Assembly (NCBI GenBank): GCA_943788115.1
Contig: CALSPA010000014.1
Span: 1-64,000, forward strand
Direction: 5' to 3'
DNA: 64,000 bases
Source of the DNA: an uncultured Flavobacteriales bacterium
GTDB lineage: Bacteria > Bacteroidota > Bacteroidia > Flavobacteriales_D > Parvicellaceae
Shown here: positions 1 through 64,000 of the stretch, one piece after another
How the letters are laid out: the number at the start of each line of letters is the position of its first letter
Numbering within the stretch: position 1 is the stretch's first letter
Notes under the pieces: generated by a model
The model's database searches: none
What the model was told of the DNA's origin: nothing
What the model saw: the letters and a program-made list of their open reading frames with translations, nothing else
Program-made: the position numbers and the translations under genes

Positions 1-1239
1 GTAGATTTGGTTCAGCCTGCAATTGATTTAGCTCAATTTGGATTTTCGCTTACTCAATTAGAGGCTGAAGGTTTAAATTATTACATAAAATCTAAATTGA
101 AATTTAACAGTTTGTCACCTTCTTTTATTAATAAAGATATTTGGAATGAAGGCGATACAATTGTTTTGACTGATTTAGCCCATACATTATCACTTATAAA
201 GAATGCTAAAAGAGCAGGTTTTTATGAAGGTGAAACAGCTTTAAAAATTACTCAAGAAATGGAAAGGAGTAAAGGTTTAATTACACTAAAAGATTTAAAA
301 GATTACCAAAGTGTATGGAGAGAGCCTTTAATAGGTGATTTTAAGAATTACAAGTTAATTTCCATGGGTCCTCCATCAAGCGGAGGTGCTTGTCTTTTAC
401 AAATGTTGAAAATGCTAGAACCCTATAAATTAAAACAAATGGGTTTACATTCTTCTGAAGCTATTCATTGTATTGTTGAAGCAGAGAAGAGAGCTTTTGC
501 TGATCGTTCAAAATATTATGGAGATCCAGATTTTATAAAAATACCTTTAGATAGTTTATTAGACTCTTCGTATTTAATTCAAAGAATGTCAAATTATTGT
601 TCTAGTGTTGCAACAAGTTGCGATTCTATTGATCCAGGAAATTTTGTGTCTAGTGAAAGTGAAGAAACTACTCATTATTCAATAGTTGATCCTTATGGTA
701 ATGCTGTTTCAGTAACTACCACTCTAAATTCATCTTATGGTTCTGGTGTAATAGTGGGAGATGCAGGTTTTTTGTTGAATAATGAAATGGATGATTTTAG
801 TTCTAAACCAGGGCATCCTAATCTTTACGGTTTAATTGGTGGGGAAGCTAATTCAATTCAACCTAACAAAAGAATGTTAAGTTCAATGACTCCTTCAATA
901 TTAGAAAAGAATGGAAAGTTGTTTATGGTTGTTGGTACTCCTGGCGGTTCTACAATTATAACAGGAGTTTTACAAACGATTTTAAATGTTGTTGAGTATG
1001 ATTTGTCAATTCAAGACGCAGTAACAGTTGGAAGATTTCATCATCAATGGAAACCAGATGAGATTAAAATTGAAGCTAATAAATTCGATAGTTTGGCTGT
1101 TCAAAAATTAAAGCAAATGGGTCACTCTTTCAAAAGTGTGAATTCAATGAATAGAGTAGATGCAATCCTAATAAAAGATGATGGATCTATTGAGGCAGGG
1201 GCAGACCCAAGGGGTGATGATGCTTTTTCAGGCTTTTAA
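1..1239 (+). CDS. ggt: gamma-glutamyltransferase, 5'-truncated by window edge
   Basis: The open frame already runs at base 1, so the N-terminus lies outside the window and 412 codons are visible. GGT is an Ntn-hydrolase that cleaves gamma-glutamyl bonds, for example of glutathione, in the periplasm. The precursor splits itself at a conserved threonine. That site is visible as TTHYS with the nucleophile codon at 667, followed by the family pattern of a GNAVSVTTTLN stretch. Downstream are the SSMTPSI motif and the oxyanion-loop motif GTPGGS. The small subunit is therefore complete and the large subunit partial. The next gene starts two bases after the stop, so the three genes from here to 2877 look co-transcribed. 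Family assignment is firm; substrate is not determinable. Confidence 0.93.
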   Translation, partial: VDLVQPAIDLAQFGFSLTQLEAEGLNYYIKSKLKFNSLSPSFINKDIWNEGDTIVLTDLAHTLSLIKNAKRAGFYEGETALKITQEMERSKGLITLKDLKDYQSVWREPLIGDFKNYKLISMGPPSSGGACLLQMLKMLEPYKLKQMGLHSSEAIHCIVEAEKRAFADRSKYYGDPDFIKIPLDSLLDSSYLIQRMSNYCSSVATSCDSIDPGNFVSSESEETTHYSIVDPYGNAVSVTTTLNSSYGSGVIVGDAGFLLNNEMDDFSSKPGHPNLYGLIGGEANSIQPNKRMLSSMTPSILEKNGKLFMVVGTPGGSTIITGVLQTILNVVEYDLSIQDAVTVGRFHHQWKPDEIKIEANKFDSLAVQKLKQMGHSFKSVNSMNRVDAILIKDDGSIEAGADPRGDDAFSGF

Positions 1240-1241
1240 AG

Positions 1242-1961
1242 GTGAGTAAAATTATTAAAATAGCACTTTGGTCTGGGCCAAGAAATATTTCAACAGCATT
1301 GATGTATTCTTTTGCAAATAGAAATGATGCTAAAGTAGTTGATGAGCCTCTTTTTGGATATTTTTTAAACTATTCAGGAGTTTGGAGACCCTCAAGAAAA
1401 GAAGTACTTGAGTCAATGGAGCTAATTCCAGAAAACATTATTGAACAGATAGTAAATCCAACAATAAATAAGCCAGTGTTTTTTATTAAAAACATGGCTA
1501 ATCATTTAATTGATTTGAATTGGAGTTTTCTTGATAATTTTTATAACATTATTTTAACCAGGGATCCTAGAGACATGTTGATGTCTTACTCTAAACATGT
1601 AGGAAATCCAACTATGCTAGATACTTGTTATGAAATTCAACTCGAGTTAATAGAATATTTAACAAATAAAGCTATTCCATTTGTTGTAGTTGATTCTAAA
1701 GAAATTTTACAAAACCCAGAAAAAGCTTTAAAAAGGATTTGCTCATTGGCTTCTATTCCTTTTTCTGTTGAAATGCTCAATTGGGAAAAAGGGCCATTAA
1801 AAGAAGACGGTATTTGGGCAAAATACTGGTATAATAACGTTCATTCTAGTAATTCTTTTGGTAAGTATGTTTCTAATGATCAAAAATTACCTATTCACTT
1901 AATTGACATTTATGAGAAATGTTTAATACATTATAATCAAATTCTAAAATTCCAATCTTAA
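1242..1961 (+). CDS. sulfotransferase-like P-loop protein
   Basis: This 239-residue protein has an N-terminal P-loop-like motif SGPRNIS (residues 11-17) and a second motif LTRDPRDM near residue 108. These correspond to the 5'-phosphosulfate and 3'-phosphate loops of PAPS-dependent sulfotransferases. No signal peptide is visible, so it should be cytoplasmic. It starts with GTG two bases after the ggt stop and ends five bases before the aminotransferase gene, which implies one transcript. From memory, plants encode branched-chain-aminotransferase-like proteins in which a domain of this type is fused to a class IV aminotransferase, so the two products may act together. Real sulfotransferase activity is not established for this subfamily. 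Confidence 0.75.
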   Translation: MSKIIKIALWSGPRNISTALMYSFANRNDAKVVDEPLFGYFLNYSGVWRPSRKEVLESMELIPENIIEQIVNPTINKPVFFIKNMANHLIDLNWSFLDNFYNIILTRDPRDMLMSYSKHVGNPTMLDTCYEIQLELIEYLTNKAIPFVVVDSKEILQNPEKALKRICSLASIPFSVEMLNWEKGPLKEDGIWAKYWYNNVHSSNSFGKYVSNDQKLPIHLIDIYEKCLIHYNQILKFQS

Positions 1962-1965
1962 TTCT

Positions 1966-2877
1966 ATGTCTAAATTTAATCAGCCTAACCCTAAAAATGA
2001 CGGAACCCTAATTTATGTTGGAGATGAATTAATATTAAGAGAAGATGCCAAAATCTCAGTTTTGGATAGTTTAGTTCAAGGAGGAGACGGTGTTTGGGAG
2101 GGATTAAGAGTTTATAAAGGAAAGATATTTCAATTAGAAGCGCATTTAAATCGTTTATTCGATTCAGCAAAAGCCATGCATTTTAAAAATATTCCTTCAA
2201 GAGATTTTATTAAAGAAGCTATTTTCTCTTGTCTTAATGCCAATGAAATGTATGATGGTGTTCACATAAGGTTAACTCTTTCAAGGGGCCTGAAAACAAC
2301 ATCTGGAATGAATCCAGAATTAAATATATATGGCTGCACTCTAATTGTTTTACCAGAATTTAAGCCTCCTGTTTATGGAAATGAAGGTATTAAGCTAGTA
2401 ACTTCATCTATAAGAAGAAATTCACCTCAATGCTTGGATTCAAAAATCCATCACAATAATTTAATAAATAATATTTTAGCAAAAATTGAGTCTAATATTT
2501 ATGGGGCAGATGATGCATTGATGTTGGATTTAGACGGCATGGTTTCTGAAACCAATGCAACAAATGTTTTTTATGTTAAAAATAAAGTTTTAGTTACACC
2601 TTATGCAGACAGTTGCCTTCCAGGACTTACTCGAGAAAAAGTTATTGAAATCGCAAAAGATACAGGTGTTCAATTCAGAGAGAAGAGGTGCTCACTTACT
2701 GAATTCTATACTGCTGATGAAGTTTTTACCACAGGAACAATGGGTGAGTTAAGCCATGTGATAGCTATTGATGAAAGAGTAATAGGAAAGGGGTTGATTG
2801 GGGAAATTACTCAAAATTTACAGGTTGAGTACACCGAAAGAACAAAAAATATTGGCTATTCAATTCCGAGAAATTAA
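1966..2877 (+). CDS. class IV aminotransferase (BCAT/DAAT fold)
   Basis: At 303 residues it has the standard length of the branched-chain/D-amino-acid aminotransferase family of PLP enzymes. The likely PLP lysine is K160 in the SKIHHNN motif. The family pattern of a DG...SE.NATNVF segment (about residues 190-202) and the late TTGTMGEL segment that binds the PLP phosphate are present. IlvE, 4-amino-4-deoxychorismate lyase and D-amino-acid aminotransferase share this fold and cannot be separated by eye. Association with the sulfotransferase-like gene suggests the specialised BCAT-like subfamily rather than housekeeping IlvE. Its 3' end overlaps the convergent phosphatase gene by 4 bp. Confidence 0.85.
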   Translation: MSKFNQPNPKNDGTLIYVGDELILREDAKISVLDSLVQGGDGVWEGLRVYKGKIFQLEAHLNRLFDSAKAMHFKNIPSRDFIKEAIFSCLNANEMYDGVHIRLTLSRGLKTTSGMNPELNIYGCTLIVLPEFKPPVYGNEGIKLVTSSIRRNSPQCLDSKIHHNNLINNILAKIESNIYGADDALMLDLDGMVSETNATNVFYVKNKVLVTPYADSCLPGLTREKVIEIAKDTGVQFREKRCSLTEFYTADEVFTTGTMGELSHVIAIDERVIGKGLIGEITQNLQVEYTERTKNIGYSIPRN

Positions 2878-4533
2878 ATTTTAAAACTTAACCAAACACA
2901 ATCATCTGTTTGTTCTTCCTTGTCTTTGTAATTGTTGAAAAGCTCTTCGATAAAGCATTTGTTTTCTTTAAAAACTTTAGATGATGTAATCCATTGGTAT
3001 AGATATCTTCTTTTTAATTTTTTTTGTTTTTCACCACCAAATTGATTGATTATCCCATCACTAAATAAAATTAGTTGTTTGTTTTGTGCATTGAAATTTC
3101 CACTTTTTATTTTTTTCGAATTAATTCTAGATTTAATACCAGCAAAAGTAGTGTCATTTGTAGGTTCATAAATTTCATTAATTGTACTATCGTAAGAAAT
3201 GAAGTTTTGATTATTTGAAGCAAATTCAACATTTTTAGTAATAGTATTAATTCTAATTATTGTAAAATCTGTTGATGTGAAGCTGTCAATTTTTGAATAA
3301 AATTCACTTGAAAAAACATTGTGTTCAATTTTATTAAAAATTGAAATTAATGAAGAATCTATTTCATATTTCTTAAGTGCGTTCTTAACCTCATTTGCAA
3401 AAAATATTGACAAAAAAGCTCCTGGTAAACCATGACCTACACAGTCGCCAACAACTACATAAATATAGTTTTCTATGTCTGTAGGTTCAATCAGAAAGAA
3501 ATCAGCAGATGCAATGTGTTTTGGTTTGAAAAATATTTCTAGATCATCAAGGTTTGATGAATTGTCCAAGAAAATGTTTTGAATTATTGCTACTTGTTTT
3601 AAGTTTTCATGTGAATCGATTTTAGATAACTCCAATTTGCTTGTTTGAAAACTTATTGTTTCCTCTAAATTGTCTTTCACCAAACTAAGCTCCGATTGTA
3701 GGTTTTGAAGTTGATTTTTTTCCTGATGTATTTCATTTTTGGAGTTGGTTGTTTCTAGGGCATATAGGTTGAAATAATTTCTATTCGCTACTTTGATTAT
3801 GGTTATAGAATATGTTTTTGGCCCTAATTCAATGGTTTTGTCAAAAATGCCATTTCTGGAGGAATATGCTTGATTTAATAGAATGTTGAAGCTGTCTGGA
3901 ACAGGGTCTCCTATTTTTAAGTCTAAATAATCCAGAAAACTTTCTAAAGATGATTCATTGGCGTATATAACAATACCCTCATCATTAATTCTAATTACAG
4001 GGTTAGGGATTTTCTGATGGTAGTCTTGAAATGTTTTCAACTTCGCTGTATGATTTTTGTAGATCTTTATTTTGTTTTTGAAAATTTGCTATAATCTTAT
4101 TGGCTTCTTCTATGCCACTCCTTTTACTTTCAATAAGAAATAAATATTCCGCCATCACAGAATTTTCTGGGAAATCGGATAAAGTTAACCCTGATGTTGA
4201 TAGTGTGTCTTGATCAGTGAATATGGGGACAAATAAAAATAGAATAATTCGTTCTTTATTGTAGATGTGAGCATTTCCTTTTAAAACAGTGGTTTTGTTC
4301 TTAATATTTGTTCTAATAAGTTTGTTCTCGTTTGTAATTTTAATACAATCATTAAATGAATTAGGGTGTGAGAAATTGAAATAATCATCTACATGATTGT
4401 AATGAATGTCTTCTCCGATGAGTTTTATTAAACCTTTACCTATAGACATTACTTTACCATTAAACCCTACTGCCAAAAGAAATGGTAGGATGGTGTCTTT
4501 TAATCGGTCTATATTTTTTAATTGAGAATCCAT
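2874..4533 (-). CDS. HNOBA-PAS-SpoIIE serine phosphatase (one frameshift)
   Basis: Two overlapping frames (4533-4003 and 4040-2874) join into one protein of about 550 residues. The N-terminal part matches the heme-NO-binding-associated (HNOBA) sensor pattern: PFLLAV near the start, LKGNA in the middle, and GLTLSDFP followed by EYLFLIESK at the end. A coiled coil, a PAS-like segment (IPNPVIRINDEG), a second coiled coil and a SpoIIE/PP2C phosphatase domain follow. The phosphatase shows GDCVGHGLPGAF, LFSDGI and a terminal TDDCVW motif. Removing one A from the AAAA run (4033-4036 on +) restores a continuous SEVETFQDYH junction, so an indel error or very recent mutation is likely. It probably feeds an anti-sigma-antagonist type switch; no partner or H-NOX gene is visible here. 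Confidence 0.8.
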
Positions 4534-4682
4534 TAATGACTTCGCAATTTGTTTGCTTAATTAATTTAACGTTAAATTATTTGTAAATCTAATTTTTTAA
4601 TATTATATTATTTTACAATAACTTCCCAACGTTTCAGATGGTTTTCACTGAATTTCAACTCTTTTTTGAAAAAATAGATAAA

Positions 4683-4705
4683 AAAAAAACCACCCGAAGG
4701 TGGTC
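4683..4705 (-). terminator. rho-independent terminator of the T9SS cargo gene
   Basis: On the minus strand a 6-bp stem ACCACC/GGTGGT with a 4-base loop (4689-4704) is followed directly by a run of U (complement of the A-tract ending at 4688). It lies about 25 bases beyond the stop codon of the upstream minus-strand gene, as expected for an intrinsic terminator. Confidence 0.85.
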
Positions 4706-4726
4706 TTAAAAAGAGTTGTAAAAGTT

Positions 4727-5668
4727 TTATTTCACCATAAATTTCTTACTTGAAATAGTGTTTTCATTAGATAATGTAACCGTATACATTCCTGATTCAA
4801 CATTAAGATTGATTTCTTTAGATAATACATCTGAAGTATAGATTTCTTGAGATAAAACCAATTTACCAGTAATGTCAAAAATTTCAAGATTGTAATTTCC
4901 AGCATTAATGTTTTTAGCGTTAATGAAAAGTGAATTTTCTACAGGGTTTGGATAAACATTGAAATTGAAAGCGTTATTTTCTTCAAGCCCAACACCAGTT
5001 ACATCTACTAACATAACATCGTCTATGAAATATTCTGCAGCCTCTGGTGTAGCTGATGTTCCTCCGAATGCAAAGTAGTTTATTCCTCCAAACGATGCAT
5101 TTGTTCCTGTTCCATCAGATCCACTTGAAAATACATATGAATGAACCATGTTTCCATCTAAATAAACATCTGCATTATCAGTATCTAAATTAATTACAAC
5201 CTTAACATCTACCCAAGTGTTTTGTTGGTATTGAGCTGATCCAGGTGTGCTTCCACCTAAAATTTCAACCACTCCACCAGAGCTGAAAAACACGTCTAAT
5301 TTCCAACCTTGTCCTGCAGTCTGAGTTTCTTGAATGTTGAAATACCCCCCTCTTCCAGTTGTCACAAAAAATTTCATTGAAAACTCATATTTACCTGAAG
5401 TGTAAATTGATGGAAAAGTCATCATTACATCTGTAGGTCCGGTGTTTCCTTGTATTTGAACTGAATTACTTGGGCTACTTGAGTTTGTATTTACAACAAA
5501 TGCATCTTCAGGTGTTCCTGGAGCGTTAGTCCATGTGGTAAAATTAGTTGATTCGTTTCCTATATAGTTGCCAGCTGTATAGTTGTCAAAGTCTTCTGAT
5601 AAGAGCGTGTTTTGAGCAATGAAAAACACGGGTAAAAAGAAGGTTAGCAATAGTATTATTTTTTTCAT
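4727..5668 (-). CDS. secreted T9SS cargo protein of unknown function
   Basis: This 313-residue protein has a signal peptide (MKKIILLLTF... ending near residue 18) and a C-terminal type A T9SS sorting domain. The sorting domain begins at the VYPNPVENSL motif and ends in a short KKFMVK tail. The central part is rich in Gly, Ser and Thr and resembles jelly-roll/LamG-like carbohydrate-binding folds, with IDDVMLVD at the end of the domain. That fold assignment is an impression from composition and motif style only. The gene is monocistronic, with a strong terminator downstream and a divergent carotenoid gene upstream. The product is probably cell-surface or secreted. Confidence 0.8.
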   Translation of the reverse strand: MKKIILLLTFFLPVFFIAQNTLLSEDFDNYTAGNYIGNESTNFTTWTNAPGTPEDAFVVNTNSSSPSNSVQIQGNTGPTDVMMTFPSIYTSGKYEFSMKFFVTTGRGGYFNIQETQTAGQGWKLDVFFSSGGVVEILGGSTPGSAQYQQNTWVDVKVVINLDTDNADVYLDGNMVHSYVFSSGSDGTGTNASFGGINYFAFGGTSATPEAAEYFIDDVMLVDVTGVGLEENNAFNFNVYPNPVENSLFINAKNINAGNYNLEIFDITGKLVLSQEIYTSDVLSKEINLNVESGMYTVTLSNENTISSKKFMVK

Positions 5669-5772
5669 AATGGTTGTTTTTTCTGTTTTGTTTAAGTTTA
5701 AATATAAAGATTTTAAAATGATTTTAAGATTTATTCTTTTAAATGAAACAGCAAATAATAAATTTGTGAATT

Positions 5773-7223
5773 ATGAAAGTAGTAGTTCTTGGAGCTGGAA
5801 TAGGGGGCCTTTCTATAGCTTGTAGGTTATCATCATTAGGACACGATGTTATTCTTATCGAGAAAAACAATTATACTGGTGGTAAAGCAGGTGTTGTTAA
5901 ATTTAATGGCTATACTTTTGATGCTGGTCCGAGTTTATTCACTTATCCAGAATGGTTAGATGATGTTTTTGTTTCTTGCAACAAAAATCCAAGAGATTAT
6001 TACACATATAAAAAGCTAGATTTAGTTACTCGTTATTTTTTCAATGATAAATCGTATTTTGATGTTTTTGACGATGTTAATAAAACTGCAAAATCAATAG
6101 AAAATGTTGCAAATTTTTCTAGCTCAAAATTTATAAAGCTGATTAAGCCATTGGGAATTAGTGTACCAACTTTCTGAAGAGACGTTTTTATCCGGAAAAA
6201 TTAAGTTCAACCTTCCATTTTTGAAAGCTGCCATGAAATGGTTTTTAAAGTTAGGGGTTTTTTCAATTTTCACTTCAATGGCTAAATACAACAAGAAAGT
6301 GATTAATAATGATAAAGTTGAGTTGTTGTTTAACCGATTTGCTACCTATACTGGTTCATCACCTTTCAAAACACCTGCTTTTATGAATCAGCTTTCAGTA
6401 GTTGAGCTTTGTAAAGGTGCATATTACCCAGATAATGGGATGAATTCTATTCCAAAGGGTTTAGAGAAGTTGGCTGTTGATTTGGGAGTTGATATTAGAT
6501 TAAATAATCAAGTTAGTGCTATCAGTAAGCAACAATGATTCATGGTTAATTAAGACTTCTAATTCTCACTTGTCTGCTGATATAGTTGTTTCCAATATTG
6601 ATTATTGCTTTACTCGTAAATTAATGGGCGATATATTTAATTTACCAACAAGCAAATTATCTACTTCTGGAATTGTTTTTTACTGGGGAGTTTCAAAAGT
6701 ATTTAAAGATTTAAAACTCCATAATGTTTTTTTCTCAGATGATTATCAAAAAGAATTCAGTCAGATTATTGATGATGTTGTTTTTCCTGATAAACCAACT
6801 GTATATGTAAACGTTAGTTCCAAAATTGATAGTCATCACGCTAAAAACAACTGTGAAAACTGGTTTGTAATGGTTAATGTTCCTGCAAGTTTAGAATTAA
6901 CAGCTGAAAAAAGTGTAAATAAGCTAAGGGAGGCTGTCATTAATTTGCTGTCTGATAAGTTGAATGAACCTATAAAAGAACATATAGAATGTGAGAGAAT
7001 ACTAACACCAAACACTCTAGTTGAAGATACAGGAGCTTATAAGGGTTCCATTTATGGAATAAATCAAAATTCTTTATTTAAAATAATGAATAGGAAAGAT
7101 AATAAGGATAAATTTGATAAAGGGTTGTATTATGTAGGTGGAACAGTTCATCCAGGTGGGGGTATCCCTTTAGCTTTACTTTCTTCAAAAAATACAGTTA
7201 ATCAAATCATGAAAGATTATTAA
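5773..7223 (+). pseudogene. crtD: carotenoid desaturase, CrtD/CrtI family (two frameshifts)
   Basis: Three consecutive frames (5773-6177, 6161-6538, 6516-7223) together encode one phytoene-desaturase-family flavoprotein of about 480 residues. The N-terminus has the FAD dinucleotide-binding motif GAGIGG (residues 7-12). It is followed by the DAGPSLFT motif, which I associate with CrtD (1-hydroxycarotenoid 3,4-desaturase) more than with CrtI. The C-terminus carries the family motif VGGTVHPGGGIP. Breaks lie at about 6140-6155 and 6520-6531. The next gene is cruF-like, the usual partner of crtD in making monocyclic carotenoids such as saproxanthin or myxol. The breaks may be sequencing errors because all catalytic segments are retained. 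CrtI is the main alternative. Confidence 0.75.
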
Positions 7224-7850
7224 TTGAAAGGGTTTATTAAATATAAGTTTGAGCTTGTTTTTTGTTTCATAGTTTATTTAGCTGGGATTATTGGCATTAA
7301 ATGGATTAATGAAGAACTGTTTTTGCAACTATCGTTTGTTTCTTTAATAATTCCACTTCTTATCATTCTTTTTACGATTAAAGATTAGCTCTAAAGATTA
7401 TCTTTTGTTGATAGCTGTTTTTTTTGTCAGTTTCACTGCTGAATGGTTGGGTGTAAATGGCGGTTATCTATTTGGCGATTATGTGTATGGAAAATCTTTG
7501 GGTTTTAAAATTAATGGTGTTCCTCCTTTAATTGGAATTAATTGGGGTTCTGTTGTGCTTGGTGTCTAGAGAAATTTCTATTCGTTTTGTTTCTTCACCT
7601 GTCTTAATTGTTATAGTTTCTTCTTTGTTAATGCTTGTATTAGACTTTGTAATTGAGCCAGTTGCTCATAAGCTTGACTTTTGGACTTGGTCAGCTGATC
7701 AAATTCCACTTTCGAATTATAGAGATTGGTTTATAGTAGCTATTATAAATCAGGTAATTTTTATTGTTTTTTAAACCAAAAGAAAAAGTTTTCTTTTTGA
7801 CTGCAGGTTATTACATTATACTTTCTTTGTTTTTTTTGTGTTTTTATTAA
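7224..7850 (+). pseudogene. cruF: CruF-like carotenoid hydratase, DUF422 (three disruptions)
   Basis: Reading across three frame changes gives a polytopic membrane protein of roughly 200 residues with the DUF422/CruF signature. Recognisable segments are a TAEWLGVNGGYLFGDYVYG-type stretch, GVPPLIGINWG, and DFVIEPVAHKLDFWTW near 7650-7690. CruF hydrates the psi-end of gamma-carotene-type substrates. It starts with TTG immediately after the crtD stop. Breaks: a 13-bp insertion flanked by the 8-mer AAAGATTA (7380-7400), a shift near 7555-7566, and one extra T in the T6 run at 7767-7772. Repairing the last gives an uninterrupted IVFKPKEKVFF reading to the stop at 7848-7850. Function by family and context only. 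Confidence 0.65.
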
Positions 7851-7868
7851 CCAATTATCTTATTACTA

Positions 7869-10001
7869 ATGTCTTTACCATTCCATTTAATTTCAGAAAA
7901 AACAGGCTTTGATTTAGCTCAAGTGGAAGCTGTTTCAGTTTTGTTAAAGGAAGGTGCAACCTTGCCATTTATTGCTAGGATACAGGAAGGATCAAACTGG
8001 TGGATTAGATGAAATAGCTATAGAGCTTATTTCAGATGAAATTAATTTGTTAGAGAAGATTGATCTTAAAAAAAAGAATATTTTAAAGGTTTTAAAAAAG
8101 AGAACAGAAGTTGATCCTAAAATTGATCTTGAACATAAATTCGTCTTGGAATTTGACTGAAATTGAGGACTTGTATTTGCCTTTTAAACAACAAAAGGTA
8201 AATAAAGCAACACTAGCTATTAATTCAGGTTTAGATGGATTGGCAAAAATAATATTGTCTCAAAAAGAAGTTGTCTCTAAGGGTCAAATTTTATCTTTTA
8301 AATGTGAACTTTATAACAATGAGGCTTTAATAATTGATGGAGTTATTGAAGTTCTTGTAAAATGGATTGGAGAAAGAAAACAAATTAGACACCTGCTTAG
8401 ACAAGAGATTTCAAGAAATGGTTTTTTTGATTTCAAAAATCAAAAAAAGTAGTAAAGATGAAGAAGGTGTAGAGAAATATAAAGACTACATCGATTATTC
8501 TGAAGCACTTTCTAGAATTAAATCGCAATCGATTTATGGCTATTCAAAGAGCTGCAAACGAAGGTTTCTTAACAGTTAGTTTGAAATTAGATAAGAAAAA
8601 AGTTGTAGAAATTATTTCAAGTAAAGTTATTTCTAATCAAGGAAGCTTAAAATTCTTAAATAAAGGCCATACAATTAGCTTGGTCAAAATCTTTAAAGCC
8701 TTCATTGCAAAAAGAGATTTTCAAATCAACAAAGGAGAAAAGTGATTTAAAAGCCATAGCTGTTTTTTCTGATAATTTACGTCAACTCTTAATGCAGCCT
8801 CCTCTTAGAGCTAAGCGAATATTGGCTATTGATCCTGGATTCAAATCTGGTTGCAAATTAGTTTGTCTTTCTGATAAAGGCGATCTTTTGAATAATGCCA
8901 CTATTTATCCACATCCTCCTCAAAATCAATTTGGTGATGCAAAGAAAAAAATTGCTGGACTAATTGAACAATACAAATTAGATGGTATTGCAATAGGTAA
9001 TGGAAACAGCATCCAGAGAAACTGAAAGACTTATAAAAGGAACAAGATTTAATAGAAAAGTTAATGTGTATGTTGTAAATGAAGCTGGGGCATCTGTTTA
9101 TTCAGCTTCATCAATTGCGAGAAAAGAATTTCCTAATTACGATGTAACTGTAAGAGGAGCCATTTCAATTGGTAGAAGGTTGATAGATCCATTAGCTGAG
9201 TTGGTTAAAATAGATCCCAAAAGTATTGGAGTTGGACAGTATCAACACGATGTTGATCAAGTTTTGCTTTCAAAAAAATTAGATAATGTAGTTGTAAGTG
9301 CAGTAAATAAGGTAGGTGTTGATTTAAATACTGCAAGTGAATATTTACTTGAACATGTTTCTGGAATTGGAAAGAAAATTTCAGAAAACATTGTGAAATA
9401 TAGAAAAGAGCATGGATCATTTAATTCTAGAGAGGAATTAAAAAATGTGCCAAAATTAGGTGCTAAATGTTTTGAACAATCTGCTGGTTTTCTAAGAGTT
9501 AAAAATGGTTTGAACCCGCTAGATGATAGTGCTGTTCATCCTGATTATTATAACATTATTAATAAGGTTTGTGTTAAGGAGAAAGTTAAGATTGAAGATT
9601 TAATTGGTAATACCCAAAGGGTAGAGGAGATTAATTGGGAGCAACATTTAGCTTCCACTTTAGGGTATCAAACTATTAATGATATTAAGTCAGAATTGAT
9701 TAAGCCAGGTTTAGATCCTAGAAAAATCATTTACCAATTAGAGTTCGATCCAACTATAAGAACAATTAATGATTTATCTGTTGGTCAAATTTTATCTGGA
9801 ATTGTTAACAATGTAACCAATTTTGGTGCTTTTGTTGATATTGGTATTAAAGAAAACGGGTTAATTCATATCTCACATTTAGCAGATGAATATATCGATA
9901 ATCCATCAGATTTTATTAAAGTTCATCAACATGTAAAAGCAAAGGTTGTTTCTGTTGATGTGGAAAGAAAAAGAATTGGATTAAGCTTAAAAGGTATATG
10001 A
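7869..10001 (+). pseudogene. tex: Tex-family transcription accessory protein (about six frameshifts)
   Basis: The sequence reads as a full-length Tex/YhgF protein (about 710 residues) if six indels are repaired, near 7980, 8130, 8445, 8530, 8665 and 9004. Visible parts in order are the Tex N-terminal region (LISEKTG...), the YRKDQTGGLDE motif, LTEIEDLYLPF, the YqgF/RuvC-like domain with ILAIDPGFKSG, and the NGTASRETE segment. A helix-hairpin-helix region (HVSGIGKKISENIV) and a C-terminal S1 RNA-binding domain (VTNFGAFVDIG) follow. The last third, from 9000 on, is intact. Several breaks sit in or beside short A runs, consistent with consensus errors. Tex is an RNA-binding factor linked to transcription and RNA turnover. 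Start chosen at the ATG at 7869. Confidence 0.85.
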
Positions 10002-10139
10002 TAATTGCTTAATTTTATTGTCATGATTTTTCTAAAAACTAAACTATCTAAATCTATGCCTTGGGTTCTTACACCAGGGCTGTAGTTTGTTTTTCATTTC
10101 TTATTAGTTTCTATTTTTTTAAATTTTAAATTATTTTAT

Positions 10140-11279
10140 ATGAGTAAAGTTATTGTTTTAGGTGGTGGTATGGTTGGAAGTGCTATGGCGATTGATATGG
10201 TTAAAAACCATGATGTTTTATTAACTGATATAAGTCTCCAGGTGTTGGATTCAACAAAAGCAAAATGTTCTGAATTAGACATTATGGTTTTAGATGTTAC
10301 TGATGAGCAACTTTTAAAAAAAACCATTATTAGTTTTGATTTAGTTATTTCAGCTGTTCCTGGTTTTCTAGGTTATCGAACTTTAGAAAATATTATTAAA
10401 GCAGAAGTGAATGTTGTAGATATATCATTTTTCCCTGAAAATTCTTTGGATTTAGATGATTTGGCAAAAGCTAATGGAGTTACTGCAATAGTTGATTGTG
10501 GTGTTGCTCCTGGAATGGATAACGTGATATTAGGTTATTATAATGAAAAGTATAAGTTAACAGATTTTGAATGTTTAGTTGGTGGACTTCCAAAAGTGAA
10601 AAAGTGGCCATTTTGTTACAAAGCACCATTTTCACCTGTTGATGTAATTGAAGAATATACTAGGCCTGCTAGATATGTGGAAAACAGTAAGCTAATTATT
10701 AGAGAACCTTTAACGGATTGTGAATATATAGAATTTGATGGGGTTGGTACTTTAGAATCTTTTAATTCCGATGGTCTACGTTCAATAATCTTTACAATGC
10801 CTCATATTCCAAACATGAAAGAAAAAACACTGAGGTATCCAGGACATGTAGAATACATTAGGGTGCTAAAAGAAACTGGTTTTTTCGATGAAGATGAAAT
10901 TGAAGTTAATGGTAATATGGTTTCTAAATTAGATTTCACAAGTAAGATGTTGTTTAAGGAATGGAAATTGGGAGAAAACGAACAAGAGATTACTGTAATG
11001 AGGGTAAGCTTAAAAGGGGAAAATGAAAAGGGAAAAGTAGAAGAAATTATTTATCATTTACACGATCAATATGATAACCAGACAAAAACTTCATCTATGG
11101 CACGAACAACTGGATATACTGCAACAGCAGCAGCTAATTTGTTTTTAGATGGTTTATTTCGGGAAAAAGGTGTTTTTCCACCAGAATTAGTTGGGAAGCA
11201 TGAAGAATGTTTTCATTATTTTATGAATTATTTAAAAGATAGAAACATTCACTATATAAAAGAAAAAGTGGTTGATTGA
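10140..11279 (+). CDS. saccharopine dehydrogenase-family oxidoreductase
   Basis: This 379-residue cytoplasmic protein has an N-terminal Rossmann fold with GGGMVGSAMA (residues 8-17) and an early DITDEQ-type acidic turn. It continues with a saccharopine-dehydrogenase-like catalytic/C-terminal region containing CGVAPGMDN and a late TGYTATAAA segment. The family includes saccharopine dehydrogenase (lysine metabolism) and carboxynorspermidine synthase (polyamine synthesis). Length and motifs fit the Bacteroidota saccharopine dehydrogenase C-terminal group. No lysine or polyamine neighbours help choose a substrate. It converges on the DUF5103 gene with a 5-bp gap. Confidence 0.82.
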   Translation: MSKVIVLGGGMVGSAMAIDMVKNHDVLLTDISLQVLDSTKAKCSELDIMVLDVTDEQLLKKTIISFDLVISAVPGFLGYRTLENIIKAEVNVVDISFFPENSLDLDDLAKANGVTAIVDCGVAPGMDNVILGYYNEKYKLTDFECLVGGLPKVKKWPFCYKAPFSPVDVIEEYTRPARYVENSKLIIREPLTDCEYIEFDGVGTLESFNSDGLRSIIFTMPHIPNMKEKTLRYPGHVEYIRVLKETGFFDEDEIEVNGNMVSKLDFTSKMLFKEWKLGENEQEITVMRVSLKGENEKGKVEEIIYHLHDQYDNQTKTSSMARTTGYTATAAANLFLDGLFREKGVFPPELVGKHEECFHYFMNYLKDRNIHYIKEKVVD

Positions 11280-11284
11280 ATTAC

Positions 11285-12664
11285 CTAAAAACTTTTTCTT
11301 GAATTAGCTATGTGATAGAGTAGGAGCCGATCGTAAAAATCTCCAGGATCAGAATAATAAACTTTAAATAGGTATTCATTTTCAGTGTCAAAATGAGACC
11401 CTTCAATGTGTCTAATATCAGCACTTTTAGCAGTGTCATTAACATATAAATAAAGGTAGTTGTAATATCCTTGTTTTAAATACAATTCTTTTTCATAGCT
11501 TCCTTTACTTGTGTTGTATTTCATTTGAAATTCCGGGTCAATTTTCCAATTACTAATCTGCCCGAAGATGTACAAATCTCCTTGGTTCAATGTACTTCTG
11601 TATGTAAGATTGAATTTCACATGAGCATAATCCCCTTCAGTGTTCCAATCATTTCCATCTACTGTTTTAATTAATAGCTTGCCATTAATGTCAGGCTTTT
11701 CTAAGTACCTTTTGTAGGTTCTTTTTTCATCAGCCATAAGTGTAATTTTATAAGTGCTATCTGTAAGTTCAGATTTTTCAACTCTATCTATTTCAGATTG
11801 AAAACTTGTAAGATTGATGTATCTAAATTCATTTCCACCATCAAAAACGTTTTCATCATCATAATTATATACTAGCTTGTTTTCTCTTACAAAATTCGGT
11901 TCAATATTAGAAATCATGTTATCTGTTCTATGATTTTGTTCAACAAAAACATTTACATTCGAATATGGGTCAATAATCTGATTAGGTGAATATATAAAAT
12001 TGAAATCTACTTCTTGTTGATAATATTTTTGATCTATGTTAGAAGGGTAGGAGATGTTTATTTCTGGTTGAATATTTTGCTCAGATATGTAGAATTTTTT
12101 TGAAAAAATAGGTTCTTTAGGATTGCCTTCTTCAAAAACGTTTACAATGTAATTTCCTGAAATCAAAAAACTTACATCCTCATTAGGGAAAGATGCCCAA
12201 TAATGTGTGTAGGCCTGGTGCGTGTTAAATGACTTTTCAGAGTTTTCAAAATAATTATCGTTAAATCCATTTATATAATCCATCTCATTGAGATTGCTTA
12301 TCTCCCAACTTGAATTGCAATGAATAAATTGGTACTGATACGTATTAAAGTCTGCGTTTAAATCATCAAACCTTAAAACAAGTTGATCATTGCTGTTTAG
12401 AATTATATAGGGTTCTGCCAGTTCTACACCTCTTTTATGAAGTATTACGCTTTTTATGTTTTTGTCATATATATAATCTTCAAAACGTATAGTTTCTTCT
12501 GAATAAAAGTCATTTTCTTTTTTAATGGATGATTTTTTCTCTAACGAAATATTATTTCCATCATTACTAGTTGCATTATTGTTTATTGAGCAGCTAAAAA
12601 AAATAATTTGTAATGCAACAGTGTTGTAAATCAGTTGAATCCCCTTTTTCTTATTTATAATCAT
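11285..12664 (-). CDS. DUF5103 type IX secretion system plug protein
   Basis: A 459-residue exported protein; the N-terminus ends in FFSC with Cys25, so it is probably a lipoprotein. It shows the DUF5103 layout: IKSVILHKRGVELAEP at the start, YQFIHC..W followed by EMDYINGF, then KKFYISE, and an E-set-like C-terminal domain (GDLYIFGQISNW). This family was identified as the Plug that closes the SprA translocon of the T9SS on its periplasmic side (Lauber and colleagues, 2018). Its presence agrees with the four T9SS cargo proteins in this window. It lies alone, divergent from nqrA. Confidence 0.85.
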   Translation of the reverse strand: MIINKKKGIQLIYNTVALQIIFFSCSINNNATSNDGNNISLEKKSSIKKENDFYSEETIRFEDYIYDKNIKSVILHKRGVELAEPYIILNSNDQLVLRFDDLNADFNTYQYQFIHCNSSWEISNLNEMDYINGFNDNYFENSEKSFNTHQAYTHYWASFPNEDVSFLISGNYIVNVFEEGNPKEPIFSKKFYISEQNIQPEINISYPSNIDQKYYQQEVDFNFIYSPNQIIDPYSNVNVFVEQNHRTDNMISNIEPNFVRENKLVYNYDDENVFDGGNEFRYINLTSFQSEIDRVEKSELTDSTYKITLMADEKRTYKRYLEKPDINGKLLIKTVDGNDWNTEGDYAHVKFNLTYRSTLNQGDLYIFGQISNWKIDPEFQMKYNTSKGSYEKELYLKQGYYNYLYLYVNDTAKSADIRHIEGSHFDTENEYLFKVYYSDPGDFYDRLLLYHIANSRKSF

Positions 12665-12756
12665 TCTAAATTGTGATATAGTCTAAATATATGTAAACAG
12701 TCTATTTATTTGATGGCACAAATTTATAAATTTGCTCCGCTTAATAACAACTATTT

Positions 12757-14112
12757 ATGTCTCAAACGATAACCATTCGTAAAGGTTTAGATGTCAACAT
12801 GAAAGGGAAAGCTGAAAAAGTCCTTGTTGAAGCTGCTAAATCGAAACTGTTTTCTATTCAACCTCCAAACTTTACAGGACTAACGCCAAAATTGGTTGTA
12901 AAAGTTGGTGATAAAGTAAAAGCTGGCTCACCAGTTTTTTTCGATAAATATAGAGACTCTATTTATTATGTTTCTCCAGTATCTGGTGTTGTAAAAGATA
13001 TTGTTCGAGGTGCCAAGAGAAGAATTCTTGATGTTATTATTGAAGCAGATACAGAAATTTCATATTTGGAAACTACTGTTAATGATGTTAAAAATTTAGA
13101 TCGAGAAGCTGTCAAATCAATGATGCTTTCTTCTGGTTTGTGGCCTTTTCTTAGAATGAGACCTATTGATATTGTCGCAAACCCAACAGATACTCCAAAG
13201 GCTATCTTTATTTCTTCTTTTGATTCTAATCCTCTTGCACCTGATAATGACTTTATCCTTGATGGTAAAGATGCTGAGTTTAATGCTGGGATTGAGTTGT
13301 TAAACAAACTTACTGATGGTAATGTTCACCTTCAAACTAGAAAGTCGTCTAGCGCAGTTTTTAAAAATGCAAAAGATGTTCAAATTACTAATGTAAAAGG
13401 TGCTCATCCTGCTGGAAACGTAGGGGTTCAAATACATCATATTAACCCCATTAATAAGGGTGAAATTGTTTGGTATATTAATCCTCAAGATGTTTTAATT
13501 CTTGGAAGGTATGCACTTACAGGTAAGTATGATGCAACTAAAGTTGTTGCAGTTACAGGTGAAAATGCATCTGATAAAAAATATTTTAAAACAATTATTG
13601 GAAGTAGTATTAATTCTATTATTCCTAAAACTATTAAAGAAAATAGTAGAATTATTTCTGGGAATCCACTTACAGGTTTGCAAGTTAGTTCTGATAATTT
13701 CTTATCTTTTTATGATTCTCAAATAACTATTCTTCCTGAAGGAGACAATTATAAGTTTTTTTTAACGGAAGGTTGGTTAAGTGCCGGGTTTAAAAGATTT
13801 TCAGCATCTCGAGCTTATCCATCTTGGATGATGCCTAAATCCAAAGAATATGCAATAGATACAAATATTAATGGTGAAGAAAGAGCTTATGTTGTTTCAG
13901 GTCAATATGAGAAAGTTTTTCCATTTGATATTTATCCTGTTTATTTAATTAAATCTATCCTCTCTAACGATATAGAAAGAATGGAGAACCTAGGTATTTA
14001 TGAAGTAGCACCTGAAGATTTTGCGCTTTGTGAATTTGTTTGTACATCTAAAATTAATGTTCAGCAAATCGTTCGTGACGGTTTAGACATGATTTATGAT
14101 GAGTGTATGTAA
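12757..14112 (+). CDS. nqrA: Na+-translocating NADH:quinone reductase subunit A
   Basis: First gene of the complete nqrABCDEF-apbE operon. NqrA is the peripheral cytoplasmic subunit of the sodium pump that oxidises NADH and reduces ubiquinone or menaquinone. At 451 residues it has the usual length. It starts RKGLDVNMKGKAE and has a biotinyl-lipoyl-like N-terminal segment (KVGDKVKAGSPVF), the LRMRP segment near residue 130 and the family-typical KGAHPAGN motif. The ATG start follows a TAAATTTG element (12727-12734), a plausible Bacteroidota -7 box. The intergenic region is shared with the divergent DUF5103 gene. Confidence 0.95.
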   Translation: MSQTITIRKGLDVNMKGKAEKVLVEAAKSKLFSIQPPNFTGLTPKLVVKVGDKVKAGSPVFFDKYRDSIYYVSPVSGVVKDIVRGAKRRILDVIIEADTEISYLETTVNDVKNLDREAVKSMMLSSGLWPFLRMRPIDIVANPTDTPKAIFISSFDSNPLAPDNDFILDGKDAEFNAGIELLNKLTDGNVHLQTRKSSSAVFKNAKDVQITNVKGAHPAGNVGVQIHHINPINKGEIVWYINPQDVLILGRYALTGKYDATKVVAVTGENASDKKYFKTIIGSSINSIIPKTIKENSRIISGNPLTGLQVSSDNFLSFYDSQITILPEGDNYKFFLTEGWLSAGFKRFSASRAYPSWMMPKSKEYAIDTNINGEERAYVVSGQYEKVFPFDIYPVYLIKSILSNDIERMENLGIYEVAPEDFALCEFVCTSKINVQQIVRDGLDMIYDECM

Positions 14113-14128
14113 TTTAAAATTGAATTAA

Positions 14129-15283
14129 GTGAAGTTTTTAAGAAAAATATTTGATAACGCACATGCTAAGCTTAACAAGAGTGAAAAAACTAAAAAGTTT
14201 TTTCCTCTAGTAGATGCTATTGAGACGTTAATGTTTACTCCAAATCATGTTACGAAAAATGGAACTCATGTTAGAGATTCTATAGATTTGAAAAGAACAA
14301 TGATGATTGTGATAATTGCACTAATTCCATGTTTGCTTTTTGGAATTTACAATACTGGCTATCAGCATTTTTTACTTACAGGTGAAGCTGTTTCATTTTG
14401 GGAAATAGTAGGTAAAGGTGCCTTAGTTGTTCTACCGTTAGTGGCTGTTTCTTACGGAGCAGGACTATTTGTTGAGTTTATTTTTGCTATCAAGAATGGT
14501 CACTCTGTTCAAGAAGGGTTTTTAGTTTCAGGAATGTTAATTCCTCTAATTATGCCTGCTGATGTTCCTTTGTGGATGGTTGCTATTGCAACAATTTTTG
14601 CTGTTGTTATTGGTAAAGAAGTGTTTGGTGGTACAGGTATGAATATTCTAAATGTTGCTTTAACTGCCAGAGCATTTTTATTCTTTGCATACCCAACTAA
14701 GATGTCTGGTAATGAAGTTTGGATTACTGGTTTTGATAAAATGGAAGGTGTTGATGCTTCTAGTGGAGCTACTGCTTTAGGAGATCTAGCTTCATTTATG
14801 CAAGAAACACCAGCACTTGAAAATGTCGCCCAATTCCAGCAAAAATACAGTATGATGGATTCGTTTCTTGGTTTCATTCCAGGATCTGTTGGTGAAACAT
14901 CTGTTCTTATGTGTTTAATAGGTGCTGGATTATTATTGTGGACTGGCATTGCAAGTTGGAGAATTATGATTTCCTTTTTCTTTGGTGGCTTTGTAATGGC
15001 TTCTATTCTTAATTTAGTTGGTGGTAATGGTTATTTTGAATTGCCTGCCCTTCATCAGTTAATGGTAGGTGGTTTTATGTTTGGTTTAGTGTTTATGGCT
15101 ACCGATCCAGTAACTGCTTCACAAACAAATTCTGGAAAACTTATTTACGGATTTCTAGCTGGCTTTTTAGGTATTTTAATTAGAATGGTTAATCCTGCTT
15201 ATCCTGAGGGAATAATGTTGGCAATTTTGATTGCTAATGTATTTGCTCCACTTATTGATCATATGGTGATTAGAGTAATGTAA
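14129..15283 (+). CDS. nqrB: Na+-NQR subunit B
   Basis: Integral membrane subunit that carries covalent FMN and forms part of the sodium path. The 384 residues contain about ten hydrophobic helices and the flavinylation motif SGATAL, with the acceptor threonine near residue 215. The ApbE enzyme encoded at the end of this operon attaches the FMN. The start is GTG at 14129, 16 bases after the nqrA stop, and it gives the normal N-terminus (KFLRKIFDNA). No unusual features; assignment is secure. Confidence 0.95.
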   Translation: MKFLRKIFDNAHAKLNKSEKTKKFFPLVDAIETLMFTPNHVTKNGTHVRDSIDLKRTMMIVIIALIPCLLFGIYNTGYQHFLLTGEAVSFWEIVGKGALVVLPLVAVSYGAGLFVEFIFAIKNGHSVQEGFLVSGMLIPLIMPADVPLWMVAIATIFAVVIGKEVFGGTGMNILNVALTARAFLFFAYPTKMSGNEVWITGFDKMEGVDASSGATALGDLASFMQETPALENVAQFQQKYSMMDSFLGFIPGSVGETSVLMCLIGAGLLLWTGIASWRIMISFFFGGFVMASILNLVGGNGYFELPALHQLMVGGFMFGLVFMATDPVTASQTNSGKLIYGFLAGFLGILIRMVNPAYPEGIMLAILIANVFAPLIDHMVIRVM

Positions 15284-15316
15284 ATAGAAGAAATAAACGA
15301 TTAAAAACAGCTTAAA

Positions 15317-16108
15317 ATGGCAATAAACAAAGACAGTAACGCATACACTATTTCTTTTGCAATTATTCTTGTTGTACTTGTAGGTGGACTTTTAGCATTT
15401 GTTTCTACATCTTTAAAACCAATGCAGCTAAGCAATGTGAAAAATGAAAAGAAGCAAAATATATTAAATTCTCTTCCAGGAATTAATTTTGAGAGATCCG
15501 AAGCTGAAGGGAATTTTAATAAATATGTGAAAAAGCGAGTAATATTAGATTATAGTGGTGAAGTGGTTGAAGGATCTGTTAAAACATCTGAAGACGATAT
15601 TAAAGATAAAGACACTTTAGATGCTTTTAATATTGATCTTCAAAAAGAATATAGAAATATTGTTGTCGAGAAAAGAAATTATCCATTGTTTGAATGTGAA
15701 ATTGATGGTAAAACTTTTTATGTATTACCAGTTACAGGTAAAGGCCTTTGGGATGCGATTTGGGGTTATATTAGTGTGGAGAGTGATGGAGAGAGTATTG
15801 CTGGTGCAGTTTTTGACCATAAAGCTGAAACCCCAGGATTAGGAGCAGAAATTAATAAAGATGAATTTGAAGATCAGTTTGATGCATTAAAGATTGGTAG
15901 AATAAAATCTAATTCTGAATTATCTGCTGCTAATTTTAGATCTATCAAAGTTGTGAAGCCTGGAAGTTTATCTGATAAATTGACTCAGGTTGATGGTATT
16001 AGTGGTGGGACATTTACAAGCGTTGGTGTTCAAGAAATGTTGAAAAGAACTTTTTATGTTTATTATAAACATTTCAACGAAAATAAATTAGAAACAGCTA
16101 ATCTATAA
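15317..16108 (+). CDS. nqrC: Na+-NQR subunit C
   Basis: A 263-residue subunit with one N-terminal membrane helix and a periplasmic FMN-binding domain. The flavin attachment site reads SGGTFT, with the predicted acceptor threonine at residue 234. The usual pattern is SGATxT, so the alanine is replaced by glycine here. The GLWDAIWGY and HKAETPGLGAEI motifs of the FMN-binding domain are intact. Spacing of 33 bases from nqrB fits the operon. Confidence 0.95.
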   Translation: MAINKDSNAYTISFAIILVVLVGGLLAFVSTSLKPMQLSNVKNEKKQNILNSLPGINFERSEAEGNFNKYVKKRVILDYSGEVVEGSVKTSEDDIKDKDTLDAFNIDLQKEYRNIVVEKRNYPLFECEIDGKTFYVLPVTGKGLWDAIWGYISVESDGESIAGAVFDHKAETPGLGAEINKDEFEDQFDALKIGRIKSNSELSAANFRSIKVVKPGSLSDKLTQVDGISGGTFTSVGVQEMLKRTFYVYYKHFNENKLETANL

Positions 16109-16129
16109 AAAGCTTAATACGATAAAATT

Positions 16130-16810
16130 ATGAGCGAAGTTGCTGAAATAGAAAAACAGGTTGTCAAGAAAGATAGAGAACCCTTGTTTTCAAAGAAAAA
16201 CAAAAAATTAATAACAGATCCATTAAATGATAACAACCCCGTTACCATTCAGGTCTTGGGTATTTGTTCCGCATTGGCCGTAACAGTACAGATGGAACCA
16301 TCTGTTGTAATGTGTGTTTCTGTACTTTTTGTACTAGTATCTGCAAATGTTTTAATCTCCTTAATTAGAAACCTTATTCCAAATAGAATACGAATCATTG
16401 TTCAATTGGTAGTAGTTGCAGCATTGGTTATTATTGTAGATCAGGTGCTTAAAGCATATTTATATGATGTTTCTAAATCACTTTCTGTATTTGTTGGTCT
16501 AATCATTACCAACTGTATTATAATGGGAAGGTTAGAAGCTTTTGCTCTAGCAAATAAACCATGGGCAGCAGCATTAGACGGTGTTGGTAATGCTATTGGT
16601 TACGCAATGGTACTTGTGGTAGTATCCTTTTTTAAAGAGCTTTTTGGCTCCGGAAAATTATTTGGTGTTGAGGTGATAGGAGATTCTATCTATGAAATGG
16701 GATACATGAATAACGGTCTTATGTTATTTCCTCCTTCATCATTAATTCTAGTTGCTATTTACATTTGGATTCAAAAATCAAGAAACCCTAAATTAATTGA
16801 AACTCATTAA
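16130..16810 (+). CDS. nqrD: Na+-NQR subunit D
   Basis: A 226-residue membrane subunit of the RnfAE/NqrDE family. NqrD and NqrE form a pseudo-symmetric pair that coordinates an intramembrane iron centre. Six hydrophobic helices are visible. The pattern GICSALAVTVQ near the N-terminus and the ITNCIIMGRLEAFA segment carry the conserved cysteines. It has the normal position between nqrC and nqrE, with 18-21 bp spacers. Confidence 0.95.
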   Translation: MSEVAEIEKQVVKKDREPLFSKKNKKLITDPLNDNNPVTIQVLGICSALAVTVQMEPSVVMCVSVLFVLVSANVLISLIRNLIPNRIRIIVQLVVVAALVIIVDQVLKAYLYDVSKSLSVFVGLIITNCIIMGRLEAFALANKPWAAALDGVGNAIGYAMVLVVVSFFKELFGSGKLFGVEVIGDSIYEMGYMNNGLMLFPPSSLILVAIYIWIQKSRNPKLIETH

Positions 16811-16828
16811 TAGTTAAAAAATATAGAA

Positions 16829-17442
16829 ATGGATTTACTTAAACTATTTATAAAAAGTGCCTTTGTAGACAACATGATTTTCGCCTTTTTCTTTGGCATG
16901 TGTTCTTATTTGGCTGTATCTAAAACTGTTAAAACAGCTTTTGGATTAGGAATGGCAGTTATTTTTGTTTTAACTGTTACAATACCTGTGAATTATCTAC
17001 TAGAAAACTATGTTTTAAAAGAAGGAGCATTGGCTTGGTTAGGACCAGATTATGCAGCGCATGATTTAAGTTTTTTAAGCTTTATTATGTTTATAGCAGT
17101 TATTGCATCAATTGTTCAACTAGTCGAAATGATTGTGAAAGATTTTCTCCTGCTCTTTATGGTGCATTGGGTATATTTCTTCCTTTGATCGCAGTTAACT
17201 GCGCTATTTTAGGCGGTGCTTTATTTATGCAACAAGAACAATATGGAACTACTGTTGAAGCAACAGTTTATGGTTTTGGTTCTGGAGTAGGATGGTTTAT
17301 TGCAGTTGTATTAATTGCTGCAATTAGAGAAAAAATTAGATACTCTAATGTTCCTGCTCCGCTTAGGGGTGTGGGTATGGCCTTTTTAATAACAGGTCTT
17401 ATGGGATTAGCGTTTTTAGGATTTATGGGATTTGAAATATAA
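16829..17442 (+). CDS. nqrE: Na+-NQR subunit E (one frameshift)
   Basis: The gene reads in two frames (16829-17188 and then through 17442) that together give the roughly 205-residue NqrE. The N-terminal half has the [11 protein letters not shown] motif and the C-terminal half AVNCAILGG, each with a conserved cysteine. Adding one T to the TTTT run at 17143-17146 restores a [15 protein letters not shown] reading, the family sequence at this point. A homopolymer deletion in the consensus is therefore the likely cause, since loss of NqrE would inactivate an otherwise perfect operon. Confidence 0.9.
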
Positions 17443-17462
17443 TATTTGAATTTATAAAAATT

Positions 17463-18767
17463 ATGGATTACTCAATTATAATATTAGCGATAACTGTTTT
17501 TTTAGTTGTTGTTCTTAGTTTAACATTAATACTACTTTTTGCCAAAGCAAAATTAATGCCTTCTGGTAAAGTGAAAATTACCATTAATGGCGATCAAACT
17601 TTGGAAGTTGATGGTGGTTCAACATTGCTTTCAACATTAAGTAGCCAAGGTATCTTTTTGCCTTCTGCATGTGGTGGTGGGGGTACCTGTGTTCAATGTA
17701 CTTGCCAAGTACATACTGGTGGTGGTAGCATACTACCAACAGAAGTGCCTCATTTCTCAAGAAAACAAATAGCTGATAATTTTAGACTAGGTTGTCAAGT
17801 GAAAGTAAAAGAAGACATGGAAATTGAGGTGGAAGAAGAGGTAATGGGTGTTAAAGAATGGAAGGCGGTAGTTTCATCTAATTACAATGTTGCTACTTAC
17901 ATAAAAGAATTCATAGTTGATATTCCTGAAGACATGGACTATAAAGCTGGTGGTTATATTCAAATTAATATTCCTAAAACTGAAGTTAAATTTTCAGATA
18001 TGGATATTAAAGCACATCCTCAAGATCACCCAGGAGAACCTGATAAATTCGAAAAAGATTGGGCAGAGGGTAAATTTGCCATTAGAGATTTGGTCATGAA
18101 AAATGATGATGATGTTGTCCGTGCTTATTCTATGGCTTCGTATCCTGCTGAAGGACGTAAAATAATGTTAAATGTTAGAGTTGCAGCTCCACCTTGGGAT
18201 AGAGCTAAAGATTCTTGGGCAGATATTAACCCAGGAATTGCTTCTTCATATATTTTTGGATTAAAAGAAGGAGATGAAGTTACTATTTCAGGTCCTTATG
18301 GTGAGTTCTTCATTAATGAATCTGATTCAGAGATGTTGTATATTGGTGGTGGTGCAGGAATGGCACCTATGCGTTCTCACTTGTATGAACTTTTTAAAAC
18401 TTTAAAAACAGGAAGGAAAGTTACTTATTGGTATGGTGGTAGATCTAGAGCAGAACTTTTCTACATTCATTACTTTAGAGATCTTGAAAAAGAATTTCCA
18501 AATTTCAAATTTTATCTAGTTCTTTCCGATGCGTTACCTGAAGATAATTGGGTTGATAAAAAAGATGTAAATGATTCTGAAGGTGACGGTTTTACAGGTT
18601 TTGTTCATCAGGTAGTTATTGATCAATATTTAACTAATCATGAAGCGCCTGAAGATTTAGAAGTTTACTTCTGTGGTCCTCCTATGATGAATCAGGCGGT
18701 TATCAAAATGTGTGATGACTGGGGTGTTCCACCAGAAAACGTAAGGTTTGATGACTTTGGTGGGTAA
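17463..18767 (+). CDS. nqrF: Na+-NQR subunit F (NADH-oxidising, 2Fe-2S and FAD)
   Basis: NADH entry subunit of 434 residues. It has one N-terminal membrane helix and a ferredoxin-like domain with CGGGGTC-VQ-C and a later GCQVKV cysteine that hold the 2Fe-2S cluster. A ferredoxin-reductase module follows with RAYSMASYP for FAD, IGGGAGMAPMRSH for NADH, and a terminal YFCGPPMMN. All cofactor motifs are present. It ends in VRFDDFGG, and its last 20 bases overlap the annotated start of apbE, suggesting translational coupling. Confidence 0.96.
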   Translation: MDYSIIILAITVFLVVVLSLTLILLFAKAKLMPSGKVKITINGDQTLEVDGGSTLLSTLSSQGIFLPSACGGGGTCVQCTCQVHTGGGSILPTEVPHFSRKQIADNFRLGCQVKVKEDMEIEVEEEVMGVKEWKAVVSSNYNVATYIKEFIVDIPEDMDYKAGGYIQINIPKTEVKFSDMDIKAHPQDHPGEPDKFEKDWAEGKFAIRDLVMKNDDDVVRAYSMASYPAEGRKIMLNVRVAAPPWDRAKDSWADINPGIASSYIFGLKEGDEVTISGPYGEFFINESDSEMLYIGGGAGMAPMRSHLYELFKTLKTGRKVTYWYGGRSRAELFYIHYFRDLEKEFPNFKFYLVLSDALPEDNWVDKKDVNDSEGDGFTGFVHQVVIDQYLTNHEAPEDLEVYFCGPPMMNQAVIKMCDDWGVPPENVRFDDFGG

Positions 18768-19842
18768 AAGACAAATCCCATTAATTTTTTTAGCTTTTTA
18801 TTTTTTTACAGCTTGTGATAATTTAGATGATGGAAACAATTCAAATTATCTAGAATGTTCAGGATACGCTCAAGGAACAACTTTTTCCATTATTTATGAT
18901 GATGATTCTTTAAGAGATTTCTCAATTGAATTTGATTCGATTTTAAATGCTTTTGATTCTGAATTATCTCTTTATATTGATTCTAGTGATATCTCAAAAT
19001 TCAATAATGGAAGTGCTCATTTTTATTTAGGAAATAAATCTTCGTACATTAAAAACTGTTTCCAAAAAGCAAAAGATGTATATAATGTAACAAATGGAGT
19101 ATTTAATCCAGCCATTTTCCCTTTGGTTAATTATTGGGGCTTTTACAATGATAAATTAAATATAGATTCTATTGATGATCATGTTATAGATTCACTACTT
19201 AAATTAATTTCTTTTAGTGATTCAGCCTTTTGTTTAGTAAATGATACATTGTCAAATGATGATGAACTTAAACAAATCGAACCTTTTTTTTATAAAGTAA
19301 ATCCAGATGCCATGTTAGATTTTAATGGGATAGCTCAAGGTCTTTCGGTTGATGTAATTGCCAACTATTTATTAAGTAAAGGCTTAGATAATTACATGGT
19401 TGAAATTGGTGGAGAGGTTAGAGTTTCTGGCTTAAATCCCTCAGGTGATTTATGGAAGATAGGTGTTGACAGACCAGTTGAAAATTCTTCTCCTGGAGAA
19501 AATGAATTTCAACTAATAGTTGGGCTTAGTGATAATGCATTGGCAACATCTGGTAATTATAGAAAATTTTATAAAAAGAATGGTGTCAAATATTCACATA
19601 CAATTAATCCTGTGAGCGGATATCCGGTCGATCATAGCTTGTTGAGTGTTACTGTTATTTCAAATGATGCAGCTTCTGCTGATGCTTTTGCAACAGCATT
19701 TATGGTAATGGGTGTAGATAAATCGTTAGTTTTTATTTCTGAACATCCAGAGCTCAAATTGGTTGCTTATTTTGTTTATGATGAAAATGGAAACAATTTA
19801 TCTGTTCAGAGCAAGGGAATGAGTGATTTTATTTTGAATTAG
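18748..19842 (+). CDS. apbE: ApbE FAD:protein FMN transferase lipoprotein
   Basis: ApbE moves FMN from FAD onto threonines of NqrB and NqrC, so its place directly after nqrF makes sense. The 364-residue product has a lipoprotein signal (FFTAC, cysteine near residue 23). Family motifs are GYAQGTTFSI, DFNGIAQGLSVD and the late SHTINPVSGYPV segment with the Mg2+-site region. The ATG at 18748 overlaps nqrF by 20 bp; the GTG at 18760 would shorten the overlap to 8 bp and remove four residues, so the exact start is uncertain. The gene ends 4 bp into the convergent miniprotein gene. Confidence 0.94.
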   Translation: MMTLVGKRQIPLIFLAFYFFTACDNLDDGNNSNYLECSGYAQGTTFSIIYDDDSLRDFSIEFDSILNAFDSELSLYIDSSDISKFNNGSAHFYLGNKSSYIKNCFQKAKDVYNVTNGVFNPAIFPLVNYWGFYNDKLNIDSIDDHVIDSLLKLISFSDSAFCLVNDTLSNDDELKQIEPFFYKVNPDAMLDFNGIAQGLSVDVIANYLLSKGLDNYMVEIGGEVRVSGLNPSGDLWKIGVDRPVENSSPGENEFQLIVGLSDNALATSGNYRKFYKKNGVKYSHTINPVSGYPVDHSLLSVTVISNDAASADAFATAFMVMGVDKSLVFISEHPELKLVAYFVYDENGNNLSVQSKGMSDFILN

Positions 19843-20030
19843 CCTTTCTCTTTACATTTTTCTTCTGGTCTAGCACCACATATTCCACAGGATTCCCCCT
19901 CTTTGTTTAGTAATGGGTTGTTACTTGCGCAAGTTCCAGCAAATTCTCCGTTTTTTTTTAATAGTATTTTGACTGCAATTCCTGCAAATGCAAGAGCTAG
20001 TAAAGCAATAGATAATAAAAATAAATTCAT
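19839..20030 (-). CDS. NqrM-like four-cysteine membrane miniprotein
   Basis: A 63-residue protein with one N-terminal membrane helix (residues 2-24), a KK stop-transfer and a short hydrophilic tail carrying four cysteines at 34, 48, 51 and 59. This layout matches NqrM (DUF539), a small membrane protein needed to assemble the iron centre between NqrD and NqrE. In NqrM four cysteines are conserved after the helix, but the tail here is not identical to the proteobacterial pattern as I remember it. It lies tail-to-tail with apbE, overlapping by 4 bp, instead of inside the operon. The role is inferred from architecture and neighbourhood. Confidence 0.55.
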   Translation of the reverse strand: MNLFLLSIALLALAFAGIAVKILLKKNGEFAGTCASNNPLLNKEGESCGICGARPEEKCKEKG

Positions 20031-20063
20031 GTTGTAAAATTAGTGATTTTAAGGGATAATAAT

Positions 20064-20792
20064 TTATAAGTGAATGATTTTCCCTTCTCCTGTAATTGAA
20101 AAACTTGTTATTAAAGGGTTTCCGCTGTAGTAAACATTTCCATAGCTCCTAATTTCAGCATTAAGGGTTTCAATTACTTTTATGTCTGTTCTAGCTATTG
20201 AATTTGAATTTACATGAACTTGTTTTGATGTTAATAATGAAGAGTTAAAAGGAGCAATGCCACTATTATAACCGTATAGATAATTGCAAAAACCGGTAAG
20301 CGATAATGAGGTTGATCCCTTTAATAAATAAATTTCAACTGAATCCGAATTAATTGTCAAATTGATGTTAGAATATGCGCTGTTAGCTTTGATTATAATA
20401 TTATGTTTTAGTGTGTCGAAGTTTGATAGGGTCCCGTATCCAGAAAGATTAACTTCTTTGAGTTGTGTGTAGTGGAAATAGATATCTATTTCTTTTTTAG
20501 TTCTTAAAAAATCACATTTATTTAAATTTTTAATGGATATTTTATTGCTTTCTGTTTTTAGGTCAATGAAGTCAAGTAAATTAATTGGCCCGTTTATAGA
20601 TATAAAATTTAAAGAATCATTGATGAGAATTAGATTTACATCATCAAATAGGTCAATTTCATTTATTGAATTGTCATATTCAATTTCAATGGATGAATAT
20701 TCGCCATTACCTTTTAAGCAAGTTCTTTCATTAGCTTTTTGACAGCCTATAATTAAGATGGTAGATAATATAAATAAGATGTAGTATTTCAT
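20064..20792 (-). CDS. DUF2807 (GIN domain) lipoprotein
   Basis: A 242-residue lipoprotein with signal ending IIGC (Cys17). The rest forms the short repeating beta-strand pattern of the DUF2807/GIN domain, a right-handed beta-solenoid called the putative auto-transporter adhesin head domain. Typical features are the early EYSSIEIEYD, INGPINLL and LSGYGTLSNF segments and the terminal GEGKIIHL. The domain is common in Bacteroidota envelope proteins, and no enzymatic role is known. It starts 2 bp after the upstream PagL-like gene stops, so the two are co-transcribed. Confidence 0.72.
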   Translation of the reverse strand: MKYYILFILSTILIIGCQKANERTCLKGNGEYSSIEIEYDNSINEIDLFDDVNLILINDSLNFISINGPINLLDFIDLKTESNKISIKNLNKCDFLRTKKEIDIYFHYTQLKEVNLSGYGTLSNFDTLKHNIIIKANSAYSNINLTINSDSVEIYLLKGSTSLSLTGFCNYLYGYNSGIAPFNSSLLTSKQVHVNSNSIARTDIKVIETLNAEIRSYGNVYYSGNPLITSFSITGEGKIIHL

Positions 20793-20794
20793 AA

Positions 20795-21862
20795 TTATAT
20801 TTTATATCCTATTCCTAAGCTAAAGAAATCTGCTTTTGCCCAATGAGATTTGAGCGTTAACCTTGCAGATAGTTTATTTGTAAAATGATATTCAGTAAAT
20901 AATTTATGATATAGGGTTTCAGATTTATCTTTCCTGTTATAAAAGTAGGTTCCCATTAATAGTCCAATTTTTAATTTATCTAAATGTAAAAGGTGGCCTA
21001 CAAACAATCCGCATTGGGATCTTTTGTTTGTAAAGTCTTCTAAACTAGGGTTGTATAAAATGTCAAAACCTGAAATTATCCCACTTTTATAACCTAATCT
21101 GTATTGGTGTTGAATACAAGTTTCATTTATGTAGTATTTTTTTAATGTTGGAGTTTGGTTCTCTTTAAATGCTGATGAGTTATAGATTGTTAAATTTTGT
21201 TTTTTAAAGATTGAATTCTTCAAGTTTGTAGAATCGGCAATTTGTTTTTTTAATCCAAGAGAATAACTAAGTTGAAGTTGTGTTAAGTTTAGTCCAAGAT
21301 TAGGTGTTTGAAAAGAACCATTAGATAAATGATTGAATAGAATGGCCCCTTTTAAAAAATGCTGATTTTTTAATTTAAACGAGCGCTCAATTTTTAATTG
21401 AACATTTGCGTTTAAGTGGGTGCTTATGGCTAGACTTTGAAAATTATTATCTAAATCAAATGTTTTTTCAACCCATCCCATTCCTAAGCCAATTTTAAAA
21501 TGAAATGGATTTTTATTTTTATTGATTGGTAGAGAAACAAAACCATACGAGCATATTATATTTCCAATGTCTGTTTTGTTTCCAGGGTTGGAGTAATTTA
21601 TCGTGAAACCATAGCTAGGATAATTGTATTCTTTATGGTGATGTTTAACTCCATTAGTATGCAGGTTAAAGGTGATTTCTGCTGAATATGAATTTTTGTC
21701 AACCATTCTTCTCATGCTATTTCTATGAGCAAGAAGTCTACCGAAACTTAATGAACCATCAAAGGAATATTTATAAGGATTTTGAGATAGGGAATTAAAG
21801 TTAAGTAAAACACTTAGAATGAAAATTATAAAAAATCTAATGGTCATAGATGAGTTCTTCAA
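20795..21862 (-). CDS. PagL-like lipid A deacylase / acyloxyacyl hydrolase
   Basis: A 355-residue outer-membrane beta-barrel candidate with an N-terminal signal peptide. The PagL family removes the 3-O acyl chain of lipid A using a Ser-His-Glu triad. The motif NHLSNG near residues 176-181, followed by NLGLN, matches the HxSN region of that family. The protein is longer than proteobacterial PagL but fits the Bacteroidota acyloxyacyl hydrolase group. It is first in a two-gene minus operon with the DUF2807 lipoprotein and divergent from mazG. Activity is inferred from the motif. Confidence 0.72.
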   Translation of the reverse strand: MKNSSMTIRFFIIFILSVLLNFNSLSQNPYKYSFDGSLSFGRLLAHRNSMRRMVDKNSYSAEITFNLHTNGVKHHHKEYNYPSYGFTINYSNPGNKTDIGNIICSYGFVSLPINKNKNPFHFKIGLGMGWVEKTFDLDNNFQSLAISTHLNANVQLKIERSFKLKNQHFLKGAILFNHLSNGSFQTPNLGLNLTQLQLSYSLGLKKQIADSTNLKNSIFKKQNLTIYNSSAFKENQTPTLKKYYINETCIQHQYRLGYKSGIISGFDILYNPSLEDFTNKRSQCGLFVGHLLHLDKLKIGLLMGTYFYNRKDKSETLYHKLFTEYHFTNKLSARLTLKSHWAKADFFSLGIGYKI

Positions 21863-21899
21863 AAGCTATATATATTTGAATTTACAAAAATTGTAATCA

Positions 21900-22673
21900 A
21901 TGAATAGCAAATTAAAAGCATTTGAACGTCTTCTTTCAATAATGGATGAATTGAGAGATAAGTGTCCTTGGGATAAGAAACAAACAATTAAAAGTTTAAG
22001 ATATTTAACTATTGAAGAAACTTATGAATTAGCAGACGCTATTTTAGAGGAAGACATGGAAGAAATAAAAGGTGAATTAGGAGATCTAATGCTGCACCTG
22101 GTTTTTTATTCGAAAATTGCATCAGAAACTAATGAATTTGATATTGAAGATGTTTTAAACACAGTTTGTGATAAGTTAATTGAAAGACATCCTCATATAT
22201 ATGGAGATGTTGAAGTTCAGAATGAAGAAGATGTGAAAAGAAATTGGGAGAATATAAAATTAAAATCAGGTAGAAAATCTGTGCTTGATGGTGTTCCTAA
22301 GTCTCTTCCTGCTATGGTTAAGGCAACAAGAATTCAAGAAAAAGTTAAAGGAGTTGGTTTTGATTGGGACAATAAGAATCAAGTCTTTGACAAAGTTAAA
22401 GAAGAGATTGAAGAGTTAAATGTTGAGGTTCAAAGGAATTCTGATAAAATTGAAGATGAGTTTGGAGATGTCTTGTTTTCTATTATTAATTATGCTCGTT
22501 TTCTTAATGTAGACCCCGAAATGGCTCTAGAAAAAACCAATAAAAAATTTATTAAAAGATTTCAATATTTAGAAAAGGAATCAAAAAATGATGGTAAGAA
22601 ACTTTCAGAAATGTCTTTGAGTGAAATGGATGAATATTGGAATAAAGCAAAATCCATGTTAAATAAGAATTAA
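21900..22673 (+). CDS. mazG: nucleoside triphosphate pyrophosphohydrolase MazG
   Basis: A 257-residue all-alpha pyrophosphohydrolase that hydrolyses (d)NTPs to NMP and pyrophosphate and limits stress nucleotides. Two MazG domains are visible: the first with CPWDKKQTIKSL and the metal-binding EETYELADAI and GELGDLMLH motifs, the second with KEEIEEL and DEFGDVLFSIIN. Length and motif order match house-cleaning MazG rather than phage or toxin-antitoxin forms. Single gene with its own divergent promoter region. Confidence 0.93.
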   Translation: MNSKLKAFERLLSIMDELRDKCPWDKKQTIKSLRYLTIEETYELADAILEEDMEEIKGELGDLMLHLVFYSKIASETNEFDIEDVLNTVCDKLIERHPHIYGDVEVQNEEDVKRNWENIKLKSGRKSVLDGVPKSLPAMVKATRIQEKVKGVGFDWDNKNQVFDKVKEEIEELNVEVQRNSDKIEDEFGDVLFSIINYARFLNVDPEMALEKTNKKFIKRFQYLEKESKNDGKKLSEMSLSEMDEYWNKAKSMLNKN

Positions 22674-22740
22674 ATAAATTATTTATTAGTTAACTTTTTT
22701 TTGTAACTTATTAAAATATCTTAAAAAAACATCAATTGAC

Positions 22741-24156
22741 ATGAAAAAATTAATTTTTTTAGCCCTTTTGATTGCCTCTACCTTTAATGGATATTCTACT
22801 CACCTTATGGGGGGAGAAATAGTTGTTTTGAACGATAGTCAAAACAGTTATTATGTCTTGCTTACTCTTTACAGAGACACTATAGGGATAGACATTAGTG
22901 CTACACAAGATTTTGCTGTAACCGATTCCCAAGGTAATGTCGTGGCAAATTTAACTTCTACTATAGATTCTTCTGCAACTCATCCGATATTTGGAACAGT
23001 TCAAGGTGGTTTAATGCCAATGTTTCCTTATGGAGTTGAAATTTATTTTTATTCAGTATCTATAAACCTACCTAATCCTGGTGAATACACTGTCAGTTGG
23101 GAGAGTTGTTGTAGAAATGAAATTATCGGAAATATAACGAATGCTAGTTCCGAAAATATGAGTTTGCATACAACTTTTACAAATGATGTGTCTCAAAATG
23201 ATTCCTCGCCTTATTTTTTAGTTAAACCAGTAGTCTATTTACCTGTAAATACACCTTGGCAGTACAACCCTTTGCCTATAGATCCAGATGGAGATTCTTT
23301 AAATTGGTTTATTGGAACACCAAATAATGCTTTGGGTACTCCTATTGCAACTTATGTAGACCCTCCTTCAGACCCATCAAATGTTCTTTCAATGGATCCT
23401 GTTTCTGGTACAATTACATGGACAGCATCTGTCACTGGAAATTGGGTTTACACTATTGTATGTGAGGAATTTAGAGGTGGAATCAAGATTGGAGAAATAA
23501 GAAGAGACATGCAAGTTATTGTTGTTCCATCAGGTTCATTACCAAGTTTTTCAAATATTGGAACCGTTGTTCCAATTGTAGGGGGATATCCTCAATGGTC
23601 TATTCCTGCTGGTCAAAATTCTGAGCTAAGATTGTTAGGTAGCAATCCAGGAACTTCAAATAGTCTTCTTTTTGAAGCTTATGGAGAACCCTTTTTGTCA
23701 ACAACTCCAGCAGTTTACAGTCAGGATCCAACTGGATTTGATAATGAGATTGAAGCAATTATTAATTGGAATCCTTCATCAAATGATGTAAGAGATGAAC
23801 CTTACTTAACAGTTTTAAGATTAATGGATGGGTTTTTCATGAATGATGAAGCAATTTTTATTCAGGTTGTTTCTGGTGTTAACGTTGAAAATAATTCCAG
23901 ATTAAATTTTTCACCATTGTATCCAAACCCTTCAAATGGTACCATACACATACCAATTACAATAGATCAAGCGAGTAATGTTGAGTTAAAAATATTTAAT
24001 TTATATGGTCAGCTAGTTTACTCCAATATTGATCATTTTAATGCTGGAGAAAGTTTAGCTATTCTACCCACTTCTCTTAAATCTGGACAATATTATGTTA
24101 TTGCCGAAATGAATGGTAAGAGATTAAGCACCCATGATGTTATCATTGTTAAGTAA
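22741..24156 (+). CDS. large T9SS cargo protein with repeated beta domains
   Basis: A 471-residue secreted protein. A signal peptide covers about the first 19 residues, and the mature part begins THLMGGEIVVLN, a start seen in many Bacteroidota surface proteins. The region near residues 180-240 (DPDGDSLNW, then DPVSGTITWTAS) resembles a cadherin/Ig-like repeat. A type A sorting domain occupies the C-terminus, beginning at PLYPNPSNGTI and ending in VIIVK. No catalytic motif was recognised; a structural or adhesive surface role is plausible. It stands alone on + after mazG. Confidence 0.82.
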   Translation: MKKLIFLALLIASTFNGYSTHLMGGEIVVLNDSQNSYYVLLTLYRDTIGIDISATQDFAVTDSQGNVVANLTSTIDSSATHPIFGTVQGGLMPMFPYGVEIYFYSVSINLPNPGEYTVSWESCCRNEIIGNITNASSENMSLHTTFTNDVSQNDSSPYFLVKPVVYLPVNTPWQYNPLPIDPDGDSLNWFIGTPNNALGTPIATYVDPPSDPSNVLSMDPVSGTITWTASVTGNWVYTIVCEEFRGGIKIGEIRRDMQVIVVPSGSLPSFSNIGTVVPIVGGYPQWSIPAGQNSELRLLGSNPGTSNSLLFEAYGEPFLSTTPAVYSQDPTGFDNEIEAIINWNPSSNDVRDEPYLTVLRLMDGFFMNDEAIFIQVVSGVNVENNSRLNFSPLYPNPSNGTIHIPITIDQASNVELKIFNLYGQLVYSNIDHFNAGESLAILPTSLKSGQYYVIAEMNGKRLSTHDVIIVK

Positions 24157-24197
24157 ATGCTTTTTGTTCGTAATTATTTTTAGCTTTATCCCTTGTT

Positions 24198-24938
24198 ATG
24201 GGGTTGTTTAATTTTTTTTCTTCAAAAGAGGTATCTACAATTAAAATTGATGAGGTTGATTTTGCCCAATTAGATAGAGCTAAGTTTCTTTCTGACTATT
24301 TTATTCCAAGAAAACCAGTTCTTATAAAAGGAGGTGCTCAAAATTGGCCTTTAGTGAATCATTGGACCAAAGACTTTATTATTGCTAATTATGGTGACTA
24401 TAACTGTACAGTAATTACAGATTCTAGGCCTGCATATGCTAAATTAAAAACAACTCTTGAAGATTATTTTTTAAATCACAAAGGTAAAAGCACATTAACT
24501 TTAGATTTTGACCCTCTCAAATCTATTTTTTTTCTAAAAGGATTGAGTTTCCCAAATTCATTTTTTTCTAAAAAGGAAATTAATCGGTTTTTCTTTTATC
24601 ATTCTGTTAAAGATGCGGGAACATTACCTCATGTTCATAAGGATGCATTTAATATTTTAAGAAAAGGTATTAAGAGATGGATTATGATAGATGCAGATAA
24701 AGAAAAGTCTCCATTGGGTTATAATGTACTACTAGATTCTTATAAGAAATACCCTTCTGGTTCACATGCAAAAGATTGGTTTAGAAAGGAATTACCAAAA
24801 GTAGCTAGAAAGGTAAATCTTTTAGAATGTTATCAAACTGATAGTGATATAATGTTTATTCCTGAAAGTTTTTGTCATACTGTAGTCAATATTAGTGATG
24901 AGGTTTTAGGCATTGTGGTTGAAACAAATAGAAAATAA
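24198..24938 (+). CDS. cupin-like JmjC-family Fe(II)/2OG oxygenase
   Basis: A 246-residue cytoplasmic protein of the cupin_8/JmjC-like fold. The N-terminus has the family motif RKPVLIKGGAQNWP. Candidate iron ligands are in HVHKD near residue 150 and the late CHTVVN histidine about 80 residues further on. The ligand spacing differs a little from classic JmjC, so activity as a 2-oxoglutarate-dependent hydroxylase is likely but unproven. The following sulfotransferase gene starts 4 bp after the stop, so they form a two-gene unit, perhaps modifying the same substrate. Confidence 0.75.
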   Translation: MGLFNFFSSKEVSTIKIDEVDFAQLDRAKFLSDYFIPRKPVLIKGGAQNWPLVNHWTKDFIIANYGDYNCTVITDSRPAYAKLKTTLEDYFLNHKGKSTLTLDFDPLKSIFFLKGLSFPNSFFSKKEINRFFFYHSVKDAGTLPHVHKDAFNILRKGIKRWIMIDADKEKSPLGYNVLLDSYKKYPSGSHAKDWFRKELPKVARKVNLLECYQTDSDIMFIPESFCHTVVNISDEVLGIVVETNRK

Positions 24939-24941
24939 TGA

Positions 24942-25751
24942 ATGATGTTTTTTAATATTTTCAATAAATCTAAATTACCAAGTCAAGAAATAGTCTTCCT
25001 TCATGTTCCAAAAACAGGTGGTTCGACATTTGTAGGGCTTTTAAAAGATTCAATTAAAATAAGTAATGAACAGCGAAAACAACCTTCTCACATAATCGAT
25101 CAAATAGGTGATGTCCAGGTAAAACATATAGATTTTACTACAGTAGAACGAAAATTTCAATTCCCTGAATTGTTCAAAGTTCAGAAAGATTTAACCCTTA
25201 CTAAAAACCTTAAAATTTTCATGTTAATTAGAAATCCAATTGATAGAATGATTTCTGAATTTAACTTTCAATATCACATGCTTAAGGGGAAAGACGGAAA
25301 TAAAAATGCTGCAATAATTTCTAAACTAAAACCAACACCTGATTCTTTAAAAGCGTATGTTAATTTTCCGCATACTCAAAATTATCAAGTTAAGTTTTTG
25401 TTGGGTAGGAAAATAGCTGATCCTAGTCCTGTAAAGCTAGAAGAATTTAATAGAGTTCTAAGTGTTATAGATAATATGCCTATTTATTGTGGATTAACAG
25501 AAGATTACTCCAATTTTTTAAGCTTATTTCAAATTAAAACAGGAATTAAATTAAAAAAGAAAATAATTGTTAGAAAGAAAACACCTTTAGAGTTGAAATT
25601 GGAGCCAACAAAAGAGATTGAAGATGAAATTCTGGCTCGTAATAAATATGATCAAAAGTTATATGAGTTTGTTAAAAATAAGCTTAAAGAGGGTAGTGGG
25701 GCTGTAAATTCAAATTATAATTACAATGATGATGGCGGGTTTGTTGTTTGA
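24942..25751 (+). CDS. sulfotransferase family protein
   Basis: A 269-residue protein with the PAPS 5'-phosphosulfate loop HVPKTGGSTF (about residues 21-30) and the 3'-phosphate motif LIRNPIDRMISEF near residue 92. This is the Golgi-type/heparan-sulfate-like sulfotransferase signature common in bacterial polysaccharide loci. No signal peptide is present. It is coupled to the cupin gene upstream and converges on the YjbR-like gene. The acceptor cannot be told from sequence. Confidence 0.85.
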   Translation: MMFFNIFNKSKLPSQEIVFLHVPKTGGSTFVGLLKDSIKISNEQRKQPSHIIDQIGDVQVKHIDFTTVERKFQFPELFKVQKDLTLTKNLKIFMLIRNPIDRMISEFNFQYHMLKGKDGNKNAAIISKLKPTPDSLKAYVNFPHTQNYQVKFLLGRKIADPSPVKLEEFNRVLSVIDNMPIYCGLTEDYSNFLSLFQIKTGIKLKKKIIVRKKTPLELKLEPTKEIEDEILARNKYDQKLYEFVKNKLKEGSGAVNSNYNYNDDGGFVV

Positions 25752-25755
25752 ACAA

Positions 25756-26076
25756 TTAGTTTCTTTTTGTAACTAAATTAAAAGAATCTTTTATCCATTT
25801 TTTTAAATCTTTTGTATTTATATTATCTAATGTTGATATTGAATTCCAATGTTTTTTGTTCATGTGATAACCTGGATTTACTCCTTTGTATTCTTCTCTC
25901 AGTACAATTGCCTGTTCTGGATTGCATTTGACATTGAAAAATAAGAATTCATCGATATTTGTTAATGCAAATATTTTTTTATTCACTTTGAAAACTAATG
26001 TTTTTTCATCAAATGGAAATGATTCGGTAACATTCCCAAGTGATAGGCAATAAGTTCTAAAGTCTTCAATATTCAT
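25756..26076 (-). CDS. MmcQ/YjbR-family protein
   Basis: A small cytoplasmic protein of 106 residues with the MmcQ/YjbR-like (CyaY-like fold) pattern: LSLGNVTESFPFDEKTLVFKV-type N-terminus, FFNVKC.PEQA in the middle and a GYHMNKKHWNSI motif towards the end. I chose the start at 26076 because its ATG overlaps the TGA of the MATE gene in an ATGA arrangement; an upstream in-frame start would add 11 residues inside that gene. Members are often called DNA-binding, but a firm function is lacking. Confidence 0.85.
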   Translation of the reverse strand: MNIEDFRTYCLSLGNVTESFPFDEKTLVFKVNKKIFALTNIDEFLFFNVKCNPEQAIVLREEYKGVNPGYHMNKKHWNSISTLDNINTKDLKKWIKDSFNLVTKRN

Positions 26077-27395
26077 AATTGAGTTCTTGCAATTTTTTTG
26101 AATTTCCAATAAAGTGAGCCTCCTCTAAAAATCATCCACCCCATCATGGATAGCCATACTGCTGTTAGCTTTAAGTCAAAATGATCCAAAATATAAAGTA
26201 ATGGCATGAAGATGAATAAAGAGCCTATAATTAAAGTATTTCTTAAATAAACAGCTTCTCCAAGTCCCTTGAAAATACCGTCAAAAGTAAATGCGATAGA
26301 ATTAAATGGTTGAGCTATAATGATAATCCAAAATGTAGCTTTAAAGAATTTATTCACTTCAGGGTCATTGTTGAATAAGCTGCCTATAACAGGGTAGAAA
26401 ATAAAATAAACCAATGCAAGTAATAGTGATATTGATAAATTAATTCGTAATAGTTTATCTCCTAAGAGGCTTAGATTTTTTCTGTCCTTTGCTCCAAGGA
26501 ATTTTCCTGCAAGTGCATTTCCTGCATTTGAAAATCCATCAATAAAAAATGAAGAAAAAATCCAAATATTATATCCGATTGTATATGCAGTTAATTGTAT
26601 ATCTCCATTTTTGTTAGCAAATCTATTGGCAAGAATAAATACAATGTTTAAAACTATCGTTCGAATGAACATGTTCCAAAATATATGTATCATTTCATTA
26701 AAGAATGGGTTCTTTTTAATCGAAAAACTTAATGTAAAGGGTGTTTTTTTATAGAGAACAATAATGCTTAAAATGAACATTGTCGCTTGTGCTATTATTG
26801 AAGCAGTTGCAGCTCCTTTGACTCCCATTCCATTAAATAAGCCATCAATTCCAAGGATTAAAATAAAGTCAAGAACGATGTTGATGGCACCGCCAATTAA
26901 GCAGATATACATGGCCCACGTTGTATTTTGTATGCCTCTGAAAATACCGAAAAACAAAGCTATTCCTAAGCTAAAGGGAAGTCCTAAGCTTCTAATTAAA
27001 TAATAAGACTCTGAATATAAATATGTTTTTGGAGATATTTTTCCGTATATAAAATTGGTGATGGTGTCGTAAAAACATGCAGTAAGGATGGATACAATAA
27101 TTCCGATTAATAGAGTTAAAACTAATGTTTGTGGTACTAAGGAGAATGTAGGTTTTAAATTGTTTTGCCCAAAATGTCTACTAATAATAGCTGAAAGAGC
27201 TGTTCTCATTTGTGCAAAACCCCAAACTAAAGTTGCAAATAAGCCTGCAGCTAATCCAACACCTCCTTGAGCTTGAGTCACATCATTTTCAAGTTGACCA
27301 AGAATAGCTATGTCTGCTAAGCCTATAAGGGGTTCTGTAATGTTGAAAAGGATTGCTGGAATGGCAAGTCTGTTAATTTCTTTTGCGTTAAGCAT
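26073..27395 (-). CDS. MATE-family multidrug/solute efflux transporter
   Basis: A 440-residue membrane protein with twelve hydrophobic segments in the two-bundle MATE arrangement. It has the N-terminal RLAIPAILFNITEPLIGLADIAILG segment (given in part) typical of DinF-like MATE transporters, and GATASIIAQ and GNALAGKFLGAKD in later helices. It exports cationic compounds using a Na+ or H+ gradient; the substrate is unknown. The start codon lies 5 bp after the stop of the MBL hydrolase, and the stop overlaps the YjbR-like start, so the three minus genes form one operon. Confidence 0.92.
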   Translation of the reverse strand: MLNAKEINRLAIPAILFNITEPLIGLADIAILGQLENDVTQAQGGVGLAAGLFATLVWGFAQMRTALSAIISRHFGQNNLKPTFSLVPQTLVLTLLIGIIVSILTACFYDTITNFIYGKISPKTYLYSESYYLIRSLGLPFSLGIALFFGIFRGIQNTTWAMYICLIGGAINIVLDFILILGIDGLFNGMGVKGAATASIIAQATMFILSIIVLYKKTPFTLSFSIKKNPFFNEMIHIFWNMFIRTIVLNIVFILANRFANKNGDIQLTAYTIGYNIWIFSSFFIDGFSNAGNALAGKFLGAKDRKNLSLLGDKLLRINLSISLLLALVYFIFYPVIGSLFNNDPEVNKFFKATFWIIIIAQPFNSIAFTFDGIFKGLGEAVYLRNTLIIGSLFIFMPLLYILDHFDLKLTAVWLSMMGWMIFRGGSLYWKFKKIARTQL

Positions 27396-27400
27396 TGCTG

Positions 27401-28258
27401 TTATAAAATGTCTTTTAAATTAAAACATTTGTCGAGTCTAATGCCTTTTTCAGTTTTTTTAACTGTACAGCATTCATTTATTGGATCATGCTCCAAAAAT
27501 AAAATGTAATTTTTTTCTGCTGCCAATTCTAAAAATAATTGTTTTTCATCTAGAGTTAATAGAGGCCTAGTGTCATATCCCATTACATAAGGTAGTGGTA
27601 TGTGACCAGTGGAAGGAAGAAGGTCTGCCATAAAAGCTATTTTGTTTCCTTTGTAGTTAATTATTGGAATCATTTGGCTTTCTGTGTGACCGTCTGCAAA
27701 AAACACATCAAAATTTTCAAATACATTTTTAACAATTCTATCGGTTCTTTTAATAAAGTTTAATTGGCCACTTTCTTTAATTGGTTTTATGTTGTTGCTT
27801 AAAAATGATGCTTTTTCTCTATTGTTTGGTTTTGTTGCCCAATTCCAATGATTTTCATTACTCCAAAATTTAGCATTGCTAAAAACGGGTTGTAAAATCG
27901 TTTTTTCTGTATTTGCCCATTCAATACTTCCACCACAATGGTCGAAGTGAAGATGGGTAAGAAATACATCAGTAATGTCATCTTTTGAGAAGCCACATTC
28001 CTTTAATGAGTTTTCTAAATTGTGATTTCCATGAAGAAAGTAGTAGCTGAAAAATTTAGCTGTCTGCTTGTTTCCAATTCCTGTGTCAATAAGAATTAGT
28101 CTATTTCCGTCTTCAATTAATAAACTTCTCATGGCCCAATTACACATGTTGTTACTATCTGATGGGTTTGTTTTTTGCCATAAAGATTTCGGTACTACTC
28201 CAAACATTGCGCCTCCATCTAGCTTAAAAAAGCCTGTGTTAATTGAATATAACGTCAT
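27401..28258 (-). CDS. metallo-beta-lactamase-fold hydrolase
   Basis: A 285-residue cytoplasmic protein with the dinuclear metal motif HLHFDHCGG (about residues 101-109), a later DGHTESQ histidine and LEHDP near the end. This is the quorum-lactonase/AttM-like arrangement of the MBL superfamily. The N-terminal GGAMFGVVPKSLW segment is typical of that subgroup. Many Bacteroidota carry a homologue of unknown substrate. First gene of a three-gene minus operon with MATE and YjbR-like genes. Confidence 0.88.
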   Translation of the reverse strand: MTLYSINTGFFKLDGGAMFGVVPKSLWQKTNPSDSNNMCNWAMRSLLIEDGNRLILIDTGIGNKQTAKFFSYYFLHGNHNLENSLKECGFSKDDITDVFLTHLHFDHCGGSIEWANTEKTILQPVFSNAKFWSNENHWNWATKPNNREKASFLSNNIKPIKESGQLNFIKRTDRIVKNVFENFDVFFADGHTESQMIPIINYKGNKIAFMADLLPSTGHIPLPYVMGYDTRPLLTLDEKQLFLELAAEKNYILFLEHDPINECCTVKKTEKGIRLDKCFNLKDIL

Positions 28259-28355
28259 TATATATAAATATTTAATGTAAAATTATAAAACATCACTTAT
28301 CATAAAGATTTTATGTAATTTCTTTTAATTAGATTTATTGATAAAATTAAACGGC

Positions 28356-29270
28356 ATGAATTTTTTTAAATTATTTTTTTTTCTTCTGATCTTTTTCACA
28401 GTTGAATTGTCTTATTGTCAAGATATATCTTCCTTATCCAATTATGTTATAATATTACAAGATAATATTGTTCAAAAATCTTTTGTTAAGGATTGGAAAA
28501 AAGAAAAAAAGAAATTTGAAAAAGAATGTAAAAATGCTAGTTCTGAAAAACAGCTTATTGTATTAATGAATAAGATGGTTTCTTCGTACAATTCATCAAC
28601 AAGCTCAGCTCTTTTTGAAATTCCTGATCTTAAATACGATGCATTTTGTAATGCCTTGTTAAACATGGTTGATCAATTTCCAATTGAAAGTATTTCATTT
28701 ACATCAGAGTCATTAATTGATTGGAAAAATGCCGTTAACGAATTAATGAACAATGAAAAGATTAGAGTTGCTAAAATTGAAGAGCAAGTAGAGTTGCAAA
28801 GAAATAATGAACGAATTGTAATTAGAGATAGTATTATAGAGTTGTTTCAAAAGCACTATCAATTAGTTTTTGATCAGGCAAATAAAGGAAGTTTTTCTTC
28901 TTTGATCGCATCTGATAAAAAAATAAAATATGAGGTGAGCCTTAATTTTGGTTCTATTGCCAGTTGTTTTGTTGTTGTTGATCAAGATGATGTTTATCAA
29001 TTCAAACTTTTATACAATACTTCTAAAGATAAAGAGCTTGCAAAGCTTATTTCGGACGGTTTGCACAGTGTGATCAGTGGTAATCTCGCTAATGGGTTTA
29101 AAGAAAGTAAAATGTTTGATGGTAGTTTTGTTTCTAGTTTTTTGAAGGTTTTTGATTTTCAGGGTCAAAAGTTTGCAGATACGGCAAAACATCCTAGAGT
29201 AGAGTTGGGCGTTAGAAATGATACTTACGATGTGTATTTTTCAGTTGTAGAGCCTTTATTTAAAAGGTAA
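28356..29270 (+). CDS. exported protein of unknown function
   Basis: I do not recognise this 304-residue protein. It starts MNFFKLFFFLLIFF, a typical signal peptide ending near SYCQ, so it should be periplasmic or outer-membrane associated. A first part is rich in charged helices (residues about 40-160, including a Lys/Glu-rich stretch), and the second part alternates beta strands. An upstream in-frame TTG at 28338 would only add six residues in front of the signal, so the ATG at 28356 is preferred. It converges on folP with a 15-bp overlap of coding ends. Confidence 0.65.
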   Translation: MNFFKLFFFLLIFFTVELSYCQDISSLSNYVIILQDNIVQKSFVKDWKKEKKKFEKECKNASSEKQLIVLMNKMVSSYNSSTSSALFEIPDLKYDAFCNALLNMVDQFPIESISFTSESLIDWKNAVNELMNNEKIRVAKIEEQVELQRNNERIVIRDSIIELFQKHYQLVFDQANKGSFSSLIASDKKIKYEVSLNFGSIASCFVVVDQDDVYQFKLLYNTSKDKELAKLISDGLHSVISGNLANGFKESKMFDGSFVSSFLKVFDFQGQKFADTAKHPRVELGVRNDTYDVYFSVVEPLFKR

Positions 29271-30110
29271 AATACTATTTAATTTAATGCACTCTTGAGC
29301 TTCTTTGATGTCATGTACTCTCAATATTTTAGCTCCATTTTCTAATGCTAACATGTTTAAAGCGGTTGTTCCGTTTATTGATTCTATAGAATTGGTTTTC
29401 AATGATTTATATATCATAGATTTTCTGCTTAGTCCTACTAGTATAGGTTTGTTTAGAACACTGAGTTCATTTAAATCTTTAAGTAATGTAAAGTTGTGAT
29501 TTATGTTTTTTCCAAATCCAAAACCAGGATCAATTATAACATCCTTAATTCCGTTTAGATTGAGTTGCTGAATCTTTAAAGAAAAATACAATATTAACTC
29601 TTCAATAATATTTTCGTATTGCGGATTTTTCTGCATATTTGATGGATTTCCTTTCATGTGCATTAATATATATGGAACATTAAATTCTCTAATTATATTA
29701 AATAATTTTTTGTCCATCTCCCATGCGGAAATATCATTAATTAGGGAAGCTCCTTCATTTAATGCTGCTCTTGCAACTTCATGTCGAAATGTATCAACTG
29801 AAATAACAGCTTCAGGAATTCTTTTGTTAATGCTTTTTATTGTTGGAATAATTCTGTCAATTTCTGTTTTTGAGTCTATATTTTTTGCGCCTGGTTTAGA
29901 TGAATAGCCACCAATATCTAAGAAAGTAGCTCCATCGCTCATGTGTTTTTCTGCTAATTCTGTTGCTTTCTTTACAGAATTGTTTATGCCACCATCGTAA
30001 AAAGAATCAGGTGTGGCATTAATAATGCCCATGGTTTTTGGTGTAGACAAATTGATAAGTTTACCTTTGCAATTAATTAAGAATTTTGATTTGAAATAAT
30101 TATCTTTCAC
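29256..30110 (-). CDS. folP: dihydropteroate synthase
   Basis: A folate-pathway enzyme joining 6-hydroxymethyl-dihydropterin pyrophosphate with p-aminobenzoate; target of sulfonamides. The 284 residues form the expected TIM barrel with GIINATPDSFYDGG, DIGGYSSKPG, the SVDTFR strand, DPGFGFGK and a late GLSRKSM motif. All signature loops are complete. It is divergent from the DUF1599 gene with 23 bp between start codons, so the promoters must overlap. Confidence 0.96.
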   Translation of the reverse strand: MKDNYFKSKFLINCKGKLINLSTPKTMGIINATPDSFYDGGINNSVKKATELAEKHMSDGATFLDIGGYSSKPGAKNIDSKTEIDRIIPTIKSINKRIPEAVISVDTFRHEVARAALNEGASLINDISAWEMDKKLFNIIREFNVPYILMHMKGNPSNMQKNPQYENIIEELILYFSLKIQQLNLNGIKDVIIDPGFGFGKNINHNFTLLKDLNELSVLNKPILVGLSRKSMIYKSLKTNSIESINGTTALNMLALENGAKILRVHDIKEAQECIKLNSILPFK

Positions 30111-30133
30111 CCTTGTTAATTTGAAATTGATAA

Positions 30134-30721
30134 ATGAAACTTACAATAGAACAATATAATTTTGCCATAGACAAATGTAAAGACATTTTTAAGAAGAAAA
30201 CTATAGATTATGGAACAGCTTGGAGAATACTAAGAACAAGTTCCTTGACAGATCAAATTTTTATTAAAGCAAATAGAATTAGAACTATTCAAGAAAATGG
30301 TCAATCTAAAATTAATGAAGGTGTTGAAGATGAGTTTATTGGCATAATTAATTATTGTGTAATGGCATTAATTCAGCTTCACTTAAAAGATGATAATCGT
30401 TTGGAGTTAAATTCTGATGAAACAGTTAGTTTATACATTGACTTCATAAATAATGCACGTACTTTAATGGAGCAGAAAAACCATGATTATGGTGAGGCTT
30501 GGCGAGACATGCGTGTTTCATCATTAACAGACTTAATTTTAATGAAAATTTTAAGAGTAAAACAGATAGAAAATAACAAAGGAAAGACGTTGATTTCAGA
30601 AGGTATTGATGCGAACTATTACGACATGCTTAACTATGCTGTTTTTGCTTTGATTCACCTTGAGATTCTTCTGAAGTTATACATCAACTTATTTTCACTA
30701 TTCACCTATGCTAATTTATAA
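30134..30721 (+). CDS. DUF1599 domain protein (tandem duplicated)
   Basis: A 195-residue cytoplasmic protein made of two copies of the DUF1599 module. The first has KKTIDYGTAWRILR with SSLTDQI, and the second KNHDYGEAWRDMR with SSLTDLI, about 100 residues apart. Each module ends in an ALIxL helix. It is usually found beside folP and a DoxX-like gene in Bacteroidota, as here. The biochemical role is unknown. The last 17 or so residues look unlike the family end, and a further indel here is possible because the next gene is badly damaged. Confidence 0.85.
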   Translation: MKLTIEQYNFAIDKCKDIFKKKTIDYGTAWRILRTSSLTDQIFIKANRIRTIQENGQSKINEGVEDEFIGIINYCVMALIQLHLKDDNRLELNSDETVSLYIDFINNARTLMEQKNHDYGEAWRDMRVSSLTDLILMKILRVKQIENNKGKTLISEGIDANYYDMLNYAVFALIHLEILLKLYINLFSLFTYANL

Positions 30722-30743
30722 ATAGAAGATTAATTGCACTACG

Positions 30744-31703
30744 ATGAACACGAAAACTACCTTTGTTTCACTTGGACTAATTAGAATTATTAATTTCATC
30801 TTCTTGTTTATTCTCTCTGCTGTTGCTAAGGTCTACCCTTCGTTATTTGGTGACCAGTATCCTTCGCCTTATTTTGCCATAACAACTTTTGAGGCGAAAC
30901 AGCTGGTCCCTTTAGGTTTTGATCAGTGCTATGGTGCCTACTTTTCAAGGTTACTGATTTCATTTGAATTTGCTCTAGGGTATTCTCATTCTTCTGCCTT
31001 TTTATTTAAAGCGAATTGTTATACCAGCTACAATTTTGTTGCTCAGTGTTTTTTGTGTTCACCTCTCTCTTTCTGTTTTCGGAATTATGGAAGGTGCTGC
31101 GAATTGTGGTTGCTTTGGTGAGCTCATTCCAATGTCTCCAACTTTGAGGCGCTTATTAAAAACTTATTGTCTATTGGGCTGTTGATTGGTGTTGATTTAA
31201 GCTAATTAAAAAGTGATCAGCCTAAACGCTTTTTTCATGTCTGAGTTCTTATTTATTTATGTTCTCTTGGCGCCTTGTTTTATGTTGCTCCTAATAAATC
31301 GTGTAACATTGATGTTAGCTAGCCCTAAAAGTTGGAAAGAGCATGTGGTGGGTGGGGAGAAAGCTCCTTTGCTTTTTTCGCTCCGGGCTGTGATCATTGT
31401 ATGGCTTCGGCTAGATCACTGGACTCTTTAATGTTGCTAAATCCAAGTTTCCCGAATACGTACATTATTTTCATGGATGAAGAACCCGATAAAATCCCTG
31501 CTTTTTTTGAATTTGCTGGTAGAGAGTTTTCTTACGAAGTCATGGATGTTGCTGAGTTTTGGAATGTTCTTGGTTTTGATAATGACACTCCAGGCGTTTA
31601 TTATTATATCGATGGTATTAAGAAAAGCTATTATCAGGGAATCAACGAAAATAGATTCCAGCCGAACTTATTGTTAAATGATATTAAAAGCGGCAATAAT
31701 TAA
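30744..31703 (+). pseudogene. MauE/DoxX-like membrane protein with thioredoxin-like domain (multiple frameshifts)
   Basis: Reading across several frames gives one protein of about 320 residues. The N-terminal part has hydrophobic helices (ILSAVAKVYPS, ISFEFALG) and the NCGCFGE motif typical of MauE/DoxX-type redox-associated membrane proteins. After another membrane segment (LIYLCSLGALFYVAPNKSC) comes a thioredoxin-like domain with a CDHC active-site motif near 31390, then KIPAFFEFAG and TPGVYYY. At least four indels lie between about 30980 and 31400. Start codon ATG at 30744. The family probably takes part in periplasmic thiol redox, by its two paired-cysteine motifs. Confidence 0.7.
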
Positions 31704-31719
31704 TTGTTAATTCCTTGTT

Positions 31720-33027
31720 TTGTTTAGATATATAATAAGAAAAATAGCATATGGTTTTTTTGTTCTCTTTGGAGTTGTAACTGTAATATTTATTCTTTTT
31801 AATATTAAACCAGGGGATCCAGCTTTGATGCTTGGTGGCCAGCATTCAACAAAAGAAATTGTTGAAACAATTCGGAAAGATTTAGGTTTAGACCTTCCTT
31901 TTCACAAAAGGTATGGATTTTACCTAAATGATTTATCTCCTGTTTCGATTCATAATGTAAAAGAAAAAGAAAGCATTATTTATTTGGATTCTTCTAAATA
32001 TTCAGCTGTTCAATTATTTAATGTGAGCTCTAATAAATCTATAGTTCTAAAATACCCATATTTAAGAAAGTCTTATCAAAATAAGAGAAGTGTAGCACAA
32101 ATTATAAGGGAAAAACTTCCAGATACTTTTGTCTTAGCTTTGTCAGCTATATTAATTGCAACTTTTTTAGGAATTACCTTTGGTGTAATTAGTGCAGTAA
32201 ACAAGGGGAAGTTTTTCGATAATATTTCTTTTATTGCTGCTGTTTCTGGAATGTCCGCACCTTCCTTTTTCATGGCTGCTATTATTTCTGTTGTTGGTGG
32301 ATATACCTGGTCTAATCAAATGGATTTACCTGTTTTACCTTTTGTTTTTTCATTACTGGCTATTATAATTGGTTTGTTATCCATTTTAATAAAAAGCAAT
32401 AAATTAATTAATCTTAAAACTATAGTTACTTGGTCGATAAAAGGATTCATAATAGGTTCAGGATGTTGGTTAGTATATATTGGCTTTTATAGCATTTTCA
32501 GCCTTTCTGATTGGCCAATTATAAGTTCTACATTTGCTTTTCCAGGTACAGGTTTAAATCCTAACGGATCTTTAGTTGAATTGAATGATTATACTGGTGA
32601 TGAAGAATATCATTGGGAGAACTTAATATTGCCTGCTATAACTTTGGGTATTCGACCATTAGCAATTGTTATTCAGTTGACTAGAAGTTCTTTACTTGAT
32701 GAATTGTCTCAAGACTATATAAGAACAGCAAGGTCTAAAGGCTTGTCAAAATATAAAGTAATTGTTAATCATGCGTTAATTAACTCATTAAACCCTGTAA
32801 TAACGGCTATTTCGGGCTGGTTTGCTTCTTTATTGGCAGGAGCAGTATTTGTAGAACAAATTTTTGATTGGAATGGCATAGGTCATGAGTTGGTATCTGC
32901 TTTAAAAAATGATGATTTTCCTTTAGTAATTGGGGTTACGATTGTTGTTGCTTGTTTTTTTGTGTTAATTAATATTATTGTTGACATTGTTTATGGATAT
33001 TTGGACCCTAGGGTTCGTTTAAATTAA
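31720..33027 (+). CDS. ABC transporter permease, OppB/DppB type
   Basis: A 435-residue inner-membrane permease of peptide/nickel-type ABC importers. The start has YIIRKIAYGFFVLFGVVT and FNIKPGDPALML, classic for OppB. The cytoplasmic EAA loop that contacts the ATPase is seen as DYIRTARSKGLSKYKV, and the protein ends VDIVYGYLDPRVRLN. It is longer than standard OppB because of an extra hydrophobic insertion at about residues 200-265. The first usable codon is TTG at 31720; a lost ATG upstream is possible since the preceding gene has indels. No partner permease, ATPase or binding protein is next to it. Confidence 0.88.
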   Translation: MFRYIIRKIAYGFFVLFGVVTVIFILFNIKPGDPALMLGGQHSTKEIVETIRKDLGLDLPFHKRYGFYLNDLSPVSIHNVKEKESIIYLDSSKYSAVQLFNVSSNKSIVLKYPYLRKSYQNKRSVAQIIREKLPDTFVLALSAILIATFLGITFGVISAVNKGKFFDNISFIAAVSGMSAPSFFMAAIISVVGGYTWSNQMDLPVLPFVFSLLAIIIGLLSILIKSNKLINLKTIVTWSIKGFIIGSGCWLVYIGFYSIFSLSDWPIISSTFAFPGTGLNPNGSLVELNDYTGDEEYHWENLILPAITLGIRPLAIVIQLTRSSLLDELSQDYIRTARSKGLSKYKVIVNHALINSLNPVITAISGWFASLLAGAVFVEQIFDWNGIGHELVSALKNDDFPLVIGVTIVVACFFVLINIIVDIVYGYLDPRVRLN

Positions 33028-33036
33028 TTTTATAAA

Positions 33037-33780
33037 ATGAAAGTTGTTGCCGGAAATTGGAAAATGAATATGAATTATAAAGATGCGTTTGCTTTATTTC
33101 ATTCATTAAACAATAGATTAAATAATAATGAGGTGGAAGTGATTTTATGCCCACCCTCAATTTATCTTTCTGAATTTTCAAATAAATTGAAAAACGTTAA
33201 ACTAGCTGCTCAAAATGTTTCTAGTTTTGAATCTGGTGCTTATACAGGAGAAATTTCAGCACAAATGCTTAAAAGTATTGATGTAGATTATTGTCTTGTT
33301 GGCCATTCAGAAAGAAGAGCTCTGTTTAGTGATTCTAGCGAAGTTATTAATACTAAAATACATTTATTACTTGAAAATGAAATTTCTCCTATTTTCTGTT
33401 GTGGTGAATCTTTATCAGATAGAGAAAGTGGTATTCAAAATGAAATAATTCATAATCAACTTGAATCGGGTCTTAATGGTATAGATTTATCTCAGTTAAA
33501 AAATTGCATTATTGCATATGAACCTGTTTGGGCAATAGGAACGGGTTTAACAGCTAGCTCAGATCAAGCTCAAGAAATGCATTTTTTTATAAGAAATTAT
33601 TTAAAAACAAGATTTAAAATTGAAAATGACATTGCAAGCCAAATTCCAATTTTATACGGTGGTAGCTGCAATGCTAAAAATGCATCTGATATATTTAGTA
33701 AAAATGATGTGAATGGAGGTTTAATTGGAGGAGCTGCTTTAAAGGAAGATACTTTTTCGTCAATTATACAATCATTTTAA
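33037..33780 (+). CDS. tpiA: triosephosphate isomerase
   Basis: Glycolytic enzyme interconverting dihydroxyacetone phosphate and glyceraldehyde 3-phosphate. The 247 residues show AGNWKMN with the catalytic lysine, the electrophile histidine in VGHSERR, the catalytic glutamate in YEPVWAIGTG and the phosphate-gripping YGGS and GGAAL loops. Standard length and complete. The following prmA begins at the very next base after the tpiA stop, so the two are translated from one message. Confidence 0.97.
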   Translation: MKVVAGNWKMNMNYKDAFALFHSLNNRLNNNEVEVILCPPSIYLSEFSNKLKNVKLAAQNVSSFESGAYTGEISAQMLKSIDVDYCLVGHSERRALFSDSSEVINTKIHLLLENEISPIFCCGESLSDRESGIQNEIIHNQLESGLNGIDLSQLKNCIIAYEPVWAIGTGLTASSDQAQEMHFFIRNYLKTRFKIENDIASQIPILYGGSCNAKNASDIFSKNDVNGGLIGGAALKEDTFSSIIQSF

Positions 33781-34602
33781 ATGAATTATATTGAGCTAAG
33801 TATAAAATTTGAAAGTTCTTTTTTACATAAAGATGTCTTGATTTTTAATTTAGCTGAAATTGGTTTTGAGTCTTTCCAAGAATTAGAAAACGAATTGAAA
33901 GCTTTTGTTCCAGAAGACTTATACAACCAAAACAGCATAAATACTATTAAAATTTTATGTGGATCATCGACCAAAACAGATGTTATTTTTCATGAGTCCA
34001 AAAACTGGAATAAGGAATGGGAGTCAAATTTCAGCCCAATAGAAGTTAACGACAAATGCATTATTAGAACATCTTTTCATGAAAATAAAAATTATCAATT
34101 CGATGTTGTTATTAATCCTGCAATGACATTTGGAACAGGACATCATGAAACAACTTTGTTAATGGCCCAAGCATTATTTAAGGAAACTATTACTAAAGCA
34201 AATGTTCTAGATATGGGGACAGGAACTGGAGTATTGGCTATAATTTGTTCTAAATTAAACGCTAAAAATATTCTGGCAATTGATATAGATCCAATAGCTG
34301 TTCAAAACACAAATGATAATTTGCTTTTGAATAGAATAGATGATGTAAAAGTCAAAGAAGGTGATTCATCTTTAATAGAGCTAAATGAATACGATTTTGT
34401 ACTTGCTAATATTAATAAAAATATTTTATTAGCTGATTTATCTACATATTCAAATAGTCTAAGAAAAGGTGGTAAGTTAATGATGTCAGGTTTTTTTAAC
34501 ATTGATAATGAAGAGATTTTAAGTGAAGCATCAAAAAATGGTTTAAATTTTGTTGAGTCTAAAGAATTAAATAAATGGAGTTTGCTAATTTTAAGTAAGT
34601 AA
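33781..34602 (+). CDS. prmA: ribosomal protein L11 methyltransferase
   Basis: Trimethylates lysines and the N-terminus of ribosomal protein L11 using S-adenosylmethionine. The 273 residues show an N-terminal substrate domain, the motif MTFGTGHHETT, the SAM-binding loop DMGTGTGVLAI, the acidic DIDPIAV turn, and LANINKNIL for catalysis. A good match to short Bacteroidota PrmA. No gap after tpiA, 6 bp before the giant gene downstream. Confidence 0.95.
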   Translation: MNYIELSIKFESSFLHKDVLIFNLAEIGFESFQELENELKAFVPEDLYNQNSINTIKILCGSSTKTDVIFHESKNWNKEWESNFSPIEVNDKCIIRTSFHENKNYQFDVVINPAMTFGTGHHETTLLMAQALFKETITKANVLDMGTGTGVLAIICSKLNAKNILAIDIDPIAVQNTNDNLLLNRIDDVKVKEGDSSLIELNEYDFVLANINKNILLADLSTYSNSLRKGGKLMMSGFFNIDNEEILSEASKNGLNFVESKELNKWSLLILSK

Positions 34603-34608
34603 TGTTAT

Positions 34609-37600
34609 ATGAATAAATTTTCAATTATTGTCATATTGGTTTTTTGTAGCTTTTTTAATCTTAATGCTCAAATAATGTCTTTTTCTTCAGAACCAGAAAA
34701 ATACTTAAAAGAAGTTCAATCTTATCTTGGTGTTGTTAATAAAGTTGATGCCAAACAATTTGCTAAAGAATTTGAGCCAATATGGTTAGGTAATAATTTT
34801 TCTGCAGATCAAAGAGCTCAAATATATAGCACATCAAATTTGATGGCTCAAAAAAGATTAAAAGCGTATCCTGATTTTAGAAATTATCTAGATGCTGTGA
34901 AGAATTTCGCTGTTTCTGGAAGAGATGAGCAAGATTTCAATCAATGGCACGAAACCATTAATAAGGTAATGGGTGGAAGAGAAAAGAAACGAATTGCTAA
35001 ATATATTGAAACCTGTTCTAATCTTTTTTCTGACAATACTGTTTTTAAATCTTCCTCTACAACATGGAAGGCTAATTCAAGTAATTATACTTTCAAGTTT
35101 ACAAAAGAACCTGTTATTGAATTTGGAGAGACAAATTTGCGGTGTTATTCTAAAAGGGATAGCTCGGTAATTTATAAAACTTCAGGATTATTTTACCCAC
35201 TTACAAATAAATGGGTGGGAACAGGTGGTGTTGTAACTTGGGAAAGAGCTGGCCTTTCAAAAGATACTGTCTATGCAGAGTTAAGTAAATATTATATTTC
35301 TCTTAAAACAGCTGGCTTTGTCTGTGATTCGACTAAATATCATAGTAGGTATTTTCAGGCTCCTATTCTTGGTAAACTTTCTGAAAAAGTTTTGTCCAAC
35401 CTTGGTGAAAACAAGGTTAAATATCCAAGTTTTGAATCCTATGATAAACGATTAGTTATTAAAAATATTTTTGAAAATGTTGATTACGATGGTGGTTTTA
35501 CAATAAGAGGAAAAAATCTACAAGGTTCTGGAACAATAGATAACCTAGCAAGATTGATTTTTAGATATAAAAACGAAGATTTTTTAGTGGTTGAGTCAAT
35601 TAATTTTACAATCAATGATGATCTTGTTTCTTCAGAAAAATCTAAAATTAAAATTTACATTGATAAAGATTCTATAATTCACCCAGGAACTCAGTTTAAA
35701 TACGTTAACAAAAATGGAAAAGTAACAATAATCAGAGGTGGGTCTGGTATATCAGATTCTCCTTTTTATAATAGCTATCATCAACTAGATATGTACACAG
35801 AGGCAATTTATTGGAATATAGGTGACCCTGTTTTGAATTTCGCTCCTCTATTTGGAAGTACAGATATTAGTGCTCATTTTGATTCATTTGATTTCTTTGA
35901 CAAAAATATTTACGACCAATTAACAGGAATGGGTTTAAATCCTTTAGTTCAAATAAATAATTTTTCTAACCAATACGGAAGCACAACTTTTCCTGTAGCA
36001 GATCTAGCTTCTTTTATGCGAAGCACAAAGTCCGATCTAGAATTTATGCTTTTTAACCTTACTACGAAAGGTTTTGTGGATTTTGATGTTGACAGACAGT
36101 TAGTTACAATAAAAACTAAACTTTATAATTATATCGAATCTAGAAAAGGCGAGAGAGATTTTGATGTTATTGTTATAAATTCTGACAATAAAAAAAATGC
36201 TCAACTCAACCTGCTTTCACTTGACTTAACCATTAATGGAGTGAAAAAAATAGCTTTAAGTAATGCTCAGTTTGTAAGAATATATCCAGATAAGGAAGTT
36301 ATAACTGTAAAGAAAAATAGAGATATGGTTTTTTCTGGTATTATTAACTCAGGAAGAACAGAATATTTTGGTAACGAGTTTTCTTTTAATTACGATGAAT
36401 TTAAAATTAATTTAATTCAATGTGATTCTATGCGTTTAAGAGCCATAAATGAAGAATCTAGTGGCGGTAATCAAATTCGATTATTATCAACTATTGAAAA
36501 CTTGAAGGGTGATATTTTAATTGATTTGCCAACCAATAAATGTGGTCTTGATACTTCTAGTCATGATTATCCGCTTTTAAGTACAACTGAAAAGTCTTAT
36601 GTCTATTATGATAAATCTACAATTCAAGGCGGGTTATACAAAAGGGACAGTTTTCTTTTTATTATTGAACCTTTTAACATGGATAGCTTAGATGATTTTA
36701 CAAATGATGGTATTAATTTCCCAGGTTTATTTAAGTCTGCTGGTATATTTCCTGATTTCGAAGAAGTGTTGACTCTTCAAGAAGATTATTCTTTGGGTTT
36801 CAAAAGAGAAACTCCATCCGATGGATTTAATATTTATGGTGTTATAGCTAATTATAACAATAAAATTAAACTCTCAAACAAAGGGTTGCAGGGTGAAGGA
36901 TCCATTAGTTATTTAACTTCTATCGCAGAATCTGAAGAAATAACATTTTATCCCGATTCAGTTACAGCAATTGCTCATAATTACACCAACCAACCCAATG
37001 AAATTGATCCTGTAGTCCCATTAGTAAGAGGTAAAGACTGTTTTGTTTCTTATGTCCCAAAAAAAGAAGTTCTTTATGCTTCCAGTAATAAGGATGACAT
37101 TGTGTTTTTTGAAAATGAGGATGCTACTTTACATGGTCGTTTAGCTTTAAGGCCTAACGGAATGACAGGAGAAGGGCTAATGTACTTTGGAAAAGGAGAA
37201 ATGCTATCTTATACTTATAAATATCTTCTAAATGCAATTAATGCCGACACTTCCGAATTTAAATTAAATACAATGGAAGAGCAGGTTAAGGAAATGGCAT
37301 TTAAAACCGAAAATGTTAATGCTCATGTCGATTTCACTACAAGAAAAGGTGAGTTTAAATCTAATTCAGGTGAAAGTTTTGTTGAATTTCCAGATAATCA
37401 ATACATCTGTTACATGGACCAATTTAACTGGTACATGGATAATGATGACTTAGAAATGGAATCTAGATCTGCAGGAGACATTAACATAGATACTGATTTA
37501 GACTTATCTGGTTCGAATTTTTTCTCAATTCATCCAGATCAAGATTCTTTGAACTTTAAATCTCCAAAAGCAAGGTTTGATATTAAGAAAAAAAGAATTA

Positions 37601-39039
37601 CTTGTGATAGAGTTCAATTTGTTACCGTTGCAGATGCTCAAGTTTTTCCAGATTCTAACCGTTTGATAATTAAAAAGAGAGCAAAAATTAAAACACTTAA
37701 TAATGCAAAAATTGTTGCTAATTACATTACCAAATACCATGAAATATATGATGCTAAGGTAGATATTAAGGCAAGAAGAGATTATGTTGCCTCAGGAACT
37801 CTTGACTATACTGATGAAAATGATAAGAAACAACCAATTTATTTTTCATACATTCATCCTGATACAAGTTTTACAACTACGGCAAAAGGTTCTATTAAAG
37901 AAGATGTTGAGTTTACGTTAAGTCCGTATTTCGAATATCATGGAGATGTTGAAATGTATGCTTCTGTCAAAAACTTATCGTTTAAAGGGGAAACTAGGAT
38001 TGTTCATTCTTGTGAAAATATTCAAAGAAGTTGGATCAAATTTGATGGTGCTGTAGATCCTAATGAAGTTTATATTCCTATTGATACTGTGTTAGTAGAT
38101 ACTGAAGGAGATGTTATTGGAACTGGAATAATTTTAAATAATACAGATTCTATTTCATTATACACTACTTTTTTGTCAAAGAAATTAAATGCTAAACATT
38201 TAGATATTATTTCTTCATTTGGATTTATCTATTTCAATAAGAAGGAAAATGAATACCAAATCTCAAACAAGGAAAAGCTGGCTGAAAGATCGCTTCCAGG
38301 AAATTTCATTTCTTTAAATATTAATAATTGTAAAATAGAAGGAGCAGGTCAATTTGATTTTGGTAGTGATTTAGGTCAAGTTGTGGTTAAACCAGTTGGT
38401 GAAATAAAGTATAACCCTGCAATGTTTTCAACAGATATTAAATCTTCATTAATGGTTAATTTTCCATTCAGTGAAGATGCGTTTAATAAGTTAGCTAAAG
38501 AGCTTAATGAAAAACCAAATTTAAGAACCATTGATTTAATTAATTCAACCTATGAATATTCTTTAAGAGAATTAGTTGGACTAAAGCAAGCTGATAAAAT
38601 GATTTCCGACCTCACTATTCAAGGAAAGGTAAAGAAATTTCCAGAAAGTTTAGAAACCTCTTTTTACTTTGGAGACATTAGATTTAGATGGGATTTCAAT
38701 AAAAAAGCATACGTCTCATATGGTGATATTGGAATAGCTAATATTAAAAATAAACAAGTAATGAGGTATGTCAAAGGAAAGGTCGTTATTTTTAAACGAG
38801 TAACTGGAGATGAAATTTCCATTTATCTTGAACCAGAAGATGATGAGTACTATTTCTTTAATTATAAAAGAGGCTTAATGCAGGTTTTTACTAGTAATGA
38901 AGAATTTAATACTATCATTTTAGAAACAAAAAAGGATGATACTAAGTTTAAAGGGGGTAAAGAAGTTGAAGATTATCAATTTATGATGGGTTCTAAAACA
39001 TTTGTGACTGCTTTTAGACGATCATTTTTTGAACAATAA
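34609..39039 (+). CDS. giant exported protein of unknown function (1,476 aa)
   Basis: I cannot assign a known family. A signal peptide (MNKFSIIVILVF..., cleaved near NAQ) directs it out of the cytoplasm. After a helical first 150 residues the rest is dominated by alternating beta strands. Several segments look like loosely repeated modules of the type 'G-[EI]-G-x-[LI]-x-[YF]' (for example near 35520, 36890 and 37160), and there are no membrane helices. The YICYMDQFNWYMD block near residue 930 and the YHEIYDAKVDIKARRDY block near residue 1043 are striking enough to serve as family markers. The strand-rich style recalls OstA-like or beta-solenoid envelope proteins, but that is an impression. 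It starts 6 bp after prmA and precedes plsY by 7 bp, so it is co-transcribed with housekeeping genes. Confidence 0.75.
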   Translation: MNKFSIIVILVFCSFFNLNAQIMSFSSEPEKYLKEVQSYLGVVNKVDAKQFAKEFEPIWLGNNFSADQRAQIYSTSNLMAQKRLKAYPDFRNYLDAVKNFAVSGRDEQDFNQWHETINKVMGGREKKRIAKYIETCSNLFSDNTVFKSSSTTWKANSSNYTFKFTKEPVIEFGETNLRCYSKRDSSVIYKTSGLFYPLTNKWVGTGGVVTWERAGLSKDTVYAELSKYYISLKTAGFVCDSTKYHSRYFQAPILGKLSEKVLSNLGENKVKYPSFESYDKRLVIKNIFENVDYDGGFTIRGKNLQGSGTIDNLARLIFRYKNEDFLVVESINFTINDDLVSSEKSKIKIYIDKDSIIHPGTQFKYVNKNGKVTIIRGGSGISDSPFYNSYHQLDMYTEAIYWNIGDPVLNFAPLFGSTDISAHFDSFDFFDKNIYDQLTGMGLNPLVQINNFSNQYGSTTFPVADLASFMRSTKSDLEFMLFNLTTKGFVDFDVDRQLVTIKTKLYNYIESRKGERDFDVIVINSDNKKNAQLNLLSLDLTINGVKKIALSNAQFVRIYPDKEVITVKKNRDMVFSGIINSGRTEYFGNEFSFNYDEFKINLIQCDSMRLRAINEESSGGNQIRLLSTIENLKGDILIDLPTNKCGLDTSSHDYPLLSTTEKSYVYYDKSTIQGGLYKRDSFLFIIEPFNMDSLDDFTNDGINFPGLFKSAGIFPDFEEVLTLQEDYSLGFKRETPSDGFNIYGVIANYNNKIKLSNKGLQGEGSISYLTSIAESEEITFYPDSVTAIAHNYTNQPNEIDPVVPLVRGKDCFVSYVPKKEVLYASSNKDDIVFFENEDATLHGRLALRPNGMTGEGLMYFGKGEMLSYTYKYLLNAINADTSEFKLNTMEEQVKEMAFKTENVNAHVDFTTRKGEFKSNSGESFVEFPDNQYICYMDQFNWYMDNDDLEMESRSAGDINIDTDLDLSGSNFFSIHPDQDSLNFKSPKARFDIKKKRITCDRVQFVTVADAQVFPDSNRLIIKKRAKIKTLNNAKIVANYITKYHEIYDAKVDIKARRDYVASGTLDYTDENDKKQPIYFSYIHPDTSFTTTAKGSIKEDVEFTLSPYFEYHGDVEMYASVKNLSFKGETRIVHSCENIQRSWIKFDGAVDPNEVYIPIDTVLVDTEGDVIGTGIILNNTDSISLYTTFLSKKLNAKHLDIISSFGFIYFNKKENEYQISNKEKLAERSLPGNFISLNINNCKIEGAGQFDFGSDLGQVVVKPVGEIKYNPAMFSTDIKSSLMVNFPFSEDAFNKLAKELNEKPNLRTIDLINSTYEYSLRELVGLKQADKMISDLTIQGKVKKFPESLETSFYFGDIRFRWDFNKKAYVSYGDIGIANIKNKQVMRYVKGKVVIFKRVTGDEISIYLEPEDDEYYFFNYKRGLMQVFTSNEEFNTIILETKKDDTKFKGGKEVEDYQFMMGSKTFVTAFRRSFFEQ

Positions 39040-39046
39040 TTGTTAA

Positions 39047-39703
39047 ATGAAAGAAGTATTTGAATTTAATAACATTATTTCTGTTGTTATCGCTTATTTG
39101 ATTGGATCAGTACCATCAGCAATATGGGTTAGTAAGTGGTTTTTTGGAGTAGATGTTAGAGATTACGGGAGTAAAAATGCTGGTGCAACGAATACATTTA
39201 GAGTTATTGGCAAAAAAGCGGGTTTTCCAGTTTTGTTTTTTGATATTCTTAAAGGTTGGGGGTCGGTGAAAGGATTATCTCTTATCTTCTCATCCTATTT
39301 AGTTGGTTCAGATCAATTTGTAAACCTTGAACTTGCTATTGGTGTAGCAGCAGTTTTTGGACATGTTTTCCCAGTTTACGAAGGTTTCAAAGGTGGTAAG
39401 GGTGTCGCAACTCTTTTAGGTATTATTCTGGCAGTTAGTTTTCCTGCAGCTTCAATCTGTTTTCTAGTCTTTGTTTTAATATTTGTTTTAACCCAATATG
39501 TTTCTTTAGGAGCTATTTGTGCAGCTTTCATATATCCATTCTTAACTATTTATGTTTTTAAGGCAGAAACTCCCTCTCTCATCTTTTTTTCTATTGTTAT
39601 TTCTTCTTTAGTTATCTTAACACATAAAAAGAATATTGAACGGTTATTGAATAAACAAGAGAGTAAAATGCCGTTAAACCTAAAATTCAAAAATAAACCC
39701 TGA
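39047..39703 (+). CDS. plsY: glycerol-3-phosphate acyltransferase PlsY
   Basis: First acylation step of phospholipid synthesis, using acyl-phosphate. The 218-residue polytopic membrane protein carries the three family motifs: SVPSAIWVSK, KNAGATNTFRVIGKKAG and GHVFPVYEGFKGGKGVAT. The length is typical. It is squeezed between two giant envelope-protein genes, 7 bp after the first and 34 bp before the second, in an operon-like run from tpiA onward. Confidence 0.95.
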   Translation: MKEVFEFNNIISVVIAYLIGSVPSAIWVSKWFFGVDVRDYGSKNAGATNTFRVIGKKAGFPVLFFDILKGWGSVKGLSLIFSSYLVGSDQFVNLELAIGVAAVFGHVFPVYEGFKGGKGVATLLGIILAVSFPAASICFLVFVLIFVLTQYVSLGAICAAFIYPFLTIYVFKAETPSLIFFSIVISSLVILTHKKNIERLLNKQESKMPLNLKFKNKP

Positions 39704-39737
39704 ACTAATTAGCGAATGCTTTGTATTAAGGTTAAAG

Positions 39738-42700
39738 GTGAAGTTTAAATTCAAATATCAATTATTAATTGGACTTATTTTTATAGTCCTTTTTTCTTAT
39801 GGCCAGTTCCAAACTGAACAAGAAAGAAAAGTGTATGCAAATAATCTATTTGAACAAGGTGAGTTCATTGAAGCTGAACCTCATATGCTTCACTTTTTAA
39901 GTTTAGAGAATACTACTGAATACAGTTACAAGTACGGAGTCTGTGCATTATATACTTATGCTGACAAAAGTAAGGCCATACGTTTTTTAACATATGCCGT
40001 TAAAGATAAAGAGGTCGATGTAGAAGCGTTTTTTTATTTAGGAAAAGCGTATCATCTAAACTATCTTTTTAATGATGCAATTAGAAATTACGAACTTTTT
40101 AAATCTAAATCAACTTCTAAAATTCAAAAAGAATTTTTAATTGAAATGCATCTATCAATGTGTGTTAGCGGTAAGTCATTAATGCAAAATCTTACTGACT
40201 TAGTTGTTGAAGATAAGATTGAATCTAGTTCAGATCGTTTTCAATACAGCTATGATTTCTCTAAAATTGGAGGCAGAATTTTAGTTACTGATGAATTTCA
40301 ATCTAAGTACGATAAAAAAGTGGGGTATAGATCTGTAATTTATTTCCCGCCTCTTAATCAAAATTTAATTTTCTTTTCCAGCTATGGTAAGGACGGTTCT
40401 AATGGATTAGACCTGTATAAAGTATATAGATTACCTGAAGGCGGTTGGTCTGAGCCAGTTCGTTTACCCAATCATATCAATACTCAATATGACGATGCGT
40501 TTCCTTTTTTACACTCCGATGGAAAAACATTTTATTTTTCTTCCATGGGTCATTCTTCCATGGGTGGGTATGATATTTTTAGAACCTTTTATGAAGAAGA
40601 AACTAATTCATTTGGACCGCCATCAAACATGGATTATAAAATCAATACACCAAGTGATGATATAATGTATGTTGTTGATTCTTTAAATCAAAATGCTTTT
40701 TTCTCATCATCAAGAGCATCTAAAGGTGATTTCTTAGATGTTTATAAGGTTAGAGTAGAGGTGTTTCCAATTCAAAATGTAATTATTGCTGGTGAATTTT
40801 TTAATGAAATAGATAATACAGATATTGATGCAAAAATTCAAATAGTTGATTTAATAACAGAAGAAGTAATTGGGATTTTCCATCCTAACGATCAAAGAAA
40901 ATATACAATTATACTTCCTAAAAGTGGGAAATATAAATTTTTGGTTGAGACTCCTAAAAGTGAAAGGATACATGCAGGAATGGTTGAAGTAATGCCTCAA
41001 AAAGAGTTGAAACTATTAAAACAAGAGATTCTATTAGCGAGTAATGATGGTAATGAGCAATTAATTATTAAAAATTTATTTGATCAGACTGTTGAAAATG
41101 AAAGCGAAATTTTGGCTGAAGTAATGAGGGAATTATCAACACCTGAAATTAATTTTGATGAATTTCCAGATAGTCTTTTTATTGAGGATTTATCAATAGA
41201 TGAAGATTTAATTATTACAGACCCTTTAAATAGTAATGAAGATGTTGATTTAGTTTCTATAAGTAATGAAATAGCATTAGAGGCAAGAAATGAAGCTGAT
41301 GAAATTGAAAACAAAATGAATGCTTCATTTTTAGTTGCTCAGAAAAAGAGTGATGACTCCAAAGCAGCTTCAAAGCAAGCGCAAGAAATATTGAAGAATA
41401 TAGATGAGATTGAAAATCCTTTAGAAAGACAACAGCAGGCTGATTTAGCAAATGAATATCATGAGAAATCAAAAGAATTAAACCAACAAGCTGTAACAGC
41501 AATTAACGTTGCTAATTCTTTAAAAACACAACACGATAAAAAGGAAAAAGAGGCTGAGGAGTCTCAGGAAATTGCCAATGCAATATCAAAAGCTATTCAG
41601 GATGATTCGCATGAAGAAGCTCTTGCTCATTTAAGTGAATTGCAAAATAAAATTAATGATATTATAGAGGAAGATAACGAGTTGAATAATTCAATTGATG
41701 AAAAAGAGATTCAAGCAAAATCATTAGAATTGAAAGCTAAAGAACATCTTAAAGTAGGACAAGAATTAAGAGAAGAACAAGAGCTAATTCAAGTTAAGTT
41801 AGCCAATGCGGAAAGAGAGAAAAACACTGCTAAAAAGCAAAAAGATAAAGATGAAATACAGCTTAAAATTAATCAGTTTCAGGAAGAATTGGCGCTAAAC
41901 AATCAAATGGCTGATGACGAATTTTTAAAATATGAACAGTTAATTGATGATTCTAAAAACATAAATGCTGAAGTAGAGATGCTTGCTGAATTGGATGAAA
42001 TTGTTGAAACAAATCCAATTGTTGAAATTTCAGAAGAACAAAAAGAAATTGTTGAGCAGCAAGTACTCTCTGATGATGTTTCTCAAGAGATAGAAGATAA
42101 CGAGAAATTACTTTCTGAAATACCAAATAAAAATACACTTTCTGAAAGTGAGAATCTAGAGACTAATGAAGCTGACATTGTTGAAGATGTTTCTTTATTA
42201 AATCAATCTGAGAATATTCAAAATCAATCTGAACTGAATTCTAATGAAGAAGAAATTGTAATAAATATTAATGATCAGCGTGTTGTTAATGATAACTCTA
42301 GCAATGAGTTAATTAACAAGCAAGAAGTAGCCTATAAAGAAGTTATTGCTGTTTTGGAAAATTCAGAATCAACGAACTATGATTATTCAGACTCTTTTAA
42401 TGAGTCAATCTCTTATAACAGTAAATCTTCAACAGAAAAACTCGAGAACATTGATAATGATCTTGAAATGCTAATGGTAGCAAAGCAGGAGTTGGCTTCT
42501 TTAGAATATGAAAGCCAAAACGAAGTTAAAGAGTCTAAAAAGGTAGAAAACCAAAAAGACATTGATAATAAAAAAGAAATTATTAGTGAAATGGAAACCA
42601 ATTTATCTTCAAGTTTTGAACAAGTAATGGTTGCTGAAAAGCAAAATAATGATTCATTGTTTTCATCTGTTGAAGATGTTTTAACTCCCGAATTGTTAGT

Positions 42701-45700
42701 TGATGAAGATTTTTTAAGTGCTAAATATTACAATGATCAAGCTCAGAAACAATATGTTTTGGCTCAGAATTTAAAAAAGGAAGCTCAAAATCAAAATGAT
42801 AATAATAAAAAAGCTGAACTTCTCAGAGAAGCACATCAATACGAATTGGCAGCAGTTGAAAATCAACAAGATGCACTTAATTTATTAGATGAAATTGAAG
42901 TTCCTGCTCAATCAATTGATTTAGCTCAAGAAAATGAAAATTCAGCTGAAATTGATGAGACACCAATTGATAATCCAACACAGGATGTTTCGGAAGAAAA
43001 TACAGCTAATTTACCTTCAAATGAAACAGATGAGCAAGAGCTAGCTATTGAGAATGAAAGCTCAGCTGAAATGGATAAGACACCAATTGATAATCCAATA
43101 CAGGATGTTTCTGAAGAAAATACAGCTAATTTACCTTCAAATGAAACAGATGAGCAAGAGCTAGCTATTGAGAATGAAAACTCAGCTGAAATGGATAAGA
43201 CACCAATTGATAATCCAATACAGGATGTTTCTGAAGAAAATACAGCTAATTTACCTTCAAATGAAACAGATGAGCAAGAGCTAGCTATTGAGAATGAAAA
43301 CTCAGCTGAAATGGATAAGACACCAATTGATAATCCAATACAGGATGTTTCGGAAGAAAATACAGCTAAATTACCTTCAAATGAAACAGATGAGCAAGAG
43401 CTAGCTATTGAGAATGAAAACTCAGCAGAAATTGATGAGACACCAATTGATAAACCAACACAGGATGTTGTGGAAGAAAATATATCTACTTCAAATTCAA
43501 ATGAAACAGATGAGCAAGGGCTAGCTATTAAGAATGAAAACTCAGCAGAAATTGATGAGACACCAATTGATAAACCAACACAGGATGTTTCTGAAGAAAA
43601 TACAGCTAATTTACCTTCAAATGAAACAGATGAACAAGACCTAGCTATTGAGAATGAAAACTCAGCAGAAATTGATGAGACACCAATTGATAAACCAACA
43701 CAGGATGTTTCTGAAGAAAATACAGCTAATTTACCTTCAAATGAAACAGATGAACAAGACCTAGCTATTGAGAATGAAAACTCAGCAGAAATTGATGAGA
43801 CACCAATTGATAATCCAACACAGGATGTTTCTGAAGAAAATACAGCTAATTCAACTTCAAATGAAACAGATGAGCAAGAGTTAGCTAGTGAGAATGAAAA
43901 TAGAACTGAAGTTACTAATGATGCTACTGTTAAAAGGTCATCACAAGAAAATTTAAATAACAATTCTATAACTGTAGAAGTAGTGAAACAAACTGTTGCA
44001 GGAGAAGAGTTTGAGAGTGATTCAGATCCTGAGGTTTATCAAGTTGCTGCTGTTTTTAACGAAGATTCTCCAATAACTATAGACAATTATTCAAATAGCT
44101 TTTCCACAAATAAATTACAAACTGTTCAGCAGGATGTTAATGAAGTGATTGAGTTGGAAAAAGAAATAAGTGTATTAAATAAAGAATTAGCTGCAACTGA
44201 AGATGAAAAGCAAATAAAAAAAATAGCTAAGAAAATAGAATCACTTAAAGCTGAAAAGATTGAAAATGAGCTTGAGTTGGCTGATGTTTACAAGGAAGTT
44301 AATCAAAGTGAATTAGAAATAGCAAAGGCTAAAGTTGATGTTGTTAAGGAACAATCAATGGCACTTGTTAATAATTCTTATGAGTTTAAACAAGCTAACG
44401 AGTATGAAAAAGCTGGTGACTTTCTTGAAGAAAAAGCTATAGGTTTAAGAAAAGAAGCAGAAAACGAAAATGATATTAATAAGAAAAATGAACTTCTTTT
44501 AAAAGCATCAAATGCTGAGCTTTCTGCCTTAGATAAACTTGAAACAGCAAAGAAATTATATGCTGAAGCATTAGTAGAAGATGTGTCTGTTTCATCTGCT
44601 ATTTCACCAAAGCAACTTAATACAAGTTTCACATCAATCGAAGTTGCTACTAAGGCAAATGATGTTAATGAAAATGCATTAGTAAATGAAAATAGAGCTG
44701 TTGAGTTAAGAGCAGCTGCAGAAAATGCAAAACCAAATGAGAAATCAGCTTTGCTTTATGAAGCTACAAAATTAGAAGAGCTAGCTAGAAGAAGAAAAAG
44801 CACTTGCTAATCAATTATTTAATAAATCAAATAGAATAAAGTTATATGAAGATGCAATAGTTGAACAACAAGATTTAGCTGCAAACTTAAGTGAAGCTGA
44901 TGCTGCTGAGGTTGTTACCACAAAAGAGTATGAACAATATTACAATCAGGAGCTGGAAATTAATGATTTATCTACTCAATTAAGAACCATAGAAGAAGAG
45001 TCTAACGCCTATGATGCCTTATTTAAACAGCAAACTACAAAAGCAAATTCTTACTTTAATAAAGCTCTTTCAGAACAAGATCCTGTAAAGAGACAGGATT
45101 ATATTTCTAAAGCTAAGGAGCTGAAAGAGAATGCTTTAATTAATAAATCAAAAGCTGATGAAATCCAAGAAGATGTGGTTGTTTTGGCACAAGAGGTTAA
45201 AGAGAAAAAAGTTGCTCAAGCTCAAGTGATTTCATCTTTGGATAAAGAAACCGCAAACGATATTAAGGCTGTAGTTATCTCAGATTATAATAAAACGCCT
45301 AAATCGGAAATTGTAACAATAAATGATTTGGTTTCAACAAATTATAAAGCACCTTCTGAAGTTAAAAGCGATATTTTTGTTGTTAGTGAGCAGACGACCT
45401 ATTCTGTCAGCAATCCAATTCCTGTTAACCCGCCTCATCCAGAAGGTTTAATTTTTAAGGTTCAAGTTGGAGCATTTAGAAAACCAATTCCTCAAGATTT
45501 ATTTAAAGGTTTTGCTCCAATTAGCGCAGAAAAAGTCCGAGATGATATTACTAGATACAGAGTGGGGTATTTTAAGAATGAAAATACTGCTACAAGTTCT
45601 AGAAATACAATTAGAGGTCTAGGATATAGAGATGCTTTTGTTGTTGCTATTTATAATGGTGAGAGAATACCAATTTCTAACGCTCGAAATTTAATTGTAA

Positions 45701-46791
45701 ATAATCCGCAACTAGCAAATAACACTAGCGCAGAAATTGAAGATGAAATTTCAATTCCAAATAATAATGAATTTCAAACTTCAAACAATTCATCTAATTC
45801 AAGTTCATCTGAAAGAAACCCAACTGCTGAGACTACAGATGATAGAACATTAGACAATAATGAATTAGCTAATGAAACACCAGAGTACGTAGCTAATTTA
45901 AATGAAAACGCAGCTGAAGTAAATCCCCTTGAGAATATCAAAGGGTTGTTTTATTCAATTCAAATAGGGGCTTTTTCAAAGCCACTTTCTAAGAATGATG
46001 CATTTAATGTTTCGCCATTGGTAATACAAAATGTAAATAACTTATATAAGTATTCAACAGGTATTTTCAATACCATTGAAGATGCAAAGTCACGTAAAAT
46101 AGAAATGAATGAGATTGGTTTGTCAGATGCTTTTGTAGTTGCCTTTTTTGATGGAGAAAGAGTTTCCATTGCAAGGTCTTTAGAATTAGCAGCTAATGTT
46201 AAGCCTGTTGTTAATAAAACTGAAGATAATGGGGTAACTGTTTTACCAGTAAACCAGGGAAAAGAATATTATGTAAATCTTGGAATTTTTAATGATTCAG
46301 TTCCTAAAGCGATAAGTAATGCGCTATTGTCTATGCGAGAGTTTAGAATTAAACCTGTTTCTATCGGTGAGTACAGGCAATATCTTAGTGGTGTGTTTAA
46401 AACATTAGAAAAAGCAAATCTTGCGACTCAAACTTTTAAAGAAATTGGAATCAAAGATGCTGAGGTTATAGAGTTTATTGACGGTAAGGTTGCCAAAGGT
46501 CAACCAAGAGTATGTAAAGGTTTGTATTATACTATACATTTAGGTACTTACTATGAAAAAGTTCCAAGAAAGCTTCGAGATGTATTTATGAGATTAGATT
46601 ATTTAGATATTGAAACGAAAAAATCTGATCAACAAGAAGATTATTACGCGTCAAAAGAAGATTTATATTTAGATGCTGAGGAAGTTTTAAAAGATTGTTT
46701 AGAAAATGGAGTTGTTGTTTCTAAAATTGTAGCTTTTAAAGATGGTGTAGAAATAGATATTGATGTGGCTAAACAATTTACAAGAGAATAA
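39738..46791 (+). CDS. giant PorE-like protein with acidic repeats and four SPOR-like modules (one frameshift)
   Basis: Two frames (39738-44810, then about 44800-46791) join to about 2,350 residues. Order: signal peptide; TPR-like helices (residues 30-150); a PD40 beta-propeller with blade motifs such as FYFSSMGHSSMGGYDIF (about 170-340); a carboxypeptidase-regulatory-like beta domain (350-430); long Glu/Lys-rich coiled coils; eight 40-residue acidic repeats; more coiled coil; and four SPOR-like modules starting near 45444, 45940, 46258 and 46518 (VQVGAF, IQIGAF, VNLGIF, IHLGTY). TPR-propeller-CRD is the layout of the T9SS protein PorE, which ends in OmpA-like instead. SPOR binds denuded peptidoglycan. 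The frameshift lies in an AGAAGAAGAAAAA stretch near 44790-44800. Likely periplasmic and cell-wall attached. Confidence 0.78.
42921..43904 (+). repeat. eight 120-bp in-frame tandem repeats plus partial ninth
   Basis: The unit is exactly 120 bp (40 codons) and starts at 42921, 43041, 43161, 43281, 43401, 43521, 43641 and 43761, followed by a decaying partial copy from 43881. The encoded unit begins LAIENENSAE and ends SNETDEQE. It is strongly acidic and contains a central TPID segment. Copies 2-4 share MDKTPIDNPIQ, copies 6-7 share IDETPIDKPTQ, and copy 5 is the most diverged (VVEENISTSNS). Near-identity at DNA level points to recent unequal recombination. Confidence 0.97.
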
Positions 46792-46822
46792 TTTATTTAT
46801 TTTTGATAAAAACTACTTATAA

Positions 46823-47098
46823 ATGTCAGTACAAGAAAAACAACAAGGAATTATAGATGTTTTAACTTTAGAAATTGATCAGAAAGATCTAGTACTCTAT
46901 AATGATGACCATAATACATTTGATCATGTTATTTCTTGTTTGCAAAAATACTGTGATCATTCTTCCATACAAGCTGAACAGTGCTCTTGGATCGTTCATA
47001 ACAATGGTAAATGTGGAGTTAAAAAAGGTGTTTTTAATAAATTAAAGCCAATTTGTGAAGCACTAGTAGACGCAGGTTTATCTGCAGTAATTGAATAA
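46823..47098 (+). CDS. clpS: ClpS adaptor for the ClpAP/ClpCP protease
   Basis: The 91-residue adaptor delivers N-degron substrates to the Clp ATPase. It shows the core LYNDDHNTFDHVI motif, a central C.KYCDHSSIQAEQ helix and a final ALVDAGLSAVIE helix. The N-terminal extension is short. ClpS often lies near prmA in Flavobacteriales as I recall; here the two are separated by the giant genes and plsY. Confidence 0.92.
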   Translation: MSVQEKQQGIIDVLTLEIDQKDLVLYNDDHNTFDHVISCLQKYCDHSSIQAEQCSWIVHNNGKCGVKKGVFNKLKPICEALVDAGLSAVIE

Positions 47099-47110
47099 AC
47101 CCTTTATTTC

Positions 47111-47893
47111 ATGAAATTTATAGTACCCCTTTCTTTAGCAATTGTTCTTCTGTTTTCTTGTATAAGAGTTCCTGTTTCTAATAGAAGACAGATGAATCTT
47201 CTAAATGAAAAACAGCTTATCGAAATGGCAGAGTTACAGTACTCAGCGTTTAAAGATTCTGTAAAAGTCTTGCCTTACACTAATTCTAAAGCCAAAAGAG
47301 TTAAAAATATTGGAGAGAAGATTCAATTTTCAGTAGAGAAATTTTTAACAGAAAAAGGTTATGAGAAAAGAATTCAAGGTTTTAAATGGGAGTTTATTAC
47401 TGTTGAAAATAAACAATTAAATGCTTGGTGTATGCCGGGGGGGAAGGTTTGTTTTTATACTGGTATTTTAGATATTATGGATAGCGATGATGAAATTGCT
47501 GTTGTAATGGGACATGAAATAGCTCATGCTATTGCTAGACATGGAAATGAAAGAATGAGTCAGCAGATGACCTTAGCAGGGCTAGTTAATCTTTCTGGGT
47601 CAGGAGCTTCAGATTCAACAGAAACAATTAACATTTATCAAAGAGTTTTTATGGGATCTGCAACACTAGGGATGTTGAAGTTTAGTAGAATGCACGAAAC
47701 AGAATCAGATAAATTAGGATTAGTTTTCATGAAACTAGCTGGATATAACCCAGAAAAAGCAATAGGCTTTTGGGAGAAAATGGCTGCTCAAGGTGGTTTC
47801 GTTCCTGAAATTATAAGTACTCATCCAAGTGATCAACGTAGAATCAGTGATATAAAAGAATTTTTGAAAGATATCGATAGTTATATACAATAG
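47111..47893 (+). CDS. M48-family metalloprotease lipoprotein
   Basis: A 260-residue lipoprotein (LLFSC, Cys17) with the zinc motif HEIAH at residues 135-139 and the third-ligand segment HETESDKLGL about 60 residues on. The AWCMPGGKVCFYTG block before the motif is typical of the LoiP/BepA type of periplasmic M48 proteases, which degrade or assist outer-membrane proteins. It follows clpS by 12 bp and is followed at 27 bp by the sensor gene. Placement beside giant envelope proteins suggests an envelope quality-control role, by inference. Confidence 0.9.
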   Translation: MKFIVPLSLAIVLLFSCIRVPVSNRRQMNLLNEKQLIEMAELQYSAFKDSVKVLPYTNSKAKRVKNIGEKIQFSVEKFLTEKGYEKRIQGFKWEFITVENKQLNAWCMPGGKVCFYTGILDIMDSDDEIAVVMGHEIAHAIARHGNERMSQQMTLAGLVNLSGSGASDSTETINIYQRVFMGSATLGMLKFSRMHETESDKLGLVFMKLAGYNPEKAIGFWEKMAAQGGFVPEIISTHPSDQRRISDIKEFLKDIDSYIQ

Positions 47894-47920
47894 TTAATAT
47901 TGAGTTTAGATTTATTCCCA

Positions 47921-50506
47921 ATGAAAAGAGTGTTAGTTGTCATATTTGTATTTTTTAGTTCCCTGATTTTTTCTCAAGATTTAAGTTATAAACATTTTTC
48001 TACTCACAATGGGTTACCTAGTAATCAGGTTTATAACATCTATCAAGATAATAATGGATTTGTTTGGTTTGCTACAGATAGAGGGATCGCAAAGTATGAT
48101 GGTGATAAATTTACTTTATATGATCAGAGTGATGGATTGACTTCTAGTACAATTTTCAGATTTTTCCCACAAAAAAATGGAGATGTTTGGTGTTCAACAT
48201 TTCAAAATAAATGGTTTTATTTTAATCCAGATAACATCAAATTTACACCATATGCTTTTAATGATACTATAGTTAAGTATTCTAAAGGAGGATTAAATGA
48301 AAACTTTTATTTATCTAGTAATGGTACAATTTACATTGGTTATCAAAATGCAAATGGTTTTTTAGCCATTTCTAAAAATGGAGAATTGTTACATTCCTTA
48401 GAAGAAAATAACGATATGTATATACAAGATAGTAGTAATTGCATTGTAGAATACGATGATAAGGCTTTCTTTAATTATATTTCTTTAAAATCTTTAGATG
48501 AAATTTCTGAAAGGTTCAGAGTTTTAAAACATGTTGAATTACATCGTTTTCCTTCTTCAAACTATCATAAAGAATTTAAAATTGGTGATTGTGTTGTTTT
48601 TTCAAATGGTAATGATTTAGTTATAAATAATTCAAAAGAATCTACTATTTCTAAAACATATGAAAATAGAATTATTGGTTTAGGAAAATATGATGATAAG
48701 CACATCTGGGTTGGTTTTGTAAAAGGTGGTTTAAAGATTATTTCTTTAAATGGAGAATTAGTTAATCATTATTTGGATAATAAATCTGTTACATTTTGTA
48801 GTCAAGACTTTCATGGAGGCCTTTGGATATCAACATTGTCAAATGGTGTTTTTTATTCTAGAAATAGTCGTATCAAAAAATATACATTTACTGATGATGA
48901 TATTTATTTTGTTGGAAATGGAAATGGAGATAAGGTTATTGTAGGCACAATTGTGGGTGATAATTATGAAATTAATAATGAATCAATTAAATTATTTTCG
49001 TCTGTCAAAATAAAATCACCTGACATAATTAATTACAATAAATTTCACTCTTCATATATTTCAGCTTATCAAGGATTTAATGATAGATATTCATTTAATA
49101 ATAAGGATTTTACAGATAATTCTAATGTGATTTCATTAGTTAATAATTTGATTACTATTTCTAATGATATTAATAAGCCTTTTTTAGCTGGTGGAACTGT
49201 TAAATTTATGTATTGGAATAAATCCATAAATTCCATTTCAAGTGTTTATATAAATAATAGAATTAGATCAGTTTCATGGTGTGATAAAGCAATATTTATT
49301 GGAACATTAAATGGTCTTTTTAAATATGACACCATTAATTTTGAAATAAAACCATTTAATAATCCATTGCTAAAAAATAGAATAGAAGTTGTTGAAACCC
49401 TTAATAATAAAGCTTATATCGGAACAATGGGTGAAGGCTTGGTGGTTTTAGAAAATGATTCTATCATTCAAATTTCTAAAAAAGATGGTCTTTCTAGTAA
49501 TTTAGTAAATAAACTTTTTGTTGAGAATGATTCTATAATTTGGCTGGCAACAAATAACGGTCTTAATAGAGTGTTAATTTCAAATCCTCAAATTTCAGTT
49601 AAAACCTTTAATGAAGATGATGGGTTAGTTGATAGTTATATAAATGATGTATTCATTAAGGGGGAAACGGTTTGGGTTGCTACTAGATCTGGTTTGTGTT
49701 CCATGTCTAATAATGATTTTGTAAAAGATTCAACTGTGAATTTATTCTTAAAATGGGCTTTTGTTGAAAGTGAAAATACTTTTTTAAGTGATTCGTTACT
49801 AATGAATTTAGATTATAAAAAAAACAACTTAAATTTTCATTTTAATGCTGCTTATTTTAGTGCCGATAATGGAATTGATTTTAGGTATAAATTAGTAGGG
49901 CAAGAAGATAGTTGGAATTATACATCCTTAAGGGAAATTAAATATTTCTCTCTTGTTGCTGGTAGCTATGAAATTAAAGTTCAAGCAAGTATTAATGGAT
50001 CTGATTGGTCTGTCAATGAAATAACAAAATCATTTGTAATCTACCCCCCATTTTATCAAACCAATTGGTTTTATTTACTTATTGCTATTTCTATATCTAG
50101 TCTTATTTATTTGTTCTTTAAAATTAGAGTTCTTACATATAACAGAGATATAGTTAGAGAGCTTTTGCGATTGCTATTAAAAAAAATTACTCCTAAATCT
50201 TCCCATTTCACTGTTAAAGATCAAGGTTTAGATGTTAAAGTTAATTCTCATGATGTTTTGTATGTAAAAGCATCTGGTAATTATTTAGAACTTTATACTT
50301 TGAACAAAAGATATTTGATTAGATGTAAACTTGGAGATTTTTTAACAATGGTACCTGATAAGATTGAATATGTTAAAATAAATAGATCTCACATAGTTAG
50401 AAAAGATAAAATTCAGGGTAAAAGTTCTAAATCTATTCAAATAGCAGGTGAGGAATTTGTTGTAAGTAAAACATATCAAAAAGAAGTTAATGAAATAGTT
50501 CTCTAG
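47921..50506 (+). CDS. propeller/Y_Y_Y membrane sensor with LytTR DNA-binding domain
   Basis: An 861-residue one-component regulator. A signal peptide is followed by two-component-regulator propeller repeats with the LPSNQVYNIYQDNNGFVWFAT pattern (given in part). A Y_Y_Y domain follows (FSADNGIDFRYKLVG, then SWNYTSL), then one membrane helix (WFYLLIAISISSLIYLFF) and a cytoplasmic LytTR domain at the C-terminus, including VLYVKASGNYLELYT and INRSHIVRKDKI. Histidine-kinase motifs are absent, so it should bind DNA directly from the membrane. The ATG at 47921 is chosen because it gives a proper signal peptide. Target genes unknown. Confidence 0.88.
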   Translation: MKRVLVVIFVFFSSLIFSQDLSYKHFSTHNGLPSNQVYNIYQDNNGFVWFATDRGIAKYDGDKFTLYDQSDGLTSSTIFRFFPQKNGDVWCSTFQNKWFYFNPDNIKFTPYAFNDTIVKYSKGGLNENFYLSSNGTIYIGYQNANGFLAISKNGELLHSLEENNDMYIQDSSNCIVEYDDKAFFNYISLKSLDEISERFRVLKHVELHRFPSSNYHKEFKIGDCVVFSNGNDLVINNSKESTISKTYENRIIGLGKYDDKHIWVGFVKGGLKIISLNGELVNHYLDNKSVTFCSQDFHGGLWISTLSNGVFYSRNSRIKKYTFTDDDIYFVGNGNGDKVIVGTIVGDNYEINNESIKLFSSVKIKSPDIINYNKFHSSYISAYQGFNDRYSFNNKDFTDNSNVISLVNNLITISNDINKPFLAGGTVKFMYWNKSINSISSVYINNRIRSVSWCDKAIFIGTLNGLFKYDTINFEIKPFNNPLLKNRIEVVETLNNKAYIGTMGEGLVVLENDSIIQISKKDGLSSNLVNKLFVENDSIIWLATNNGLNRVLISNPQISVKTFNEDDGLVDSYINDVFIKGETVWVATRSGLCSMSNNDFVKDSTVNLFLKWAFVESENTFLSDSLLMNLDYKKNNLNFHFNAAYFSADNGIDFRYKLVGQEDSWNYTSLREIKYFSLVAGSYEIKVQASINGSDWSVNEITKSFVIYPPFYQTNWFYLLIAISISSLIYLFFKIRVLTYNRDIVRELLRLLLKKITPKSSHFTVKDQGLDVKVNSHDVLYVKASGNYLELYTLNKRYLIRCKLGDFLTMVPDKIEYVKINRSHIVRKDKIQGKSSKSIQIAGEEFVVSKTYQKEVNEIVL

Positions 50507-50562
50507 AGCTATAAAATTTATTTTCAAGTATTCTTTATAAGTTCTATTTTTGAATTATAATT

Positions 50563-50636
50563 GGCCTCGTAGTTCAACTGAATAGAATACCTGATTACGG
50601 CTCAGGCGGTTACAGGTTTGAATCCTGTCGAGGTCA
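50563..50636 (+). tRNA. tRNA-Arg(ACG)
   Basis: A full cloverleaf folds: acceptor GGCCTCG/CGAGGTC with one G-T pair, D-stem GTTC/GAAT, anticodon stem CCTGA/TCAGG with loop TTACGGC (anticodon ACG, decoding CGN codons through inosine), T-stem ACAGG/CCTGT with loop TTTGAAT. Discriminator base is A. Coordinates exclude CCA, which is not encoded at the 3' end. Confidence 0.96.
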
Positions 50637-50643
50637 CAAGTGA

Positions 50644-50690
50644 AAGCCTCAAGTTTCTGATAAATAGATTCTTGAGGCTTTTTTGTTTTA
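50644..50690 (+). terminator. intrinsic terminator after tRNA-Arg
   Basis: A 10-bp perfect stem AAGCCTCAAG (50644-50653) / CTTGAGGCTT (50671-50680) with a 17-base loop is followed by a T-rich run to about 50689. It lies eight bases past the tRNA 3' end. Confidence 0.9.
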
Positions 50691-50694
50691 GTAT

Positions 50695-50716
50695 TGTGAC
50701 AACATATGTGACAACA
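50695..50716. repeat. paired 10-bp direct repeat TGTGACAACA
   Basis: TGTGACAACA occurs at 50695-50704 and again at 50707-50716, a 12-bp period, close to one helical turn. It sits between the tRNA-Arg terminator and the helicase gene. Such closely spaced repeats beside a tRNA can be recombinase arm sites or a regulator's binding site; no integrase gene is present in the window, so the assignment stays open. Confidence 0.6.
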
Positions 50717-50803
50717 TTTGCACTAAAACCTTAAAAATTCTGCCCTGACCCATTTAAAACCAACGATTAAAATTTAAGAAAAAGATATTGTCCGCTTTAT
50801 ACT

Positions 50804-50811
50804 TATTTTTG
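50804..50811 (+). promoter_or_regulatory. candidate -7 element of the DEAD-box helicase gene
   Basis: TATTTTTG matches the Bacteroidota -7 consensus TAnnTTTG and ends 5 bp before the ATG. A TTG at 50788-50790 is closer than the usual -33 spacing. If used, the transcript would be leaderless or nearly so. Confidence 0.35.
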
Positions 50812-50815
50812 CCAA

Positions 50816-51937
50816 ATGGAAAATTTCACAGCATTAGGAATAAAATCTGATTTTATTAAAGGGTTGAATGAATTAGGAATCATTAATCCCACTGAAATAC
50901 AAGCCCAAGTTATTCCTTTATTATTAGCAGGTAATACTGATTTGGTTGGACAAGCCCAAACAGGAACAGGAAAAACAGCTGCTTTTGGTTTGCCAATTTT
51001 GCATAAAATTGATCCTAAAAAAAAACATGTGCAAGGTTTAATATTGTGTCCTACCCGTGAGCTGGGCAAGCAAGTAGCCAAGCAATTATTTCGATTTACT
51101 AAATATTCTGATAATATTTTTGTAGAAGCGGTATATGGAGGCAGCAGTATTGACAAGCAAATTGCAAACCTTAATCGAACGACACATATAGTAGTAGCTA
51201 CACCTGGTCGTTTGATTGATTTGGTGAAAAGAAAAGCAGTCGATTTACAAAAAGTAAAAACAGTTATCTTAGATGAAGCAGATGAAATGCTAAGCATGGG
51301 ATTCAAAAAAGAGTTGGATGAAATTTTAGAATTTTTATCTGAAGCAGAAAGTAAATGGCTTTTTTCTGCCACTATGCCAGATGGCATTAAGCAAATTGTA
51401 AATGAACATATGAATGCTAATGCACACAGAATTACTGTGAGTGGGAGTAATGTTGTGAATACAAAAATTGACCATAAGTTTGTGTTATGTGAGGATGCAG
51501 AAAAATTCAATATCCTTTTGCAATTTTTGAATTCAGTAAAAGGACAAAGAGGAATTATTTTTTGCAGGACTCGAAAAGAAACCCAAAAACTAGCCGCTAA
51601 ATTGATTGCCAAAAATATGTCTTCTGATGCAATTCATGGTGATTTGTTGCAAAAGGAAAGAGATAAAGTTATGCGTGCTTTCAAAAATGAAACTCTAAGC
51701 ACTATTGTTGCAACTGATATTGCCGCAAGAGGAATTGATATGGTGGATTTAACTTTTGTAGTGCATTATCAACTCCCTGACCAAGATGAATATTATACCC
51801 ATAGAAGTGGTAGAACGGCTCGTGCCGGTAAAGAAGGAATCTCTTTGGTTTTAGCCAATACTTATGAGATTAAAAAAATTAGAAATTATGAGAAATATTT
51901 AAGAATCTCATTCTCAAAAGTAAAAGTTATTAAGTAG
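50816..51937 (+). CDS. DEAD-box RNA helicase
   Basis: A 373-residue minimal DEAD-box helicase. Motifs in order: Q motif (NPTEIQAQVIP), Walker A AQTGTGKT, PTRELGKQ, TPGRL, the Walker B motif DEAD, SAT, then IIFCRTRK, ATDIAARGID and HRSGRTARAG. The C-terminal extension after domain 2 is very short, so RNA targeting domains such as DbpA-type are missing. It is monocistronic, between a tRNA locus and a gene-poor stretch. Likely roles are rRNA maturation or cold-stress RNA unwinding, by family. Confidence 0.93.
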   Translation: MENFTALGIKSDFIKGLNELGIINPTEIQAQVIPLLLAGNTDLVGQAQTGTGKTAAFGLPILHKIDPKKKHVQGLILCPTRELGKQVAKQLFRFTKYSDNIFVEAVYGGSSIDKQIANLNRTTHIVVATPGRLIDLVKRKAVDLQKVKTVILDEADEMLSMGFKKELDEILEFLSEAESKWLFSATMPDGIKQIVNEHMNANAHRITVSGSNVVNTKIDHKFVLCEDAEKFNILLQFLNSVKGQRGIIFCRTRKETQKLAAKLIAKNMSSDAIHGDLLQKERDKVMRAFKNETLSTIVATDIAARGIDMVDLTFVVHYQLPDQDEYYTHRSGRTARAGKEGISLVLANTYEIKKIRNYEKYLRISFSKVKVIK

Positions 51938-52311
51938 TTTTTCTTCTAATAATTTCTTTAGTTAGATTAGTGGCGGCAATGTTATAAATGAGAGCTGGTA
52001 CTATTGATGAATCTTTGTTTAAGTGTATTGGTCACTGAGTACTCCTCAATAGGAGACTTAAGAGGGTTTGAATACTAAGTTTTGATAAGCATGATTTAAG
52101 TCATTCAAAAATTCGAACTATTTCCACTTGAATTCACAATAAATTAAAAATTTTGTCCCCTTTTTCTGTCAATGTAATAAAAGATCATCCTACTTATCTT
52201 CGGGTTTTTTTTTTTTTTTGTTTAAAATTAGTTTTCTAGGTAATGTAAATGTTCATTTTTGTTGCTGTAAGGTTATTGTATTATTACATTTGAAATGTTT
52301 GAATAATTTAC
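51938..52311. other. 374-bp stretch without recognisable gene
   Basis: No open frame of credible length or RNA gene was seen here. It contains a weak hairpin around 52042-52060 (CTCCT/AGGAG arms) and a 15-base T tract at 52205-52219. The T tract is preceded by AAGAT...ATCTT, which might form a poor terminator on +. Composition is very AT-rich. It may be degraded sequence between the helicase and the following small ORF. Confidence 0.6.
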
Positions 52312-52515
52312 ATGATAATAGTTTTAGATCAGTATACACCAACAGAAGACTTTATTAATATTCTAACCAAGTCATTTAATAAGCAGTTAGAACTTAAAAG
52401 TACTATCGCACAAAAAATTATTTCTACTAGAGGAGGAGAGCAGCTTTCTTGGATTAAGAAGTATAACGGTCTTTTTATACATCAATGGGGTTATAAAGAA
52501 AAACCTAGCTATTAA
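52312..52515 (+). CDS. small orphan ORF (67 aa)
   Basis: I do not recognise this protein. The 67 residues are mixed charged with an aromatic C-terminal half (SWIKKYNGLFIHQWGYKEKP), and there is no signal peptide or membrane helix. It begins with ATG and follows a gene-free 374-bp stretch. Base composition is like the surroundings. It could be a genuine small gene or the remnant of a larger one. Confidence 0.4.
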   Translation: MIIVLDQYTPTEDFINILTKSFNKQLELKSTIAQKIISTRGGEQLSWIKKYNGLFIHQWGYKEKPSY

Positions 52516-52565
52516 TTGTTACACTAATAACTAAAATTTTAAATTGAATTGCTGTCCAATAAAAA

Positions 52566-55028
52566 ATGTCTAATTTGAGATTCATGAATATTAAAAAGAA
52601 ATTATATAAGCTATTTTTATTTTTAGGAATAATCTTGACTTTCGGGTTGATTTCCGTTTTTGTATTAGTAAACAATAGTCTTCCCCAAGACAATGGTGAA
52701 TTATCCTGTTCTTTTTTAAAAAGTGAGGTTAATATTTATAAAGACAATTGGGGTATTCCTCATATTGAAGCTGCAAATGAACACGATGCAATTTTTGCAT
52801 ATGGTTACACAGTTGCAAAAGATAGGTTGTTTCAAATGGATTTACAAAGACGTTTATCTCAAGGGCGTTTAGCTGAAATTCTTGGTGATGATTTAATAGA
52901 AATAGACGCGATGTTTAGAACTTATTTGTTTAAAAATTGGTCAGAAAATTACATCAAAGATTCAACTATAAATTCTTCAGCCCTGGCTTATGTAGATGCT
53001 TATATTGAAGGTGTGAATTATTTTATTGCTACTGGTCCAAAACCCATTGAATATCATTTAATAGGTGCGGAAATCAAACCTTTTAATAGGGTTGATGTAA
53101 CTAGTATGATTGCGTACATGGCTTTTACATTTATGGATGGAATCCGTTTTGATGGTCTTTATTCAATATTAAAAGAGAAAATAGGGGAGAATAACCTAGA
53201 AATTTTATTTCCAGATTATGCAGATAATAATCATTTAACAATCAAAGAAGAAAAAGTTGATTCTATACCTTCAAGGGATTATAAAAAGGATTCAGCTGCA
53301 AATTTAACTAGCAGTCTAAATCAATTGTCCTATTTTTTTGATTTAAACAAAAAGTCAGAACAATGGAATCCTCCCTTTCATGGAAGTAATTCTTGGATTC
53401 TAGGTCCAAGCCGAACTAATACTGGAAAACCCATATTGGCAAATGACCCTCATATTGGTATATCTAAGCCTGATGTATGGTATGAAGCACACATCTCTTA
53501 TCCAGGTTATAACAATTATGGTTATTACGTTCCTATGATACCATTTCCTTTAATTGGTCACGATCAATTTAAGGCTTGGGGATTAACCATGTTTGAAAAT
53601 GACGAACTAGATCTTTATAAAGAAACTTTTCACCCTGATAAAGATAACTTAGTTCGATACAACAATCAGTGGGTTGAGTACCAATCAATTTACGATACCA
53701 TTTTTAATAAAGAACAAAAGGATACTGTAATTCAAATTAAGGTAACCTCACATGGCCCTATTGTAACAGATAATATTCCTTATTACAATGGTGATCCTAT
53801 AGCTATGTTTTGGGTTTTTTACCAGCAAAAAAATCCAATTTTTGATATATTATATCAACTTTCACATGCAATGGACATGAGAACTTTTGAAGATAACCTT
53901 TCGAACTTAGTTTCCCCAGGGTTAAATTTTTCATATGTAGACACAACTGGTAACATTGCTTGGTGGGCCTCTGGTAAAATTCCTTATCGTCATTCATCAA
54001 TTAATGCCAAAGAGATTTTAGATGGTAATAATCCAAAGCATGAAGTTATTTCTTATGTCCCATTTGAAGATAACCCTCATTTAGTAAACCCACCAAATGG
54101 TGTAATAGTAACGGCTAATAATTTATCAACGATAGATAGTGTTGGAAATATACCTCGATTAGACGGTTATTTTAGGTCAACAGATCGTGCAGAACGAATT
54201 TTAGAGTTACTTACAACGAAAAGTGATACTTGGACTGTGGAACAATTGCAGCTTGTACAAACCGATGTCAAGCTGTGGAGTGGTCCCAAGATGAATGAAA
54301 TTTTGTGTGAATCTTTAGAGAAAAAACAATCTTCTTTTAATCTTTTAGAAAACGAAGCTTTTTCAAAACTAACCAATTGGAATGCTCAAATGACTACATC
54401 ATCTATTGGTACTAGTGTTTTTATGTTCACTAATTACCACATTATGAAAAACCTTATTGGTGATTCTCTAGATAAAGAAAATGTTAGGCTTTATTTAAAC
54501 ATTATTGATCACTGGGATTTTTACAGAAATTTTTTATATCAAAAAATTACTCCATTTGATAATAAAGCTGATTTTGATGACATTGTTTTACAAGGTTTTA
54601 GAGACGCTGTAAATGAGCTGGAAACTAAATTTGGAAGCTCTAGTGAGTCTTGGTCTTGGGGAGAGGTGCATCAAATTGAATTTGAACACCCTCTTGGTAA
54701 GCAGAAACCGTTAAATCTTTTGTTTAACCTTGGTCCTTACGGAGTTAATGGTGGTTTTAATGCGGTAAATAAAATAATGTCTCATCAAGGAGATCATACC
54801 TATAAGGTGAGCTCTCTACCATCAACTAGAAGATTAATTAACTTAGGGAATCAAGAAAATAGTTATTCAATACTTCCTAGTGGAAATTCTGGGCACTTTC
54901 AAAGTGATCATTATGATGACCAGCTAGACCTATTCTTAAATGGAGAATATCGTAAATTAAATTACACTTCAGCTCAAATTCAATCCAATAAAAAGAAACA
55001 TTTTAAATTAACTCCTATTGGTAAATAA
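52566..55028 (+). CDS. penicillin acylase-family Ntn-hydrolase
   Basis: An 820-residue exported enzyme with one N-terminal membrane anchor/signal (residues about 12-35). The family self-cleaves before a nucleophilic serine, here Ser274 (numbering from 52566) in HGSNSWILGPSRT, to give alpha and beta chains. The alpha-chain opening VNIYKDNWGIPHIEA and the beta-chain NDPHIGISKPDVWYEAHI block are diagnostic. Homologues hydrolyse beta-lactam side chains or N-acyl homoserine lactones; substrate unknown. An ATG at 52584 (MNIKKK) is an alternative start. Confidence 0.93.
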   Translation: MSNLRFMNIKKKLYKLFLFLGIILTFGLISVFVLVNNSLPQDNGELSCSFLKSEVNIYKDNWGIPHIEAANEHDAIFAYGYTVAKDRLFQMDLQRRLSQGRLAEILGDDLIEIDAMFRTYLFKNWSENYIKDSTINSSALAYVDAYIEGVNYFIATGPKPIEYHLIGAEIKPFNRVDVTSMIAYMAFTFMDGIRFDGLYSILKEKIGENNLEILFPDYADNNHLTIKEEKVDSIPSRDYKKDSAANLTSSLNQLSYFFDLNKKSEQWNPPFHGSNSWILGPSRTNTGKPILANDPHIGISKPDVWYEAHISYPGYNNYGYYVPMIPFPLIGHDQFKAWGLTMFENDELDLYKETFHPDKDNLVRYNNQWVEYQSIYDTIFNKEQKDTVIQIKVTSHGPIVTDNIPYYNGDPIAMFWVFYQQKNPIFDILYQLSHAMDMRTFEDNLSNLVSPGLNFSYVDTTGNIAWWASGKIPYRHSSINAKEILDGNNPKHEVISYVPFEDNPHLVNPPNGVIVTANNLSTIDSVGNIPRLDGYFRSTDRAERILELLTTKSDTWTVEQLQLVQTDVKLWSGPKMNEILCESLEKKQSSFNLLENEAFSKLTNWNAQMTTSSIGTSVFMFTNYHIMKNLIGDSLDKENVRLYLNIIDHWDFYRNFLYQKITPFDNKADFDDIVLQGFRDAVNELETKFGSSSESWSWGEVHQIEFEHPLGKQKPLNLLFNLGPYGVNGGFNAVNKIMSHQGDHTYKVSSLPSTRRLINLGNQENSYSILPSGNSGHFQSDHYDDQLDLFLNGEYRKLNYTSAQIQSNKKKHFKLTPIGK

Positions 55029-55141
55029 CTAAAGCTCTATCTAATGTTAATGTTTAATTAGTTGGCTTAAAATTCAGCTCTTAATTTAGTTAAAAGAAAT
55101 ATTTAGTGTATTTTTAACACTAATATTATTTCTTTCAGATT

Positions 55142-56794
55142 ATGTTTAGATTATCCGCTTGCTTTACTGCTGCAATGTATTTTTATGTTTTTGATAAATC
55201 CCATTGCTCAAAATACTGTTTCTGTTAACGCATCAGACAACTGGACTGGTTATGTTAATGTTTTTGATCTTAGCAGGTAATTATCAATTTGGTAGCGGTT
55301 GGGGAGTTTCTGACCTACAGACCACAATTACCCCTTCTGCTTAACACCATTGAGTTGCAACCTAATTTCAATACTTATGCAGATAATCCTGGTGATCCGT
55401 ATTGGCAAAATGGTGCAACTGGAGCTAAAATATTGGATGCATCTACTTATGTAGAACCTGGAGCTTCTTTTAATGGAGTTGATTTAACTTTTTCGGGTTC
55501 TGTTGTTTCTAATACCATTGATTTGAATTTATATTCAGCAAAGTATTTTATAAAAGCATTAGACCCTAATAATGGTTATTCAGATGCATTAGGTGGTTCT
55601 GCCATGTATGATTTACCTGCTACTGGAAATTTTACAGCTTTTGTGCCAGCAGCGAGTTTGTCAACTGGTTTAGTTATTCAGTATGGTTTCGTTATTTATG
55701 GAATCAATGCTAATCCAGCTGATATGACAACATTAGGTAGTGTAATTGTTACTGGAGCTACATCAAATCCTTCAAATTTTACTGAATTAGTTTGGTCAGA
55801 TGAATTTAACGTTGATGGTGCAGTTGATCCAACTAAATGGTATCATCAAACTATTCTGCCTAATGGGGTGGGTTGGTTCAATGGTGAACTTCAACATTAT
55901 ACTGATAGAACAGACAATTCATATGTGGATAATGGTTCGTTATATATTGTAGCTAAAAAAGAAAATTTCACAGATCAAGGACAAACCAAGCAATATACAT
56001 CGGCAAGGTTAAATTCAAAATTTGCATTTACAAATGGTAGGATTGAGGTTCGTGCAAAATTACCTATGGGAATAGGTACTTGGCCAGCTATATGGATGTT
56101 AGGGAAAAACATCAATGAGAATGGAGCATATTGGCAAACACAAGGCTTTGGTACTACAAATTGGCCAGATTGCGGAGAAATTGATATAATGGAACATTGG
56201 GGGAGTAATCAAAATTATGTTCAAAGTGCTCTTCACACACCATCTTCTTTTGGAGCAACTGTTAATCACGGTGGATTGTTAGCTTCTAATGTTTCTTCAA
56301 CATTTCATGAATATTCTATGGAATGGTCAGAAGATGAAATAGTTTTTAGTTTAGACGGAGTTGTTTACTATACTTACTCTCCGCCAAATCAAAACATGTC
56401 AACATGGCCTTTTGTAGCAGAACAATTTTTACTTCTTAATATTGCAATAGAACCTTCAATTGATCCTAATTTTAGTTCTAGCCCAATGGTAATAGATTAT
56501 GTTAGAGTTTATCAAGAGCCGACTTCAACTTTAATTAAGGATAATTATGAAAATAATAATTTTCATGTTTTTCCTAACCCTGCTTTAGATGAAATAACTG
56601 TAACTCAAATATCAGGTGAAATTATACTTACTAAATTCCTTTTATTAGATATTTCAGGTAAAAAAGTGAAATCAGCTCTAATTAACAGTGATAACTTCAA
56701 TGTTAATTTATCAGAACTTCCAAATGGGATTTATCATTTGCAGCTTAAAACTGATAACCAAACAATAAAATCTTTTCCTGTTTTAAAGCAATAA
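55142..56794 (+). pseudogene. GH16 endo-beta-glucanase (laminarinase-like) with T9SS domain, frameshifted
   Basis: The C-terminal frame (from about 55345) contains a complete GH16 domain with catalytic motif EIDIME: nucleophile Glu codon at 56177 and acid/base Glu at 56192. It ends in a type A T9SS sorting domain (VFPNPALDEIT... to the stop). Upstream, a signal peptide (MFRLSACFTAAMYF, then LINPIAQ after a shift) and an N-terminal module (SDNWTGYVNVFDL, NYQFGSGWGVSDL) are readable in other frames. Three shifts are needed near 55190, 55275 and 55340. GH16 of this kind hydrolyses beta-1,3/1,4-glucans such as laminarin. The active site is intact, so errors are as likely as decay. Confidence 0.82.
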
Positions 56795-56870
56795 GTTTCG
56801 TTTAATTAATTACGATACATTAATGCGAGGACTCATAATCAAATACAGCTATTAACTGAAATGATAGAAT

Positions 56871-57671
56871 TTATTTAAAACACTTCATTTGTATTGCTGA
56901 GTAGAAGAAAATGGTTTCTTCATTTTTCATGATTTCTTCATAATCACTTTTGAAATTAGCTAACAATTTTTGATCGATTAAGTTGTTTGTTAAAAGGTTT
57001 TGTTTAGCACTTAAAAGTAAATTTCTCCAATATTCTAAAGCTTCAAATCTTTCTTTTTTATTTCGTTTGTCTACGTGTATAATTAGCGGTTTTGTAGAAA
57101 TATTTTTAAAACCACAATTACTAAGTATTTGACCTAATTCAATGCCAATATTTGGATTGCCACCATTGTTAATTTGATATTCATTGTAACAGTTCCAATA
57201 TTGAAGTATACTTGGTGTAATGGTGTTTAAAAAAAAAGATCGATTATAAACTTCGGTTACATATAAAACAGCATTTTTTTGCAATACTCTATGTGTTTCT
57301 TTAATCACTTGAGTAGGATTTTTAGCATGTTCTAAGACCCAACATATAAAAGCACTGTCAAATCGATTGTTTTCTAATGGAAACTTGTTCTGAGTTATTT
57401 GCTTAAATGATGTTCTTTTTTTAAGCTCAATGCTTTCGAAAATTTTAGATGCTTTATTAATTTGAATTGTAGAAATATCAATTCCAGTATATTTAAGTTC
57501 AGAGAATTTTTCAAGTATCACTCTGCCTTGTGCACCTGTTCCGCAACCAATTTCTAACAAACTTTTTCTATTAGAAAAATCTACAGTTTCATGAATGGCC
57601 TCTTGCAAGTAGTTTGCTTGATTTTCTAGTCTTTCATGTTCTTCAGCTTTATATCCGTGTAAATAACTCAT
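56871..57671 (-). CDS. class I SAM-dependent methyltransferase
   Basis: A 266-residue cytoplasmic methyltransferase with the SAM loop LLEIGCGTGAQG (about residues 38-49), the YTGIDIS acidic strand and the FICWVLEHAKNP catalytic-side motif. Substrate unknown; small-molecule methylation is typical for this type. Its start overlaps the stop of the upstream gene by one base, so it belongs to the minus-strand operon ending here. Confidence 0.88.
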   Translation of the reverse strand: MSYLHGYKAEEHERLENQANYLQEAIHETVDFSNRKSLLEIGCGTGAQGRVILEKFSELKYTGIDISTIQINKASKIFESIELKKRTSFKQITQNKFPLENNRFDSAFICWVLEHAKNPTQVIKETHRVLQKNAVLYVTEVYNRSFFLNTITPSILQYWNCYNEYQINNGGNPNIGIELGQILSNCGFKNISTKPLIIHVDKRNKKERFEALEYWRNLLLSAKQNLLTNNLIDQKLLANFKSDYEEIMKNEETIFFYSAIQMKCFK

Positions 57672-58780
57672 TAAGCTTCTTTAAATGGTCTTCTTTGAAT
57701 CCAAGATTTAGGTTTAATTTTTTTAATAATTGGGTTAAATAAAAAATTTAGAAAATTATTCGCAATAAAAACAGAGCTTTTAGATTCTGTAGGAATTGCC
57801 CCAATTGTGCTTTTAAATTCTGCAGCAGTTCTGCCGAATTTGATTTGATTTACTTTAAGCTTTATTCCTTGTTGAATGGTATGTATTAGTATTCTATTGT
57901 ATAAGTCAAATTCTCTATTGAATTCATAATTTAACCCTATAAAATAAGATTGTAAGCTTTTGTTGTCAAGGAAATCAGATGAAAAACCAATGAGTTCTTT
58001 TTTGTAGAAAAATCCAAATACATAAAACTTTATATTTTCATCCTTCATAAAGTCAAGGTAAATAGAAAGGTCAAATTTTGGTCCTGAAAAGGATGATTTA
58101 CTATATACATTATTGTATAAGTTTTTCATTTTCTCTAGGTTTTCTTTTAAATCGGTAAGTTTAAATTCTTTTATTTTAAGATTTTTACTTTTTTTAAAAA
58201 CTTTACGCAACCTTTTTTTGTATTTAGATTGGATAGCTTCTGAATAATCATCTATCGACTCCCATTTTGGATTTATTTTAAGCACCATGTCTGGATCAAT
58301 AGTTAATGAGTTGAATTTAGCACTTAAGTTTGTTGTTGACGGTGTTATTTTTGAATGAAAATGGTCTGGTAATAAGAAAAAATTAACCTTAAAGTCTTTT
58401 TTTATTTTACTTATTATTTCCAATACCAATTTTTCATTTAGCAGTTTTTTTGAGTTTGAAAATGTTGCTGTATTTGAAAAATGGGTATTTCCAAAACAGA
58501 AAAATTTAAAATCTATTTTCTTAAGGATGCTTTTCTTTAAGCTGAAACCTTTATTGTTTTGCAAATAATTAGCTGCTTTTTGCCCCTTTATTGTTATTAA
58601 ATGACCGTAAATTATTGATTCTTTGGTTGATATGTAAAAAGGTAATAGTTCACTTTTATTTAGTTTTTCAAAATGCTGTAAAAAAGAAAGAGCTAAGAAT
58701 TTTGAATTACTTTGAACAATGTTATTCCACTTATGAGCATCTAAATTAGCTACAGAATGATGAATGTTAATTAGGGTCAT
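57671..58780 (-). CDS. GNAT/FemAB-like acyltransferase (BioF2-like)
   Basis: A 369-residue protein of the BioF2-like acetyltransferase (Acetyltransf_6/FemAB-related) type. The core block is KYKKRLRKVFKKSK, YNNVYSKSSF, FYVFGFFYKKELIGFS and the late IKFGRTAAEFKSTIGA. Related proteins transfer acyl or aminoacyl groups, for example in peptidoglycan or lipid synthesis. It sits in an operon between metallophosphoesterase and methyltransferase genes. Acceptor unknown. Confidence 0.75.
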   Translation of the reverse strand: MTLINIHHSVANLDAHKWNNIVQSNSKFLALSFLQHFEKLNKSELLPFYISTKESIIYGHLITIKGQKAANYLQNNKGFSLKKSILKKIDFKFFCFGNTHFSNTATFSNSKKLLNEKLVLEIISKIKKDFKVNFFLLPDHFHSKITPSTTNLSAKFNSLTIDPDMVLKINPKWESIDDYSEAIQSKYKKRLRKVFKKSKNLKIKEFKLTDLKENLEKMKNLYNNVYSKSSFSGPKFDLSIYLDFMKDENIKFYVFGFFYKKELIGFSSDFLDNKSLQSYFIGLNYEFNREFDLYNRILIHTIQQGIKLKVNQIKFGRTAAEFKSTIGAIPTESKSSVFIANNFLNFLFNPIIKKIKPKSWIQRRPFKEA

Positions 58781-58782
58781 TA

Positions 58783-60045
58783 CTATGCAGAAATTTCAAT
58801 AATAGCAATTTCAGGCATTATTCCAACTCTTCCTGGATAACCTAAGTGACCAATGCCTCTGTTAACATATATTTGATGATTTCCTTTACTATATAACCCT
58901 GCCCATTGTTTATACTTCCATTTTGCAGGACTCCATTTGAATTTTCCAATTTCGATTCCGAATTGCATTCCATGGGTATGACCAGCAAATTGAATGTCTA
59001 TTTTTTTTGGATGTTTTTGTACTTTTTCTTCCCAATGCGAAGGGTCATGAGAAAGTAAAATAGTAGGGTGTTTGTCATCTACGTTATCCATAGCTAAATC
59101 TAAGTCTCCATATTTAGAGAAATTTCCATTCCCCCAATTTTCTACTCCTACAATATTTATTTTTTTGTTGTTAATGGTAATGGTTTTATGTTGGTTTAAT
59201 AACAAATTAAAACCAATTGTTTTGTGCATTTGAATCATGTTGTTAAGGTGGTCATTCCATTGCTTTTTTCCTTCAGGAGATTTTTTATTTATACCTGTGT
59301 AGTCACTGTAATCGTGATTCCCTAAAACAGAATAAATACCGTTTTTAGATTTTATTTTTTTAAGTGTTTCTATATATGGATCTGTTTCCCAATAAAAATT
59401 ATTCACTAAATCTCCTGTAAATAGAATTAAGTCAGCATCTTCTTCATTTATAAGCTTTACAGCTTCTTCTAATTTCTTAACTGATCCGAAACCTCCTAAA
59501 TGTAAATCAGAAATCTGAACAATTTTAAAAGCTGCTATTGATTTAGACCATTTATCTAACCTCACTTTTAATCTGTGTTTTTTGAAATTATATCTTCCAA
59601 AAAGTACTCCGTAGCTTAAGGTGCTAAACATTAAGCCAGCTAGAACAATTGCAGCTCTTTTTAAAAATTCAATTCTTGAAATGGGACTTCCTTTAAATTC
59701 AATTGGATCTGTAAACAATCCATTAACGGTTTGGAATATGAGTTTAAATATTCGAATGATGTCATCAATTAAAAGTGGTAAAATGCCAAGAAATTTGCAG
59801 ATAAAAAGTGCGAAAACCAAACCTCTTAAAGAGGTTAGAAATACAGACATTGTAGGTTGCTGAAAATTATTAAATCCATAGAAAGTTGCAACAATAGTAA
59901 TTACAGAGAAAGTCCAATAGATAGTTGGTATTAAATAATAATTTTTACCTCTATTGTTAATGTTTATTCTAAATGCTTGCCAAAAATAAGCATCAATTAA
60001 AAGCATTATTGTTGTAATTGTTAGAAAAAATATAATTCTATTCAT
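58783..60045 (-). CDS. membrane-anchored metallophosphoesterase
   Basis: A 420-residue protein with about four N-terminal membrane helices followed by a calcineurin-like phosphoesterase domain. Metal motifs are QISDLHLGG, FTGDLVNN, GNHDYS, LSHDPS and AGHTHG, all complete. The YkuE-like group includes phospholipid-head-group hydrolases, but specificity is not visible. First gene of the three-gene minus operon; its stop is 2 bp from the next start. Confidence 0.9.
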   Translation of the reverse strand: MNRIIFFLTITTIMLLIDAYFWQAFRININNRGKNYYLIPTIYWTFSVITIVATFYGFNNFQQPTMSVFLTSLRGLVFALFICKFLGILPLLIDDIIRIFKLIFQTVNGLFTDPIEFKGSPISRIEFLKRAAIVLAGLMFSTLSYGVLFGRYNFKKHRLKVRLDKWSKSIAAFKIVQISDLHLGGFGSVKKLEEAVKLINEEDADLILFTGDLVNNFYWETDPYIETLKKIKSKNGIYSVLGNHDYSDYTGINKKSPEGKKQWNDHLNNMIQMHKTIGFNLLLNQHKTITINNKKINIVGVENWGNGNFSKYGDLDLAMDNVDDKHPTILLSHDPSHWEEKVQKHPKKIDIQFAGHTHGMQFGIEIGKFKWSPAKWKYKQWAGLYSKGNHQIYVNRGIGHLGYPGRVGIMPEIAIIEISA

Positions 60046-60078
60046 TTGACGTTAAGTGGTTGAATATGAATAAATTGA

Positions 60079-61209
60079 CTATTTTATTTTAATTAATTTC
60101 TGAGTTTTATTTGCTACTTTAAAATAATAAGTAGCTGGAGCTAATTTGGAAACATCTATTGAGAAATTTGATGATCTAATGATTCCTTTTTTAATTAGGT
60201 TCCCATTTAATGATAAAATTTCGTAGCTCGTTTCTTTATTAAAATTAGAAGAAACATTAATTGTATTTGAAGCAGGAATAGGGTAGATGCTAAATTCATT
60301 ATCAACAATTGACTCAACTGTTAAAGGGAGACCAATTGCCCCTTGAATATCATATTTAGAAAAGAATTTCCATATTTCAATACTGGAGTTGATGTCTTGA
60401 TTTCCCCAAACATCTGGCCAGTCATGATCTCCTCCAATAACTTTAAAATGTTCTGTTTTTACTCCATTAGCTCCCCCAGAATATACAATGTGTTCAACAG
60501 TACTTCCATCTGAAGTGTTTAGGTCAGGAATTTGAGTTGTTGTTGGATTAGGGTTGCAATTATTATAATTTGTCCAATATTGAAGTACATCTGCAATAGA
60601 AAGAGTCCATAAAGGGTCTCCTGTATAGGGAACAGTTCCATCTAAGGTTCCGTGTATTTGCAATATTGGAGTAGGATGTTGAGGATTACATGCACTGAAA
60701 GTTTGTGGTGTCATAGATCCAGTTACAGATGCAACTGCAGCAAACCTATCACTAAGCTGGCAAGCGATTAGAAAGCTCATGTAGCCTCCATTAGACATTC
60801 CTGTACTGTAAACTCTTTCGGGATTAATGTTGTAGTCGCTAGAGATGGTGTCTAAAAGAGCTTCAGCAAATCCAACATCATCAATAGTACTTCCAATAGT
60901 CCAACCACCAACATTCCAATGAGTAGTTCCGTTATTGTCGATTGTTCCTTGAGGATGAGCAACAATAAAACCAGCTGTATCGGCTATTGATCTAAAGTTT
61001 GTATATGCGAAATTAGTATTTGCATTACTTCCATATCCGTGAAAACAAAAAATTAAAGGTACAGCAGTAGTAGGATTATATGACGCAGGAACATAAAGAA
61101 TGTAACTTCTTTGAATGTTATCGTGTGTTAATGTTGCATTAATTGTTTGCTGAGAATAAGAAACAAATGGTAAACAAATAAAGGAAATGATGATTTTTAA
61201 AGATTTCAT
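60079..61209 (-). CDS. secreted PHB depolymerase/CE1-type esterase with T9SS domain
   Basis: A 376-residue secreted alpha/beta hydrolase. Signal peptide to about residue 19, the oxyanion segment CFHGYGSNA, catalytic Ser139 in GMSNGG, Asp190 in HGTLDGTVPY and His262 in GGDHDWPD. This is the LpqC/polyhydroxybutyrate-depolymerase or feruloyl-esterase group. A type A T9SS sorting domain (IYPIPASNTIN to the LIKIK end) marks it for the cell surface or medium. Plausible role: deacylating plant or algal polysaccharides or degrading polyesters. Substrate unresolved. Confidence 0.87.
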   Translation of the reverse strand: MKSLKIIISFICLPFVSYSQQTINATLTHDNIQRSYILYVPASYNPTTAVPLIFCFHGYGSNANTNFAYTNFRSIADTAGFIVAHPQGTIDNNGTTHWNVGGWTIGSTIDDVGFAEALLDTISSDYNINPERVYSTGMSNGGYMSFLIACQLSDRFAAVASVTGSMTPQTFSACNPQHPTPILQIHGTLDGTVPYTGDPLWTLSIADVLQYWTNYNNCNPNPTTTQIPDLNTSDGSTVEHIVYSGGANGVKTEHFKVIGGDHDWPDVWGNQDINSSIEIWKFFSKYDIQGAIGLPLTVESIVDNEFSIYPIPASNTINVSSNFNKETSYEILSLNGNLIKKGIIRSSNFSIDVSKLAPATYYFKVANKTQKLIKIK

Positions 61210-61331
61210 AAATTAAAGTATTTTTAACACCTACAATTTAAGACATTAATCAGTAAGAAATATTTTGTTTACACTAATGGTAAATAAATAATTTAAAATG
61301 GAAATTTAAAGTGTTGAAAGCTATTTATTGA

Positions 61332-62234
61332 TTAGTGAAATAAATAGTCATTGATTAAATCTTTTTTTTCTGGATGAACAAAGAAACAATTTCTAACTCC
61401 GTTGTCTTGTTCACGAATAATGGATTTGGTTTGTTTTAAACCGTTGTCATAGTGGTTGTAAAATTCATATCCATGATTTGACATTATTTTTTCAAGTTCT
61501 GGTTCAATAGTGTTGAAAAGTGTTTCGCAAATAATAATGGGTTTGTGTTCTTTGAGAACATTTTGAGCGTGTTCTAAAATGAAATGCTCAGTACCTTCGG
61601 TATCCATTTTTATTAAATCTATGCTTTTATCTAAGTTATCGTTTACATAATTATCTAGTGTAGTTGTTTTTACATTGTTTTGAACAAAATTCCTACCCTC
61701 AGTATTACTACCAGCATTACTTTCACCAGCTAAATTGTGTTCTAAATAGCTGTATTTTTTATTTTTAATTTCATGGAATATTATTTCACCTTCTTTATGA
61801 GACAAAGCAATTGACTCAATTTTTATGTTTTTATAATTGTTAATTCTAACATTTTCTTTAAAATAATGTAAAGGTCCGGTTGCAGGTTCAAAACCAACAA
61901 CTTTAATACTTTTATTTTCCATTTCTGCTAGTAGAGAATAATAACCTATGTTGGCTCCTATATCATAAAAAGTGTTTATTTTTTTTATTAGTGAAATGAA
62001 GATATCTGTATACTCAAAATTCTCATATCCTTCCCAATAAAGTAATTGAGTTAAATAGTTTGTTTGGTTAGTACAGATTTTAAGTTGAACTCCATTTTTG
62101 TTTTTAATTTTCATTGTCCCAGATGGAGGAAGCTTAACTTTATTTGGTAGAATAGGGTAAAGTGCTTTATTTATTTTTCTTAAAATAGGGTTGATAGAAC
62201 TATTGTAGATAAGCTTAAATAAAAATTGTTTCAT
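61332..62234 (-). CDS. FkbM-family methyltransferase
   Basis: A 300-residue methyltransferase with the FkbM pattern: FYDIGANIGYYSLLAE as the SAM loop, VVGFEPATGPLHYF in the next strand, and LIKMDTEGTEHFILEHA near residue 210. FkbM enzymes O-methylate sugars or polyketides. No signal peptide. Single gene between intergenic gaps of about 120 and 22 bp; it probably shares a message with the scramblase-like gene upstream. Confidence 0.9.
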   Translation of the reverse strand: MKQFLFKLIYNSSINPILRKINKALYPILPNKVKLPPSGTMKIKNKNGVQLKICTNQTNYLTQLLYWEGYENFEYTDIFISLIKKINTFYDIGANIGYYSLLAEMENKSIKVVGFEPATGPLHYFKENVRINNYKNIKIESIALSHKEGEIIFHEIKNKKYSYLEHNLAGESNAGSNTEGRNFVQNNVKTTTLDNYVNDNLDKSIDLIKMDTEGTEHFILEHAQNVLKEHKPIIICETLFNTIEPELEKIMSNHGYEFYNHYDNGLKQTKSIIREQDNGVRNCFFVHPEKKDLINDYLFH

Positions 62235-62256
62235 TATTATAGTTTAAAAAATTGAT

Positions 62257-62844
62257 TTATTCTTTTAAAACCATATCAATACACATGACTGCAGCAAGTA
62301 TTAACAATCGAATAGGGTCGTCTTTTTCCACATTTTCGTTTATACTAAGCATGTAGTTATCTGCAGTAGTAAATAGCTCTTTTCCAAATCCAGACCATTT
62401 TTTACTAACATGAGCATATTCCATTTTGTCGTTTAAAAATTTAAAATCCCAACTTGTCCATTTGCCTTTTAAATGACATAGAACATTGTCTTTTGTGTCT
62501 AAAACATCAAACTTACCACCAATGGAAAAAAACTTTTGCTTAAAACTACCTACAAGTTTATTATTATGATCTAAAACTTCAACTTTAGACAGAAAAAGAG
62601 AAACACCTCTTTTTACGGTAAGAACATTTTCACCAGTTTTAGTTTTAATTTCAATTTCAAAAGGGGTCATTCTTTTATAATCTGTAAAACGCAAAATTTT
62701 TGTAAATCCACCAAGCTTTTCTTCTCTACATGTCATTATTAATTCTTGGTTATTGGGGTCTAATATGTCGTAATTATTTGCTGCTTTAAACATGCCAACA
62801 TGTTCTTTGACAAAAAATAAGTTCCTATTGAGAATTTCGTTCAT
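62257..62844 (-). CDS. phospholipid scramblase/LURP1-related (tubby-like fold) protein
   Basis: A 195-residue cytoplasmic protein with the tubby-like beta-barrel style: NLFFVKEHVGMFKAANNYDI at the start (given in part), FEIEIKT, VEVLDHNNKLVGSFKQKF, GKFDVLDTKDN and a C-terminal hydrophobic helix (LLILAAVMCIDMV). The latter matches the family's conserved membrane-adjacent helix. The function of bacterial members is unknown. Upstream of fkbM-like gene by 22 bp. Confidence 0.78.
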   Translation of the reverse strand: MNEILNRNLFFVKEHVGMFKAANNYDILDPNNQELIMTCREEKLGGFTKILRFTDYKRMTPFEIEIKTKTGENVLTVKRGVSLFLSKVEVLDHNNKLVGSFKQKFFSIGGKFDVLDTKDNVLCHLKGKWTSWDFKFLNDKMEYAHVSKKWSGFGKELFTTADNYMLSINENVEKDDPIRLLILAAVMCIDMVLKE

Positions 62845-62899
62845 AATGTTTAGTTATTTGACTAAATTAAATGAAATAACTTAATTAATGGTTTTTTAT

Positions 62900-63121
62900 T
62901 TATGTAATGATTTCAATAATCGAATTGTCCAATTCTACAAGATCTCCTTTTCTTAATTTTTTCCTTTTTCTAAATTCAATTTCCCCATTAACTTTTACCA
63001 ATCCATTTTCGATTATTATTTTAGCATGCCCTCCTGTTTGTGCCATTTGCTTGATTTTTAAAAGCATTAATAACTGGATGTAGTCTTCTCCGTTTTTAAG
63101 TTTAAAAGTTATTTTATCCAT
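62900..63121 (-). CDS. S4 RNA-binding domain protein
   Basis: A 73-residue single S4 domain, similar to YbcJ: FKLKNGEDYIQLLMLLK at the start, the AQTGGHAKIIIENGLVKVNGE S4 core (given in part), and RKRKKLRKGDLVEL at the end. It likely binds structured RNA, for instance in the ribosome. Single gene on the minus strand. Confidence 0.9.
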   Translation of the reverse strand: MDKITFKLKNGEDYIQLLMLLKIKQMAQTGGHAKIIIENGLVKVNGEIEFRKRKKLRKGDLVELDNSIIEIIT

Positions 63122-63233
63122 AATGTTTTTGAAATTAATAATGTTTCGACTGATAAATAAGATATGTTTTATTGAGTTTTTTTTCTTGGCACAGTGTTTG
63201 TTAATTTTTTGTTAAAATTTAAAAATATGCATT

Positions 63234-64000
63234 ATGAAAAAACTACTCTCCAACAAATTTAAAAGTTCACTATTTATTTCTCTTTGTTTTTCAGTTTTAT
63301 TCACTTCTTGTTATAAGGATAAGGGTTCTGTTACCATGACGTATTATAAGGGAGCAGCAATTTATGGTAATGTTGAAACATTAAGAAATACTCCGTTAAT
63401 ATCTTCTGCTGAAACTATTGAAAACCCCGGTAAAATATTTATTGGAGAAGATTTCATTTTAATTGGAGAAGAGCATAAAGGAATTCATGTTTTTGACAAT
63501 TCAAATCCAAATTCTCCAGTTAATGTATCATTTTTGGATATTCCATTTTCAAAAGAGTTTTTTGTAGAAGACAATGTTATTTATGCAGAATCGCATTATG
63601 ATTTTTTGAAAATAGATATTTCAAATATTTATTCCCCATCAATATTGTTTAGGTATGAAAACACTTTTGGGTCACCACTTTTAAATAATTCTGGTGAGCA
63701 ACTTTTGGGTTTTGATTTTGAATTAGTTACAGAAACTTTAAAATTAAATAGTCCTGAGCTTAATGCTCTCAATGAATCCTTTAATCTTTATTATGACTAT
63801 TCAGATCAGCTTATTCCTGCATCTAAAGTTCCATCTTCATTTGCTGGTAGTAGTTCTCAAGATGTTGGTACTTTAAATAAAATAGCAATTTATGACAAGT
63901 TTATATACATGATTGGTAAATCTAAATTGCTTTATTTTGAAGACAATCAATCGAGTTTTGTAAATGTGCAAGAGCTTTTGCTTGAAGATGGATTAGAGAC
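63234..64000 (+). CDS. LVIVD-like beta-propeller lipoprotein, 3'-truncated by window edge
   Basis: The frame from ATG 63234 runs open to the end of the window (255 codons). It begins with a lipoprotein signal (FTSC, Cys26) and continues with beta-strand repeats such as IFIGEDFILIGEEHKGIHVFDNSNPNSPV and DNVIYAESHYDFLKIDIS (shown only in part), the style of LVIVD-repeat propellers found in Bacteroidota. It would be outer-membrane attached. Family by pattern only. Confidence 0.7.
   Translation, partial: MKKLLSNKFKSSLFISLCFSVLFTSCYKDKGSVTMTYYKGAAIYGNVETLRNTPLISSAETIENPGKIFIGEDFILIGEEHKGIHVFDNSNPNSPVNVSFLDIPFSKEFFVEDNVIYAESHYDFLKIDISNIYSPSILFRYENTFGSPLLNNSGEQLLGFDFELVTETLKLNSPELNALNESFNLYYDYSDQLIPASKVPSSFAGSSSQDVGTLNKIAIYDKFIYMIGKSKLLYFEDNQSSFVNVQELLLEDGLE

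Follow-up and report, generated by a model that had tools for sequence, protein, structure and literature searches.

Which process in the cell envelope would make use of a protein with a head laid out like that of the T9SS protein PorE at one end and an array of SPOR modules at the other? This question is raised by a gene of an uncultured Flavobacteriales bacterium (Parvicellaceae) in the window analyzed here, a stretch of 64,000 nucleotides from contig CALSPA010000014.1. The architecture is real and conserved, and the searched libraries and papers contain no description of it. Its domains are known and their combination is new; the protein probably links an envelope machine with the septum of dividing cells. 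To our knowledge, division and outer-membrane constriction have been little studied in Bacteroidota. Among curated families, none was found that describes a TPR-PD40-CRD-tether-SPOR protein (CRD, carboxypeptidase-regulatory-like domain), and the family was likewise undescribed in the openly licensed papers retrieved for SPOR with PorE, PD40, Flavobacterium or TPR plus propeller. This agrees with the initial annotation, in which no described protein with this exact order was known.

The gene runs from a GTG start at 39738 to 46791 on the forward strand (Table 1), and these coordinates were found to be correct. Its two halves are an ORF at 39738-44810 (frame 0; 1,690 aa) and an ORF at 45175-46791 (frame +1; 538 aa), the second frame being open back to about 44788. 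When 29 full-length relatives were aligned by tblastn, the frame changed at 44788-44798, and in the best-matching relatives no gap accompanied the change. This shows that one indel breaks one gene, as had been proposed from the sequence. In the relative L065, for instance, residues 416-1425 stop at 44795 and residues 1423-2072 begin at 44788. Translated on either side of the indel, the halves comprise 1,683 and 667 residues, about 2,350 in sum. Relatives from the same family and order read through, with both halves within one unbroken ORF of 1,638-2,943 aa, and the source assembly consists of 28 contigs with an estimated completeness of 89.5%; the indel is therefore likely to have arisen by misassembly or by recent mutation. 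Within the genus, the contig of the matching gene runs out after 528 residues in one genome (G001), and another (G002) gave no ortholog-strength match. A programmed frameshift was considered and rejected in favor of an indel, since the second half is read in the +1 frame whereas an A-rich stretch would favor -1 slippage, and since no relative uses a shift. Does the host organism then hold a decayed or misassembled copy from which no full protein is made? The frameshift and the state of the assembly would suit such a copy, but both halves are still open and conserved with no further break, the relatives are intact, and a single indel located among short repeats (CTAGCTAG, GAAGAAG) fits an assembly error. 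We thus regard a dead gene as very improbable.

Table 1. Features of the gene and its flanks, in window coordinates.
Feature	Position	Strand	Basis or remark
Neighbor: 1,476-aa exported protein	34609..39039	+	At most 5 genes upstream in 76/118 loci
Neighbor: plsY (glycerol-3-phosphate acyltransferase)	39047..39703	+	Pfam 5e-54; directly upstream in 59/118 loci
Type I (Sec) signal peptide MKFKFKYQLLIGLIFIVLFSYG|Q, GTG start, no lipobox	39738..39803	+	Sequence
TPR domain	39804..40193	+	AlphaFold model residues 1-130; VIA match to TPR protein
PD40 (WD40-like) beta-propeller region	40203..40754	+	Pfam; NCBIfam partial matches; beta-rich in model
CRD-like beta sandwich	40770..41075	+	Model residues 323-424; match in relative L148
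Long charged, Pro/Gly-poor tether, ~1,400 residues	41142..45426	+	Composition
Tandem repeat within tether, 8.1 copies of a 120-bp (40-aa) unit	42933..43900	+	TRF, 94% matches
Frameshift, single indel breaking the frame	44788..44798	+	Frame change in tblastn with relatives
SPOR module 1, canonical, VQVGAF...RYRVGYF	45445..45669	+	Pfam SPOR 23.2 bits; model; own profile 94 bits
SPOR module 2, canonical, IQIGAF...KYSTGIF	45943..46164	+	Pfam SPOR 20.6 bits; model; own profile 81 bits
SPOR-fold module 3, degenerate, Gln to Asn	46258..46488	+	VIA; own profile 63 bits
SPOR-fold module 4, degenerate, Gln to His	46519..46755	+	VIA; own profile 63 bits
Neighbor: clpS	46823..47098	+	Pfam 1e-15; directly downstream in 63/118 loci

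The protein is predicted to be exported by Sec and to be soluble in the periplasm. No lipobox was found at the cleavage site in the window protein or its relatives; a lipobox-like pattern occurs in two of 118 relatives, both times well ahead of that site. The N-terminal order of TPR, PD40 and CRD-like domains, first read from the sequence, was upheld by modeling. The AlphaFold model of the head, built with 27 sequences, reached a mean pLDDT of 84.7 and a pTM of 0.78, and the propeller and CRD regions are beta-rich in it. Its TPR part was matched by VIA to a TPR protein with a Z of 15.8 (2.5 A over 118 residues), while the propeller and CRD parts were barely covered in this fold search. For the propeller, Pfam identified PD40 at residues 247-282 (E 4e-6), and partial NCBIfam matches to the PorE and CHU_0125 models span residues 207-370, the propeller only, far below the cut-offs. 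The CRD is assigned by the model and a partial profile match only, the latter extending into the CRD columns of PorE in one relative (L148). Sequence searches of the PDB with the unaligned N- or C-terminus returned only weak TPR matches and chance ones.

Is the protein a PorE with its anchor swapped, as was initially suggested? PorE has been described as a lipid anchor followed by TPR, a five-bladed propeller, CRD and OmpA_C (PMC7192894). The SPOR protein shares with PorE of Porphyromonas gingivalis the N-terminal order of TPR, PD40 propeller and CRD, the periplasmic location and a wall-binding C-terminus. It differs from PorE in its SPOR modules in place of OmpA_C, its long tether and its missing lipid anchor. 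Pfam found no OmpA match in either half of the gene. The NCBIfam model T9SS_PorE matched at E 1e-19 with 70.3 bits against a cut-off of 600, a value below which the full-length PorE-like proteins of the examined genomes also fall (up to 533 bits). A PorE-like protein of 696 aa with an OmpA region is encoded elsewhere in the host genome (G000, contig 5; E 3e-148, profile positions 7-647 of 648). In a propeller tree of 52 rows, the 33 SPOR-family rows split from the 19 PorE/PD40 rows at 100/99. Membership in PorE was rejected on OmpA, lipobox and tree, and with a separate PorE-like protein present the idea of a PorE with a swapped anchor is not supported. A head of TPR plus PD40 is also shared with the CHU_0125 family of OmpA-like outer-membrane integrity proteins (NCBIfam NF053607), which differs in its OmpA_C anchor, its length of 656 aa and its lack of SPOR. 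The propeller region matched CHU_0125_OmpA at E 6e-24 (84.4 bits against a cut-off of 620), with no OmpA domain.

The protein might still act as an accessory scaffold of T9SS or gliding, its head binding T9SS parts as proposed for PorE and its SPOR modules positioning the machine at the septum. The PorE-like layout of the head and the propeller match to T9SS_PorE are consistent with such a role, as is the presence of SprA in 113 of the 114 genomes that carry the gene (G114 alone is without it). The TPR-PD40-CRD head by itself is no evidence for T9SS function, and a T9SS link drawn from co-occurrence has little power because nearly all sampled Bacteroidia genomes (239/247) carry SprA. Against an accessory role stand the 126 of these 239 genomes that were without the gene at a cut-off of E 1e-60, the separate full-length PorE-like protein, the distinct propeller clade, the missing lipobox, and the finding that no T9SS gene is among the conserved neighbors at 118 loci. 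Those 126 genomes speak against a general need of T9SS for the gene and leave room for an accessory role; we consider that role improbable, and the case for the T9SS function first put forward for this locus is weak.

The head is followed by a tether rich in Glu, Asn, Ala, Ser and Lys, in which Pro plus Gly account for 1-2% outside the repeat. In 111 relatives its length ranges from 667 to 2,235 residues (median 1,295). About 1,500 residues of coiled coil and repeats had been described here. A long tether with tandem copies is indeed present, but the coiled coil is unproven because the window copy shows weak heptad periodicity; one relative does have it (L064, z 4.4 at spacing seven). A helical-hairpin repeat motif general to the tether was rejected, the simple motif not being general. 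On the opposite strand, a 345-aa ORF at 42926-43963 is a mere mirror of the 120-bp tandem repeat.

The C-terminus was divided into four modules with our own iterated profile. Its model (454 residues) contains four units with a mean pLDDT of 80.7 and a pTM of 0.38, a low value that is expected if SPOR modules are not fixed to each other. All four were modeled as beta-alpha-beta-beta-alpha-beta or near, module 2 without the first helix. VIA placed SPOR domains on top for this model, with FtsN and DamX also among the matches. Modules 3 and 4 are linked to solved SPOR domains by direct structural alignment, modules 1-2 by a sequence profile. Module 3 was aligned with the SPOR domains of CwlC (Z 8.9, 2.8 A over 77 residues) and RlpA (Z 7.9, 2.3 A over 71 residues), and module 4 with that of DedD (Z 5.5, 3.9 A over 80 residues). 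The profile of modules 1-2 found the CwlC SPOR domain in the PDB at E 8.6e-5. In Foldseek, the entire C-terminus ranked ferredoxin-like ACT domains first because the query holds several domains. Against Pfam SPOR (PF05036, cut-off 21 bits), module 1 scored above and module 2 just below the cut-off, and no match was obtained for modules 3-4 of the window. In relatives, third modules do exceed the cut-off, and at E 0.01 the family is matched by 20 of 26 sequences of modules 1-2.

Can these modules bind septal glycan? In RlpA, Q270 and R309 of the SPOR domain contact denuded glycan, and the counterparts in FtsN are Q251 and R285 (PMC6895207). The strand-1 Gln is kept in 99% of 116 first modules and 100% of 114 second modules, and Arg directly precedes the conserved third-strand Tyr in 95% and 84%, respectively. 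These residues correspond to Q270 and R309 of RlpA, the Arg being placed by spacing. In third modules the Gln drops to 44%. Judged from these residues, modules 1-2 look competent for glycan binding, since Gln and Arg are kept, and modules 3-4 of the window look degenerate, since the Gln is replaced. The four SPOR modules of the initial annotation were thus recovered as predicted folds, with the glycan-binding residues intact in two.

An N-terminal search with a cut-off of E 1e-60, beneath which divergent copies may sit uncounted, detected the gene in 114 of 247 sampled Bacteroidia genomes and 55 of 142 genera. Within the same order, it was found in 149 of 199 genomes and 46 of 56 genera, in most families and with one strong match per genome. 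The usual form is a single ORF of 1,500-3,000 aa, often lying between plsY and clpS. The two-ended layout is kept in more than 100 complete relatives, and nearly every complete gene has 2-5 SPOR modules at its end. Three sequences sampled from other lineages (L192, L193, L199) retain one weak SPOR module. Some shorter relatives, about 950-1,000 aa long, have a head of this type and lack SPOR (L201, 6129-9056; L200, 1-2856); the head region is repeated in the former, and the latter is cut by the contig end in the upstream search record. Named carriers are Crocinitomix catalasitica ATCC 23190, Fluviicola chungangensis and Salibacter halophilus. Four further records (L098, L097, L126, L160) bear titles such as Glaciecola amylolytica, Chryseobacterium gleum and Chitinophaga pinensis; their genes group with this Bacteroidia family near Crocinitomicaceae and the names look doubtful. 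A once-per-genome protein of about 2,000 residues that joins a known type of septal-glycan grip to a known type of scaffold head offers a specific gene for study in cultured species.

In FtsN, DamX, DedD, RlpA and CwlC, SPOR domains are few and are borne by an inner-membrane anchor, a lipoprotein or an enzyme. The protein described here resembles them in its C-terminal SPOR fold and, in modules 1-2, in the conserved Gln and basic residue, but it carries 2-5 modules on a soluble giant scaffold. SPOR proteins known so far act in division or morphogenesis (PMC6895207). On balance, we infer a soluble periplasmic scaffold at the septum, with SPOR modules 1-2 on denuded glycan and the head on envelope partners during constriction. 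Modules 1-2 would hold denuded glycan strands produced by septal amidases, and an Amidase_3 gene is encoded in the host genome (E 4e-51). The long flexible tether would span the periplasm or slacken the link across it, and the TPR/PD40/CRD head would grip an outer-membrane or periplasmic partner. This partner would thereby be brought to the site of constriction while cells divide or daughter cells separate. The kept two-ended layout, the single copy per genome and the housekeeping genes around the locus count in favor of this reading. Counting against a septal scaffold are modules 3-4 without the Gln and the absence of the gene from about half of the sampled Bacteroidia; because of the latter, division does not generally require the gene. 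Nor do the conserved neighbors at the 118 loci include a divisome gene.

Alternatively, the protein could be a general, non-septal spacer between wall and envelope or an outer-membrane stability protein, with a role like that of CHU_0125 or Pal-like proteins and with SPOR gripping the wall in a generic way. The head of CHU_0125 is of the same type, deletion of CHU_0125 affects the envelope and leaves division unaffected as seen by SEM (PMC5891637), and the wide range of tether lengths would suit a spacer. The division and morphogenesis roles of known SPOR proteins and the denuded-glycan residues kept in modules 1-2 argue otherwise, and we view a general spacer as possible but doubtful. Returning to the septal scaffold, a more specific role as a dedicated outer-membrane constriction factor of Bacteroidota can be suggested tentatively, although we think it rather unlikely: the paired SPOR modules would read denuded septal glycan and the propeller head would couple it to outer-membrane complexes, doing part of the job of Tol-Pal in Proteobacteria. 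The exported 1,476-aa neighbor could be a partner of such a constriction factor.

This neighbor is present in 204 of 247 Bacteroidia and gave no match in Pfam, NCBIfam or the PDB. Beta-rich repeats are visible in it by eye, and it is a candidate deserving its own study. Elsewhere in the window, two short ORFs at 30744-31703 occupy the place of what is in relatives a single gene of about 310-330 aa (312 aa in L093), so a second frameshift in the assembly is likely. Just downstream of the SPOR gene, 47900-50506 encodes a Reg_prop/Y_Y_Y propeller protein with a LytTR DNA-binding domain.
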